Positions 1 through 52,173 of a stretch of 52,173 nucleotides of DNA are shown here, in pieces. Source of the DNA: Chitinophaga pinensis (GTDB taxonomy: Bacteria > Bacteroidota > Bacteroidia > 2-12-FULL-35-15); NCBI GenBank assembly GCA_945865315.1, contig CAMBDK010000007.1, positions 1-52,173 of the forward strand. The letters run 5' to 3'. The position numbers and the translations under genes were made by a program. The notes under the pieces are model-generated. The model was given only the letters and a program-made list of their open reading frames with translations. It was not told the origin of the DNA and ran no database searches. How positions within the stretch are numbered: position 1 is the first letter of the stretch; each line of letters begins with the position of its first letter.

Positions 1-778
1 CCACCTGAAATTCAACTTTAAAATTGCTGTAGCAAAAGTCATAAATATCTTCCGGTTTTTGGGGTAGCCACTTCTCGGCCTTCATAAGAAGAATCTTTTC
101 ATAAAAAAATGGTCCTGCATCGAACATAAATAAAGAAGCATCGCATAAAGCAATTATATTTAATTTGTCCATTAGTAATTCGGGGTATAATTGTTTAATG
201 ACCAATTCAGCAGATGAGTAGGGTAGTTTTGGAGGCGCAGGAAGGATATTGTTAAACACAATGCTTTCACATAAAAAGGCCATACTTTCCATAATGCTTA
301 TATTTCCAAAACAATAATTTTTTTCTTCATCCACAACATTTAAATAGGTAATATTTATCTTATCTGTAAACAATTTCTGTTTACCATCTTCAAAACAGAC
401 CTTAACTTTACTAATGTTTTTTACACTTTGAATTTCGGAGTTATAGCTGTCACCCAAATATGACTTCCTTAATTCCATATTTATATAAACATTATCCTTA
501 TCGTTAGGGGTAGGAATTATAGGGATGTTGAAGGTCTTTTCAGGGCTTTCTAAAATTACTCCATTACAATATTTAATAAAATCCACTGTATTAGAAATAT
601 TGCTTAACCCTGCAACTGTAGTAATGTCTTGTATGAAATGTATGTATTCATGAAAAAAGATAGCAAATGGAATGTCATCTAATTTATTTAAGTCAGCAAG
701 ATCTTCACTTCGTTCAATGAATATTTTTAAAAAACTGGGTCTATATACCCCCAAAGTTGTGTTTAATTCTTGTCTCAT
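1..778 (-). CDS. HExxH-motif hypothetical protein, cut by the window edge
   Basis: This gene is not recognised. The frame is open from an ATG at 778 down to the window edge (about 259 codons seen, C-terminus missing). An in-frame stop at 809-811 lies just upstream and there is no other ATG between, so the start is well supported. Residues 43-47 read HEYIH, followed by FIQ, which fits a zinc-metallopeptidase HExxH helix. A Glu at about residue 164 in the string MESMAF could be the third zinc ligand in the gluzincin pattern. No signal peptide or membrane segment is visible, so a cytoplasmic protein is likely. It lies on the same strand and downstream of the ATPase remnant at 930-1136 and beside the serine recombinase module, so it is probably cargo of the integrated element. 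The peptidase role is inferred from the motif only; a structural, non-catalytic HExxH is possible. Confidence 0.7.
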   Translation of the reverse strand, partial: MRQELNTTLGVYRPSFLKIFIERSEDLADLNKLDDIPFAIFFHEYIHFIQDITTVAGLSNISNTVDFIKYCNGVILESPEKTFNIPIIPTPNDKDNVYINMELRKSYLGDSYNSEIQSVKNISKVKVCFEDGKQKLFTDKINITYLNVVDEEKNYCFGNISIMESMAFLCESIVFNNILPAPPKLPYSSAELVIKQLYPELLMDKLNIIALCDASLFMFDAGPFFYEKILLMKAEKWLPQKPEDIYDFCYSNFKVEFQV

Positions 779-929
779 TTTATAACAGTCTTCGTTTGAA
801 AGATATTTTTAATATTCAGCACTTCATATAGTCAAAAATAACCCAAAATGGCAGATTCTTGTCTAATCCATTTAGCGGAGGATCTAATTGAAATATAAAG
901 ATAGGAATTCAAGTGCAAAAGTGATATTA

Positions 930-1136
930 TTAGAATATGTCCATCTCCCCTCCCTGATTAAACCGTCCATTTTGAACCGCCTTCCCCTTTTCAGGTACTT
1001 CAATAACCACGTCAACATCATGTTGAAAATGATTAGAACCTCTGAAATTCCCCTCTTTGGTGGTTTGGAATACATAGATAAATGAAACACCCGGATTCTT
1101 CGCTTTTAAAGCATCTAAGTCGTTCGGCCATCCTAT
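930..1136 (-). pseudogene. C-terminal remnant of a RecA/RadA-like P-loop ATPase
   Basis: A 68-codon open frame with a stop at 930-932, bounded upstream by an in-frame stop at 1137-1139, has no ATG at its head. The translation looks strongly protein-like: it contains FIYVFQTTKEGNFRG, then HDVDVVIEVPEKG and ends GRFNQGGEMDIF. This resembles the end of RecA/RadA/DnaB-type ATPase cores in Bacteroidota mobile elements (a beta strand ending in Q-TT-K, a G-F-R-G loop, then a V-D-V-V-I strand). The Walker A and B parts are absent, so the piece is a broken gene. The overlapping 65-68 aa frames on both strands are shadows of it. Family assignment is from memory of the pattern and is uncertain; coding origin is more secure than the family name. 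Confidence 0.5.
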
Positions 1137-1330
1137 TTAGCACAGAAAAAACAAGCTTTCTATTTAGTATTTTATATATACAAATGGTTATTAATTGTTA
1201 CCAATATTTAATAATGTCATTATTATAATCGTACCTAATAGTTTTGAAATGAAATTTTAAAATCATCTGCACATTTGCTTTATAGTTATAAAAGCAATGT
1301 CCAAAATTTCAACCCAAATTTTCCTTCAAA

Positions 1331-1397
1331 AACTGAATCTCAATCAGTTAGTGGTTGATAACTATTTTTCTCAAAAACTTTCACAACTTGTTGATAA
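1331..1397. repeat. Operator-like short repeats upstream of the integrase module
   Basis: AACTGA (1331-1336) is answered by TCAGTT (1344-1349) with a 7-bp spacer, and GTTGATAA occurs twice (1354-1361 and 1390-1397), 36 bp apart. These lie directly upstream of the promoter candidate at 1402-1409. A control region for the helper/recombinase transcript, or a recombinase accessory site, would look like this. The repeats are short and could be chance in AT-rich DNA. Confidence 0.3.
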
Positions 1398-1401
1398 TCA
1401 A

Positions 1402-1409
1402 TATATTTG
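1402..1409 (+). promoter_or_regulatory. Promoter -7 box for the left helper/recombinase pair
   Basis: TATATTTG is a full match to the Bacteroidota -7 box TAnnTTTG. It lies 85 bp before the ATG at 1494. The -33 box is poor (TTTC-like). Because it sits within the short frame at 1297-1491, it also argues that this frame is not a gene. Confidence 0.5.
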
Positions 1410-1493
1410 CATTGGGAGTAAAGGTTCTTTTAGTGCTAAATTTATTGTTCTTTTTCATGTATTAAAAAGCTGTTTCCAGCACCAATTTTAGAA

Positions 1494-1715
1494 ATGAAAT
1501 TTGGAACTGGAAATAGCAAATTATCATTAGCAGAATGCCGGAAAGCAGTTGCTAATGGAGAAATTGTTTACTCCGATGAAGAGCTTATCAAAATCCGTGA
1601 TTGGCTGGATAACATGGCTGATATAGCTTTAGCAATCATTGAGAAAAACGGAGTTGATAATATCAATGAAATTATTGATAGAGCAAACCGTAAAAACAAA
1701 GACGAAATCACATAA
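1494..1715 (+). CDS. Small helical protein paired with a serine recombinase (left copy)
   Basis: A 73-aa protein of unknown function. Its core is clearly related to the 63-aa protein encoded just before the right-hand recombinase: both share the pattern (L/I)SL-EC+K, then Y-(S/T)-D-(E/N)-E-(L/I)-I-(K/E)-IR-WL and then (D/E)IAL near the centre. It is predicted helical, acidic and cytoplasmic, with no signal peptide. The stop is 9 nt before the recombinase ATG at 1725, so the two are almost certainly cotranscribed. A role as partner of the recombinase (directionality factor, DNA-binding accessory protein or regulator) is inference from this conserved pairing; no known domain is recognised. Confidence 0.8.
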   Translation: MKFGTGNSKLSLAECRKAVANGEIVYSDEELIKIRDWLDNMADIALAIIEKNGVDNINEIIDRANRKNKDEIT

Positions 1716-1724
1716 AAAAACAAA

Positions 1725-3287
1725 ATGAAACAGAGGGCTATTATTTATACTCGAGTATCTACCGATGAACAAAACAATGGATATAGCCCTGCCGACCAAA
1801 AAGAACGGCTATACAAGTATTGCGACCAAAACAATATAGAAGTAGTAGCGTTTCACCACGATGATGAAAGCGGAAAATCATTTAATCGTCCTCAATGGTT
1901 GAACATAATGAACTACCTTAAAAAAAATAGTAGTTCGGTAGATTTAATAATATTTATAAAGTGGGATAGGTTTTCTCGGAATATTGCCGAAGCATACATT
2001 ACAATCAAAGCACTCCAAAAATTTGGAGTAGAACCTCAAGCCATAGAGCAACCGCTCAATTTTGAAATACCTGAACAAAAAATAATGTTGGCTATTTATT
2101 TAGCGGCTCCTGAAGTTGATAATGACCGGAGGGCATTAAATGTTTTTCATGGAATGCGCAGAGCTAAAAAAGAGGGACGTTGGTTAGGTCATTTCCCAAA
2201 AGGCTATAAAAATACAAGAGATGATAAAGACAAACCGATAATTGTTCCTGAAGGTGGATTCCAAGAGGCAATCATAAAAAAGGCATTTGCAGAATTTTCA
2301 ACCGGATTATTTAATATTGAGGAGTTAAGGAAAAAACTTTATAAAGAGGGACTTAAACTAACAAAAAATGCTTTTGCGTCCGTATTAAAAAATAAAACTT
2401 ACATTGGAAAAATATTTGTCCATGCTTATAAAGATGAACCTGCACAATGGGTTGAAGGCATTCATCAACCAATAATAGATGATAATACATTTTATGAAGT
2501 TCAGGAAATTTTAGCTGGTAGAAAACGGAATTTTCCAAATAAAGTCCAAACTGTGCGTGATGAACTACCATTAAGAGGATATTTAGAATGTCCAAGATGC
2601 GGAAGGGCTTTAACTGGTTCTGCCTCCACAGGAAGATCAGGCGAAAAATTTTTCTATTACCATTGCAGTAAAGGTTGCAAAGAACGAATTAAGGCAGTTG
2701 ATACTAATGAGGAATTTGCTAAAAAGCTCAAAATGGTACAATACAATGGGCAGATAATTGAGCTTTTTATGAAAACCCTTAAAAACAAATTAAAGTCAAA
2801 CAGTGGCATAAATAAGGTTGAAGTTGAAAAGGTTACCAAAGAGATAGAAAAGAATAAGACACGCCTTATAAACGCCCAAATTTTAATGTTAGATGGCGAA
2901 CTAAATCCAACAGAATACAAAGAAATGAAAATCAAATTGGAGGAAGACTTAATAGGTTTGACAAATGATGAGAACAAATTACGTTCATGTTCAACAACTC
3001 ATGAGAAGCTAATCGACACTTGCAAAAAAGTGGTTCAAAACCTTGATATTGCTTATGACAAAGCGGATTCCCCGACTAAACAGCGTATTGTTGGTTCGAT
3101 ATTCCCTGAAAAGTTCATATTTCAGAATAACCAAGTTCGAACCACAAAAGTTAATGATGTGATAGATAGAATTGTCAATAAAATCAAGGAATCCAAAGGC
3201 AATAAAAAAGGGCAACAATCATTTTATGAATTGTTGCCCTGTAGTGTGGGAGCTACTGGGTTCGAACCAGTGACCCCCGCCTTGTAA
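1725..3287 (+). CDS. Large serine recombinase, tRNA-Val-associated integrase
   Basis: A 520-aa site-specific recombinase of the large serine family. The N-terminal resolvase domain (about 1-150) holds R10 and the nucleophile S12 in YTRVSTDEQ, and D81, R82 and R85 in KWDRFSRN. A recombinase domain follows (about 155-265), then a zinc ribbon with C289, C292, C314 and C318, and a coiled-coil stretch (about 355-440). All catalytic residues are intact. About 60% of residues match the right-hand copy at 50354-51916, ungapped over the first 320. The last 14 or so codons run antisense through the 3' half of tRNA-Val and the stop overlaps the anticodon. The ORF also covers the tRNA's terminator. The tail may be host-derived and not a functional domain. 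Integration and excision of the element is the family role; activity here is inferred. Confidence 0.93.
   Translation: MKQRAIIYTRVSTDEQNNGYSPADQKERLYKYCDQNNIEVVAFHHDDESGKSFNRPQWLNIMNYLKKNSSSVDLIIFIKWDRFSRNIAEAYITIKALQKFGVEPQAIEQPLNFEIPEQKIMLAIYLAAPEVDNDRRALNVFHGMRRAKKEGRWLGHFPKGYKNTRDDKDKPIIVPEGGFQEAIIKKAFAEFSTGLFNIEELRKKLYKEGLKLTKNAFASVLKNKTYIGKIFVHAYKDEPAQWVEGIHQPIIDDNTFYEVQEILAGRKRNFPNKVQTVRDELPLRGYLECPRCGRALTGSASTGRSGEKFFYYHCSKGCKERIKAVDTNEEFAKKLKMVQYNGQIIELFMKTLKNKLKSNSGINKVEVEKVTKEIEKNKTRLINAQILMLDGELNPTEYKEMKIKLEEDLIGLTNDENKLRSCSTTHEKLIDTCKKVVQNLDIAYDKADSPTKQRIVGSIFPEKFIFQNNQVRTTKVNDVIDRIVNKIKESKGNKKGQQSFYELLPCSVGATGFEPVTPAL
3201..3240 (-). terminator. Rho-independent terminator of tRNA-Val
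   Basis: On the minus strand an 11-bp perfect stem (3230-3240 with 3209-3219, loop 10 nt) is followed by a T-rich tract (complement of 3201-3208). It starts 6 nt past the tRNA 3' end. On plus it lies inside the recombinase reading frame and lacks a T tract, so it serves the tRNA and not the recombinase. Confidence 0.8.
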
Positions 3288-3321
3288 GGGCGATGCTCTG
3301 AACCAGCTGAGCTAAGCTCCC
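3247..3321 (-). tRNA. tRNA-Val(TAC)
   Basis: A 75-nt cloverleaf: acceptor GGGAGCT pairs with AGCTCCC, D stem GCTC/GAGC, anticodon loop CTTACAA with anticodon TAC, T arm CTGGGTTCGAACCCAG and discriminator A. No CCA is encoded (next bases are CAC), so CCA would be added by nucleotidyltransferase. The recombinase gene on plus overlaps the tRNA from its 3' end to the anticodon. The tRNA is intact, as expected if an element integrated at its 3' end restores the gene. Confidence 0.95.
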
Positions 3322-3349
3322 ATTTATCTTTTTATTACTAAAAAGTCTG

Positions 3350-3357
3350 CAAATATA
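3350..3357 (-). promoter_or_regulatory. Promoter -7 box for tRNA-Val
   Basis: Read on minus, TATATTTG matches TAnnTTTG exactly and sits 29 bp before the mature 5' end of the tRNA. The -33 region is not clear. Confidence 0.55.
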
Positions 3358-3529
3358 GCTATTTTTTTATTCCATCCCGAATTTTTATTTTATTTTTTTC
3401 ATCTTAAATGAACCCAGTAGGAAGCAAATATAAATACATTTATCTAGTTTCTTGTGCCACAGCTTCACTTCTTTTGTATAAACACTTGGCTTTCAATATA
3501 TTGCAAGTTTGTTGTGTTCTCAGAGTTTA

Positions 3530-4867
3530 TTAAATAACTTCGGCAACAGTAAATGTGCTCCCCCCAATAAATATTAAGTCGCCTACTTCTCCTTGCTTTT
3601 TAGCCTGAGCCAGCGCGTTTTTAACCTCGCCGCAAGCAACACCCTTAAGGCCAAAGGCTTCTGCTTGTATTGCCAAATCTTCAGCGCTTAGCGCCCGAGG
3701 TATGTTTGCATTACAAAAATAGTATTTTGCATCTTTTGGGAGGAGAGCCAAAATTTCATTAAGATCCTTATCTTTCACCATTCCAAGAACAAAATGCAAT
3801 TGCTTGTGTGGGGTATTGCTAATTTGACTTAGTACTTCTTTTATACCAGCTTCATTGTGTCCCGCATCGGCAATAACCAAAGGGTGGGATGATAAAATTT
3901 GCCAACGGCCTAGTAGTCCGGTTTGTTTAATTACATTTTTAATTCCTTCGCGTATATTAATTTCGGAAATATTGAACCCCTTTTCTTTCAGTACATCTAT
4001 GGCGCATAAAACAGGAGGTATATTTTTTTGTTGGTAATGACCTAATAATTCTGTTGTTAAATTTAATAAATATGTCGGTAGCGCAGCCTCAGATAAATAT
4101 AAATTTTTAGGCAGGAAAGCGGCCTTTTTAGTAATATCCATAGATAAAAACAGCTTGCCATTATTAACTTGGCGCATGTTAGTTACACCATAAATTTCAT
4201 TTGCAAAAATCAATAATGCACTATTAATTTTTGCTCTTTCAATAAATATATTTTTAATCTCCAACGCAGCTTCCCCAATAATTACAGGAGTTTTTGGCTT
4301 AATAACGCCAGCCTTTTCTGTTGCTATTTTTTCAAGTGTATTGCCCAATAAATTTGTATGGTCGAAACTGATATTTGTAATAATAGATAATTCGGGGCTA
4401 ATTATATTGGTGGAATCAAGCCTGCCGCCCAAGCCCGTTTCTATTACAGCAATATCAACTTGTTGGGATTCAAAGTATTTAAAAGCAAGCCCAACAGTCA
4501 TTTCGAAAAAAGAAGGTTGAATTTTTTCAAAATCAGACTTGTACGATTTTACAAAATCAACTACATAATTTTGAGATACCATTTCTCCGTTTATTTTTAT
4601 TCGTTCCCTAAAATCTTTTAAATGAGGAGAGGTGTACAAGCCTACCTTATAGCCCGCGCTTTGTAAAACAGATGCCAACATGTGAGAGGTGGAGCCCTTT
4701 CCATTTGTTCCGGCAATATGTATTGACTTAAATTTTTTTTCAGGGTTTTTTAGTAGCTTGCAAATTTTAATTGTATTGTCGAGGTTGTTTTTATACGCAG
4801 CAACGCCTATTCGCTGGTACATGGGAAGCTGGGAGTATAGGTAATCAAGAGTTTTTATGTAATTCAT
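3530..4867 (-). CDS. folC: Bifunctional folylpolyglutamate synthase/dihydrofolate synthase
   Basis: FolC adds glutamate to dihydropteroate and extends folate polyglutamate tails, using ATP, in the cytoplasm. The 445-aa length fits. The P-loop GTNGKGST is at residues 53-60 after a typical N-terminus (a YxRIG motif near residue 18), followed by YTSPHL and the F-E-M-T-V-AF helix; ETGLGGRLDSTN is the Mur-ligase-type metal/substrate region, and DAGHNEAG opens the C-terminal domain. It is a single-gene unit on minus, running toward tRNA-Val with about 200 bp between. A promoter candidate lies at 4912-4919. Confidence 0.96.
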   Translation of the reverse strand: MNYIKTLDYLYSQLPMYQRIGVAAYKNNLDNTIKICKLLKNPEKKFKSIHIAGTNGKGSTSHMLASVLQSAGYKVGLYTSPHLKDFRERIKINGEMVSQNYVVDFVKSYKSDFEKIQPSFFEMTVGLAFKYFESQQVDIAVIETGLGGRLDSTNIISPELSIITNISFDHTNLLGNTLEKIATEKAGVIKPKTPVIIGEAALEIKNIFIERAKINSALLIFANEIYGVTNMRQVNNGKLFLSMDITKKAAFLPKNLYLSEAALPTYLLNLTTELLGHYQQKNIPPVLCAIDVLKEKGFNISEINIREGIKNVIKQTGLLGRWQILSSHPLVIADAGHNEAGIKEVLSQISNTPHKQLHFVLGMVKDKDLNEILALLPKDAKYYFCNANIPRALSAEDLAIQAEAFGLKGVACGEVKNALAQAKKQGEVGDLIFIGGSTFTVAEVI

Positions 4868-5319
4868 TTATATGTATTTCCAAAAAATAAAAAAAGAAGC
4901 ATTATTCTATACAAAAATAGAAGAAAAGGCTGGCACTTTTCAATTAAATATTAATCGTGCACATTGTTTTTAAATGCCGACGTTGTTTTGAAATTTAATT
5001 TTACTGTAATTGATTTTGGCAAAATAATTTTTTAATGAAAAGCTAGCAACAAAAAAAGTATAAAATCAAAGAACGTCGCTAAAATAAGTTAGATTAATGC
5101 CTGTTAATAGAGTTTTTAATAAAACAGGCTCATAAAAATGTCTTGTGTTTGATCGATGGTTTTTTTTTAAATAGATAGTTAAAAGTGTCGAAATAAAAAA
5201 ACATAAATTCATATAAAATCTTTAACTTTAACAAATTTTTTAATTCGAACACTTAAATTAGCATGATTAAAATAAGACTATTAATTTTTATAAGCATTAT
5301 ATCTTCAAGTGATTATTTA
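4868..5319. other. Intergenic region between folC and the PKD-repeat protein
   Basis: Very AT-rich divergent intergenic region. It carries the folC promoter on minus and presumably the promoter of the PKD protein on plus, for which no clear TAnnTTTG box was found. No RNA gene or repeat recognised. Confidence 0.4.
4912..4919 (-). promoter_or_regulatory. Promoter -7 box for folC
   Basis: On minus TATTTTTG matches TAnnTTTG, 45 bp before the folC ATG. A TTG about 21 bp upstream could be the -33 element. Confidence 0.45.
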
Positions 5320-8300
5320 ATGAGCACTTTAAAAAATAAAATAAAATATATTTATCGCCATCCAAAATTACCGATAGCATTAATTTTTCTTGTTTTTTGT
5401 TATAAATCGCAGGCGCAATATTCCTGTTATGATTTAGATTTCGAATCAGGTACGCTTCAAGGTTGGACAACAACAGGAAATGTAGTGATTGACTCTGTTG
5501 GGAACGATTTTTATGGAGGCTTCCCCGTTTCTGCGCCGGGAGGTAACTATTCGGCAAGGGTAGGCTCTAAAACTGATAATACGGAATCTTCCATTTCTAA
5601 AAGTTTCACTGTAACAAGTGCAAATCCAATTTTAACATACAGATATGCGATGGATATATTAAATTATCCCCATACTCCAAACGCTGCCGCTTTAATAACC
5701 ATTGATTTATTGGACAATGTCAACTCTTCGCTACAATGTGGTCATTACGAAGCTTTTTATGCCACAGGAGGAACTCAAGATTTTTTAATTTCATCTCAAC
5801 CCGAAGAAGGTAATCCATTTGGGCAGTGCTGTTTTGGTATAAGTTATCAGCCATGGAGATCTTTAAGTATCGACTTAACACCCTATATCGGCCAAACTTT
5901 AACTGTAAAGGCAACTTGTGAATGGTGCGTTTTTAATACCGACTGGGCATATGCCTATTTCGATTTCGGCTGCACCAATTTTGAAATCCAGCAAGATACA
6001 TCCTTTAAATGTAATGCTTTGGGCACATTATTAATTGCACCTAAAGATTTTGAAAGTTACAGCTGGACAGGTCCTGGCATTGTCTCAGGCCAAACCAACG
6101 ATTCTGCATTTGTTAATCAAACAGGTAATTATACGGTTAACATGCTTACTGCAACTGGTTGCGCAATTTCAAAAACTGTGTTAGTAACAGTAATAGTTCC
6201 TGTAATAAGCGTTTTTGTTGCTGGAGACACTAGCGTTTGTGAGTTAGAGCAAAGTGTACTAACGGCTTCGGGGGGGGTAATATACCAATGGTTAAATAGC
6301 GCTGACACAACCAATACAATTACAATAAGCCCAACAGTGACAACAAACTATAGTGTAATAGTTACAGATACTAACGGTTGTTCAGACACAGCCTCTATAA
6401 AAGTAATAGTGAATTCAAAACCGCAAGCCAATTTTAATCCAAACGACGTTTGCTTAAATTTCCCAACATTATTTACCGATCAGTCGGTCACAACCAACGG
6501 AACAATAACTTCTTGGGCCTGGAATTTTGGCGATGGTAGCCCCACGGAGCTTGCCCAAAACCCCAATCACCTTTATTTAATTGAGGGGGGGTATACAATT
6601 AATTTTATCGTTGCTACAAATTATGGCTGCATTGATACTGCCGTAGGCGCTGTTATGGTGCACACTCTTCCTAATGCTGATTTTGTAGCTAATAATGTTT
6701 GTGATGGAAGCCCTGTTGAATTCGAAGATTTATCAACTATAACAGGTACAGATACGATTCAGTTTTGGACATGGGATTTTGGCGATGCTAGCCCTCTATC
6801 AAATAATCAAAGCCCTACACATATTTATGGTACAGGAGGAACCTACAGCACGCAGCTTATTGTTGTGTCAGACTTTGGTTGCTCTGATTCCGTTTCGAAA
6901 ACGTTTACAATTAATCCTAATCCAATTATAACTTTTACAACTTCAGATGGAGATACCAGCGTTTGTGAGCTAGCGCAAACCGTCCTAACGGCATCGGGAG
7001 GGCTAATATACCAATGGTTAAGCAGCTCAGATATAACGAGCGCAATCACTATAAGCCCAACAACGACAACAAGCTATAGCGTAATAGTTACAGACACTAA
7101 CAGTTGCTCAGATACAGCTTCTATAACAATATTTATAAATTCAAAACCACAAGCCAGCTTTATACCAAACGACGTATGTTTGAATTTTCCAACATTATTT
7201 ACCGACCAGTCTTCTGTAACCAATGGTACAATAACTTCTTGGTCCTGGAATTTTGGCGACGGCAGCCCTATAAACCTTATTCAAAACCCCAATCACCTTT
7301 ATTTAAGTGAAGGAGTTTACACAATAAATTTTATCGTTACTAGTAATTTTGGATGCATTGATACTGTAACAGGCTCTGTTATGGTTCATCCGCTTCCTGA
7401 TGCTGATTTTGAAACTAGTAATGTTTGTGATGGGACCCCTGTTGGATTTGAAGATTTATCAACTATAACAGGAACAGACATGATTCAATTTTGGTCTTGG
7501 GATTTTGGTGATGGCAGCCCTTTATTAAATAATCAAAACCCGGCACATATTTATGATTCAGGAGGAACCTACAGCACGCAGCTAATCGTTGTGTCAGACT
7601 TTGGTTGCACCGATTCTGTTTCAAAAACGTTTAAAATTAATCCTAATCCAATTGTAAATTTTACAGCGGCAGATACAGTTGGGTGCAGCCCAATTTGTGT
7701 AAATTTCCAAAATCTAAGTGCTATCACATCTGGAAATAATATTTCTTATTTTTGGGAAATGGGTGATGGCAGCCCAGCACAATACTTATTAAATGCAAGC
7801 CACTGTTTTTATAACAGCTCCAATTCTGCTTCGCAACAATTTAATATTAGCCTTACTGTTACCTCCGACAGCGGATGCATTACCAAGGCTGTGAAAATAA
7901 ATAATATAATAGTTAACCCCAATCCTCTTGCAAGTTTTTATACCTTAAATCAATCGACCTCTATTATTGACCCTATTGTTTTTTATTCCAACTTATCAAT
8001 AGGGGCAAGCTCTTGGGATTGGGATTTTGGTGACCTTAGCGGCTCTTTGCTGGAGAATCCTATTTCTCATACCTACAACGATACAGGGATGTTTGTAAAT
8101 TCACTTACAGTAAAAAACAGCTTTAACTGTTATGATACAGCTTACCAAAAAGTTTGGGTTAACCAGGACTGGGTAGTTTATATTCCTAACTCTTTCTCTC
8201 CTAATCGCGATAACCAGAACGAAACATTTCAAGCTTTTGGTTCTGGTATTATTACTTACGAAATGTCAATCTTAGATCGCTGGGGGAAGGAAGTTTACCA

Positions 8301-8448
8301 TACCGTTAGCTATGATTATCCTTGGGATGGAAGGGCAAAAAACGGGGAAGATATTGCCCAGGCGGATGTTTATGTGTACATAATAAATATTAAAGATATT
8401 TATGGTATTGACCATACCTTTAATGGTATTGTAAATTTAATTAAGTAA
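5263..8448 (+). CDS. Large secreted PKD-repeat protein with gliding/T9SS type B C-terminal domain
   Basis: A 1061-aa secreted protein. The start at 5263 gives two hydrophobic stretches; the ATG at 5320 (MSTLKNK) would leave a normal signal peptide ending CYKSQAQ and is the more likely start. After an N-terminal jelly-roll-like region come an Ig-like domain and several PKD domains, recognised by repeated W-(N/D)-FGDGSP strings followed by H-Y. Residues about 321-562 and 563-804 are two copies of one Ig+PKD+PKD block (tandem 726-bp duplication). The last 90 residues (VYIPNSFSPNRDNQNE, then WGKEVY, then W-DG) are the gliding motility-associated C-terminal domain, which directs export through the type IX secretion system. 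Probable surface or adhesive role; exact ligand unknown. Confidence 0.88.
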   Translation: MIKIRLLIFISIISSSDYLMSTLKNKIKYIYRHPKLPIALIFLVFCYKSQAQYSCYDLDFESGTLQGWTTTGNVVIDSVGNDFYGGFPVSAPGGNYSARVGSKTDNTESSISKSFTVTSANPILTYRYAMDILNYPHTPNAAALITIDLLDNVNSSLQCGHYEAFYATGGTQDFLISSQPEEGNPFGQCCFGISYQPWRSLSIDLTPYIGQTLTVKATCEWCVFNTDWAYAYFDFGCTNFEIQQDTSFKCNALGTLLIAPKDFESYSWTGPGIVSGQTNDSAFVNQTGNYTVNMLTATGCAISKTVLVTVIVPVISVFVAGDTSVCELEQSVLTASGGVIYQWLNSADTTNTITISPTVTTNYSVIVTDTNGCSDTASIKVIVNSKPQANFNPNDVCLNFPTLFTDQSVTTNGTITSWAWNFGDGSPTELAQNPNHLYLIEGGYTINFIVATNYGCIDTAVGAVMVHTLPNADFVANNVCDGSPVEFEDLSTITGTDTIQFWTWDFGDASPLSNNQSPTHIYGTGGTYSTQLIVVSDFGCSDSVSKTFTINPNPIITFTTSDGDTSVCELAQTVLTASGGLIYQWLSSSDITSAITISPTTTTSYSVIVTDTNSCSDTASITIFINSKPQASFIPNDVCLNFPTLFTDQSSVTNGTITSWSWNFGDGSPINLIQNPNHLYLSEGVYTINFIVTSNFGCIDTVTGSVMVHPLPDADFETSNVCDGTPVGFEDLSTITGTDMIQFWSWDFGDGSPLLNNQNPAHIYDSGGTYSTQLIVVSDFGCTDSVSKTFKINPNPIVNFTAADTVGCSPICVNFQNLSAITSGNNISYFWEMGDGSPAQYLLNASHCFYNSSNSASQQFNISLTVTSDSGCITKAVKINNIIVNPNPLASFYTLNQSTSIIDPIVFYSNLSIGASSWDWDFGDLSGSLLENPISHTYNDTGMFVNSLTVKNSFNCYDTAYQKVWVNQDWVVYIPNSFSPNRDNQNETFQAFGSGIITYEMSILDRWGKEVYHTVSYDYPWDGRAKNGEDIAQADVYVYIINIKDIYGIDHTFNGIVNLIK
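6223..7674 (+). repeat. Tandem 726-bp duplication inside the PKD protein
   Basis: Two adjacent in-frame copies (6223-6948 and 6949-7674), each beginning with GGAGA(C/T)AC-AGCGTTTGTGAG and encoding the same Ig-like plus two PKD domains. Their protein products are nearly identical over most of the length with scattered substitutions, so the duplication is fairly recent but not fresh. Confidence 0.85.
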
Positions 8449-8489
8449 GGCTAGTTGCTAGTAAAATGCTTTTTTACTTTAGCAATTTG

Positions 8490-9611
8490 TTACCATTTAA
8501 CACTTGCCGCTTGAGGCATAGGTGTTTTAGCGTTTTGTATTGATAATTGTTGAGCAACTTTGCTCGCCATTTCCATAAAGGCAATTGCTTGAATGGTATT
8601 TTCTTGCAATACCGCTGGGCGGCCAGCATCACCAGCTTCGCAAATGCTTTGAACCAATGGAATCTCTCCTAACAGAGGAACTCCTAGTTCTTTAGCAAGA
8701 TTTTTTGCCCCATCTTTACCAAAAATATAATACTTTAGTTCTTTATCCTCTGTTTCCTTATCATTTAAACTTTTTGGAGGGCTAAAATAAGACATGTTTT
8801 CTACGATGCCTAATACAGGTACATTAATGGAAGGTAGGCGAAACATTCCAACACCTTTTTTAGCGTCAGAGAGAGCAACTAATTGGGGCGTGCTTACAAT
8901 TACTACCCCATTTAATGGGACAGCACCAACCAATGATAAATGAATATCTCCGGTACCCGGCGGCAAATCAACAATAAGATAGTCTAAGTCTCCCCACTCC
9001 GCATCAGAAAACATTTGCACCAATGCTTTGGCAGCCATTGGTCCACGCCAAACAATAGCTTGAGACGCGTCCGCAAAAAAACCGATAGACAATAATTTTA
9101 CGCCATAGCTTTCAACAGGAATAATTTTATTTTTACCATTTATAACTTGTATCAAAGGCTTTTCGTGCACCACATCAAACATTATTGTTTGTGAGGGTCC
9201 GTAAATATCAGCATCAACCAAACCAACCTTGGCGCCTAATTTTACCAGCGCCAGTGCTAAATTAGACGCTACCGTTGATTTTCCAACCCCTCCTTTGCCA
9301 GAAGCGACTCCTATAATATTTTTTACATTTGACAAGAGAGGCCCCGCGTTTTTACGAGATGTTACATCAGAAGTCATTTCCACCTTTACTATGGCTTCGG
9401 AATCTATAAAATGTAAAACAGCATTTACACATGCTTTATGAATCATTTCTTTCATCGGGCAGGCAGGCGTAGTTAAAACTACAGTGAAGCTTACCTTTTT
9501 GCCATCTACCTCTAAGTCTTTTATCATCCCTAATGTAACCAAGTCTTTTTTTAAATCGGGATCCTCTACATTTTTTAGAGCCTCTAAAACACTCTCTTTA
9601 GTTATTTCCAT
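8490..9611 (-). CDS. mrp: Mrp/NBP35-family ATPase, iron-sulfur cluster carrier
   Basis: A 373-aa Mrp (ApbC) protein that binds and passes on Fe-S clusters, with ATP hydrolysis, in the cytoplasm. An N-terminal MIP18/DUF59 domain (about 1-80, with TTPACPMKE) is followed by the deviant Walker A GVASGKGGVGKST at 101-113 and by DADIYGPSQ and LPPGTGD. The usual CxxC cluster-binding pair after ENMS is replaced by SYFSPPK, so cluster ligation must differ or use other residues; I recall this as common in Bacteroidota relatives, but it should be verified. It converges with the PKD gene, only 41 bp apart, with a weak AGTAAA/TTTACT hairpin between them. Confidence 0.93.
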   Translation of the reverse strand: MEITKESVLEALKNVEDPDLKKDLVTLGMIKDLEVDGKKVSFTVVLTTPACPMKEMIHKACVNAVLHFIDSEAIVKVEMTSDVTSRKNAGPLLSNVKNIIGVASGKGGVGKSTVASNLALALVKLGAKVGLVDADIYGPSQTIMFDVVHEKPLIQVINGKNKIIPVESYGVKLLSIGFFADASQAIVWRGPMAAKALVQMFSDAEWGDLDYLIVDLPPGTGDIHLSLVGAVPLNGVVIVSTPQLVALSDAKKGVGMFRLPSINVPVLGIVENMSYFSPPKSLNDKETEDKELKYYIFGKDGAKNLAKELGVPLLGEIPLVQSICEAGDAGRPAVLQENTIQAIAFMEMASKVAQQLSIQNAKTPMPQAASVKW

Positions 9612-9884
9612 GTCGTATTTAAATGTTATTGTCTTGTTAAAAAAAAATTAATTATTCATTAAAATTAAAAACATTTTTTTTATTGTAATTTGTCATACAA
9701 TTTTAACTGTTAAAAGTTAAGAAATTTTTTTTGGGAGGGGTTTCTGAAAATTTATTTTTAATTCGAAATAAAAAAAACTGCAGACACCCAAAAAATATTT
9801 CCTAAAAATAACATACAAATATAGGCTATTTTTTAAAAAAAAGACTCCTCATTCGACAAAAAATACGCTTCTGAATTTTATAAA

Positions 9885-10370
9885 TTATTGTTTAGGTTTG
9901 TAATGATTCAGCCCGCGGAGCGCAAACCCCCTTACTCTTTTTCTCATGAAATTTGTCCAGCCCAATAAATAACCTTTAAAGCCTAGTGCTTGCCCTGCCC
10001 ATTTCCAAAAATTAAATGTATCTGTATGTTTTATTATTTTTCCATCCTTAAATTCAAATTTTGCGTTAATGTGGTTAATTATTTTTCTGCCTGTTTGCGA
10101 AAAAAGGTATTCTGCAACCCAATCAGCTGATCCGGATGTGTCTGTTGCTTTGATATTACCATATGTAATTTTAAGATTTCCTTCGCTTTTATCAATAAGC
10201 ATTTGCCACATTTTTTTTGCATCATTTCCATGCAATACCCCAAAAGCGGGGTCTTGAAATGTTATTTTGTCGTCATAGCAACTAACCATTTGCGCTGCAT
10301 TGGCATTAGCAAATGCAGCATAAAAGTTTTGTATCAATTCTATATTATTTGAATTCAGTGTTTTTTGCAT
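9885..10370 (-). CDS. NTF2-like (SnoaL-type) protein
   Basis: A 161-aa cytoplasmic protein with the NTF2/SnoaL fold pattern: an N-terminal helix with NFYAAFANANA, YDDKITFQDPAFG, a central VAEYLFSQTGRKI strand pair, and HTDTFNFWKW near the end. Proteins of this family bind small hydrophobic ligands or catalyse simple isomerisations, but the family is too broad for a specific function. It stands alone, divergent from thrB. Confidence 0.75.
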   Translation of the reverse strand: MQKTLNSNNIELIQNFYAAFANANAAQMVSCYDDKITFQDPAFGVLHGNDAKKMWQMLIDKSEGNLKITYGNIKATDTSGSADWVAEYLFSQTGRKIINHINAKFEFKDGKIIKHTDTFNFWKWAGQALGFKGYLLGWTNFMRKRVRGFALRGLNHYKPKQ

Positions 10371-10582
10371 TTCTTATTTAGGACCAATTTATGAAGGCTA
10401 AATATAAAATATATTAACACTAAAGTATATCTTTTTTTATTAGTTCTGTGGCTTAAATAAATTTTATTCGGCTTCAAAAAAACAGAAAACAGGGTTAAAC
10501 TATATTATACAATTGCATTATTGTTCTATTGACTTTTGAAAAATTGCAGGATGTAATTTCAAGTTCATTTGAGAAAACAATA

Positions 10583-10590
10583 TATATTTG
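10583..10590 (+). promoter_or_regulatory. Promoter -7 box for thrBC
   Basis: TATATTTG matches TAnnTTTG. A start about 7 bp downstream would give a leader of around 110 nt before the thrB ATG at 10710. Confidence 0.5.
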
Positions 10591-10615
10591 TCATAAAAGA
10601 AAGTTTTTTTATTAA

Positions 10616-10650
10616 GGCTAAAATATATTTTAGCCATTTATTTTTTTCAT
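10616..10650 (+). terminator. Hairpin plus T-rich tract in the thrBC leader, possible attenuator
   Basis: A perfect 20-bp palindrome, GGCTAAAATATATTTTAGCC (10616-10635), is followed by ATTTATTTTTTTCAT. It lies between the promoter candidate and thrB, with no upstream plus-strand gene that would need terminating. It could be an attenuator or a protein-binding operator. No threonine-rich leader peptide is visible. Confidence 0.4.
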
Positions 10651-10709
10651 CTTTTTTACTTTTATGGACCCTATTCAATGAAATAACAAATTTCAATTTC
10701 AGATTTTTT

Positions 10710-11654
10710 ATGTCTAAGGTATCAATTAATGAAATAAACGTATTGGCTCCAGCCTCTGTTGCAAATATTGTTTGCGGATTTGACATATTGGGTTTTGCTC
10801 TTAATGGCCCCCATGATAAAATGTTAATTCGCAAAACATCACAGAAGGAGGTAATAATAATTAATAAAGACAATTATAATTTGCCGACCGATCCCCCAAA
10901 AAATGTTATTGGGGGTGCTTTGCTTGCTCTGTTGGATAAAGTGAATGAAGATATAGGTTTTATAGTAGAAAGCACCAAAATTATTAAACCCGGCAGTGGT
11001 ATAGGCTCTAGCGCAGCAAGTGCTGCAGGGGCTGTGGTTGGTGCAAATTATTTGTTAGGAAACAGGTTTTCTAACGAAGAATTGGTTCATTTTGCTATGT
11101 GTGGAGAAGAGATTGCTTCTGGCTCAAAGCATGCCGATAATATTGCCCCTTGCATATACGGCGGAATAACACTTGTACGTTCAATTGCCCCGCTGGATAT
11201 TATTTCAATTTCTGCACCTGAATTATTTGTTACCATTTTGCACCCCCTCATAGAAGTAAAAACCTCCGATTCAAGAGGGATTTTAAAAACACAAATTTCA
11301 CTAAAAGACGCAGTTACACAATGGGGAAACATAGCCGGCCTAGTGGCAGGCTTTATGAAAAACGATTATGAACTTATAGGCCGGTCGCTCATTGATGTTG
11401 TTGCAGAGCCAATTCGAAGCATTTTAATTCCTTGTTTCGATGAAATAAAAAATAAAAGTTTACTAGCTGGCGCTTTGGGAGGAGGCATCTCCGGTTCAGG
11501 TCCATCCGTTTTTATGTTGAGCAAAAATGAGGCTACTGCAAAAGCTGTAGAATTAGCAATGATCAAGGTATATAAAAATATTGATCTAAATTTCCATACC
11601 TATATAACTAAAATAAGTTCGCAAGGGGTTAAAATACAATTAGAGAATAGTTGA
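10710..11654 (+). CDS. thrB: Homoserine kinase
   Basis: ThrB phosphorylates L-homoserine with ATP, the step before threonine synthase. The 314-aa product from the ATG at 10710 (MSKVSINEIN) matches the family length. The opening LAPASVANIVCGFDILGFAL is the GHMP substrate motif, PGSGIGSSAAS at 94-104 is the nucleotide-binding GHMP motif, and ALGGGISGSGPSVF is the C-terminal GHMP motif. thrC begins 16 bp after the stop, so the two form an operon. Neither aspartate kinase nor homoserine dehydrogenase is adjacent; an aspartate kinase lies far away at 48793. Confidence 0.95.
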   Translation: MSKVSINEINVLAPASVANIVCGFDILGFALNGPHDKMLIRKTSQKEVIIINKDNYNLPTDPPKNVIGGALLALLDKVNEDIGFIVESTKIIKPGSGIGSSAASAAGAVVGANYLLGNRFSNEELVHFAMCGEEIASGSKHADNIAPCIYGGITLVRSIAPLDIISISAPELFVTILHPLIEVKTSDSRGILKTQISLKDAVTQWGNIAGLVAGFMKNDYELIGRSLIDVVAEPIRSILIPCFDEIKNKSLLAGALGGGISGSGPSVFMLSKNEATAKAVELAMIKVYKNIDLNFHTYITKISSQGVKIQLENS

Positions 11655-11670
11655 ATTTAATTAACAAATA

Positions 11671-12978
11671 ATGCTTTACTTCAGCACCAACAAAAACGCA
11701 GTACCCGTTGACTTTAAAAGAGCCACCATTACAGGTCTGGCGCCAGATAAGGGCCTCTATTTTCCTGAAACAATCCCTTTGCTTTCTTCTGATTTTTTCA
11801 AACAGCTGAAAAATAAAACAAAGGAACAAATTGCCTATGAAATAATAAGCCCTTATGTAGGAAATTCAATACCGCCGGAGGATTTATTCAATATTTGTAA
11901 AACAACCGTTGATTTTAACTTTCCATTAAAAAAAATCAATGAAAATATTTACTCTTTAGAGCTTTATCATGGACCAACACTCGCATTTAAAGATGTTGGA
12001 GCAAGGTTTATGAGTAAGTGCCTGAGCCACTTCTCTCAAAATAACGATAAAAAAATAACAATATTAGTTGCCACTTCTGGAGATACAGGAAGCGCTGTAG
12101 CCAATGGTTTTTTTAATTCACTTGGAGTAGATGTTGTTATCCTTTACCCTTCTGGTAAAGTTAGTAAAATTCAAGAGCTGCAGCTAACCACACTTGGTAA
12201 AAATATTACAGCATTAGAGATTCAAGGGACTTTTGACGACTGCCAGCACATGGTAAAACAAGCCTTTGCCGATGAAGATTTGAACCAGAGCATGACTTTA
12301 ACTTCAGCAAATTCGATAAACATAGCTCGTTGGTTATCACAGCAATTTTATTATTTTTATGCATTACAGCAGTGGCCCCACAAAGAGCCCCCTGTGGTGA
12401 GTGTTCCCAGCGGTAATTTTGGAAATATCTGCGCTGGCTTGTTGGCTTATTTTTCGGGAGCAAATATAAAACATTTTATTGCGGCGTGTAATACAAATGA
12501 TGTATTTTCTAATTATATAGCCAACAAAACGTTTAATCCTAAGCCTTCTGTTTCAACTATTTCTAATGCAATGGATGTGGGTAATCCAAGCAATTTTATC
12601 CGATTATTAGAGCTGTTTTCCCACAACCATAAACATATAAAAGAGCTTATCAGCAATTGTTGCATAAGCGATGCATTAACATCCGAAACAATTATGGAGG
12701 TGTATGAAAAGTACAATTATATTTTAGAACCACATGGGGCGGTCGCATATAGGGGCCTGCAAAATTATATAGAACAAAACCCAAATCAAAAAGGATTTAT
12801 TCTAGAAACGGCTCATCCAATTAAGTTTGATGAGGTGGTGCAAAAAATTATAAAAAAAAACATTGAGCTCCCCCCTTCTTTTCAATACCTACTTCAATTG
12901 AAGAAAAACAGCGTTGTTCTAAAGGCTGAGTTTAATGAGTTAAAAAGTTTTCTGTTGGAAAAGGCTGCCACACCATAA
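11671..12978 (+). CDS. thrC: Threonine synthase
   Basis: A PLP enzyme converting O-phosphohomoserine to threonine. It has 435 aa, with the N-terminal YFSTN start typical of the short bacterial class, the PLP lysine K107 in HGPTLAFKDVGARF, ATSGDTGSAVANGF as the phosphate-binding loop, and VPSGNFGNICAG. It follows thrB in the same operon. Confidence 0.96.
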   Translation: MLYFSTNKNAVPVDFKRATITGLAPDKGLYFPETIPLLSSDFFKQLKNKTKEQIAYEIISPYVGNSIPPEDLFNICKTTVDFNFPLKKINENIYSLELYHGPTLAFKDVGARFMSKCLSHFSQNNDKKITILVATSGDTGSAVANGFFNSLGVDVVILYPSGKVSKIQELQLTTLGKNITALEIQGTFDDCQHMVKQAFADEDLNQSMTLTSANSINIARWLSQQFYYFYALQQWPHKEPPVVSVPSGNFGNICAGLLAYFSGANIKHFIAACNTNDVFSNYIANKTFNPKPSVSTISNAMDVGNPSNFIRLLELFSHNHKHIKELISNCCISDALTSETIMEVYEKYNYILEPHGAVAYRGLQNYIEQNPNQKGFILETAHPIKFDEVVQKIIKKNIELPPSFQYLLQLKKNSVVLKAEFNELKSFLLEKAATP

Positions 12979-13114
12979 TTTATTTCGTTTTAATGACGGA
13001 GTTGTTGTTTTCAGCACATCAAAATAAAATTAACCCCAAACTTAAAATGGAAATCAAGCATGTTAATTTATTAACTAACTTTGCAGACTTATAAATTATA
13101 TTAATTAAAAAAAA

Positions 13115-13330
13115 ATGAAAAAAATCTTTACCTTATTATTTATTGCAGTAGCAATGGGTATTATTTCTTGTGGGCCAAGTGCTGAAGAAACTGCAAAAAC
13201 AGAAGCTGAAGCAAAAGCAAAAATGGATTCAATTTTTACTGCTGCGAGCTTAAGTGCTTCCGTTGCTTTAGATTCAGTAGTAGCGGTAACGCCAGAGCCA
13301 ACAGAAAAGGCCGCAGAAGAAAAACACTAA
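13115..13330 (+). CDS. Small lipoprotein
   Basis: A 71-aa product with a lipoprotein signal: MKKIFTLLFIAVAMGIISC, cysteine at residue 19, then an acidic Ala/Glu/Lys-rich mature part (ETAKTEAEAKAKMDS). No enzymatic domain. It is likely anchored in the membrane by lipidation. The G after the cysteine gives no clear sorting hint. Similar short alanine-rich lipoproteins are common in Bacteroidota; the function is unknown. Confidence 0.75.
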   Translation: MKKIFTLLFIAVAMGIISCGPSAEETAKTEAEAKAKMDSIFTAASLSASVALDSVVAVTPEPTEKAAEEKH

Positions 13331-13390
13331 ATTATTATTTAACCATTAATACTTAAATTAAGAAGTATTATAATGTTAGATTTTGGCACT

Positions 13391-13543
13391 AATTAGTGTC
13401 TGTCCATATAGTCGAGAGTCTGATTCATAATGTTCAAGTTCGAGGCTTGCGAAGTTTTGAAAAGCAAGGAGTTTGCTTTTGCAAATGACTGTTTTCAAAA
13501 CAAGCATAACGAAGAAATTGGACATTATGGACAGACTCTAATT
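13391..13543. mobile_element. MITE-like 145-bp element, copy 1, with 4-bp target duplication
   Basis: The element spans 13395-13539. Its ends are AGTGTCTGTCCATA and, inverted, AGAGTCTGTCCATA (one mismatch in 14). It is flanked by AATT on both sides (13391-13394, 13540-13543). The interior is a long imperfect hairpin, with GTTTTGAAAA on one arm answered by TTTTCAAAAC on the other. A second copy of the same length lies in the opposite orientation at 39091-39235, with about 85% identity by eye. No transposase is encoded. The end sequence resembles IS5-group ends, so trans-mobilisation by such an element is plausible but unproven. Confidence 0.85.
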
Positions 13544-13591
13544 AAATTGGTTCTTGTTGCTATTGTTTATTAAGCCAGACGAGCGTTTGGC

Positions 13592-15232
13592 TTAATTTTT
13601 TAATTTTTTATATGAAACAGGTTCCCCCTCCTTATTTAATACCTCAATAGCCTTTTTAAGCAATTTGTCAGCGCTTTGAACAACAGGGAAGTAACCCTCA
13701 TTGCTCCAAATATTTCTTGCTATTAATGCTTTTAATTGCGTCTTTATAATCTCTTTAGAAGTTTTGACTTGTTTCACCTTTGCAACAACCTTGTTTTTTA
13801 TAGTATAAGCCACGAATGCGTCAAATATTTTGGGGGTAATCTCGAATGATGTATTAAAATTTTGAAAGGTTTTAAAGGAATTTAACTTTTTTCTTTCCTT
13901 GTCGGCATATGCAAAAGCGAAATCATTTATCAGGCCTCCATAAGTTATTTCGCTAAGGTAGTTTGAATAGCCCGCAGTATCTATAGGAACAAATACATCG
14001 GGAGAAATGCCCCCTCCTCCATAAACAATTTTGCCTGCAGGTGTAATAAATTTTAAGGAGTCGGGCAAATCTACCTGGGATAAGCTATCCTGTCCAGTAT
14101 TTATATTTCGATCCTCATCGTCTCTAAAATAAGCTTCGGTGCCATCCGAGTACGATTTCTGTATACAACGGCCTGTTGGCGTATAATACCGGGCAATAGT
14201 TAATCGCATTGCAGAGCCGTCGCTAAATTCGCTTTGCTCTTGAACAAGCCCTTTCCCGAATGATTTTCTCCCAACAATAATACCTCTGTCATTATCTTGA
14301 ATAGCACCTGCTAAAATTTCACTTGCCGAAGCCGAATTGTCGTCAATTAATATACATAATTTACCAGCCTCAAAGCCCCCTTTATTGGATGCTTTATAAC
14401 TTTTTCGTGGGCGGGCGTTCCCCTCTGTGTATACTATTTCTAGCCCTTCAGCCAAAAACTCATCAGCAATGTCCACTGCGGTACTTAAATACCCTCCACC
14501 ATTGCCTCTCAAATCAATAATTAATTGTTGCAGGCCCTGTTTTTTTAATTTAGCAAACGCTTCTAAATACTCCTCGTGGGTAGTTGCCGCAAAACGATTT
14601 ATTTTTACATATCCAATTTCATTGCTTACCATGTATGCCACATCAATACTGTATAATGGGATAATTCCGCGGGTAATTGTAAATGTAAGCAATTCATTCC
14701 CAACACTTCTATATACAGTTAATTTTACTTTTGTGTGATTTTTCCCTTTCAGTTTTTCTAAAACATCCTTGTTTTTTATATTCACCCCCGCCACAATTTC
14801 TCCCTCTACTTTTATTATTTTGTCTCCCGCCTTTATTCCCCCGCTTTCGGCCGGTCCCCTTGGGATGGCAGCTATTACACAGATGGTATCCTCTACAATA
14901 TTAAATTCAATGCCAATCCCTTCAAAATTACCTTTTAGCGGTTCGTTATTTGCCAACAATTCATCCGCGGAAATATAATTGGAGTGCGGGTCAAGGTTTT
15001 TTAGCATCGATACTATCGTTTTTTCAACCAACTGTTCATTATTAACAGTATCAACATATTCCTCCTGAATATACCGCAAAACTTCCTCAATTTTATCGTA
15101 TTTGTTAAAAGCATTAAGGGTTATTATTCTTATACTTTTATTGAGGTTAAAGGAGTTACCTAAAAAAAAACCTAGCAACAGCACAAGTGCAAAGAGAAGA
15201 GGGAGAAAAATATAAAACTTTGGTCTATTCAT
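13592..15232 (-). CDS. S41-family C-terminal processing protease with PDZ domain
   Basis: A 546-aa periplasmic or envelope serine protease of the CtpA/Tsp type. An N-terminal membrane anchor (about 7-27) precedes a helical region, a PDZ domain (about 105-180) and the S41 core. The serine lies in the SASAS motif at 300-304 (DDNSASASEILAGA) and the general-base lysine is K327 in RKSFGKG; LRGNGGG at about 241-247 is also conserved. It lies 86 bp downstream of the dCMP deaminase gene on the same strand and is probably cotranscribed with it; I recall this pairing in other Bacteroidota. The substrate is unknown. Confidence 0.92.
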   Translation of the reverse strand: MNRPKFYIFLPLLFALVLLLGFFLGNSFNLNKSIRIITLNAFNKYDKIEEVLRYIQEEYVDTVNNEQLVEKTIVSMLKNLDPHSNYISADELLANNEPLKGNFEGIGIEFNIVEDTICVIAAIPRGPAESGGIKAGDKIIKVEGEIVAGVNIKNKDVLEKLKGKNHTKVKLTVYRSVGNELLTFTITRGIIPLYSIDVAYMVSNEIGYVKINRFAATTHEEYLEAFAKLKKQGLQQLIIDLRGNGGGYLSTAVDIADEFLAEGLEIVYTEGNARPRKSYKASNKGGFEAGKLCILIDDNSASASEILAGAIQDNDRGIIVGRKSFGKGLVQEQSEFSDGSAMRLTIARYYTPTGRCIQKSYSDGTEAYFRDDEDRNINTGQDSLSQVDLPDSLKFITPAGKIVYGGGGISPDVFVPIDTAGYSNYLSEITYGGLINDFAFAYADKERKKLNSFKTFQNFNTSFEITPKIFDAFVAYTIKNKVVAKVKQVKTSKEIIKTQLKALIARNIWSNEGYFPVVQSADKLLKKAIEVLNKEGEPVSYKKLKN

Positions 15233-15318
15233 GTTTTTTTTAATTTTATATAGTAGTCCTTTTAGTTAATATTTTTTTTCAAAAGATATTATGACAAACA
15301 TCAAAATCAGAATTTAGC

Positions 15319-15789
15319 TTATTTAACTTGCAGCGCTTTATTAAATTGAATTGCCTCTACTCCAAATTTTACAAGAAAATCGACTCCTTCGTCGCTTGAC
15401 AAGCCTTTAAAATCCGCATAAGAATGTAAATAATACACTTTTTTAATGCCCATTGTAAAAATAATTCTTGCGCATGAAATACATGGCGAAAGGGTTACAT
15501 ATAGGGTAGATCCTTGAATAGAGATATTGCTTTTCGCCGCATATAAAATCGCATTCTGTTCGGCATGCAAGGCTAAAGAGCAGCTCCCTTTGCTGTCCCG
15601 AGGGCAGCCTTCGTCGGGCCATATCAAATCGCAATTGTGCGTACCTGCAGGGGGGCCGTTATAACCCAACGATACAATTCGTGTGTCTTTGGTAAGAACC
15701 GCTCCCACTTTTGCTTTCACGCAATGAGATCGCAAAGAAAGTTTTTCTGCCAATTCCATATAAATTTCATCAAAGCTGGGTTTTGTCAT
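15319..15789 (-). CDS. dCMP/cytidine deaminase-family protein (deoxycytidylate deaminase)
   Basis: A 156-aa product from the ATG at 15789 (MTKPSFDEIY). It deaminates dCMP to dUMP, feeding thymidylate synthesis. The zinc and catalytic motif HAE is at 75-77 and PCISC at 102-106; the YNGPPAGTHNCD and GCPRDSKGSC segments are typical of dCMP deaminases. A longer frame back to a TTG at 15819 is rejected because a good -7 box overlaps it. It precedes the S41 protease gene. Confidence 0.93.
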   Translation of the reverse strand: MTKPSFDEIYMELAEKLSLRSHCVKAKVGAVLTKDTRIVSLGYNGPPAGTHNCDLIWPDEGCPRDSKGSCSLALHAEQNAILYAAKSNISIQGSTLYVTLSPCISCARIIFTMGIKKVYYLHSYADFKGLSSDEGVDFLVKFGVEAIQFNKALQVK

Positions 15790-15816
15790 TTTTAATATTG
15801 TCAATATAATTAAATA

Positions 15817-15824
15817 CAAACTTA
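15817..15824 (-). promoter_or_regulatory. Promoter -7 box for the deaminase/protease unit
   Basis: On minus TAAGTTTG matches TAnnTTTG, 27 bp upstream of the deaminase ATG. A TTG about 17 bp further upstream could serve as -33. Confidence 0.5.
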
Positions 15825-16173
15825 CTAATTATCTCAAAGCGCAAGGGTGCAAAATATGTAATGCAATAAAGTTTTGTTTTTAAAAGATCTAAAGAGGTTT
15901 AATCTTTTTATAACGAACAAGTGGCGTTAAAAAAAACCCAGGAAATAGGGTTTCTAAAAAGAGACGGTATTATCTTTAATTACTAAGACTAATAACTCTT
16001 TTATTAATTAATTCCCAGTTTTTTTTTAATTTTAAAATACATTAAATAAAAAACATAAAAAAACAAGATATTCTAATTCTATGAAGCAAAATATGCAATT
16101 AGCTCGCATGGCTATTTAAATTTATGGCGCCGGAGTTTTAAAAAAAATATTTTTAATTCTAGTAATTGTTGAA

Positions 16174-16181
16174 TATCTTTG
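16174..16181 (+). promoter_or_regulatory. Promoter -7 box for panB
   Basis: TATCTTTG fits TAnnTTTG. It implies a leader of about 130 nt before panB. Confidence 0.45.
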
Positions 16182-16254
16182 AAGCCTCACAAAATAATTG
16201 TATTAAATTGTTCCGTTTCTAATTTAGATACATCTTTTAATTAAGCCTCTTGAA

Positions 16255-16270
16255 CCCTTTTAAAAAAGGG
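16255..16270 (+). promoter_or_regulatory. Palindrome in the panB leader
   Basis: CCCTTTTAAAAAAGGG is a perfect inverted repeat (7-bp arms, 2-nt gap), 52 bp before the panB ATG. It could be an operator or a weak hairpin. Confidence 0.3.
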
Positions 16271-16321
16271 ATTGTTAAATAAATTATTTGTTAAATATAA
16301 TCGAAAAACACATATTTTAAA

Positions 16322-17137
16322 ATGTCATTACACAAAGAAATAAAAAAAGTTACAACCCATGTTTTATTAGAGATGAAGCAGCATGGCGAAAAAATATCCA
16401 TGCTTACAGCGTATGATTATACGATGGCGAAAATTGTTGACCATGCCGGCATAGACATTATTCTAGTAGGGGACTCCGCATCAAACGTTATGGCCGGACA
16501 CGAAACTACTTTGCCAATTACATTGGACCAAATGATTTATCACGCATCTTCTGTAGTAAGGGCGGTGCAGCGGGCGTTAATTATAGTAGACCTCCCTTTT
16601 GGCTCCTATCAAGGGAATTCTAAAGAAGCTTTAAATTCTGCTATTAGGATTATGAAAGAAAGTGGCGCACATGCTGTTAAATTAGAAGGAGGCAGAGAAA
16701 TAAAAGAATCTGTTGAGCGAATTCTTACTGCTGGAATCCCTGTTATGGGGCACCTTGGCTTAACGCCTCAAAGTATATATAAATTTGGCACCTATAATGT
16801 TCGAGCGAAAGAGGAGGAGGAGGCGCAGCGCTTAATAGAAGACGGTAAAATACTTGAAAAAGTCGGATGTTTTGCACTTGTATTGGAAAAAATACCCGCA
16901 AAATTAGCTGAAGTGGTAGCAAAAGAACTAACTATTCCAATAATTGGAATAGGCGCTGGCGGTGGCGTTGATGGCCAAGTTCTGGTTTTTCACGACATGG
17001 TGGGTTTAACGCATGAGTTTAATCCTCGGTTTTTAAGGCGCTACCTAAATTTGTACGATGATATTAAAGGCGCTGTTGGTGAATATATTAAAGACGTTAA
17101 ATCAAAAGATTTTCCCAACCAGAATGAGCAGTACTAA
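16322..17137 (+). CDS. panB: 3-methyl-2-oxobutanoate hydroxymethyltransferase
   Basis: PanB adds a hydroxymethyl group from methylenetetrahydrofolate to alpha-ketoisovalerate, the first step toward pantothenate. The 271-aa length fits. Typical blocks are [28 protein letters not shown] (metal and substrate binding), VKLEGG, the Glu in LVLEKIP, and GIGAGGG. The following pseudouridine synthase starts 14 bp before its stop, so the two are translationally linked although they are unrelated in function. Confidence 0.97.
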
Positions 17138-17936
17138 GAAACACTTTCCCGGCGCTAAAGAAGGGAGTGATAATAAAGAAAATATTTTAAATAATATTCG
17201 CAAATACGATAGTGCTTTCCCAATTAACTTGTCTAGCCGTGTGCTTTATGAAGACAATCACATTATTGCAATTAACAAACTCCCTTCGGATATTGTACAG
17301 GGCGACAAAACAGGCGACACTCCTTTAAGCGATTTTGTAAAACAATATTTAAAAGAAAAATACAATAAGCCAGGAGAAGTGTTTGTAGGAACCGTTCATC
17401 GCATCGACAGGCCAGTAAGCGGTATAGTAATCTTTGCAAAAACCAGCAAAGCCTTGGCTAGGCTTAACCTGATGTTTCAAAACAAAGAAATTCAAAAGAC
17501 CTACTGGGCCATAGTTAAAAATAAACCACTAAAAACAAGTGGAACTTTGGTACATTATTTAAAAAAAAATGAAATAAAAAACACATCCAAAGCTTTTGAA
17601 AAAGAAACTCCGGGAGCACTTCGTTCCGAATTAGATTTCGAATTAATTTGCAGCTCCAAAAGCTTTTATTTGTTAGAAATAAGACCACATACCGGGCGGC
17701 ACCACCAAATACGTGTGCAGCTTTCTAAAATGTGCTGCCCTATTAAGGGAGATGTGAAATATGGATTTGACAGAGGTAATAAAGATGCATCTATTCATTT
17801 GCATGCAAGAAAAGTAGAATTTATGCATCCTGTAAAAAAAGAAATGCTTGTGATTGTTGCAGCCCCTCCAGAAGAATTGCTTTGGAATGAGTTTTTAAAA
17901 ATTATAGCCTCCTCTCCTAAGCCTTTAGTTTTATAG
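17124..17936 (+). CDS. RluA-family pseudouridine synthase
   Basis: A 270-aa product from the ATG at 17124, overlapping panB by 14 bp; an upstream in-frame ATG at 17058 lies deep in panB and is less likely. It converts uridine to pseudouridine in rRNA or tRNA. The catalytic aspartate is D95 in [30 protein letters not shown] is the second family motif. There is no S4 domain, which points to an RluA/TruC-like short form. The target site is unknown. Confidence 0.9.
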
Positions 17937-18061
17937 GTATTTAATAAATAGGTGTTTGTGTTGTTGTTGCCACTGTTGCCACTTCAGCCTTTTGTAATAG
18001 CTAAACTCCCAGCAAATTAAACTAAAACGAATGCCTCAATAATTAACTTTACAAATAAAAA

Positions 18062-18092
18062 ATTGTAGATTTAAAAAATAGCTGTATCTTTG
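18062..18092 (+). promoter_or_regulatory. rpsO promoter
   Basis: The -7 box TATCTTTG (18085-18092) is preceded, after exactly 19 bp, by ATTG at 18062-18065, close to the -33 TTTG. The rpsO ATG is 35 bp downstream. Confidence 0.65.
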
Positions 18093-18126
18093 CATTTCGA
18101 ATTATAAAAATTAAAGACCAAATAGG

Positions 18127-18396
18127 ATGTATTTAACAACAGAAATTAAAAAGGAAATCTTTAAAGAACACGGTAAATCAGAAGCTGATACAGGAAATTC
18201 TGAAGGACAAATTGCTTTGTTTTCAAACAGAATTAACCACTTAACAGAGCATTTAAAGGCTAACAAAAAAGATTTTGGAACTCAAAAGTCTCTAATTGCA
18301 CTTGTTGCAAAAAGACGTAGCCTTTTAGATTACTTAAAAGCAAATGATATTGCACGATACCGCGCGATTGTTAAAAAGCTTGAATTAAGAAAATAA
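18127..18396 (+). CDS. rpsO: Ribosomal protein S15
   Basis: The 89-aa S15 binds 16S rRNA and organises the platform of the small subunit. Family landmarks are GNSEGQIALFSNRINHLTEHL, then KDFGTQKSL and the R-R-S-LLDYLK string. It sits upstream of pnp, the order also found in many other bacteria, but a strong terminator lies between them. Confidence 0.97.
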   Translation: MYLTTEIKKEIFKEHGKSEADTGNSEGQIALFSNRINHLTEHLKANKKDFGTQKSLIALVAKRRSLLDYLKANDIARYRAIVKKLELRK

Positions 18397-18421
18397 TTGT
18401 TTTATAAAAAAAGATTTATAG

Positions 18422-18455
18422 AAAAGCACCCTGCCTTAAAAGCTGGGTGCTTTTT
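18422..18455 (+). terminator. Terminator after rpsO
   Basis: AAAAGCACCC pairs with GGGTGCTTTT around a 14-nt loop, followed by T residues. It would separate most rpsO transcripts from pnp. Confidence 0.8.
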
Positions 18456-18525
18456 ATGCATAAAACAAGTCTGAATATTATATAAAAGAGGAAAAGAAAA
18501 CAATAAATTAAAAAACAAAAAAACT

Positions 18526-20664
18526 ATGTCAAAAATTGGAATTACACACACATTTGAACTAGCCGATGGGCGATCAATTTCACTTGAAACAGGGAAGTTA
18601 GCAAAACAGGCTGACGGTTCTGTAGTTGTTAAAATGGGAAATACAATGTTGCTTGCAACAGTCGTTTCTAAAGAAGAAGCAAAAGAAGGGACAGACTTTT
18701 TACCATTATCAGTTGATTACCAAGAAAAATTTGCTGCGGCAGGTCGTTTTCCAGGAGGTTTCTTCAAACGCGAAGCTCGTTTAAATGATTATGAAATATT
18801 AACCAGCCGATTAGTTGACAGAGCTTTACGTCCGCTATTTCCAAGCGATTACCATGCCGATACACAAGTTTTAATATCCCTAATATCAGGAGAAAAAAAT
18901 ATATTGCCTGACGCATTAGCTTGTTTGGCAGCAGCGGCAGCAATTACGATATCTAACATCCCTTTTAATGGACCGGTTTCCGAAGTTCGTGTTGGGAAAG
19001 TTGACGGCAAATTAATTGCAAACCCTACTGTTGAAGAAATAGCAAAAGGAACCCTTGACATGGTAATTGCTGCTACAGAAAAGGATATTATGATGGTGGA
19101 AGGTGAAATGAAAGAAATTTCTGAAGCCGAAATGTTAGAAGCAATAAAATTTGCTCATGAAGTAATACGCTTGCAAATTAAAGCAGTTAATGAGTTTGCT
19201 GCAAAAGTGGTTGCAGAAAAAGGCGCAATCGCTAAACGCGAATATTGCCACGAAACAAATGATGCTGATTTAAAAGAGAGTGTTTATAAAGCTTTATATG
19301 ATAAGGCATACGCTGTTGCAAAAACTCAAAACCCTAATAAAAAGGAAAGGTCAGCGGCATTTAAAGCGGTAGTTTCAGATTATATTACCTCTTTAGGCGA
19401 TGAGGGTAAAGACAATGCTACATTAATAAAAAAATATTACCACGAAGTGGAATACGACGCTGTTCGTAGATTTGTTTTGGATGAAAGATGTCGATTAGAT
19501 GGCCGTAAAACAGACCAAATCCGTCCTATTTGGAGCGAAATTGGCTATTTGCCTTCGGCACACGGCTCGGCTATATTTACACGCGGAGAAACACAGTCAT
19601 TAACTTCCGTTACTTTAGGTACTAAATTAGACTTGCAATCTATTGACAGGGCTTTGTTTCAAGGACAAAATAACTTCATGTTGCATTATAATTTCCCGGC
19701 ATTTTCTACAGGTGAAGTAAAGCCTAATAGAGGACCAGGCAGACGTGAAATTGGACACGGAAATCTTGCTGAACGCGCTTTGAAACAAGTGTTGTCATCA
19801 GAAAACCCATATACAGTTCGTGTAGTTTCGGATATATTAGAATCAAACGGATCCTCTTCTATGGCTACTGTTTGTGCTGGAACACTAGCGCTTATGGATG
19901 CTGGAGTTAAAATAAATAAACCGGTATCTGGTATCGCTATGGGTTTAATTACGGATGAAAAAGGTAAATACGCAATATTGTCTGATATTTTAGGGGACGA
20001 GGATCATTTGGGTGATATGGACTTTAAAGTATGTGGAACCAAAGACGGGATTACTGCTTGTCAGATGGATTTAAAAGTAGATGGTTTGCCTTATGAAGTA
20101 ATGGCAGAAGCTTTAGAGCAAGCAAAAAAAGGACGTCTGCATATTTTAGCGGAAATGGCTAAAACGATAACTACTTCTAAAGAAGATTATAAGCCTCACG
20201 CACCGCGCATAGTTAAAATTACTATTCCTAAAGAATTTATTGGTGCTATCATTGGACCTGGAGGTAAAATTATTCAGGAGATGCAGCGTGAAACAGGAGC
20301 TACTATTGTAATTGAAGAGATTAACAATGTTGGCCATATCGATATCGTTGCTACAAACAGAGATGCCATTGATGCTGTTTTGGCGAAAATAAAAGGAATT
20401 GTTGCTCAACCAGAAGTTGGAGAAGTGTATGAAGGGAAAGTGAAGTCAATTATGCCATTTGGAGCATTTGTTGAATTTATGTCTGGAAAAGACGGCTTGT
20501 TGCACATCTCCGAAGTAGGTCACCACAGATTAGAAACAATGGATGGCGTATTAAAGGAAGGCGAAAAGATTCAGGTGAAGTTAATTGGCGTTGACCCTAA
20601 AACGGGTAAATTTAAATTATCGCGCAAGGCCTTATTGCCAAAGCCAGAACAAACACCTGCTTAA
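18526..20664 (+). CDS. pnp: Polyribonucleotide nucleotidyltransferase
   Basis: The 712-aa PNPase degrades RNA phosphorolytically in the 3'-5' direction. It has a first RNase PH domain (with [11 protein letters not shown]), an alpha-helical linker, a second RNase PH domain (RPLWSE-like DQIRPIWSE, then [20 protein letters not shown]), a KH domain ([15 protein letters not shown], about 560-620) and a C-terminal S1 domain ([20 protein letters not shown], about 630-700). Full length and intact. Confidence 0.98.
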
Positions 20665-20732
20665 TAAAATTTGATCGTTAATTCTATTAAAGACTTGAAA
20701 CTCTTTTTGTCATAGAAAAGCGTTTGTTTTAT

Positions 20733-20785
20733 CCGGGATTATGATACAGAAGACTAAAGATTTAGGTTCTGATTTATAATCCCGG
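20733..20785 (+). promoter_or_regulatory. Inverted repeat in the pnp-glmS gap
   Basis: CCGGGATTAT (20733-20742) and ATAATCCCGG (20776-20785) are perfect 10-bp arms around a 33-nt loop, 32 bp before the glmS ATG. It may be a pnp terminator without a good T tract, or a leader structure of glmS. It is not a glmS ribozyme: no core of that type is visible and the space is too short. Confidence 0.45.
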
Positions 20786-20817
20786 TTTATATTAATTGAA
20801 TAACTAATATTAATAAA

Positions 20818-22677
20818 ATGTGCGGAATAGTAGCATACCTTGGAAATAAACAAGCATACCCAATTCTTATAAAAGGCTTGCAGCGATTAGAGTACAGGGG
20901 GTACGATAGTGCAGGTGTAGCAATAATAGATACGGATATAAATTCGTCAACAAGAGGTTTAAATGTTTATAAATGCAAGGGTAAGGTTGCGGAATTAGAA
21001 AGTTTCATTAAAGATAAAAATGTAAATGGAACTATTGGCATCGCACATACTCGTTGGGCAACGCATGGTGTTCCAAACGACGTAAATGCGCACCCTCACT
21101 ATTCCGCTTCAAAAAACTTAGTAATGATACACAATGGTATCATTGAAAATTATGCATCCTTAAAAGAAGAGTTAAAAAAACGGGGACATATTTTCTTGAG
21201 CGATACCGACACAGAGGTGCTCATACATTTAATTGAAGACATCCAACAAAAAGAAAATATAAGAGTAGGAGAAGCTGTTAGAAAAGCCCTAAATCAAGTT
21301 ATTGGTGCTTATGCTATCGTGATTATTTCGAAAGACAATCCAAACGAACTGGTTGCAGCCAAAAAGGGCAGCCCTATGGTAATAGGCATTGGCCTTGACG
21401 ATTTTTTTGTGGCATCGGACGCTACCCCCATTATTGAATATACTAAAAATGTGGTGTACTTGGAGGACGAGGAAATTGCTTTTATTGAAAGGGGAAAACC
21501 CTTAAAAATAAAAACAATAAAAAATAAAACAAAAACACCCTACATACAAGAATTAGAATTAAAGCTTGAGGCTATTGAAAAAGGTGGTTACGAGCATTTT
21601 ATGTTAAAAGAAATATACGAACAGCCTCGTTCCATTAAGGATAGCATGCGCGGGAGGTTAAGTGCAGCAGAAAATCTGGTTAACCTTGGAGGTATTGCTG
21701 AATACGAACAAAAGTTTATTAATGCAAAACGAATAGTTTTCATTGCTTGTGGCACTTCGTGGCACGCCGCATTGGTTGCTGAATATTTGTTTGAAGATTT
21801 AACGAGAATTCCTGTGGAGGTTGAATACGCTTCGGAATTTAGATATCGCAATCCTATCATTTATGAAGACGATGTGGTAATTGCTATTTCTCAATCCGGA
21901 GAAACAGCGGATACTCTTGCTGCAATTGAACTAGCTAAATCAAAAGGAGCAATTATTATTGGTATCTGCAATGTTGTTGGGTCATCTATTGCACGCGCCA
22001 CACATGCAGGGTCTTATACCCACGCCGGACCCGAAATTGGCGTAGCTTCTACCAAAGCCTTTACTGCGCAATTAACAGTTCTGGTATTAATGGCACTAAG
22101 AATTGCTTTTCTTAAAGGTACAATTTCATCTTCCAGCTTTCATCAATTATTAAATGAATTGGAAGCTATCCCTGGAAAGGTAGAGAGGGTTTTAAAAACG
22201 AATGATAAAATAAAATACATAGCCGATATATATAAAAATTCTACCAATGCCCTGTATTTAGGCCGAGGGTATACCTTCCCTGTTGCATTAGAGGGGGCTT
22301 TAAAATTAAAAGAGATTTCATACATTCACGCAGAAGGCTATCCTGCTGCAGAAATGAAGCATGGCCCCATAGCATTGATAGATGAAGAAATGCCCGTTTT
22401 TGTAATTGCTACAAAAGGGGGGTCCTACGAAAAAGTGTTAAGCAATATTCAAGAAGTAAAAGCTCGCAAAGGGAAAATTATTGCTATTGTTACCGAAGGG
22501 GATACGCAAGCAAAAGCTCTGGCGGATTATACAATTGAAATTCCCGAGACATCTGAAATTTTAGTGCCTTTAATTTCTGTCATCCCTCTGCAATTACTTT
22601 CCTACCACATAGCTGTTATGCGAGGCTGCAATGTTGATCAGCCAAGAAATTTAGCGAAATCGGTTACGGTGGAGTAA
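20818..22677 (+). CDS. glmS: Glutamine-fructose-6-phosphate aminotransferase (isomerizing)
   Basis: GlmS makes glucosamine-6-phosphate from fructose-6-phosphate and glutamine, the entry to peptidoglycan and LPS sugars. It has 619 aa. The catalytic Cys2 follows the initiator Met in MCGIVAYLG; HTRWATHG and EN-Y are glutaminase motifs; two SIS domains follow (CGTSWHAALV, SQSGETADT, then ALEGALKLKEISYIHAEG); and the end LAKSVTVE is the conserved C-terminus. Confidence 0.98.
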   Translation: MCGIVAYLGNKQAYPILIKGLQRLEYRGYDSAGVAIIDTDINSSTRGLNVYKCKGKVAELESFIKDKNVNGTIGIAHTRWATHGVPNDVNAHPHYSASKNLVMIHNGIIENYASLKEELKKRGHIFLSDTDTEVLIHLIEDIQQKENIRVGEAVRKALNQVIGAYAIVIISKDNPNELVAAKKGSPMVIGIGLDDFFVASDATPIIEYTKNVVYLEDEEIAFIERGKPLKIKTIKNKTKTPYIQELELKLEAIEKGGYEHFMLKEIYEQPRSIKDSMRGRLSAAENLVNLGGIAEYEQKFINAKRIVFIACGTSWHAALVAEYLFEDLTRIPVEVEYASEFRYRNPIIYEDDVVIAISQSGETADTLAAIELAKSKGAIIIGICNVVGSSIARATHAGSYTHAGPEIGVASTKAFTAQLTVLVLMALRIAFLKGTISSSSFHQLLNELEAIPGKVERVLKTNDKIKYIADIYKNSTNALYLGRGYTFPVALEGALKLKEISYIHAEGYPAAEMKHGPIALIDEEMPVFVIATKGGSYEKVLSNIQEVKARKGKIIAIVTEGDTQAKALADYTIEIPETSEILVPLISVIPLQLLSYHIAVMRGCNVDQPRNLAKSVTVE

Positions 22678-22812
22678 AGCCGTAAGGCCTTATTCCAATA
22701 CCCCTATATTTTCAAGAGCCCTATATATATTTAAATACTGGGCAAAAAAAAATGAAGAAAGCAAATTATGCGATCTTCATTTAAACAAATACCTATTTAT
22801 TGTTTTTTTGTA

Positions 22813-23409
22813 TTAAACAGTTTTTTTACTATCTTCTTGTTTCCACCATTCGGAAGCCCAGTTTGTAAATTTATTTAATCCTTTGTTCTGTATGTTAAAT
22901 AGAGATTCTATTTGAGCATTAATACTTTCTCCAAATTTATGGTTAAAATTAACAGCCAAATTTGTGTGTTTGTTATAGAATTCTAAAATTTCTTCGGTAT
23001 TTCTGATTGTCAATTGACGGGAAGCTTCAAAATTCTGGTGAATTAATTCCAACATTTTTTCTGGATGTTCGCTACCTGAATCTTTAATAGCATCAACTAA
23101 TTTCGTGTTAAAATCAACATTCATTTCCATTTGACGCGTATAGGAGTTAATGATACTGTCCAAGGCGTCTTCGGCAAGCTCTACCGATTTACCAAATGAA
23201 CTTTTCAAAGTATCGGTAACGGAATCTTCTATTTCTTGTTGATTTAATTTTACTTTAATAGAATCAACAATTTTTTTGTTAGAATCTAGTGCTTCGTTAA
23301 TATGTTTGGTATTCGAAACAATAATTTCTCTTATTGTTTCCTTTGATTTTTCTGCAGTACCCTTAATGTTACTTTTTATTTTTTCTGCTTTTTCGTTTAA
23401 ATTACTCAT
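22813..23409 (-). CDS. Phasin-like coiled-coil protein
   Basis: A 198-aa product from the ATG at 23409 (MSNLNEKAEK); the longer frame from a TTG adds a lysine-rich stretch and is less likely. Almost the whole chain is charged amphipathic helix with heptad character (KSKETIREIIVSN, LAEDALDSIINSYTRQMEM, FNHKFGESINAQIESLF). This resembles phasin/PhaP-like or MCP-like coiled coils, but no specific motif secures that. Cytoplasmic, no signal peptide. Function unknown. Confidence 0.7.
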   Translation of the reverse strand: MSNLNEKAEKIKSNIKGTAEKSKETIREIIVSNTKHINEALDSNKKIVDSIKVKLNQQEIEDSVTDTLKSSFGKSVELAEDALDSIINSYTRQMEMNVDFNTKLVDAIKDSGSEHPEKMLELIHQNFEASRQLTIRNTEEILEFYNKHTNLAVNFNHKFGESINAQIESLFNIQNKGLNKFTNWASEWWKQEDSKKTV

Positions 23410-23573
23410 TTTTTTATTTTTTTTTAGATTTTTACAAGTGTTTTTTTTCGACAAATCGCTTTATTTCAGCGACAAATGTATATAAAAAATTTGTTACAAA
23501 CAAAATTTGTTAATAACTTTTTTTTGGTGTGTTCCGCCATTTACACCCAGGCATTCTTTTAAATACCTGAAAT

Positions 23574-24668
23574 TCAGGGCTTATATGTTATAAATTGGAA
23601 CCCACCAGCTACAAAAAAACCGCTAGGCGGGTATAGCTTTATCTCTAAATTACCACTTCCGTCGTCCCCTGCAGAGGGCTTCGCATGAAAATCAACCGGT
23701 GTTACTAAAGTTATATAACTTGTTTCATTATAGAATTCACCAGTTATATTTATTGTATATATACCAGCTGATATCATAGAAACGGAAAAATTACCTGTCC
23801 CCGCATTTATTATTCCTGAATTACTTATGTTTCCGTATGCAATTGGCGCTAAATTAGCGCCTGCTGTTTGGCTTCTATTTAACTCGCTTCCGCTGCCCGA
23901 AATATTAATTGTGCCGCTTACATCTAGTTTGGAGGCGGGTGCGGCAGTTCCGATGCCAACCTTCCCATCTGTTTTTACCCTTAATCTTTCAACAGAATTA
24001 GTTTTAATTACGAAATCAGCAGAGTCTGTTGTTCCAATAAAGTTTACACTACCAATTGCCTGATTGCCAAATAAAGACCAGGCTGTTAGTGCACCGTCGG
24101 CGCCATCGGCACCAGTTACCCCAGTAGCGCCAGTTACCCCAGTAGCGCCAGTAGCGCCAGTTACCCCAGTAGCGCCAGTAGCGCCAGTTACTCCCGTTGA
24201 ACCGGTGCTGCCTGTAACTCCAATCACCCCCCCAGCAGATTTTGCATATAAAGCATAAGGCACACTCATCATTTGTGCTCTTCCCATAGAAACGGGATTG
24301 ATCGACCCCACAGTGTCAATCAATACTTCTAGGTATTTATTTCCGTTATGCCATGTAATCGCTGAAAAGCTCGAAGGGTTTATTTTTCCGATAACCAAAT
24401 TAAATAATCCATAACGGTTTGTGGATACAGGGCTATGCATTTCTAAAAACACGGTATCACCGGCAATTATTGAGTCCAAAATAATAAACGTAACCGATAA
24501 ATTAATAATATTGTTTATTGTATTGCCACTTGAGTCTCTAGCTATTGCTTGGTAGTTTATTCCCTCCGGAGGGTTTTGAGAAAATAAATTTAGACTTGAC
24601 AGGAAGCAGCCCATCATTATAATGGAAGAAACTTTTTTTGAAATAAAAATCAGATAGGGATTTTTCAT
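23574..24668 (-). CDS. Secreted collagen-like repeat protein
   Basis: A 364-aa secreted protein. A signal peptide (about 1-31, ending NLFSQ) is followed by an N-terminal beta domain opening [17 protein letters not shown], common in Bacteroidota surface proteins. Residues about 146-191 form G-x-x triplets such as [10 protein letters not shown] that would fold as a collagen-like triple helix. [18 protein letters not shown] segment, typical of tail-fibre-like repeats, and a C-terminal beta domain follow. No T9SS domain is visible. Probably a trimeric surface fibre; function unknown. Confidence 0.8.
24100..24210 (-). repeat. Collagen-like triplet-coding tandem repeat
   Basis: Repeated 9- and 18-bp units on minus such as GGCGCTACTGGGGTAACT encode Gly-Ala-Thr-Gly-Val-Thr. 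The near-identity of units at the DNA level makes the array prone to length change by slippage. Confidence 0.8.
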
Positions 24669-24810
24669 ATATTTAAGTTACAAAGATACCGCTTTTCTGT
24701 ATAAATAAACAAGACCCCGAGACAAAAACAAAGCGCTATTAATTATAAGCGAAGTTTTCGAAATAAATTCGCAAATTAAAATGGTTCAAAAGCAGTGTAT
24801 TTTTCTTTTC

Positions 24811-24885
24811 TCTTGATACCTTTCGGTGATTCGACAAGCGCTCACCAAAGGCTCGCTCATGAAAGGCTCCAGAAAAAAATCAAGA
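24811..24885. repeat. Nested palindromic intergenic repeat
   Basis: Nested inverted arms TCTTGAT/ATCAAGA (24811-24817, 24879-24885), CCTTTC/GAAAGG (24819-24824, 24861-24866) and GGTGA/TCACC (24825-24829, 24842-24846) would fold into one branched hairpin. The GGTGATTCGACAAGCGCTCACC core resembles dispersed palindromes common between Bacteroidota genes. Only one copy is visible here. Confidence 0.5.
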
Positions 24886-25339
24886 ACAAATTATTTCTCC
24901 CCTCCTTGCAACCCTGCATCGCTTTTGTTCATTTCTCACGCGCGTTTTCATAAGGATATTTTTTGCAAATAAATGAAAGCAGCTGTTTTTTATTAATATA
25001 TCTGTTTTGTCGAAATTATTTTGAAAGCTTTTCTAAGCGTGCATAAATTGTTTCAAATTAATACAAAATTCAGATTAAAATTTTGTCAATCCAAATTTAT
25101 TTTTTTGTACAAAGTATTTCATAAATGGTATAATGGACATTTATTAGGCTGTTTTTAGACTATAAATAAATAAGTTGGGCAGGAGGTTTGTAATAAAGCC
25201 TTGATTATAAAATACTTATATATCTTTTTCGTTTTTGGCTAATCTTCTTTTGCCTAAGTTTTTATAAAGGGAATAACTAATTTATCGCCAAAGCGCCTTA
25301 AGCATTTAGGGGGAAAATAAAAAATAATGCCTGTAAAGT

Positions 25340-25370
25340 CTTGCTGAAAGAAAAAGTTTTCGTAATTTCG
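25340..25370 (+). promoter_or_regulatory. rplU-rpmA promoter
   Basis: CTTG (25340-25343), 19-bp spacer, then TAATTTCG (25363-25370), a one-base variant of TAnnTTTG. The same -7 octamer occurs before the CAT tRNA and ribF. The box overlaps the GTG start of the longer rplU frame, supporting the ATG at 25424. Confidence 0.55.
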
Positions 25371-25423
25371 TGCCCCCAAGAAAGTATTTGCTTGGAATAG
25401 TATTAACAATTAAACCCAAAAAA

Positions 25424-25798
25424 ATGTACGCAATCGTAGAAATAGCCGGGCAACAATTTAAGGTAACACAAGGAACAAAAGTTTATGTGAACCGCCTAGA
25501 AGCTAACGAAGGGTCTAAAGTAGAGTTCGATAAAGTTTTATTGATCGATACCGACGGCAAGGTTCAGATAGGAACCCCTTCAGTAGATGGAGCAAAAGTA
25601 GCCGCAACGGTGCTTTCCCATCTTAAAGGTGACAAAGTCATCGTATTTAAGAAAAAACGCAGAAAAGGCTATGAAAAGTCAAATGGGCACCGCCAGCAGT
25701 TGTCTCAAATACTTATTCAAGGAGTTTTATCTAAAGGCGAAACGCTGAAAGAGGAAATAGCAATTCCTAAAAAGTCAAAAGCAGCTAAAGCAGAATAA
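25424..25798 (+). CDS. rplU: Ribosomal protein L21
   Basis: A 124-aa product from the ATG at 25424 ([14 protein letters not shown], the universal L21 start). It binds 23S rRNA near L20. [17 protein letters not shown] is the basic RNA-binding region. An extra tail of about 20 residues, ending SKAAKAE, makes it longer than the typical 103 aa. Followed by rpmA, the usual L21-L27 pair. Confidence 0.97.
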
Positions 25799-25937
25799 AC
25801 TATTTTAATTAGAGTGCTCTTTAAAATCAAATATTGCAAAAAGATACAATATTTATTTTGGAGGAGAAAGAAAAACAGAAACCAACATTTTGTTGGAATT
25901 CAAAAACTAACATTTTAACAGTAAAAATATTTAAAAA

Positions 25938-26204
25938 ATGGCACATAAAAAAGGAGCCGGTAGTACTGACAACGGCCGCGAATCGCATAGCAAACGCTTA
26001 GGCGTTAAAATTTACGGAGGGCAATTAGCAATCTCTGGGAATATTATTGTTCGTCAGAGAGGAACAAAACACAGACCAGGTGTAAATATGGGTATAGGTA
26101 AAGACCATACTTTATTTGCATTAATTGATGGGACAGTTCAGTTCCAAAAGAAACGCGACAACAAGTCTTACGTTTCTATTATTCCATTCCCTGCTCAAGC
26201 ATAA
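25938..26204 (+). CDS. rpmA: Ribosomal protein L27
   Basis: 88 aa, starting [22 protein letters not shown], here without the cleaved N-terminal extension of Firmicutes, so the tail can reach the peptidyl-transferase centre directly. It lies 139 bp after rplU, with an AATATTG/CAATATT stem in the gap, and is followed by a strong terminator. Confidence 0.97.
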
Positions 26205-26223
26205 TAGTAATAATTAATTTTTA

Positions 26224-26265
26224 AAATCTCCCATTCTTCTATTTTAGTTTGGGAGATTTTTTTTT
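26224..26265 (+). terminator. Terminator after rplU-rpmA
   Basis: AATCTCCCA pairs with TGGGAGATT, followed by a run of T residues. Confidence 0.85.
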
Positions 26266-26437
26266 AAATAAAGGGTTAATTTAAAGTATTATCAAAAACA
26301 ATAAAGGGGTTCATAAATTTCACTTTTTAATAAATACGACTTTAGAAAAAAGGGGAATTATTATTAAAAAATAGCGTTTTATCTTTTTTTTTATATCGAG
26401 CACCTAGTTTTATCAATATACATTCATTTATAAGAAT

Positions 26438-27709
26438 ATGCTGCAACTTAATTACATCCGCGAAAACAAAGAGGAGGCCATTGAGCGCCTGGCCATTAAA
26501 AACTTTGATGCAAAAGTCATCGTTGAAAAAATTCTGGATCTTGATAACGACAGAAGAAGGACGCAGAATGAATTAGATTCGCTTCTAAACGAAGCAAATA
26601 TCCTTGCAAAACAAGTTGGAGAATTATTTAGTAAAGGTAAAAAGGCCGAAGCGGAGGAGCTAAAAACAAAAAGTGTTAGCCTAAAGGAAAAATCAAGTAA
26701 ACTTGCAGAGCTTCTGAAATCAATAGAAGAGCAGCAGTTTGGTTTATTGGTTCAAGTACCTAATACGCCAAGCTTAAGCGTTCCAAAAGGGAAAATGCCT
26801 GCCGATAATGAAAAGGTGTACGAGGGTGGGGGGGTACCAAAATTACATGAGGGAGCAAAACCTCATTGGGAGCTTGCCGAACAATATGATTTAATTGATT
26901 TTGAATTAGGTGTTAAGATAGCAGGGGCAGGATTCCCTGTTTATAAGGGTAAAGGAGCTCGTTTGCAGCGAGCATTGATAAATTTTTTTTTAGACAGGGC
27001 TACGGCTGCCGGATATCTTGAAATTCAGCCCCCCATTTTGGTAAATGAAGCATCAGGCTTTGCAACAGGGCAGCTGCCGGATAAAGAAGGGCAAATGTAC
27101 CACAGCACTATCGATAATTTATATTTAATTCCTACAGCAGAAGTTCCCATTACAAATATTTATAGGGATGTAATTTTAAAGTCGGAGCAGTTACCTATTA
27201 AAATGTGCGGCTATACCCCTTGTTTCAGAAGAGAGGCAGGCAGCTATGGGAAGGATGTGCGTGGTTTAAATCGTTTGCACCAGTTTGATAAAGTAGAGGT
27301 TGTTCAAATTGTTCATCCCGATAAATCGTATCATGCCTTGGAGGAAATGCGGGAATATGTTGCAGGCTTGCTTAGAGAGCTAGAGCTCCCTTTCCGCATT
27401 CTAAAACTTTGTGGTGGCGATATGAGTTTCGCTTCAGCGTTAACATACGATTTTGAAACCTTTTCGGCAGCACAAGAAAAATGGCTTGAAGTAAGCTCTG
27501 TTTCTAATTTTGAAGCCTTTCAAAGCAATCGCTTAAAGTTGCGATTTAAAGGAGGGGAATCAAAAACACAGCTTGCGCATACACTTAATGGCAGCGCATT
27601 GGCCTTGCCGCGCATAGTAGCGTCGCTACTAGAAAATAATCAATGCCCGGAGGGAATAAAAATCCCTAAAGCTTTGATACCATATACAGGTTTTAGTTTG
27701 ATAAATTAA
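26438..27709 (+). CDS. serS: Seryl-tRNA synthetase
   Basis: The 423-aa SerRS charges tRNA-Ser. The N-terminal coiled-coil arm (about 25-105) binds the tRNA long variable arm. Class II motifs follow: motif 2 in CFRREAGSYGKDVRGLNRLHQFDKVE and motif 3 in NGSALALPRIVASLLEN. Full length. It is a single gene with its own 5' region; a repeat begins 4 bp after its stop. Confidence 0.98.
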   Translation: MLQLNYIRENKEEAIERLAIKNFDAKVIVEKILDLDNDRRRTQNELDSLLNEANILAKQVGELFSKGKKAEAEELKTKSVSLKEKSSKLAELLKSIEEQQFGLLVQVPNTPSLSVPKGKMPADNEKVYEGGGVPKLHEGAKPHWELAEQYDLIDFELGVKIAGAGFPVYKGKGARLQRALINFFLDRATAAGYLEIQPPILVNEASGFATGQLPDKEGQMYHSTIDNLYLIPTAEVPITNIYRDVILKSEQLPIKMCGYTPCFRREAGSYGKDVRGLNRLHQFDKVEVVQIVHPDKSYHALEEMREYVAGLLRELELPFRILKLCGGDMSFASALTYDFETFSAAQEKWLEVSSVSNFEAFQSNRLKLRFKGGESKTQLAHTLNGSALALPRIVASLLENNQCPEGIKIPKALIPYTGFSLIN

Positions 27710-27712
27710 GTG

Positions 27713-27867
27713 TAATACCAATTATAGTTTCAAAATAGTCCAATCCAAGACCCAACCAACTTTCTGGACTCCGCTCGAAATTACCCTGAGGGAAGTCATT
27801 TTGAGCGAAGTAGAGAAAGGGTGCGGCTTAATAAAAATGGACGAATATATATTTACAAATGGTATTA
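27713..27867. repeat. 155-bp palindromic repeat with TAATACCA ends
   Basis: The stretch starts TAATACCA (27713-27720) and ends TGGTATTA (27860-27867), with further pairing of TAGTCCA and TGGACGA near the ends. Its core CTCCGCTCGAAAT (27767 on) faces TCATTTTGAGCGAAG (27798 on). The core resembles a dispersed palindrome frequent in Bacteroidota genomes. No clear target duplication was found. It may be a non-autonomous element or serve as the serS terminator. Confidence 0.5.
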
Positions 27868-28030
27868 GTCTTTTGTTTTTGGTAATAAGGTCCAAAAAGG
27901 TTAGAGGGTTTACTATAAAGCATTCGGAGAGATAAAGAGTGTATGGGTATGAAAGAGGTATGCGTTTTTTTGGCGCTTCAAACCTAATAAAGGTTTTTAT
28001 TTTATAGGAAGGCAATGGTTGATAAATAAA
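27868..28030. other. Intergenic stretch between the serS repeat and the atpC terminator
   Basis: No gene or motif recognised. The 97-aa frame on minus across 27722-28015 has no protein character and overlaps the repeat. Confidence 0.4.
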
Positions 28031-28075
28031 ATACCAGAAGAAAAATAAATAGTTTTATTATTTTTCTTCTGGTAT
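28031..28075 (-). terminator. Perfect 18-bp hairpin terminating atpDC
   Basis: ATACCAGAAGAAAAATAA (28031-28048) and TTATTTTTCTTCTGGTAT (28058-28075) pair perfectly around a 9-nt loop. On minus the stem is followed by TTTATTTATC. It lies 30 bp past the atpC stop and closes the atpDC unit; it may also stop plus-strand transcripts. Confidence 0.75.
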
Positions 28076-28105
28076 AAAAGTGTTGAGCAAAAACAATAAG
28101 CTTAA

Positions 28106-28348
28106 TTAAGCATTTTCGGCAAGAACAATAATTTTATTATTCAAGACTTCAACCACGCCACCGTTTATTTCAAATTTTTCAATCTGCTTCTTATTGTCCA
28201 CTATTTTTACGATCCCTTTATTCAGGGTAGCAATAATTGCTGCGTGGTTTTTTAGTATGCCAAAGGAGCCATCAGAACCGGGTAACTTAACCGATTCTAC
28301 GTCGCCACTATAAATTATTTTATCCGGAGTTATTATTTCTAAATACAT
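28106..28348 (-). CDS. atpC: ATP synthase F1 epsilon subunit, short form
   Basis: 80 aa, starting MYLEIITPDKIIYSGDVESVKLPGSDGSFGIL. Only the N-terminal beta-sandwich that contacts gamma and the c-ring is present; the C-terminal helical hairpin that inhibits ATP hydrolysis in other bacteria is missing. Short epsilons are normal in Bacteroidota, so this is not truncation. It follows atpD by 82 bp. Confidence 0.95.
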   Translation of the reverse strand: MYLEIITPDKIIYSGDVESVKLPGSDGSFGILKNHAAIIATLNKGIVKIVDNKKQIEKFEINGGVVEVLNNKIIVLAENA

Positions 28349-28430
28349 GTTTTCAAAAATTGGAAATTGTATGATTTTTAATCTGGGTAATTTTAAATAA
28401 AAATTAATTTACAATACCTTAGCATGGCCG

Positions 28431-29945
<1,515 letters not shown>

Positions 29946-29973
29946 TTAAATTTAATTTTTTAAAAAACTTGTG

Positions 29974-29981
29974 CAAAATTA
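29974..29981 (-). promoter_or_regulatory. Promoter -7 box for atpDC
   Basis: On minus TAATTTTG matches TAnnTTTG, 41 bp before the atpD ATG. No convincing -33 box. Confidence 0.5.
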
Positions 29982-30027
29982 GTGTATTTTTTTGAGTGAA
30001 AACAGCAATTTATAAAATATTTATAAT

Positions 30028-30035
30028 TAATTTCG
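30028..30035 (+). promoter_or_regulatory. Promoter -7 box for ribF
   Basis: TAATTTCG, the same one-base variant as before rplU and the CAT tRNA, 16 bp before the ribF ATG. The leader would be very short. Confidence 0.4.
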
Positions 30036-30050
30036 CAAATATTTCTACAA

Positions 30051-31022
30051 ATGAAGGTTTATAACAATATTGATTCATTTAAATGCCTTAAGAATCCGGT
30101 GGTTACCACAGGAACTTTTGACGGGGTTCATTTAGGACATCAAAAGATAATTTCTCGATTGAAAGAGGTGGCGCAGGATTGTGGCGGCGAAACGGTATTA
30201 CTTACTTTTTACCCTCACCCACGAATGGTTCTTTTTCCGGATGACAATGAGCTTAAGCTTATTAATACCCAAGAGGAAAAAATCAAATTACTTGAACAGT
30301 GTGGCATAGATCATTTAATTATACACCCTTTTACTAAAGATTTTTCCAGGCTTACATCCATTGAGTTTATACGCAATATATTAGTCAATAAGATAAAAAC
30401 TACACGCCTTGTAATTGGTTATAACCATCATTTTGGGAGGAATCGCGAAGGAACATTTGAGCATTTGAAAGAATATGGGCCCCTCTATGGTTTTGAAGTG
30501 GAGGAAATACCAGCAAAAGACATAGAAAATATTGATATAAGCTCCACAAAAATAAGAAAAGCATTGCTTGAAGGAGACATAAAATCGGCAAATACTTTTT
30601 TGGGGTATTTATATTCCTTGACTGGTTTGGTTACCGAAGGGTTAAAGCTAGGTAGGGAATTAGGTTATCCTACTGCCAATCTGGTAGTTTTGGATAAATA
30701 TAAATTGATACCGGCAGATGGTGTGTACGCAGTAAAAGTAAAGCATAAGGAAACAATTTATGGAGGCATGTTAAGTATAGGAGATAATCCTACCATAGAA
30801 GGCAAAGGGCGTAGCATTGAAGTAAATATTTTTGATTTCGACAAAAATATTTACAAGGAAGAGCTAACAATTTATTTTGTGGAATGGCTGCGTAAAGAGA
30901 TTATGTTTAATGGTTTAGAGGAGCTGAAAGAGCAGCTAGCAAAAGACAAAGATGCCAGCATAAAAAAAATGCAGGACCCTTTATATCATTTTAGTCTCTC
31001 TAGTCAAAGTTTATCCCAATAA
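30051..31022 (+). CDS. ribF: Bifunctional riboflavin kinase/FAD synthetase
   Basis: 323 aa. The N-terminal FMN adenylyltransferase domain carries GTFDGVHLGH at 21-30 and the IGYNHHFGRNREG loop. The C-terminal riboflavin kinase domain carries GRELGYPTANL and ADGVYAVKV. It makes FMN and FAD from riboflavin and ATP. Single gene, divergent from atpD. Confidence 0.97.
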   Translation: MKVYNNIDSFKCLKNPVVTTGTFDGVHLGHQKIISRLKEVAQDCGGETVLLTFYPHPRMVLFPDDNELKLINTQEEKIKLLEQCGIDHLIIHPFTKDFSRLTSIEFIRNILVNKIKTTRLVIGYNHHFGRNREGTFEHLKEYGPLYGFEVEEIPAKDIENIDISSTKIRKALLEGDIKSANTFLGYLYSLTGLVTEGLKLGRELGYPTANLVVLDKYKLIPADGVYAVKVKHKETIYGGMLSIGDNPTIEGKGRSIEVNIFDFDKNIYKEELTIYFVEWLRKEIMFNGLEELKEQLAKDKDASIKKMQDPLYHFSLSSQSLSQ

Positions 31023-31095
31023 GGAATCCTTAAAAATACAATAAGGGCTTATTAATTTTAAAACAAGTGCTTTATTATTTTATATAAAAAAATAA

Positions 31096-31731
31096 TTGAA
31101 AACGAAACCCCAATACATTAAAAAGAAGGCATATTTAATTTATTTGCTATATTTTTTTATTTTTATTTCCCCAAAATTAAGTGCTCAATACCAATTGCTA
31201 GACTCCCTTACTTTAGATACGCTGAGGTCGTTTAAAAGTATTGGCGAGGCGATAAAAAATCCAGAAAGCGTAATAAAATTAGAGCTTAGAAGGAAAAAAA
31301 TAAAAAAATTCCCTCCTGAAATTTTCAATTTTCCAAATCTTCAATACTTGGATATAAGTAAAAATGATATAGAAGAGATTCCTGCCGAAATAGGCCAGCT
31401 AAAAAACTTACAATATTTAGCTATTTCAAGAAACGGTTTGGAGGAGCTTCCTCCGGAAATTGGAAGTCTTAGTAATTTATTTTATCTGGAGATTAATAAC
31501 AATAATTTAAGTTCGCTACCAAGTGAAATTGGCAAGCTCGAAAAATTAAAAACGCTAGATTTGTGGAGCAATGATATCGACAAATTCCCGACAGAAATTA
31601 AAAATTTAAAAAAGCTGGAGATCTTAGATTTGCGTGTTATTATGATTCCTGATATAGAACAAGCGAGGGTGAAATCGCTGCTGCCAAAAACAAAAATATT
31701 TTTTTCGCCATTTTGTAAATGCGCACAATGA
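31096..31731 (+). CDS. Secreted leucine-rich-repeat protein
   Basis: A 211-aa product from a TTG start at 31096; no in-frame ATG precedes the signal peptide (MKTKPQYIKKKAYLIYLLYF, cleaved after about KLSAQ), so the TTG is probably the real start. Residues about 60-185 hold five to six leucine-rich repeats of the short bacterial type (LQYLDISKNDIEEIPAEIGQ and similar). It is exported and probably binds protein or peptide. The end CKCAQ may form a disulfide. Function unknown. Confidence 0.8.
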   Translation: MKTKPQYIKKKAYLIYLLYFFIFISPKLSAQYQLLDSLTLDTLRSFKSIGEAIKNPESVIKLELRRKKIKKFPPEIFNFPNLQYLDISKNDIEEIPAEIGQLKNLQYLAISRNGLEELPPEIGSLSNLFYLEINNNNLSSLPSEIGKLEKLKTLDLWSNDIDKFPTEIKNLKKLEILDLRVIMIPDIEQARVKSLLPKTKIFFSPFCKCAQ

Positions 31732-31875
31732 GGCATTAGAAAATCTTCAAGCCAAACAATTTTACAATCGCAGAAAATTAGTATTAAAAAAGCAATTGAA
31801 ATACAAATAAAAAAAATTGTCGAAAAACATCCAATTTTTATTCGCGAGAAGCAATAGTACACCAATTTATTAAAA

Positions 31876-32838
31876 ATGGATTTTCACTTAAGTTTCCCCA
31901 TTAAATTTTTCGCACAAAAATTAAACTATTCTCATAAATCTCTATTTATAGGTTCTTGTTTTGCCGAAAACATTTGTGATTTAATGAATACTTATAAATT
32001 TAAAGTAGTTCAGAATCCTCATGGTATATTGTATAATCCAGCAAGCATTGCAATAGCCTTACGAAGATACATCAACAAAAAGCTGCTGCAAGAGGCGGAT
32101 TTATTTTACTTCAACGAATGCTGGAATAGCCCAGAACATCACAGTAGATTTTCAAATAAAGACAGGCAAAACTGCTTAACAACAATTAATAATAAAATAT
32201 CCTCCTCCAATATTTTTCTAAGGGACTGCGACTGGCTATTTATCACTTTCGGGTCCTCTTATGTTTATAAAGATAAGCAAACAGGCGAAATGGTTGGCAA
32301 TTGTCATAAAAGGCCACAACAAGCATTCACAAAATTAATGCTAAGCACTTCAGAAGTTATATTAGATTATACGCAACTTATTCAGGAAATAACAGAATTT
32401 AACAGGAATATAAAAATCGTATTTACTATCAGCCCAGTGCGTCATATAAGGGATGGGGTAATAGAAAACAGCTTAAGCAAGGCGCGATTGATTGAAGCTG
32501 TTCATGAGCTTGTAAAATTAAAAGACAATATTTTTTATTTTCCAGCTTACGAAATAGTTTTAGATGATTTACGCGACTATCGTTTTTTTAAAGCAGATTT
32601 AATTCATCCTAACGAACAGGCTATAAGCTATGTTTTCGAAAAAATAATGGAAGCGATTTTTGATGAGGAGTCAAAGCTGCTTTTCGAAAAAATAAAAGAA
32701 ATTATTATCGCCAAGCAACATCGCCCCTTTAATATTAATTCTGAAAGCTATAATAAATTTAAGGCTTTTTATGAATCACGTATCCTTCAATTACAATTAA
32801 AACACCCAAATATTAAGTTTGAAGACGATATTCAATAA
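31876..32838 (+). CDS. GSCFA-domain protein
   Basis: A 320-aa protein beginning with the family signature near the N-terminus (FIGSCFAENICD at about 35-46), then NPHGILYNP, TFGSSYVY, then FTISPVRHIRDG and HPNEQA. The signature GSCFA names the Pfam family, and the G-S and H-P-N blocks suggest an SGNH-hydrolase-like fold. The substrate is unknown, and no signal peptide is visible. Confidence 0.9.
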   Translation: MDFHLSFPIKFFAQKLNYSHKSLFIGSCFAENICDLMNTYKFKVVQNPHGILYNPASIAIALRRYINKKLLQEADLFYFNECWNSPEHHSRFSNKDRQNCLTTINNKISSSNIFLRDCDWLFITFGSSYVYKDKQTGEMVGNCHKRPQQAFTKLMLSTSEVILDYTQLIQEITEFNRNIKIVFTISPVRHIRDGVIENSLSKARLIEAVHELVKLKDNIFYFPAYEIVLDDLRDYRFFKADLIHPNEQAISYVFEKIMEAIFDEESKLLFEKIKEIIIAKQHRPFNINSESYNKFKAFYESRILQLQLKHPNIKFEDDIQ

Positions 32839-32923
32839 TTAATATTACGATTATTTACAGATTTCTGTTTTTTAAAAATTAATTTAAATATATTTGTTTA
32901 CTTAAATTTTAAAATACACATTT

Positions 32924-34783
32924 ATGAAAAAAGCAATTACACTAATTTTATTGTTCGCAATTTATTCAACAAGCCTATGCGCACAGGCTACTCCCAATGC
33001 TAGTTTTGAAAGCTGGACAACACAAGGGTTTTTTTCTTATGAAGAGGCGAACAGCTGGGATAGCCCCAACCACGAAACAAACGTAGTTGGTACTTTTGTA
33101 TGTATTAAAACTACCGACAAGCATACCGGTACATATGCTATGAAGCTTGTTTCAAAAACGATAGCGGGGATGCAGGACGCCCCAGGTGTAGTTACTACAG
33201 GAATATTGCCGACATCAAATGGGGGTTTAATTACAGGTGGGCAGGCTTATACTTTAAGGCCCGACAGCATTGTTGGCTGGTATAAATTTAGTCCGGGAGC
33301 GGCAGGGGATAATGGCCTAGCAGAGTTTAGGTTAATGGGGGCAGGAGGGGATAACGACTCTGTGGCTGTTGCAACATTTAAAACACCTACTTCAGCGGTA
33401 AGTTCATATACTCGATTTTCAAAGGCCTTAAGCTATTACTCTTTAGGCGCTGTTGTAAATTCAAGATGGCTTTTGGTTTCTACAAAAAATGGCGACGCTC
33501 CCGTAATTAACAGCACTATTTTTGTTGACGACCTTGATCTTATTTTTTTAGTGCGCGACAGCATAGCTATTACAAGTGGGGCAAACCCAATGTGTGCCGG
33601 GCAATCTATAACCTTTACCTGCTTCCCTCATAATGGTGGAACAAGCCCTTCTTATCAATGGAAGGTAAATGGAGCTAACGTTGGAACCAACAGCTCAAAC
33701 TATACTAGTACAACTTTAACAACAGGGCAAATTGTTACTTGTGTTTTAACTTCAAATTTAAGTGGTGTAACCTTGGTAGGCAACCCGGCAGTGTCGTCTG
33801 GTATTACACTAGTTGTATCCACCCCTGCTACACCCACCATCTCTTCAAATGGAGAGGTTTTAACTTCTAGTTCTGCTAGCGGAAATCAATGGTATTTAAA
33901 TGGCGTCATTATTTCTGGCGCCACTAACCAAACCTATACTACTAATCAAATTGGTAGCTATACGCTTGTAGTAACATTAAATGGTTGCGCATCCGCCCCC
34001 TCTGCGGCAGTAGAAATAAGCTCCACATTTATTGCAGGGGTATCTATTTCGACAGAAACAAACCCAAGCTGCCTTGGAGCGCCGACAACTTTTACTGCAA
34101 TCCCATCAAATGGAGGAACAACTCCAATATACCAGTGGCAAATAAATGGGGTGAATACGGGCACTAATAGCCCTCTGCTTAATGTTAATAATTTAACAAA
34201 TGGGCAAATAATTACTTGTATTTTAACTTCAAACTACCCTAATGTTGGGGGGAACCCAGCAACATCTAATGCTATTATAATGGTAGTAAACGCAACAATC
34301 CCATCAACACCTATTATTAGTGTAAGTGGAGGTGGTGGGGTGCTAACATCCAGCGCCACAACGGGGAATCAGTGGTATTTAAACGATTCATTAATACTTA
34401 ATGCGACCAACCAAACCTTAATTGTAACTGAAAACGGTATTTATACCCTTATCGTTACTGTTGGAGGCTGTTCATCTTTAAAATCTGCGGCAGTAACAAT
34501 TATTAATGCAGGAATTAACAATGCGAATAAGAATTCTTATTTTTCAATTTATCCAAATCCCAATGAAGGGGACTTTACCGTTTCGTTTAATCTAATATTA
34601 AAATTAAATTATAAGCTGGAGCTTAGAAATACTTTTGGTCAGTTAATTTTTCAAGAAATATTGCCCGACTTTATTGGGGATTATTCTAAACAATTGAATA
34701 TAAAACAATTTGGCAAAGGTGTCTATTTTATTAGCCTCAGCAACTCGAGTAGCAATAGTGTAAAACGCATTATAGTTTATTAA
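32924..34783 (+). CDS. Secreted protein with T9SS type A sorting domain
   Basis: 619 aa. Signal peptide (about 1-21, ending SLCAQ), an N-terminal region of about 190 residues with a jelly-roll-like carbohydrate-binding look (ANASFESW, then a conserved W-Y-K-F-P), then two copies of an Ig-like pair, each opening with a CxG/CLG segment (NP-C-G) and carrying SYQW/IYQW and GNQWYLN. The final 80 residues open with FSIYPNPNEGDFTV and end KRIIVY, the type A sorting signal for the type IX secretion system. Surface or secreted; ligand unknown. A terminator follows. Confidence 0.87.
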   Translation: MKKAITLILLFAIYSTSLCAQATPNASFESWTTQGFFSYEEANSWDSPNHETNVVGTFVCIKTTDKHTGTYAMKLVSKTIAGMQDAPGVVTTGILPTSNGGLITGGQAYTLRPDSIVGWYKFSPGAAGDNGLAEFRLMGAGGDNDSVAVATFKTPTSAVSSYTRFSKALSYYSLGAVVNSRWLLVSTKNGDAPVINSTIFVDDLDLIFLVRDSIAITSGANPMCAGQSITFTCFPHNGGTSPSYQWKVNGANVGTNSSNYTSTTLTTGQIVTCVLTSNLSGVTLVGNPAVSSGITLVVSTPATPTISSNGEVLTSSSASGNQWYLNGVIISGATNQTYTTNQIGSYTLVVTLNGCASAPSAAVEISSTFIAGVSISTETNPSCLGAPTTFTAIPSNGGTTPIYQWQINGVNTGTNSPLLNVNNLTNGQIITCILTSNYPNVGGNPATSNAIIMVVNATIPSTPIISVSGGGGVLTSSATTGNQWYLNDSLILNATNQTLIVTENGIYTLIVTVGGCSSLKSAAVTIINAGINNANKNSYFSIYPNPNEGDFTVSFNLILKLNYKLELRNTFGQLIFQEILPDFIGDYSKQLNIKQFGKGVYFISLSNSSSNSVKRIIVY

Positions 34784-34800
34784 TATTTTTATTATAAAAA

Positions 34801-34840
34801 GCGCGCTGTTAAAATTTCGACAGCGTGCCTTCGATTTTTT
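34801..34840 (+). terminator. Terminator after the T9SS type A gene
   Basis: GCGCGCTGT (34801-34809) pairs with ACAGCGTGC (34820-34828) with one mismatch, followed by a T-rich tract. Confidence 0.7.
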
Positions 34841-34902
34841 ATTTCTTAGTAATTTGCTGTTTCAGCAATTTTATATTTTTTTATAAACGGCAGCCAATAC
34901 CT

Positions 34903-37308
34903 ATGAATCTTAAAAAAATAGTACGTGTTATAATATTTCTATACTTCTCGCTCTATCCTATTTTAAATTACGCGCAAGGGGCTGGGATTTTAAAAGGCTT
35001 AGTAGTGGAAAGTTTTGATAACGAATTAATAATTGGAGCAGTTGTTTATGAGCTATCGGATATTTCGCATGGCGTAACATCTGATTTTAATGGGAACTAT
35101 CAATTAAATTTATCCAAAGGGGAGCATAAAATTGTTTGCTCTTTTGTAAGTATGAAATCGGATACAATAATTATTTCTATAGACTCTTCAAAAGTTACAG
35201 AACATAATTTCGTATTAAAATCAAATGCTACCCAATTACAAACGATGGTTATTTCTGCCGGCAAATACGAACAAAAGCTATCAGAAATAACAGTATCGAT
35301 GGAGGTTTTAAAGCCCTCCTTGATCGAAAATAAAAATTCGACCAGCATTAAGGGGGTGCTAGAGCAAGCGCCGGGATTAAATATATTAGATGGCGAGCCA
35401 CAAATACGAGGTGGCAGCGGATTTAATTTTGGAATAGGCAGTAGGGTTGCAATTCTGATTGATGGACTGCCTGCATTGGCTGGTGACGGCGGGAGGCCAG
35501 AATGGAATTTCATCCCTCTTGAAAATGTAGAACAAATAGAGATCATTAAAGGGGCTTCCTCTGTAACCTATGGCTCCTCTGCATTAAGTGGAAGTATCAA
35601 TATTAGAACAGCCTATCCCAAAGAAAAACCCATAACAAAAATTTCTCTATCGTCGGGCGTTTACGACAGCCCCTCCATAGAAAATTCGAAATGGTGGAAA
35701 GGCACTGCAAATTTTTCAAGCGCTAACTTTTTGCATTCCGAAAAAATTGGGCAGCTCGATTTAGTAATAGGAGGCATGGGCATTTATGACCATGGTTATA
35801 TTGGGCCGGCTTCCTATCACCCAGGATTTGGTAATGCAAATGATACAGCAATTAAAGAAAACCAGGTAGGCGAAAAGACTGCACGCATTAATTTTAATTT
35901 GCGTTATCGCCCTAAAAATTATAGCAATATAAATTATGGAATTAATGGGAATTTTATGAATTCTTCGAATAATTTGTCGCTGATCTGGGATAACGATACA
36001 TCAGGCATATACAGAGCATTTCCAAATACAATGACCTTGCAAAACCAAACTATTTTTTATTTAGATCCTTTTATTAATTATTTTTCAAAAAGTGGTTTTA
36101 AACATAGCCTTCGTACACGATATTTTTATTCTGAAAACACTTCTAAAAAGCGAGAAGAAAGCAATACCAATGATGCGAATGTATTTTATAGCGAATACCA
36201 ACTTACGAAACTTTTAAAGAGTAAGTTAAACATTACTGGAGGAATTATTATGAATCAAACTTATGCGCATTCGGGAACCCCATATAAAGATGTATTACCA
36301 GAAAACCACCTTCAAAATTTCGCTTTGTATTTACAATTTGACAAGAAATTATGGAATGTCTTAAACGCATCCATAGGGTTTAGGAATGAGTCTTTTATAA
36401 TGAATGAGGACAAAATGCTTACAAAACCAATATTCCGTTCCGGATTAAATTTACAAGTAGCGGGGGCAACATTTTTGCGAGGCTCCTTTGGACAAGGGTA
36501 TCGTTTTCCTACCATTACCGAAAAGTACATGCGGTCCGATATTGGAGGCATGTCCATATTTCCAAATCCGCAGCTATTGTCAGAATCTAGCTGGAATGCT
36601 GAATTAGCATTGAAGCAAGCTTTTAAAATAAATAATTTTTTAGGTGCTATTGATGTGGCATTCTTTTGGCAAGAATATGCAAACACCATTGAATTTACAT
36701 TTGGTACATGGGATAAGGCAAAAGATATTTATGGTGACGATAGCCTATCAAGAGGGTTTAAATATATAAATACAGGAGCTACGCGGGTAAGGGGCTTTGA
36801 AATATCATTGCCTGCTGAAGGACAAATTACGAAAGAATTAAAGCTAAGTGTTTTAGCGGATTATACATTCGTGCTCCCACAGGCAATTAAGCCAGACGAT
36901 ATTTTTTTTATCGATAGCACTTTACAGCCTATGTCATTTAACTCTAGCAGCACCGAAACAGAAAACAATATTTTAAAATATCGTTTTCAGCACATTGCGA
37001 AAATAGACTTTCAGCTATCGTACAAAAGTTATTCCATAGGAGGAGATCTCCGATCCTATAGTAATGTTCAGAATATAGATGCAGTATTTTACTTATTCGA
37101 GCCACAAATGCACAGTGGAATAGAAAAGTACAGAAAGAAAAATAATAGCGGGAGCATTATTTATGATGCAAGGATTGGGTTAGATATAACAAAAAGTTTT
37201 AAAGCGACTTTTGTAGTTAATAATTTATTTAATTTAAGTTATTCTTTGCGACCACTTAAAATTGAAGCCCCACGAACTTTTGCACTCCGCCTCTCATTAA
37301 ACTTTTAA
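34903..37308 (+). CDS. TonB-dependent outer-membrane receptor
   Basis: An 801-aa product from the ATG at 34903 (MNLKKIVRVI); the frame back to a GTG at 34825 lies in the preceding terminator and is rejected. After a signal peptide comes a carboxypeptidase-regulatory-like domain (GLVVESFDNELIIGAVVYE, about 27-110), a plug domain (about 130-240, with RGGSGFNFGIGSRVAILIDGLP and IEIIKGASSVTYGSSALSG) and a beta-barrel ending in an aromatic residue (LRLSLNF). The substrate is unknown; no SusD partner lies next to it, so a siderophore, cobalamin or metal receptor is likelier than a glycan importer. Confidence 0.93.
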   Translation: MNLKKIVRVIIFLYFSLYPILNYAQGAGILKGLVVESFDNELIIGAVVYELSDISHGVTSDFNGNYQLNLSKGEHKIVCSFVSMKSDTIIISIDSSKVTEHNFVLKSNATQLQTMVISAGKYEQKLSEITVSMEVLKPSLIENKNSTSIKGVLEQAPGLNILDGEPQIRGGSGFNFGIGSRVAILIDGLPALAGDGGRPEWNFIPLENVEQIEIIKGASSVTYGSSALSGSINIRTAYPKEKPITKISLSSGVYDSPSIENSKWWKGTANFSSANFLHSEKIGQLDLVIGGMGIYDHGYIGPASYHPGFGNANDTAIKENQVGEKTARINFNLRYRPKNYSNINYGINGNFMNSSNNLSLIWDNDTSGIYRAFPNTMTLQNQTIFYLDPFINYFSKSGFKHSLRTRYFYSENTSKKREESNTNDANVFYSEYQLTKLLKSKLNITGGIIMNQTYAHSGTPYKDVLPENHLQNFALYLQFDKKLWNVLNASIGFRNESFIMNEDKMLTKPIFRSGLNLQVAGATFLRGSFGQGYRFPTITEKYMRSDIGGMSIFPNPQLLSESSWNAELALKQAFKINNFLGAIDVAFFWQEYANTIEFTFGTWDKAKDIYGDDSLSRGFKYINTGATRVRGFEISLPAEGQITKELKLSVLADYTFVLPQAIKPDDIFFIDSTLQPMSFNSSSTETENNILKYRFQHIAKIDFQLSYKSYSIGGDLRSYSNVQNIDAVFYLFEPQMHSGIEKYRKKNNSGSIIYDARIGLDITKSFKATFVVNNLFNLSYSLRPLKIEAPRTFALRLSLNF

Positions 37309-37501
37309 TTAAAACAACAGGAAATTTAGGTGTTTACGACTCTTAGAAATTATATTCCGATAATTTCGGGAATTGTATTCTTAATTTGTGTTATTTTTAA
37401 CGATTAATTTAAAATTTCAGATGAATTTTTGTTTTAACACTAATTGTTGTTAGCGTAATTCAAAAACAAGAATTTAGCCATTTGTTAAAACTATCAAAAA
37501 A

Positions 37502-39088
37502 ATGGAAAAAGAAACAGGAAACATTAAATCCAAAATAAAAGCAATGGCAAACCAGGAAGATGTATTTAAAAATATTATTTCGCATTCAAAAGAGTATGGA
37601 TTTATTTTTCAGAGCAGTGATATTTACGATGGATTAAGCGCTGTTTATGATTATGGGCAAATGGGGGTGGAGCTCAAAAAAAATATTCGAGAATATTGGT
37701 GGAAGGCAATGGTACAAATGAATGAAAACATTGTAGGTATTGACGCGGCAATATTTATGCATCCTACTACATGGAAAGCCTCTGGCCATGTGGATGCTTT
37801 TAACGATCCTTTAATTGATAACAAAGACAGTAAAAAGCGCTACCGTGCCGATGTATTAATTGAAGAGCATGTGGCAAAGGCAGAGGCAAAAATTCAAAAA
37901 GAAGTTGATAAGGCAAGACTAAGGTTTGGAGAGTCGTTTAATGAAGAGACTTTTCTATCTACCAATGCGCGTGTTTTGGAAAACAGAAACATGATAGACC
38001 TAATTCTGGCTCGCTTTAAAGACGCATTGAATGATAATAATTTAGATGGGATACGCCAAATTATTATTGATTGTGAAATTGTTTGTTCTGTTTCTGGAAC
38101 AAAAAACTGGACGGAAGTGCGGCAATTTAACTTGATGTTCAATACGGCAATGGGTGCTGTTACGGAAGATTCGAATATTATTTACCTTAGACCCGAAACA
38201 GCACAAGGTATTTTTGTAAACTTTTTAAATGTGCAGAAATCGGGAAGGATGAAAATTCCTTTTGGCATTGCACAAACCGGGAAAGCTTTCCGCAACGAGA
38301 TTGTTGCGAGGCAATTTATTTTTCGTATGCGAGAGTTTGAACAAATGGAAATGCAGTTTTTTGTTCGCCCAGGAACCGAAATGGAATGGTATAACTATTG
38401 GAAAAATGCGCGCATGCAATGGCATCAAACTTTGGGCTTAGGTATGGAAAACTATAAATTTCGTGACCACTTAAAGCTTGCGCATTATGCAAATGCAGCC
38501 TGTGACATTGAATTTAATTTCCCTTTTGGGTTCAAAGAATTAGAAGGCATTCACAGCCGTACCGATTTTGATTTAAAAGCACACGAGGCTCATTCAGGAA
38601 AAAAGTTGCAATATTTTGATCCGGAATTAAATCAAAGTTATGTGCCCTATGTTGTTGAAACATCGGTAGGTTTAGATCGTTTGTTTTTATCCATCCTTTC
38701 CAAAGCATATGTAGAAGAAAAGCTGGAGGATGGAACAACAAGGGTGGCGCTTAATATTCCCGCTTTCCTTGCACCAATAAAGGTTGCCGTGTTGCCATTA
38801 TTAAAAAAAGATGGTCTGCCAGAAAAGGCGCGCGAAATAATGACTATTCTTAAACCGGAGCACGCTTGTACATTCGATGAAAAAGACACTATTGGTAAAC
38901 GCTATCGAAGGCAGGACGCAATAGGCACCCCCTTTTGTGTAACAGTTGACCACCAATCACTAGAAGACAATACAGTAACAATAAGGTATCGAGACACGAT
39001 GCTGCAAGAGCGCGTTTCGGCAAACAAATTATTAGAAATAATAGACGATAAAGTAAATATAAAAACAATGCTTAAAAATTTAATATAA
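37502..39088 (+). CDS. glyS: Glycyl-tRNA synthetase, alpha2 type
   Basis: 528 aa from the first ATG; the second ATG at 37544 (MANQEDVFKN) gives 514 aa, nearer the usual length. Class II motifs: motif 2 in FRNEIVARQFIFRMREFEQME, the glycine-site LRPETAQGIFVNF, and a C-terminal anticodon domain (APIKVAVLPLLKKDG). The single-chain type replaces the alpha/beta tetramer of E. coli. The stop codon is immediately followed by a MITE-like element. Confidence 0.97.
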   Translation: MEKETGNIKSKIKAMANQEDVFKNIISHSKEYGFIFQSSDIYDGLSAVYDYGQMGVELKKNIREYWWKAMVQMNENIVGIDAAIFMHPTTWKASGHVDAFNDPLIDNKDSKKRYRADVLIEEHVAKAEAKIQKEVDKARLRFGESFNEETFLSTNARVLENRNMIDLILARFKDALNDNNLDGIRQIIIDCEIVCSVSGTKNWTEVRQFNLMFNTAMGAVTEDSNIIYLRPETAQGIFVNFLNVQKSGRMKIPFGIAQTGKAFRNEIVARQFIFRMREFEQMEMQFFVRPGTEMEWYNYWKNARMQWHQTLGLGMENYKFRDHLKLAHYANAACDIEFNFPFGFKELEGIHSRTDFDLKAHEAHSGKKLQYFDPELNQSYVPYVVETSVGLDRLFLSILSKAYVEEKLEDGTTRVALNIPAFLAPIKVAVLPLLKKDGLPEKAREIMTILKPEHACTFDEKDTIGKRYRRQDAIGTPFCVTVDHQSLEDNTVTIRYRDTMLQERVSANKLLEIIDDKVNIKTMLKNLI

Positions 39089-39239
39089 ATAGAGTCTGTC
39101 TATAATGTCCGATTTCTTCGTTATTCTTGTTTTAAAAACCAGTCATTTACCAATGTAAACTCCTGATTTTCAAAACTACGAAAGCCTCGAACTCGAACAT
39201 TATAGTTCAGACTCTCGACTATATAGACAGACACTAAAT
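39087..39239. mobile_element. MITE-like 145-bp element, copy 2, with 4-bp target duplication overlapping the glyS stop codon
   Basis: The element spans 39091-39235, the same length as copy 1 and inverted relative to it. Ends: AGAGTCTGTCTATA and, on the other strand, AGTGTCTGTCTATA. Flanks AAAT at 39087-39090 and 39236-39239 differ from those of copy 1 (AATT), which argues for two independent insertions. The last two bases of the glyS stop codon are part of the left duplication, so the gene is intact but its native 3' region is displaced. Confidence 0.85.
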
Positions 39240-39417
39240 AAAAAAACTTTTCTTTTTTTGTTTTTATTGTATTTTTTTGTCGAGACACATGCTTGTTTTT
39301 AAATAGCTATCAATTAGTGAGGCTTAGGGGGTGTTATCTTAGATTCAATGGGTCTTTTTTAAAAATTAAAACTATAACAAAAATATTTTCTCCGTTTTTT
39401 AAATAAAAAACAATACC

Positions 39418-42105
39418 ATGAATATCAAAAATTATCTTTTTTTAATTTTGTTTTTATCTATTTTTTTTTCGTGTAAGATTTTTAAAAAAAACAATACTAG
39501 CAAATCTAATGCCGTCGCTATTAATTTAGACACTGTTGAAACAGTAAATAAAACCGTAGAACAATTAAAATATTATGGTTCAAATACTCGTATCAGTGAT
39601 ATATTACATACAAAGTTAGAAGTGAGTTTTGATTTTGAAAAACAATATTTGTTTGGCAATGCTACAATAAAAGCAAAGGCATATTTCTACCCAACATCTA
39701 TATTAACGCTTGATGCAAGAGGGATGGAAATTAAAGAAGTATCCTTATTACAAAATGAAATAATGAAAACAGAGGGCATTGGTGTTATCGATACAGCAGC
39801 AACAATTTCTAAGAAGCCTCTTAAATATACCTATACAAACGATATTATTACAATCAAATTAGATAAGGAATATAAAAATACAGAAACTTATTCTGTTTTT
39901 ATCGAGTACATTGCTAAGCCCAACGAATTAAAAAATAAAGGAGGAAGCGATGCAATTACAGATGATAAGGGCTTGTATTTTATTAATCCGCTTGGAAAGG
40001 AAAAGAACAAGCCCCAACAAATATGGACGCAAGGCGAGACGCAGTCTAATTCAGTATGGTTCCCAACTATTGACAGGCCGAACGAGCGAATGACACAAGA
40101 AATATACATCACTGTAAATAAAAAATTTACAACACTTTCTAATGGGGAGTTGGTTTATTCGTCGGATAATGAAGATAACACCCGAACCGATTATTGGAAA
40201 ATGGATTTGCCCCATGCGCCCTATTTGGCAATGATGGCAATAGGAGAATTTTCAATTGTTAAAGATAAGTGGAGGGATAAAGAAGTTAACTATTATGTAG
40301 AAAAAGAATACGAGCCATACGCTAAAAATATTTTTGGTAACACTCCCGAAATGCTCGAGTATTTTTCAAATAAATTAGGGGTGCCTTATGTTTGGAATAA
40401 ATATTCTCAAGTAGTTGTAAGGGACTATGTTTCTGGAGCGATGGAAAACACCTCCGCTACGCTGCATGGCCAGTATTTACAGCGTACAGACAGGGAGTTG
40501 TTAGATGAAAATAACGAAGATGTTATTTCACACGAGTTGTTTCATCAATGGTTTGGCGATTTGGTTACTTGCGAATCCTGGAGCAATTTGCCGTTAAATG
40601 AATCTTTTGCCACCTATGGTGAATATTTGTGGGAAGAATATAAATACGGAATTGATGCGGCAGATTTTCACCATGCTGAATCACGTAATGGGTATTTTTC
40701 TGAAACAACTAGAAAAATAGAAAAATTAATCCGCTTTAATTATAAAGACAAAGAAGAGATGTTTGATGCACACAGCTATAATAAAGGCGGTCAAGTGCTT
40801 CACATGCTTAGGAAATATGTTGGAGAGGAGGCCTTTTTTGCTTCTTTGAAATTATATTTAGAATCGAATAAATATAATTCTGTAGAAATCCACAACCTTC
40901 GCCTGGCCTTTGAAATGGTAACGGGTGAAGATTTAAATTGGTTTTTTAATCAATGGTTTTTATCGGCAGGGCACCCCGAATTATTAATTAAAAAGGAATA
41001 TGACAGCAACAATAATAAGCAGCGGGTAATAATAACACAAATTCAAAATTCGGAACCTCTTCAAATTTTTAAATTGCCTATGGCTATTGATATTTATGCA
41101 AATGGGACTAAAGTAAGGCACAAAATAGTGCTTACAAAAGCCAGCGAGACATTTGAATTTGATGCTATCATTCAGCCGGATTTAGTAAATGTAGATGCAG
41201 AAAAAGCTTTGTTGTGTTTTAAACTGGAAGAAAAATCAAAAAAAGAATTGGTGTTTCAATTTAAGAATGCTCCACTTTATTTAGATCGCTACGAAGCGCT
41301 TACAAGCCTTTCAATAGAAGATAAAGACTCTTTGATTACCGAAACAATAATTTCGGCACTAGATGATAAATTCTGGAATATACGAGTTCAAGCAATTTCG
41401 CAATTAAAAAACCGAGTGTTGGGATATGAAAAAAAAATCAAAGAAAAGCTAATAAATTTAATTAGTGCAGACCCTAAATCAGACGTTCGCAGTTCGGCGA
41501 TTATTTATTTGGCAAATTTTTATACAGACGATGATTTACAACAGGTTTATAAAAATGCCTTAAACGACAAAGCTTACAGTGTGTTGCGGGCTGCATTGGG
41601 CGCCATTTCAAAAACAAATCCAAAAGAAAGTTTAAGGATTACCAAAGAGTACGAAAATGCAAAAAGCAGAGATGTTTTAACTTTAGTTGCCGAAGTTTAC
41701 GCTAATTATGGTTCCGATGAAAACAACGAATTTTTCGTAAATGCGGCAGACAAGTTTACAGATTATACAAAAATTAGTTTCGTTGGTTTTTATGGCTTAT
41801 TTCTAAAAAATGTTTTGAAAGAAGAAACAGTTACCGCTGGTGTTGAATTATTAAAGAGTATTATTGAAGATCCTCAAACTAATAAATGGGGGGCATATTA
41901 TGCAAAAAATAGTATTAAAGAAGTAGAATTAATGTATGATGAAAGGCTAAGCAAAACTATAGCTAAGCTTAAAGATTTGAAAGAGCAGAAATCGGCTAAT
42001 GAAGAAATTAAAAAACTGGAAGATTTAATAGATCGTCAAAAACTACTGAAACAAAAAATAGCAGAAACGTATAATGGCCTTAAGGATCCTCGTCAGCCTA
42101 AATGA
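39418..42105 (+). CDS. M1-family aminopeptidase lipoprotein
   Basis: 895 aa. Lipobox FFSC with Cys19 points to an envelope lipoprotein. M1 signatures: exopeptidase motif GAMEN at 340-344, zinc motif HELFH at 372-376 with the third ligand E395 in LNESFATYGEYLW. The N-terminal M1 beta domain comes first, and the C-terminal part (about 600-880) has HEAT-like helices and ends in a charged coiled coil. It removes N-terminal residues from peptides. The substrate range is unknown. Confidence 0.95.
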   Translation: MNIKNYLFLILFLSIFFSCKIFKKNNTSKSNAVAINLDTVETVNKTVEQLKYYGSNTRISDILHTKLEVSFDFEKQYLFGNATIKAKAYFYPTSILTLDARGMEIKEVSLLQNEIMKTEGIGVIDTAATISKKPLKYTYTNDIITIKLDKEYKNTETYSVFIEYIAKPNELKNKGGSDAITDDKGLYFINPLGKEKNKPQQIWTQGETQSNSVWFPTIDRPNERMTQEIYITVNKKFTTLSNGELVYSSDNEDNTRTDYWKMDLPHAPYLAMMAIGEFSIVKDKWRDKEVNYYVEKEYEPYAKNIFGNTPEMLEYFSNKLGVPYVWNKYSQVVVRDYVSGAMENTSATLHGQYLQRTDRELLDENNEDVISHELFHQWFGDLVTCESWSNLPLNESFATYGEYLWEEYKYGIDAADFHHAESRNGYFSETTRKIEKLIRFNYKDKEEMFDAHSYNKGGQVLHMLRKYVGEEAFFASLKLYLESNKYNSVEIHNLRLAFEMVTGEDLNWFFNQWFLSAGHPELLIKKEYDSNNNKQRVIITQIQNSEPLQIFKLPMAIDIYANGTKVRHKIVLTKASETFEFDAIIQPDLVNVDAEKALLCFKLEEKSKKELVFQFKNAPLYLDRYEALTSLSIEDKDSLITETIISALDDKFWNIRVQAISQLKNRVLGYEKKIKEKLINLISADPKSDVRSSAIIYLANFYTDDDLQQVYKNALNDKAYSVLRAALGAISKTNPKESLRITKEYENAKSRDVLTLVAEVYANYGSDENNEFFVNAADKFTDYTKISFVGFYGLFLKNVLKEETVTAGVELLKSIIEDPQTNKWGAYYAKNSIKEVELMYDERLSKTIAKLKDLKEQKSANEEIKKLEDLIDRQKLLKQKIAETYNGLKDPRQPK

Positions 42106-42163
42106 CGCTTGTTTTTAAAAATAGTTTGAGCTATTGTTATTTAATAGTTAGCAAGCAATAAAC

Positions 42164-42475
42164 TTAATCCTCTATCATTATTAAGGCTTCACTTAATTCA
42201 GATAGGGTTTTGTTGTCTTTTTTCTTTTGAGCAATTAAAATCCCTTTATTATAAATAATTGCAGCCTTTTGAAAGTCGCCTATCTGTTCATAAAATTTCC
42301 CTAATTGAAAGTAGGCTCCTAAATAATTCTCGTCTCGCTTTAAAACATTTTCTATTAATTCGATAGCTTTTTTGAGGTTTGCTGTTTTAGCATATTCCAA
42401 TGCTAATGCATAATTCAAGAACGAATCTTCTGGTTCCTGCATTAGCATTTCTTGAATTTTAGCTAGGCGTTGCAA
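42164..42475 (-). CDS. TPR-repeat protein
   Basis: A 103-aa cytoplasmic protein of about two and a half tetratricopeptide repeats (FLNYALALEYAKTANLKKAI, then LGAYFQLGKFYEQIGDFQKA). The first codon is probably TTG at 42475, because the resulting MQRLAKIQEML...EPEDSFLNYAL start matches a pattern I recall from related Bacteroidota proteins; the first ATG (42448) would shorten it by 9 residues. Likely a protein-protein scaffold of unknown partner. Confidence 0.75.
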   Translation of the reverse strand: MQRLAKIQEMLMQEPEDSFLNYALALEYAKTANLKKAIELIENVLKRDENYLGAYFQLGKFYEQIGDFQKAAIIYNKGILIAQKKKDNKTLSELSEALIMIED

Positions 42476-42594
42476 ATAGTTGTCGGTTTAATATTTAATA
42501 ATAATAGAAATGAATAGAATTGCAGAGGTGTAATTTAATGGGCTCTTAATTTTGTAAAACAGCTTGACTTGTGCGAATAATTTTTCTTTTGATT

Positions 42595-45500
42595 TTATTG
42601 AATTTTACCCCCAAGTACGCAGGTGTCTTTATACTGCTTTACATTTCCATTTAAATCAAACACTTCGAAAAGTATAACATATATTCCAATACGCCCTTTC
42701 TCGCGGCCATCATTAATACCGTCCCAACTATAGGTTCCTTTTAAGCCCAGCATTTCATTTCTAACAAGGTTTTTTACAATGCGCCCTTTGCTATCATAAA
42801 TTGTAATATTTGCAACAAATCCTGGGGCGTTAAAATTATAATTAATATTTACAACATCATTTACGCCATCTTCATCCGGTGAAAATATTTCTGGCGTCAC
42901 TTCTATCGCATTATCCGTTTCACCAGCACCGTTAAATTGGGAGTTTTTATAAGCCGGCGTAGCAAAACCAACGTCTTGAGCCGCCGAATGCCAATTGGTT
43001 CGATCTTGCGTAGGCCTGTTAAAATCAATTCGCTCTAGAGATACTCCTTTGGTAATATTAAGCAAGGCAAATTGCATTTTGTCGTCATAGAAAAATAGAT
43101 CAATGATGTTTGAGTTGGTTGCCAGGCATACTGTTCCGCCTGCAATACTCATTGTTGGCAGGTTGTTAATATCTAAGAATCCTTTTGGATTTGTTGTATT
43201 ATATTGCGCTTTAACAATTGAGCCATTCTCACTTAATACTAAATAATCACTCGGGAAAATCAAATAACTTTCTGGAGAAACAGATTCGATGCTTGTGAGG
43301 GTATTGTTTACTGAATCGTATTGGGACAATAACATTGTTTTTAAATCAATAACTTTAGAGGAGCGGTTGTAAATTTCTACAAAATCAAGGCCATCCGTTT
43401 TGGGGTCTACCAAAATTTCATTTATTACAATATCATTAGGTAATGCCACTTCGGGCAATGCAAAACGCGCTGTATTGTTCAGCGCAATTATATTTCCTAC
43501 ACAATCGGTAATAGCATTATTAATGGTGATAGTGTAAATTACCCCTATTTGCAATGCCGCTGACAGGGCTAATCGAACACTTTTAAAGTCTGGGTAAATA
43601 GGAGTTAAGGATAGAGGTGTCCCCAGACCATTATCTATGGAATAGGCTAACAAATTTAACATTGTTGCACTATCTAGCGGTTCATTAAAATAAAGTTGAA
43701 TAGTATCGCTTGCAATTAAAGCAACGCGCAAAAGCTCTGGGGAAGATATGTCAGGATTGCTTGCTTTAATTGAATTTGTTAACCCTGGAGTTCCACCACT
43801 AGTATTGTTTGAGGCTTTCCAATTCGATATGCCGGCACATGGGTTGTTGGAATCTATTTGCTCTAAACTCCATCCTCCATTTTTTTTTATTACATTCTGG
43901 TACCATTGATCGGTATATGAAACTGTTGATATAACAGCTCCTTGCGGATTTCTTAATATTAAGAGCTGTCCTGAATTTGTTAAGGACATGCTTGAAAATC
44001 CTACTATCGGTATGGTATTAGCGAAATTTGGAAGAGCTGCAGTAGATGTTAAAACCAAAAAACTATCCGCCAGTATAGTTATATTCGGAAAGGTTTTTAC
44101 AGTGGTGCCAATTGTAATGGTCCAATTAGTTAAATTGATAGGGAATGCTGTTTTGTTATAAAGCTCCAAATACTCATAGTTAGGTAAACCAACAACAGGG
44201 TCGGGGTCCGCCATAATTTCATTAATAACCAATTCGAATGGACTTACATCCTGTGTTGAAAAATTAATTGCGGATGGGCTTAATACGTTTCCTGCACAAT
44301 CTGCCATATTAAATAAGGTGAGCGTATAGTTTGTTAAGACTGCTAATGGGGAACTTAGTGTTAATTCAGCACAGGTATAAGTACTATTAACAGTGTTTGC
44401 TAAAGGCGCTCCTATCCCGTTGTTGATACTATAATTTGATACATTGGAAATTTGAGTAATATCTAAAGCTTCGCTAAAACATATTGTGACATGCGTAAAA
44501 TCAGTAACAGTAACACTAGCAATTGTTGGCGAAACGATATCGGCAGTTAAAGAGTATACGCTATTTTGCACTCCGGGGGTACCACCAACAGCATTGGTGG
44601 ACGCAATCCAATTTGCTGAAGGAGGGCAAGCGATACTTGCATTTGGATTTATTAATTCCAAAGACCAGCCACCAGCTTTTTTAGTAGCATCCTGATACCA
44701 GCTGTCAGAATAATTTACTGAATCAATAAAAGAAAGTGTGTTATCTTTTAAATACAATTTATCATCTGTATTATTTAATGAAGGGAAGCTGCTTACGCCT
44801 AGCGTGTTTCCAAAAGGGCTAAAAAGAGAAGTGTCGGAGCTACTACAAATTATTAAATATTGATTTGATGGTAGGTTGTAGGTGCTTAAAGTTGCTGTGG
44901 ACGAACCATCTGTAAATTTCCATCCATTTAAGTTAATGGTATTGACACTTCTATTATAAATTTCAATAAATTCAAATGCTGGCAAGCCCAATTGAGGTGA
45001 AGGGTCTGCAAATATTTCGTTTATAATAATATCTTTGAACGAGGGTAAGGAGGATATAAAATAAGTGAAATTAGTATTTGATGAAGGAATAGCGTTTGAA
45101 CTTAAATCCTGCACATTCGCTATGGTAAGTGTATTTAAAAGCCCACTGGTAAATGCTGTTGTAAAAGTTAGGTGAACCAAACTTAAATTTGTTGCATCAC
45201 GCAATGCAACAGAAGGTGTTCCTAATCCATTATTAGCCGCATAGTTGCTAAGCGTTTGAGAAGTGCTAAGCCCCACGCTCTCATTAAATAAAACATCTAC
45301 TTGCGTATTTGAAATAGCCGTTGAAGAAACAATGGTAGGGGGGCTTGTGTCTTGAATAATTGCACCGATATAAAAATCGTCGAAAAAATGTTTTTGGAAA
45401 AACGAAGCCGTTGATTGTTTGATATATACTCCAAAAAAAGAGCTGGTGTTGGAGCTTACATCAACGATTGTCCCCTCGGTGCTATAAACCCCTGTTGCTC

Positions 45501-45996
45501 CTATATCTCTAAATAATGTGAAGTTATTTGAGGCGTCGCGTATTACTTTTACTTTTAATGTATTGTTACTTGTATTTAAAACACCATCGGCGCCATTAAT
45601 TATTTGGGTTGCCGTTCCATTTACCTTTTTATATAAGCTTATATCGTCATTGGTATTCCCTAACCTTATAAAATAGCCATTAATGCCAGTAGCCTTTAAA
45701 TTTGAAAGGTCGCTGGTTAAATAGATATCTACGTAGTTGGCGCTTGAAGTATTGAACTGCAGATTAACCCAAAACTCCCATTGGCAATTTGTAGCCATGG
45801 TTGTAGCAGTTGATAAATAAAAATCCTGGTTTGCAATAGTTTTATTCGAACGCAGTTTATTCGATACTATTGTAAATACCGAATCGTCGCCTCCCCAAAC
45901 AGGGTTTGCTGTAAAGTTGCCATCAGTGTAGTTTTCTGAAACTTGTGAACTAACAATGAAAGAGGAGAAAATAAAAACTAAAAATAGTAGCCGCAT
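42595..45996 (-). CDS. Secreted lamin-tail-domain protein with FlgD-like/T9SS C-terminus
   Basis: 1133 aa. Signal peptide (about 1-18, ending SSQV). A concanavalin-like N-terminal region (about 20-215) is followed by alternating SbsA-type Ig-like domains (PTIVSSTAISNTQVDVLFNE and two further copies) and three lamin-tail domains opening near residues 325, 592 and 858 (INEIFADP, INEIMADP, INEILVDP). The C-terminal 90 residues (IFSPDEDGVNDVVNI, then YSWDG) form a gliding/T9SS-type sorting domain. Probably a large surface protein; some relatives are nucleases, but no nuclease motif is visible. Confidence 0.87.
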   Translation of the reverse strand: MRLLFLVFIFSSFIVSSQVSENYTDGNFTANPVWGGDDSVFTIVSNKLRSNKTIANQDFYLSTATTMATNCQWEFWVNLQFNTSSANYVDIYLTSDLSNLKATGINGYFIRLGNTNDDISLYKKVNGTATQIINGADGVLNTSNNTLKVKVIRDASNNFTLFRDIGATGVYSTEGTIVDVSSNTSSFFGVYIKQSTASFFQKHFFDDFYIGAIIQDTSPPTIVSSTAISNTQVDVLFNESVGLSTSQTLSNYAANNGLGTPSVALRDATNLSLVHLTFTTAFTSGLLNTLTIANVQDLSSNAIPSSNTNFTYFISSLPSFKDIIINEIFADPSPQLGLPAFEFIEIYNRSVNTINLNGWKFTDGSSTATLSTYNLPSNQYLIICSSSDTSLFSPFGNTLGVSSFPSLNNTDDKLYLKDNTLSFIDSVNYSDSWYQDATKKAGGWSLELINPNASIACPPSANWIASTNAVGGTPGVQNSVYSLTADIVSPTIASVTVTDFTHVTICFSEALDITQISNVSNYSINNGIGAPLANTVNSTYTCAELTLSSPLAVLTNYTLTLFNMADCAGNVLSPSAINFSTQDVSPFELVINEIMADPDPVVGLPNYEYLELYNKTAFPINLTNWTITIGTTVKTFPNITILADSFLVLTSTAALPNFANTIPIVGFSSMSLTNSGQLLILRNPQGAVISTVSYTDQWYQNVIKKNGGWSLEQIDSNNPCAGISNWKASNNTSGGTPGLTNSIKASNPDISSPELLRVALIASDTIQLYFNEPLDSATMLNLLAYSIDNGLGTPLSLTPIYPDFKSVRLALSAALQIGVIYTITINNAITDCVGNIIALNNTARFALPEVALPNDIVINEILVDPKTDGLDFVEIYNRSSKVIDLKTMLLSQYDSVNNTLTSIESVSPESYLIFPSDYLVLSENGSIVKAQYNTTNPKGFLDINNLPTMSIAGGTVCLATNSNIIDLFFYDDKMQFALLNITKGVSLERIDFNRPTQDRTNWHSAAQDVGFATPAYKNSQFNGAGETDNAIEVTPEIFSPDEDGVNDVVNINYNFNAPGFVANITIYDSKGRIVKNLVRNEMLGLKGTYSWDGINDGREKGRIGIYVILFEVFDLNGNVKQYKDTCVLGGKIQ

Positions 45997-46082
45997 TTTT
46001 TTTCAATTATCATATGTAAAGGTAGTAAATTCTTTATTTTAAAACTGCAAATTATTATTCTTCAGTTGTTTTTTGCGGCTCG

Positions 46083-46113
46083 TAAATTTATTTTCTACTA
46101 GAAAATAAATTTA
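46083..46113. terminator. Hairpin between the lamin-tail gene and pgk
   Basis: TAAATTTATTTTC (46083-46095) and GAAAATAAATTTA (46101-46113) are perfect 13-bp arms around TACTA, lying past the pgk stop on minus. There is no clear T run, so it may act as terminator or as an mRNA-protecting stem. Confidence 0.5.
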
Positions 46114-46206
46114 TAAAAGCGTTTCAATTTTAATGAAATCAAAGGTTTTATATTATATTTTAAATAGTTTGCTGTAAAAAAAGAGGGCAAGGTATAAAAT
46201 TCAGCC

Positions 46207-47397
46207 CTAGCCCTCAATAGCCTTTACTCCAGGTAAATTACCATTTTCGATATATTCTAGCAAGGCTCCTCCGCCTGTAGATAAGTAGCTTACCTCTTTT
46301 ACAAGGCGAAATTTATTGATGGCTGCCACCGAGTCGCCACCGCCAATTAATGAATAGGCACCCTTTTTAGTAGCCTTAACAATAGCCGTTGCAATAGCTT
46401 TTGTGCCATGCTCATAGCTACTCATTTCAAAAACCCCCATTGGGCCATTCCATAAAATGGTTTTTGAATTGTGTATTATTTCTTCAAATATTTTTTCTGA
46501 AGCAGTGCCAATATCCAAGCCTAAAAACCCATTAGGAATACAAGAAATATCAACAGTTTGCTGCTCTGCTTCATTTGAAAAGGAGGCCGCTGCAACAGTG
46601 TCAACTGGTATATAAACATTAACGCCTTTTGCTTTAGCATCAATTAAAATTTTCAAAGCCACATTTAATTTATCATCTTCTACTAACGAATTCCCTACTT
46701 TTCCACCTTGGGCTTTAATAAAAGTATAAGCCATTCCGCCTCCGATAATCAAATTGTCTATTTTGTCCAATAGTTTATCAATAACAAGAATTTTGCCTGA
46801 AACTTTAGCTCCGCCCAAAATGGCTGTAAAAGGTTTCTCCGCATTATTAAGCACCTTGTTTATGTTTGCTACTTCATTCGCCATTAAATAGCCAAAAACT
46901 TTATCATTAGGAAAATAATTGGCGATAATTGTTGTAGATGCATGCGCCCTATGAGCAGTGCCAAAGGCATCGTTTACATAAACATCACCCATAGAAGCTA
47001 AATCGGAGGCGAAGGAAAGTGTTCCGGCAGTTTCTTGTTTATAAAAACGAAGGTTCTCTAGCAGCAGGATTTCGCCAGCCTTAAGTTCTTTTGCAATTGA
47101 CTTTGCCTCTTTGCTTATACAGTCATCTGCAAAAAGCACAGGCCTGTTTAATAGCTTACTTAAATGTTTTACAATATGCCTTAATGAATATTTTTCTTCT
47201 GTCGCATCTTTAGGCCTCCCTAGATGCGACATTATTATAACAGCCCCTCCGTCAGCTATAATTTTGTTTATGGTTGGCAAGGCCGATCTAATTCGGGTAT
47301 CATCAGTTATAGAAAAGTTAATGTCCATTGGGACATTAAAGTCAACACGAACCAATGCTTTTTTATTATTAAAATTGTAGCTGTCAATTGTTTTCAT
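46207..47397 (-). CDS. pgk: Phosphoglycerate kinase
   Basis: The 396-aa PGK transfers phosphate from 1,3-bisphosphoglycerate to ADP. The N-terminal [14 protein letters not shown] and [12 protein letters not shown] motifs and the C-terminal GGGDSVAAI motif (nucleotide site) are intact. It lies 31 bp downstream of fbp on the same strand; the two act in the same pathway and probably share a transcript. Confidence 0.98.
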
Positions 47398-47428
47398 ATA
47401 CTAATGAAAAATGTAAATTCTATTTTTA

Positions 47429-48469
47429 TCAAGCGATTGGATTAGTCATTATTAATTCATCTTGACTTGAATATTTTGCCATAAAAGAACTAGCTGTTTC
47501 AACCATGTCGTAAGATCCTATAAAAAGAGGTGTACGTTGATGCAACTCTTTCATATCGAGTTCCATTATTCTATTAAATCCATCGCAGGCTTTTCCTCCA
47601 GCTTGTTCAATAATAAAAGCCAAAGGGTTGCACTCATAAAGCAAGCGTAATTTCCCTTTGGGAGATTTTGAAGTTATAGGATAAATGTATATCCCCCCTT
47701 TTATTAAGTTGCGATGAATATCGGCAACGCCAGAACCTATATACCTAGAAGAGTAGGGGCGGCTAGTATCGTCGTCTTCTTCCTGACAGTATTTAATATA
47801 TTTTTTTACTCCAAGGGGAAAGTGAACATAGTTACCTTCGTTAATAGAATAAGTTACTGCCGATTTAGGTGTTTGCATATTAGGGTGCGACAAACAAAAC
47901 TCTCCAATAGAAGGGTCTAAAGTAAAGCCATTAACCCCTTTGCCGGTTGTATAAACCAGCATGCATGAGGAGCCATAAATTACATAACCTGCAGCAACCT
48001 GCTCGGTGCCACGTTGATAAAAATCTTCGTTTGTGCCGGGACCGGAAAGAGATGTTCTGCGATATATTGAAAAAATAGTGCCTACCGAAACATTTACATC
48101 AATATTTGATGAACCATCCAAGGGGTCCATCGCAACAACATATTTTGCATTTTTCGACATTTCGTTATTCACAATGATAATGTCTTCGTTTTCTTCTGAG
48201 GCAATAGCGCAACACTCTCCACCCAAACTAAGCGCTGCAATAAATTGCTCATTGGCAAAAACATCAAGTTTTTTTACATTTTCGCCCTGAATATTTATTT
48301 CGCCCGCGTCCCCCAAAATATCTGCTAAGCCAGCTTTATTTACTTCGCGATTTACAATTTTCGAAGCGATACCAATATCCCGCAAAAGTCTTGATAATTC
48401 ACCTTTTGAAAAGGGGAAATCCGATTGTTTTTCAATAATAAATTGACCTAATGTTTTTACTTTGCTCAT
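47429..48469 (-). CDS. fbp: Fructose-1,6-bisphosphatase, class I
   Basis: 346 aa from the ATG at 48469 ([10 protein letters not shown]); a longer frame reaching 48550 adds 27 residues and is rejected. Metal-binding motif [10 protein letters not shown] and the [17 protein letters not shown] block are typical of class I FBPase. It dephosphorylates fructose-1,6-bisphosphate in gluconeogenesis. Upstream of pgk and divergent from the aspartate kinase. Confidence 0.97.
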
Positions 48470-48792
48470 TGTTTTATTTATTTTGAATTTAGGCAAATAT
48501 CGTAATATTTTTGGATTAAGGAATTCTAAAATTGACCTTATTCCATTCAAAGATTTAAATACCTTTGTGGCGCTTAATTGTGAGGGAGCAATTCCGATTT
48601 TAATATTCTAAATAAATCATCTAATTAAGATCGGTTATCGATTTTATATTTCTATTTTTATTAAAAAATTAATAAAAAAGACTTGTGAAATCTTATAGAT
48701 ATTAAAAATATGGTTTTTTGTTTTTAAAATTTAAAATTTATTTATTTAAGTTTCCCAAAAGGGCCGATTTTTTTAATGCAAATACTATACTA

Positions 48793-50124
48793 ATGAAAAT
48801 ATTTAAATTCGGAGGAGCCTCTGTAAAAGATGCAGCAGCAGTAAAAAATGTTGTCACAATTTTGAAACAATTCCCCAATGATAATATTATATTAGTTCTT
48901 TCGGCAATGGGCAAAACAACGAATGCCTTAGAGCGTTTAACAAATGCTTTTATGAGTTCCGACGGCCATAAAAAAGACGGTAAGGAGCACACTGAAAAAA
49001 TATTGGAAGAAATTAAAAAGTACCATTTCGATATTATAGAACAATTATTTACGGATAAAAAACATTCGATTTACAATGAAATTAATAACGCATTTATTGA
49101 GTTGGATTGGATAATAGAAGAGGAGCGACAGCACCCCTACGACCAAGCATACGACCAAATAGTGAGTGTAGGGGAAATTGTAGCTACAAAAATTGTAAAC
49201 GCCTATTTAATTCAAGCCGGTATCCACAGTACTTGGCGAGACATTCGTGATTTTATTCAAACAGACAACTCTTATCGTGAAGCCAAGGTGGATTGGTCGC
49301 TTACACAAAGTTTGGTAGACGAGGGGATAAATTCAAAAAAGGCCCCCATATTTAAATCTTCTATAGGGAAGACTGCGGGAGTATCAAAGGGTGAGATTTT
49401 ATTAACCCAGGGGTTTATAGGGGGCACATCCGAGAACTATACTACTACATTGGGTCGCGAAGGGTCGGATTATACGGCTGCCATATTAGCATTTACAACC
49501 AATGCAGAAAGTGTTACCATTTGGAAAGATGTTCCAGGGGTTTTGAACGCGGATCCTAAATGGTTTGACGAAACAATAAAGATCGACCAGCTATCCTATC
49601 AGGATGCAATAGAATTAGCTTACTATGGAGCAACGGTTATTCACCCTAAAACGATTAAACCGCTTCAAAATAAAAAAATCCCATTGTATGTGAAGTCATT
49701 TTTGGAACCCGAATTAACAGGCACCCTTATCAACGAAGTTCAGTCACAAATACCGATACCTTGTTTTATTTTTAAAATAAATCAAGTGCTGCTTTCAATT
49801 TATCCAAAAGATTTTTCATTTATCGTTGAAGAAAATTTTAGTGCTATTTTTAAGCTGTTTGCCGAAAAACATGTTAAAATAAATATGATGCAAAACTCCG
49901 CTATCAGTTTTTCTGTTTGTATTGACAACGATTCTCAAAAACTCTCTGATTTAATTAAAACACTTGAAAAAGAGTATCGAACATTGTATAATGATAATCT
50001 GGAATTAATTACAATTAGGTATTATAATCAAGCAACAATTGATAGGGTGGTAATAGATAAAAAAGTTTTATTAGAAGTAAGGAGCAGGCACACAGTTCAG
50101 TTGGTGGCAAAAAGTGTCGTTTAA
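48793..50124 (+). CDS. Aspartate kinase, monofunctional
   Basis: 443 aa from the ATG at 48793 (MKIFKFGGASVKDA); the longer frame from a non-ATG codon at 48718 is rejected. Signature KFGGAS is at residues 5-10, with TLGREGSDYTAA (the second nucleotide block) and VTIWKDVPGVLNADP. The C-terminal part has ACT-type regulatory features, suggesting feedback by lysine or threonine. There is no homoserine dehydrogenase fusion. It supplies aspartyl phosphate to the pathway that includes thrBC. lysC would be a fair label, but the isoform cannot be told from sequence alone. Confidence 0.93.
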   Translation: MKIFKFGGASVKDAAAVKNVVTILKQFPNDNIILVLSAMGKTTNALERLTNAFMSSDGHKKDGKEHTEKILEEIKKYHFDIIEQLFTDKKHSIYNEINNAFIELDWIIEEERQHPYDQAYDQIVSVGEIVATKIVNAYLIQAGIHSTWRDIRDFIQTDNSYREAKVDWSLTQSLVDEGINSKKAPIFKSSIGKTAGVSKGEILLTQGFIGGTSENYTTTLGREGSDYTAAILAFTTNAESVTIWKDVPGVLNADPKWFDETIKIDQLSYQDAIELAYYGATVIHPKTIKPLQNKKIPLYVKSFLEPELTGTLINEVQSQIPIPCFIFKINQVLLSIYPKDFSFIVEENFSAIFKLFAEKHVKINMMQNSAISFSVCIDNDSQKLSDLIKTLEKEYRTLYNDNLELITIRYYNQATIDRVVIDKKVLLEVRSRHTVQLVAKSVV

Positions 50125-50258
50125 TTTTATTTTAACAAGCAATTTTTGCCAAATAAAAAATTTGGTGCCGATAAGGTTAAAAACAAAGGGTTTCAATCCA
50201 CTCACAAATAAAAATCCGACTCAATTTTGCATTAATGAGCATAAAATAAAAAGAATTC

Positions 50259-50289
50259 TTTGTTATGTGAATACAAATATTTAATTTCG
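50259..50289 (+). promoter_or_regulatory. Promoter of the CAT-anticodon tRNA
   Basis: TTTG (50259-50262), 19-bp spacer, TAATTTCG (50282-50289), one mismatch from TAnnTTTG. The tRNA 5' end is 31 bp downstream. The most complete -33/-7 pair in the window. Confidence 0.65.
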
Positions 50290-50320
50290 CACCCTTAATA
50301 ATTGTGAGCAATTACAATTA

Positions 50321-50394
50321 GGGCCTATAGCTCATTCGGTTAGAGCATCAGACTCATAATCTGCAGGTGCTTGGTTCGATTCCAAGTGGGCCCA
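50321..50394 (+). tRNA. tRNA with CAT anticodon (elongator Met or lysidine-type Ile2)
   Basis: A 74-nt cloverleaf: acceptor GGGCCTA pairs with TGGGCCC, D stem GCTC/GAGC, anticodon loop CTCATAA, T arm CTTGGTTCGATTCCAAG, discriminator A. No encoded CCA. An initiator is excluded by the paired 1-72 position. Sequence alone does not firmly separate Met from Ile2. The recombinase gene on minus overlaps the 3' half through the anticodon. Confidence 0.93.
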
Positions 50395-51916
50395 CTCCCT
50401 TGGAAAGCACGCCAGTTTTGGCGTGCTTTTCTTTTTTAACCCCTTTAGAAGGCTTGTTATTAAAGCAAATTAGTGTAACGACTGTATTTAATTTAGGGGT
50501 TCGGTATTTGTTTTTTTCAAAAACCAATCTTTCAGGGAATATCGAACCAATAATATGCTGTTTTCCCTCTGTGCTTGCATTCTTATATACGTTATCAATA
50601 TCTTTTAAAAGGTTTATACAATAATCTATTTGCTTATCGTAATTTTCATTACCGCCTTTTAATAACATTTCCTTTATACGTAATTCATTCAATAGGCTTT
50701 CAATATCATTTTTCATCCCCCTGTAATCGTCTGGGGTAATATCACCATCTAACATTAAAGCCCTTGCATTTTGCAAGCGTTGCTTTTGTTTCTCTATATC
50801 TTTTGTGATAGTTTGTAAATCTAATTTTACCGACTGATTATTCTCCTTTAAGGACCGCTTTAATATATTACCATATAATTCTAAGGCCTCGGGGTTTACT
50901 TTAAAGCTATGTAACAAATTTAAAAGTTCGTGGTTTACTTCGCCTGCCTTTTGACGTTCTTTACAGCCATTACTGCAATGGTAATAGAAAAACTTATTTC
51001 CGTGTCGCCCTGTGGAAGCGGAACCTGTTAATGTACGTTCGCATTGCGGACAAATTAAATATCCTCGTAGTGGTAATTCATCCCGTACCCTTGAATTTTT
51101 TGTAGGTACATTCTTTTTGCGACCTTGTAAAACTTCCTGCACACTGTAAAAAACACTTTCTTCTATTATACCTTCGTGTTGCCCTTCTACCCATACGCCC
51201 GGCTCGTCTTTATATGCGGGAACAAACACTTTTCCTATATAACCTTTATTACGCAGTAATAACCAAAATGATTGACGGCTACACGTTAAACCTTCTTTAT
51301 TCATTCTGCGCCTTAAATCTTCAATGGGGTACATTCCTGTTGCAAAAAGTTTAAACGCATCTTTTACAAGTTGCTCTTGTTTCCCTCCTTCGGGTATAAC
51401 AATAGGTTTGTTATTTGCATCCCTTGCATTTTTATAGCCACGGGGACGACCACCCAACCAACGTCCCTCTTTTTTGCCACGTCTTATTCCATGAAATATA
51501 TTTAATGCTCTACGGTCGTTATCTACTTCGGGGGCTGCAAGATATACCGCAAGCATAATTTTACTTTCAGGAATTTCAAAATTCAAAGGTTGTTCTATTG
51601 CCTGCGGTTCAATTCCGTATTTTCGCAAATCTCTAATTGCGATGTACGCTTCCGCTACGTTCCGGCTGAATCTGTCCCATTTAATAAATAACAATAAGTC
51701 AACACCTCCTTTGTTCTTTTTTATGTAGGTTATTATATTAAGCCATTCGGGACGGTCAAACGTTTTACCACTTTCGTCATCATGGTAAAAACCTACAATG
51801 TCAATTCCCTGCTGATCGCAATATTTAACTAATCGTTCTTTTTGGTCTGCGGGACTGTACCCGTCATTTTGTTCGTCTGTACTTACACGTGTATACAAAA
51901 TTGCTTTCTGTTTCAT
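50354..51916 (-). CDS. Large serine recombinase, integrase at the CAT tRNA
   Basis: 520 aa, the same length as the left copy and alignable without gaps over the first 320 and last 66 residues. R10, S12, D81, R82, R85 and the zinc ribbon C289, C292, C314, C318 are all present. A coiled coil at about 355-440 completes the large serine-recombinase layout. The C-terminus reads antisense through the 3' half of the tRNA (VGPLGIEPSTCRL) and its stop overlaps the anticodon in the same frame as the left copy. Its ATG overlaps the stop of the preceding small gene (ATGA). It probably moves an element extending right beyond the window. Confidence 0.93.
   Translation of the reverse strand: MKQKAILYTRVSTDEQNDGYSPADQKERLVKYCDQQGIDIVGFYHDDESGKTFDRPEWLNIITYIKKNKGGVDLLLFIKWDRFSRNVAEAYIAIRDLRKYGIEPQAIEQPLNFEIPESKIMLAVYLAAPEVDNDRRALNIFHGIRRGKKEGRWLGGRPRGYKNARDANNKPIVIPEGGKQEQLVKDAFKLFATGMYPIEDLRRRMNKEGLTCSRQSFWLLLRNKGYIGKVFVPAYKDEPGVWVEGQHEGIIEESVFYSVQEVLQGRKKNVPTKNSRVRDELPLRGYLICPQCERTLTGSASTGRHGNKFFYYHCSNGCKERQKAGEVNHELLNLLHSFKVNPEALELYGNILKRSLKENNQSVKLDLQTITKDIEKQKQRLQNARALMLDGDITPDDYRGMKNDIESLLNELRIKEMLLKGGNENYDKQIDYCINLLKDIDNVYKNASTEGKQHIIGSIFPERLVFEKNKYRTPKLNTVVTLICFNNKPSKGVKKEKHAKTGVLSKGVGPLGIEPSTCRL
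50404..50437 (+). terminator. Terminator of the CAT tRNA
   Basis: AAAGCACGCC (50404-50413) pairs with GGCGTGCTTT (50420-50429) around AGTTTT, followed by TTCTTTTTT. It begins 10 nt past the tRNA and lies inside the recombinase reading frame on minus, mirroring the left locus. Confidence 0.85.
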
Positions 51917-52104
51917 AATTTCCCATTATTAAATTTTTTTTGCGTTTCGTGATCTTCTAATGAGTTTAACGCAATTTCACTAATGAAATAAAGCCAGTTT
52001 CTTATTTCTATTATTTCATTGTCGGTATAGTGATTACCGTTTTTGTTTAAAATCTTTTTACATTCTGTAAGAGAAATCCGTTCACTTTCTTTAATGGTTC
52101 TCAT
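51913..52104 (-). CDS. Small helical protein paired with a serine recombinase (right copy)
   Basis: 63 aa, related to the 73-aa left protein across ISLTECKKILN, then YTDNEIIEIRNWL and SEIALNSLE. It overlaps the recombinase start by 4 nt (ATGA), which implies translational coupling and strengthens the case that it is a real partner. The N-terminus differs from the left copy. No known domain recognised; directionality factor, regulator or integrase cofactor are open choices. Confidence 0.8.
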   Translation of the reverse strand: MRTIKESERISLTECKKILNKNGNHYTDNEIIEIRNWLYFISEIALNSLEDHETQKKFNNGKL

Positions 52105-52110
52105 GGTTAC

Positions 52111-52129
52111 ATGACATTAAATGACATTA
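52111..52129. repeat. Helical-turn-spaced direct repeat before the right helper gene
   Basis: ATGACATTA occurs at 52111-52119 and 52121-52129, a 10-bp period, 6 bp upstream of the small gene's start codon. Two half-sites on one face of DNA suit an operator for autoregulation or a recombinase accessory site. Confidence 0.4.
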
Positions 52130-52173
52130 CCCCTTATGGTGAAATGATCCGGAAACGTAGCCAACGAATAACC

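Follow-up and report, generated by a model that had tools for sequence, protein, structure and literature searches.

A 145-bp hairpin MITE family in an uncultured Bacteroidota genome with ends like those of ISNCY-type (NF033593) elements

The 145-bp element present twice in the window (the whole stretch of 52,173 bp that was analysed, which is contig C7 of the 3.27-Mb draft genome G000 of an uncultured Bacteroidota; 195 contigs, 98% complete) belongs to a MITE family that was very probably mobilised in trans by an ISNCY-type (NF033593) transposase, spread in at least two waves and then decayed neutrally, its palindrome being kept in the mobile lineage.

Results

The preliminary description had reported two inverted copies of equal length with about 85% identity by eye, a distinct perfect 4-bp duplication at each copy and 14-bp terminal inverted repeats. 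This geometry is confirmed (Table 1): the computed identity is 88%, and the terminal repeats of copy 1, AGTGTCTGTCCATA and AGAGTCTGTCCATA, differ at one of their 14 positions. The junctions of copy 1 read CTAATT/AGTGTCTGTCCATA...(145 bp)...TATGGACAGACTCT/AATTAA, and its identity to about a dozen other subfamily A copies is 94–99%. The ends of the family comprise approximately 19 bp (AGWGTCTGTCCATARAGTC and close variants). No ORF of at least 80 aa overlaps copy 1, and a transposase gene is absent from the 145-bp element. Copy 2 is inserted just behind the stop codon of a gene encoding a class II aminoacyl-tRNA synthetase.

Table 1. Features of the two element copies and their surroundings (window positions, or alignment columns where stated)
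Feature	Position	Strand	Remark
71-aa lipoprotein-like gene, upstream of copy 1	13115..13330	+	empty-site anchor; convergent order with S41 peptidase gene conserved in relatives
Left target-site duplication AATT, copy 1	13391..13394	.	identical to 13540–13543
MITE copy 1, 145 bp	13395..13539	+	subfamily A; read from sequence
Left terminal inverted repeat AGTGTCTGTCCATATAGTC	13395..13413	+	matches autonomous ISNCY element ends
Imperfect palindrome (long hairpin)	13415..13539	+	inner left repeat AGAGTCTGATTCATAATG pairs with right end
Right terminal inverted repeat, minus-strand reading AGAGTCTGTCCATAATGTC	13521..13539	-	sequence and end comparison
Right target-site duplication AATT, copy 1	13540..13543	.	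read from sequence
S41 peptidase gene	13592..15232	-	second empty-site anchor
Copy 2 target-site duplication AAAT, first side	39087..39090	.	read from sequence
MITE copy 2, 145 bp, subfamily B	39091..39235	-	inverted relative to copy 1
Copy 2 target-site duplication AAAT, second side	39236..39239	.	read from sequence
Compensated base-pair swaps, A vs B	columns 32/136, 55/112, 81/88		

The proposed check for further copies was borne out: a census built from searches and extracted loci gave at least 41 strong full or partial copies in the genome, a lower bound (one query; 40 of 105 first-look candidates scored). The end motif, with up to one mismatch, has 141 matches genome-wide, compared with 0 for the reversed pattern, which excludes chance. 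Exact ends are present in only 3 of the 36 genomes of the genus. Identity is about 95% within subfamilies A and B and 86% between them. Two larger classes share the same ends: one of about 197 bp, which is the 145-bp element with about 52 bp extra near the right end, and one of about 233 bp with another body. Within the 233-bp class (e.g. L085:1566–1797) lies a REP-like palindrome, GTCATTGCGAGG...AGCAATCTC. Solitary instances of it are found at other places in the genome, and in relatives it lies close to genes (L206, L220).

Several cases of adjoining elements with a common AATT between them were seen (L085, L061). One locus was assembled twice, at the end of contig C76 and the start of contig C116, with a 145-bp element (L083:85–229) in one version and a 59-bp form lacking the hairpin centre (L061:2286–2344) in the other; this suggests strain variation, an assembly artefact also being possible. 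At L057:2161–2188 (contig C18) a 28-bp element consists of little beyond both terminal repeats fused, with AATT on each side; it represents either the smallest form able to move or what is left of an element that has lost its hairpin. Two 145-bp elements in tandem fusion lie at the start of contig C123 (L081:1–254); this arrangement may be genuine or may have been produced by the assembly. A different element of about 220 bp, with ends near GTAATGGACA / TGTCCATTAC, is nested in a 197-class and a 233-class MITE (L072 about 1885–2105 and L053 about 1977–2197, on contigs C35 and C4), each time with its own 8–11-bp duplication (CCTCGAACTCG; AACATTTT), and represents another family of MITEs in G000. 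The window also holds tandem 9-bp (three-codon) repeats GCGCCAGTA/ACCCCAGTA at 24082–24225, inside the minus-strand ORF 23574–24668, and two 300-bp direct repeats with 81% identity (6222–6521 and 6948–7247) within ORF 5263–8448.

Among 30 aligned full-length 145-bp copies, the 4-bp duplication is exact in 25, carries one mismatch in 4 and two in 1. Across all extracted element instances, the longest match was an exact 4-bp duplication in 60 and a longer one in a single case. The 60 duplicated targets are AATT (38), AAAT/ATTT (18), AACT/AGTT (3) and AAGT/ACTT (1); the preceding base is T in 58 and the following base A in all 60, which gives the context TA-NN-TA. Because of this nearly constant context a 6-bp TAATTA duplication was considered. 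It was rejected on L004 and L095, where the outer left base is not T and the element still ends in T; these two cases, few as they are, favour a 4-bp duplication and element ends of the form A...T. Most testable insertions (41 of 48) lie outside ORFs of at least 120 aa, and the neighbouring gene pairs comprise 25 codirectional and 9 convergent ones.

Nine relatives (L214, L215, L216, L217, L219, L221, L222, L223, L226) carry the same convergent gene pair as the copy 1 site with a gap of 2–107 bp and no element. In the window the gap between the lipoprotein and S41 genes is 261 bp, or 112 bp after subtraction of the element and one duplication. The same 145 bp without target duplication at orthologous sites, named beforehand as the sign of a conserved RNA, is thus not what is seen. 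In two further relatives (L218, L220) the lipoprotein/S41 gap is long and paired element ends were not found there. Thirteen relatives do not share the gene order around copy 2, and a clean empty site could therefore not be defined there; the orthologues showed no element. The lipoprotein/S41 pair in the window retains a hairpin of its own with flanking T/A runs at about 13572–13600.

The preliminary description had taken nearly the whole element for a palindrome folding into one long hairpin. A long, stable hairpin is indeed predicted for copy 1 (minimum free energy -56.2 kcal/mol, shuffles -30.7 ± 3.9, z = -6.6), but the outer 20 bp or so of the left end lie outside the main stem, in which the right end pairs with the inner repeat AGAGTCTGATTCATAATG, whose start lies some 21 bp inward from the left end. 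Long hairpins also occur in the 197-bp class (z -6.7), the 233-bp class (z -11.0) and a 186-bp class in genome G016 (z -8.7). No Rfam match was found at the element. Stem conservation had been considered because private mutations were rarer than expected in stems of an RNAalifold structure; such a structure favours invariant columns, and the effect was gone when one subfamily's fold was used on the other subfamily's mutations. In this cross-fold test, 15 of 26 private mutations (18.3 expected) and 32 of 42 (28.5 expected) fell in stems. Resident copies drift, and their mutations disregard the hairpin. Between subfamilies A and B, 15 alignment columns differ, and six of these make up three complete base-pair swaps.

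The ends had been likened to those of the IS5 group. Insertion sequences with these ends and AATT duplications instead encode ISNCY (NF033593) transposases, which share with IS5 just the wider DDE_Tnp_1 domain. Transposases with MITE-like ends are 441–452 aa long; those of L099 (same genus, 366 bits), L135 and L136 (other MAGs) score 366–379 bits to NCBIfam NF033593 (cut-off 325) and 96–113 bits to the IS5 profile NF033578 (cut-off 275; L099, 96). L135 has the ends AAGTCTGTCCATAAAGTC / GTGTCTGTCCATAAAGTC with TAATTA on each side, and L136 the ends AGAGTCTGTCAATAGAGT / AGAGTTTGTCTATAAAGT with AATT on each side. The L099 element is partial, with one end AGTGTCTGTCTTTTAAGTC and the other off the contig. 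Two more elements from other MAGs, L137 and L138, have ends similar to those of the MITE; in L137 the ends match and the duplication does not. L111, from the same genus, is NF033593-like at half a bit under the cut-off; its ends differ, and its AATT flanks are also duplicated. Judged by their sequences, the ends and duplication of the MITE match those of NF033593 elements, and the agreement in end motif, duplication length and target points to the ISNCY branch and not to IS5.

The search for an insertion sequence with these ends thus succeeded in other genomes (L135, L136) and not in the MITE's own assembly, where profile and protein searches found neither an NF033593 transposase nor a relative of the L099 or L135 proteins. 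An autonomous insertion sequence sharing its ends with a MITE usually resides in the same genome, although this is not strictly required. Since this assembly is fragmented at repeats, the source may be unassembled, absent or lost, and the transposase acting in trans is deduced from other genomes. Five DDE_Tnp_1 (PF01609) matches in the own genome were rejected as the source: none is flanked by MITE ends, and one lies near a 233-bp MITE. A scan of viral contigs for the left end found nothing. The MITE body matches no interior of any insertion sequence seen, so that an origin as a deletion derivative is not shown.

Discussion

Based on the common ends, the duplications and the target context, we propose the following scenario as very probable, in which (i) the ends of about 19 bp would be the sites bound and cleaved by an ISNCY-type (NF033593) DDE transposase acting in trans; (ii) insertion takes place into TA-NN-TA, mostly intergenic TAATTA and TAAATA; (iii) a 4-bp staggered cut, filled in, would yield the observed AATT and AAAT duplications; (iv) the family has spread in at least two waves, represented by subfamilies A and B, followed by neutral decay of the copies; and (v) the long palindrome would have been kept in the mobile source lineage, through self-correction or a need in transposition, and not as a host RNA.

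The identification as a MITE in the preliminary description holds, strongly supported by the many copies, the exact duplications and the empty orthologous sites; an IS5-family MITE with ends cut by an IS5-group transposase is very improbable. ISNCY transposases are distantly related to IS5 through DDE_Tnp_1, as the scores to NF033578 reflect, but the three proteins encoded next to such ends exceed the NF033593 cut-off and remain far under that for IS5, and none of the five DDE_Tnp_1 matches of the own genome carries MITE ends. It is scarcely credible that the element is a structured RNA, or a regulatory hairpin such as a terminator or attenuator, that selection has conserved at each site. Although the very stable fold and the three compensated pair changes between A and B would fit, target duplications, empty orthologous sites, restriction to a lineage and unrelated neighbour genes speak against it, as do the lack of an Rfam match at the element and the private mutations, which are not depleted in stems under the other subfamily's fold. 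A domesticated MITE, spread by transposition and with some copies now serving neighbouring transcripts as hairpins for processing or termination, would be consistent with the intergenic location, the long hairpin and the codirectional and convergent neighbour pairs. However, no conserved individual insertions were seen, the mutation pattern of the copies looks neutral and the lipoprotein/S41 pair already has its own hairpin; we consider domestication unlikely.

Within the preferred scenario of a MITE family mobilised by an ISNCY-type transposase, the palindrome appears to have been maintained in the mobile lineage and not as a host RNA. Self-correction of palindromes by template switching is established and would account for a kept palindrome without any function. 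A functional need of the palindrome for mobility seems rather doubtful; it is suggested by three hairpin classes (145/197-bp, 233-bp and the 186-bp class of G016) that have the same ends and largely different bodies, and by the three base pairs exchanged on both strands of the stem in the mobile lineage of the 145-bp class. If the palindrome were needed, transposases of this ISNCY branch would prefer a strand that forms a hairpin, or would work by way of one.

The element belongs to a known type and is rather ordinary within it. Like MITECca01 of Cardinium, an IS982-derived bacterial MITE (PMC9769881), and other bacterial MITEs, it is short, lacks a transposase gene, has insertion sequence-like ends and many mostly intergenic copies, and is presumed to be mobilised in trans; unlike for MITECca01, the transposase family is ISNCY NF033593 and no parental insertion sequence was found in the same assembly. 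The ISL3-associated 187-bp stem-loop MITE of Microcystis (PMC11448079) is likewise a hairpin MITE with tens of copies, but differs in transposase family and phylum. With NF033593 ISNCY elements (L135, L136, L099, L138) the MITE shares a terminal sequence close to AGWGTCTGTCMATARAGTC, and with L135 and L136 also AATT/TAATTA on both sides; unlike these elements of about 1.6–2.0 kb, it has no transposase and has the ends alone in common with them. The IS1202 group, which is also filed under ISNCY, has 24–26-bp imperfect terminal inverted repeats with TGT..ACA outer ends, a TnsB-like transposase of 394–507 aa and mostly 5-bp or 16–28-bp duplications (PMC10132070), in contrast to the AG..CT ends, DDE_Tnp_1 transposase and 4-bp duplications of the elements described here. 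Literature searches did not find a MITE assigned to the ISNCY family among the papers covered, which is no proof of absence.

In summary, our analysis connects a family of MITEs with NF033593 elements, a little-studied branch of ISNCY, and suggests the end motif, the 4-bp duplication and the TA-NN-TA target of this branch. The dozens of insertions provide material to study how a transposase-less element remains abundant in a genome in which its transposase is not seen.
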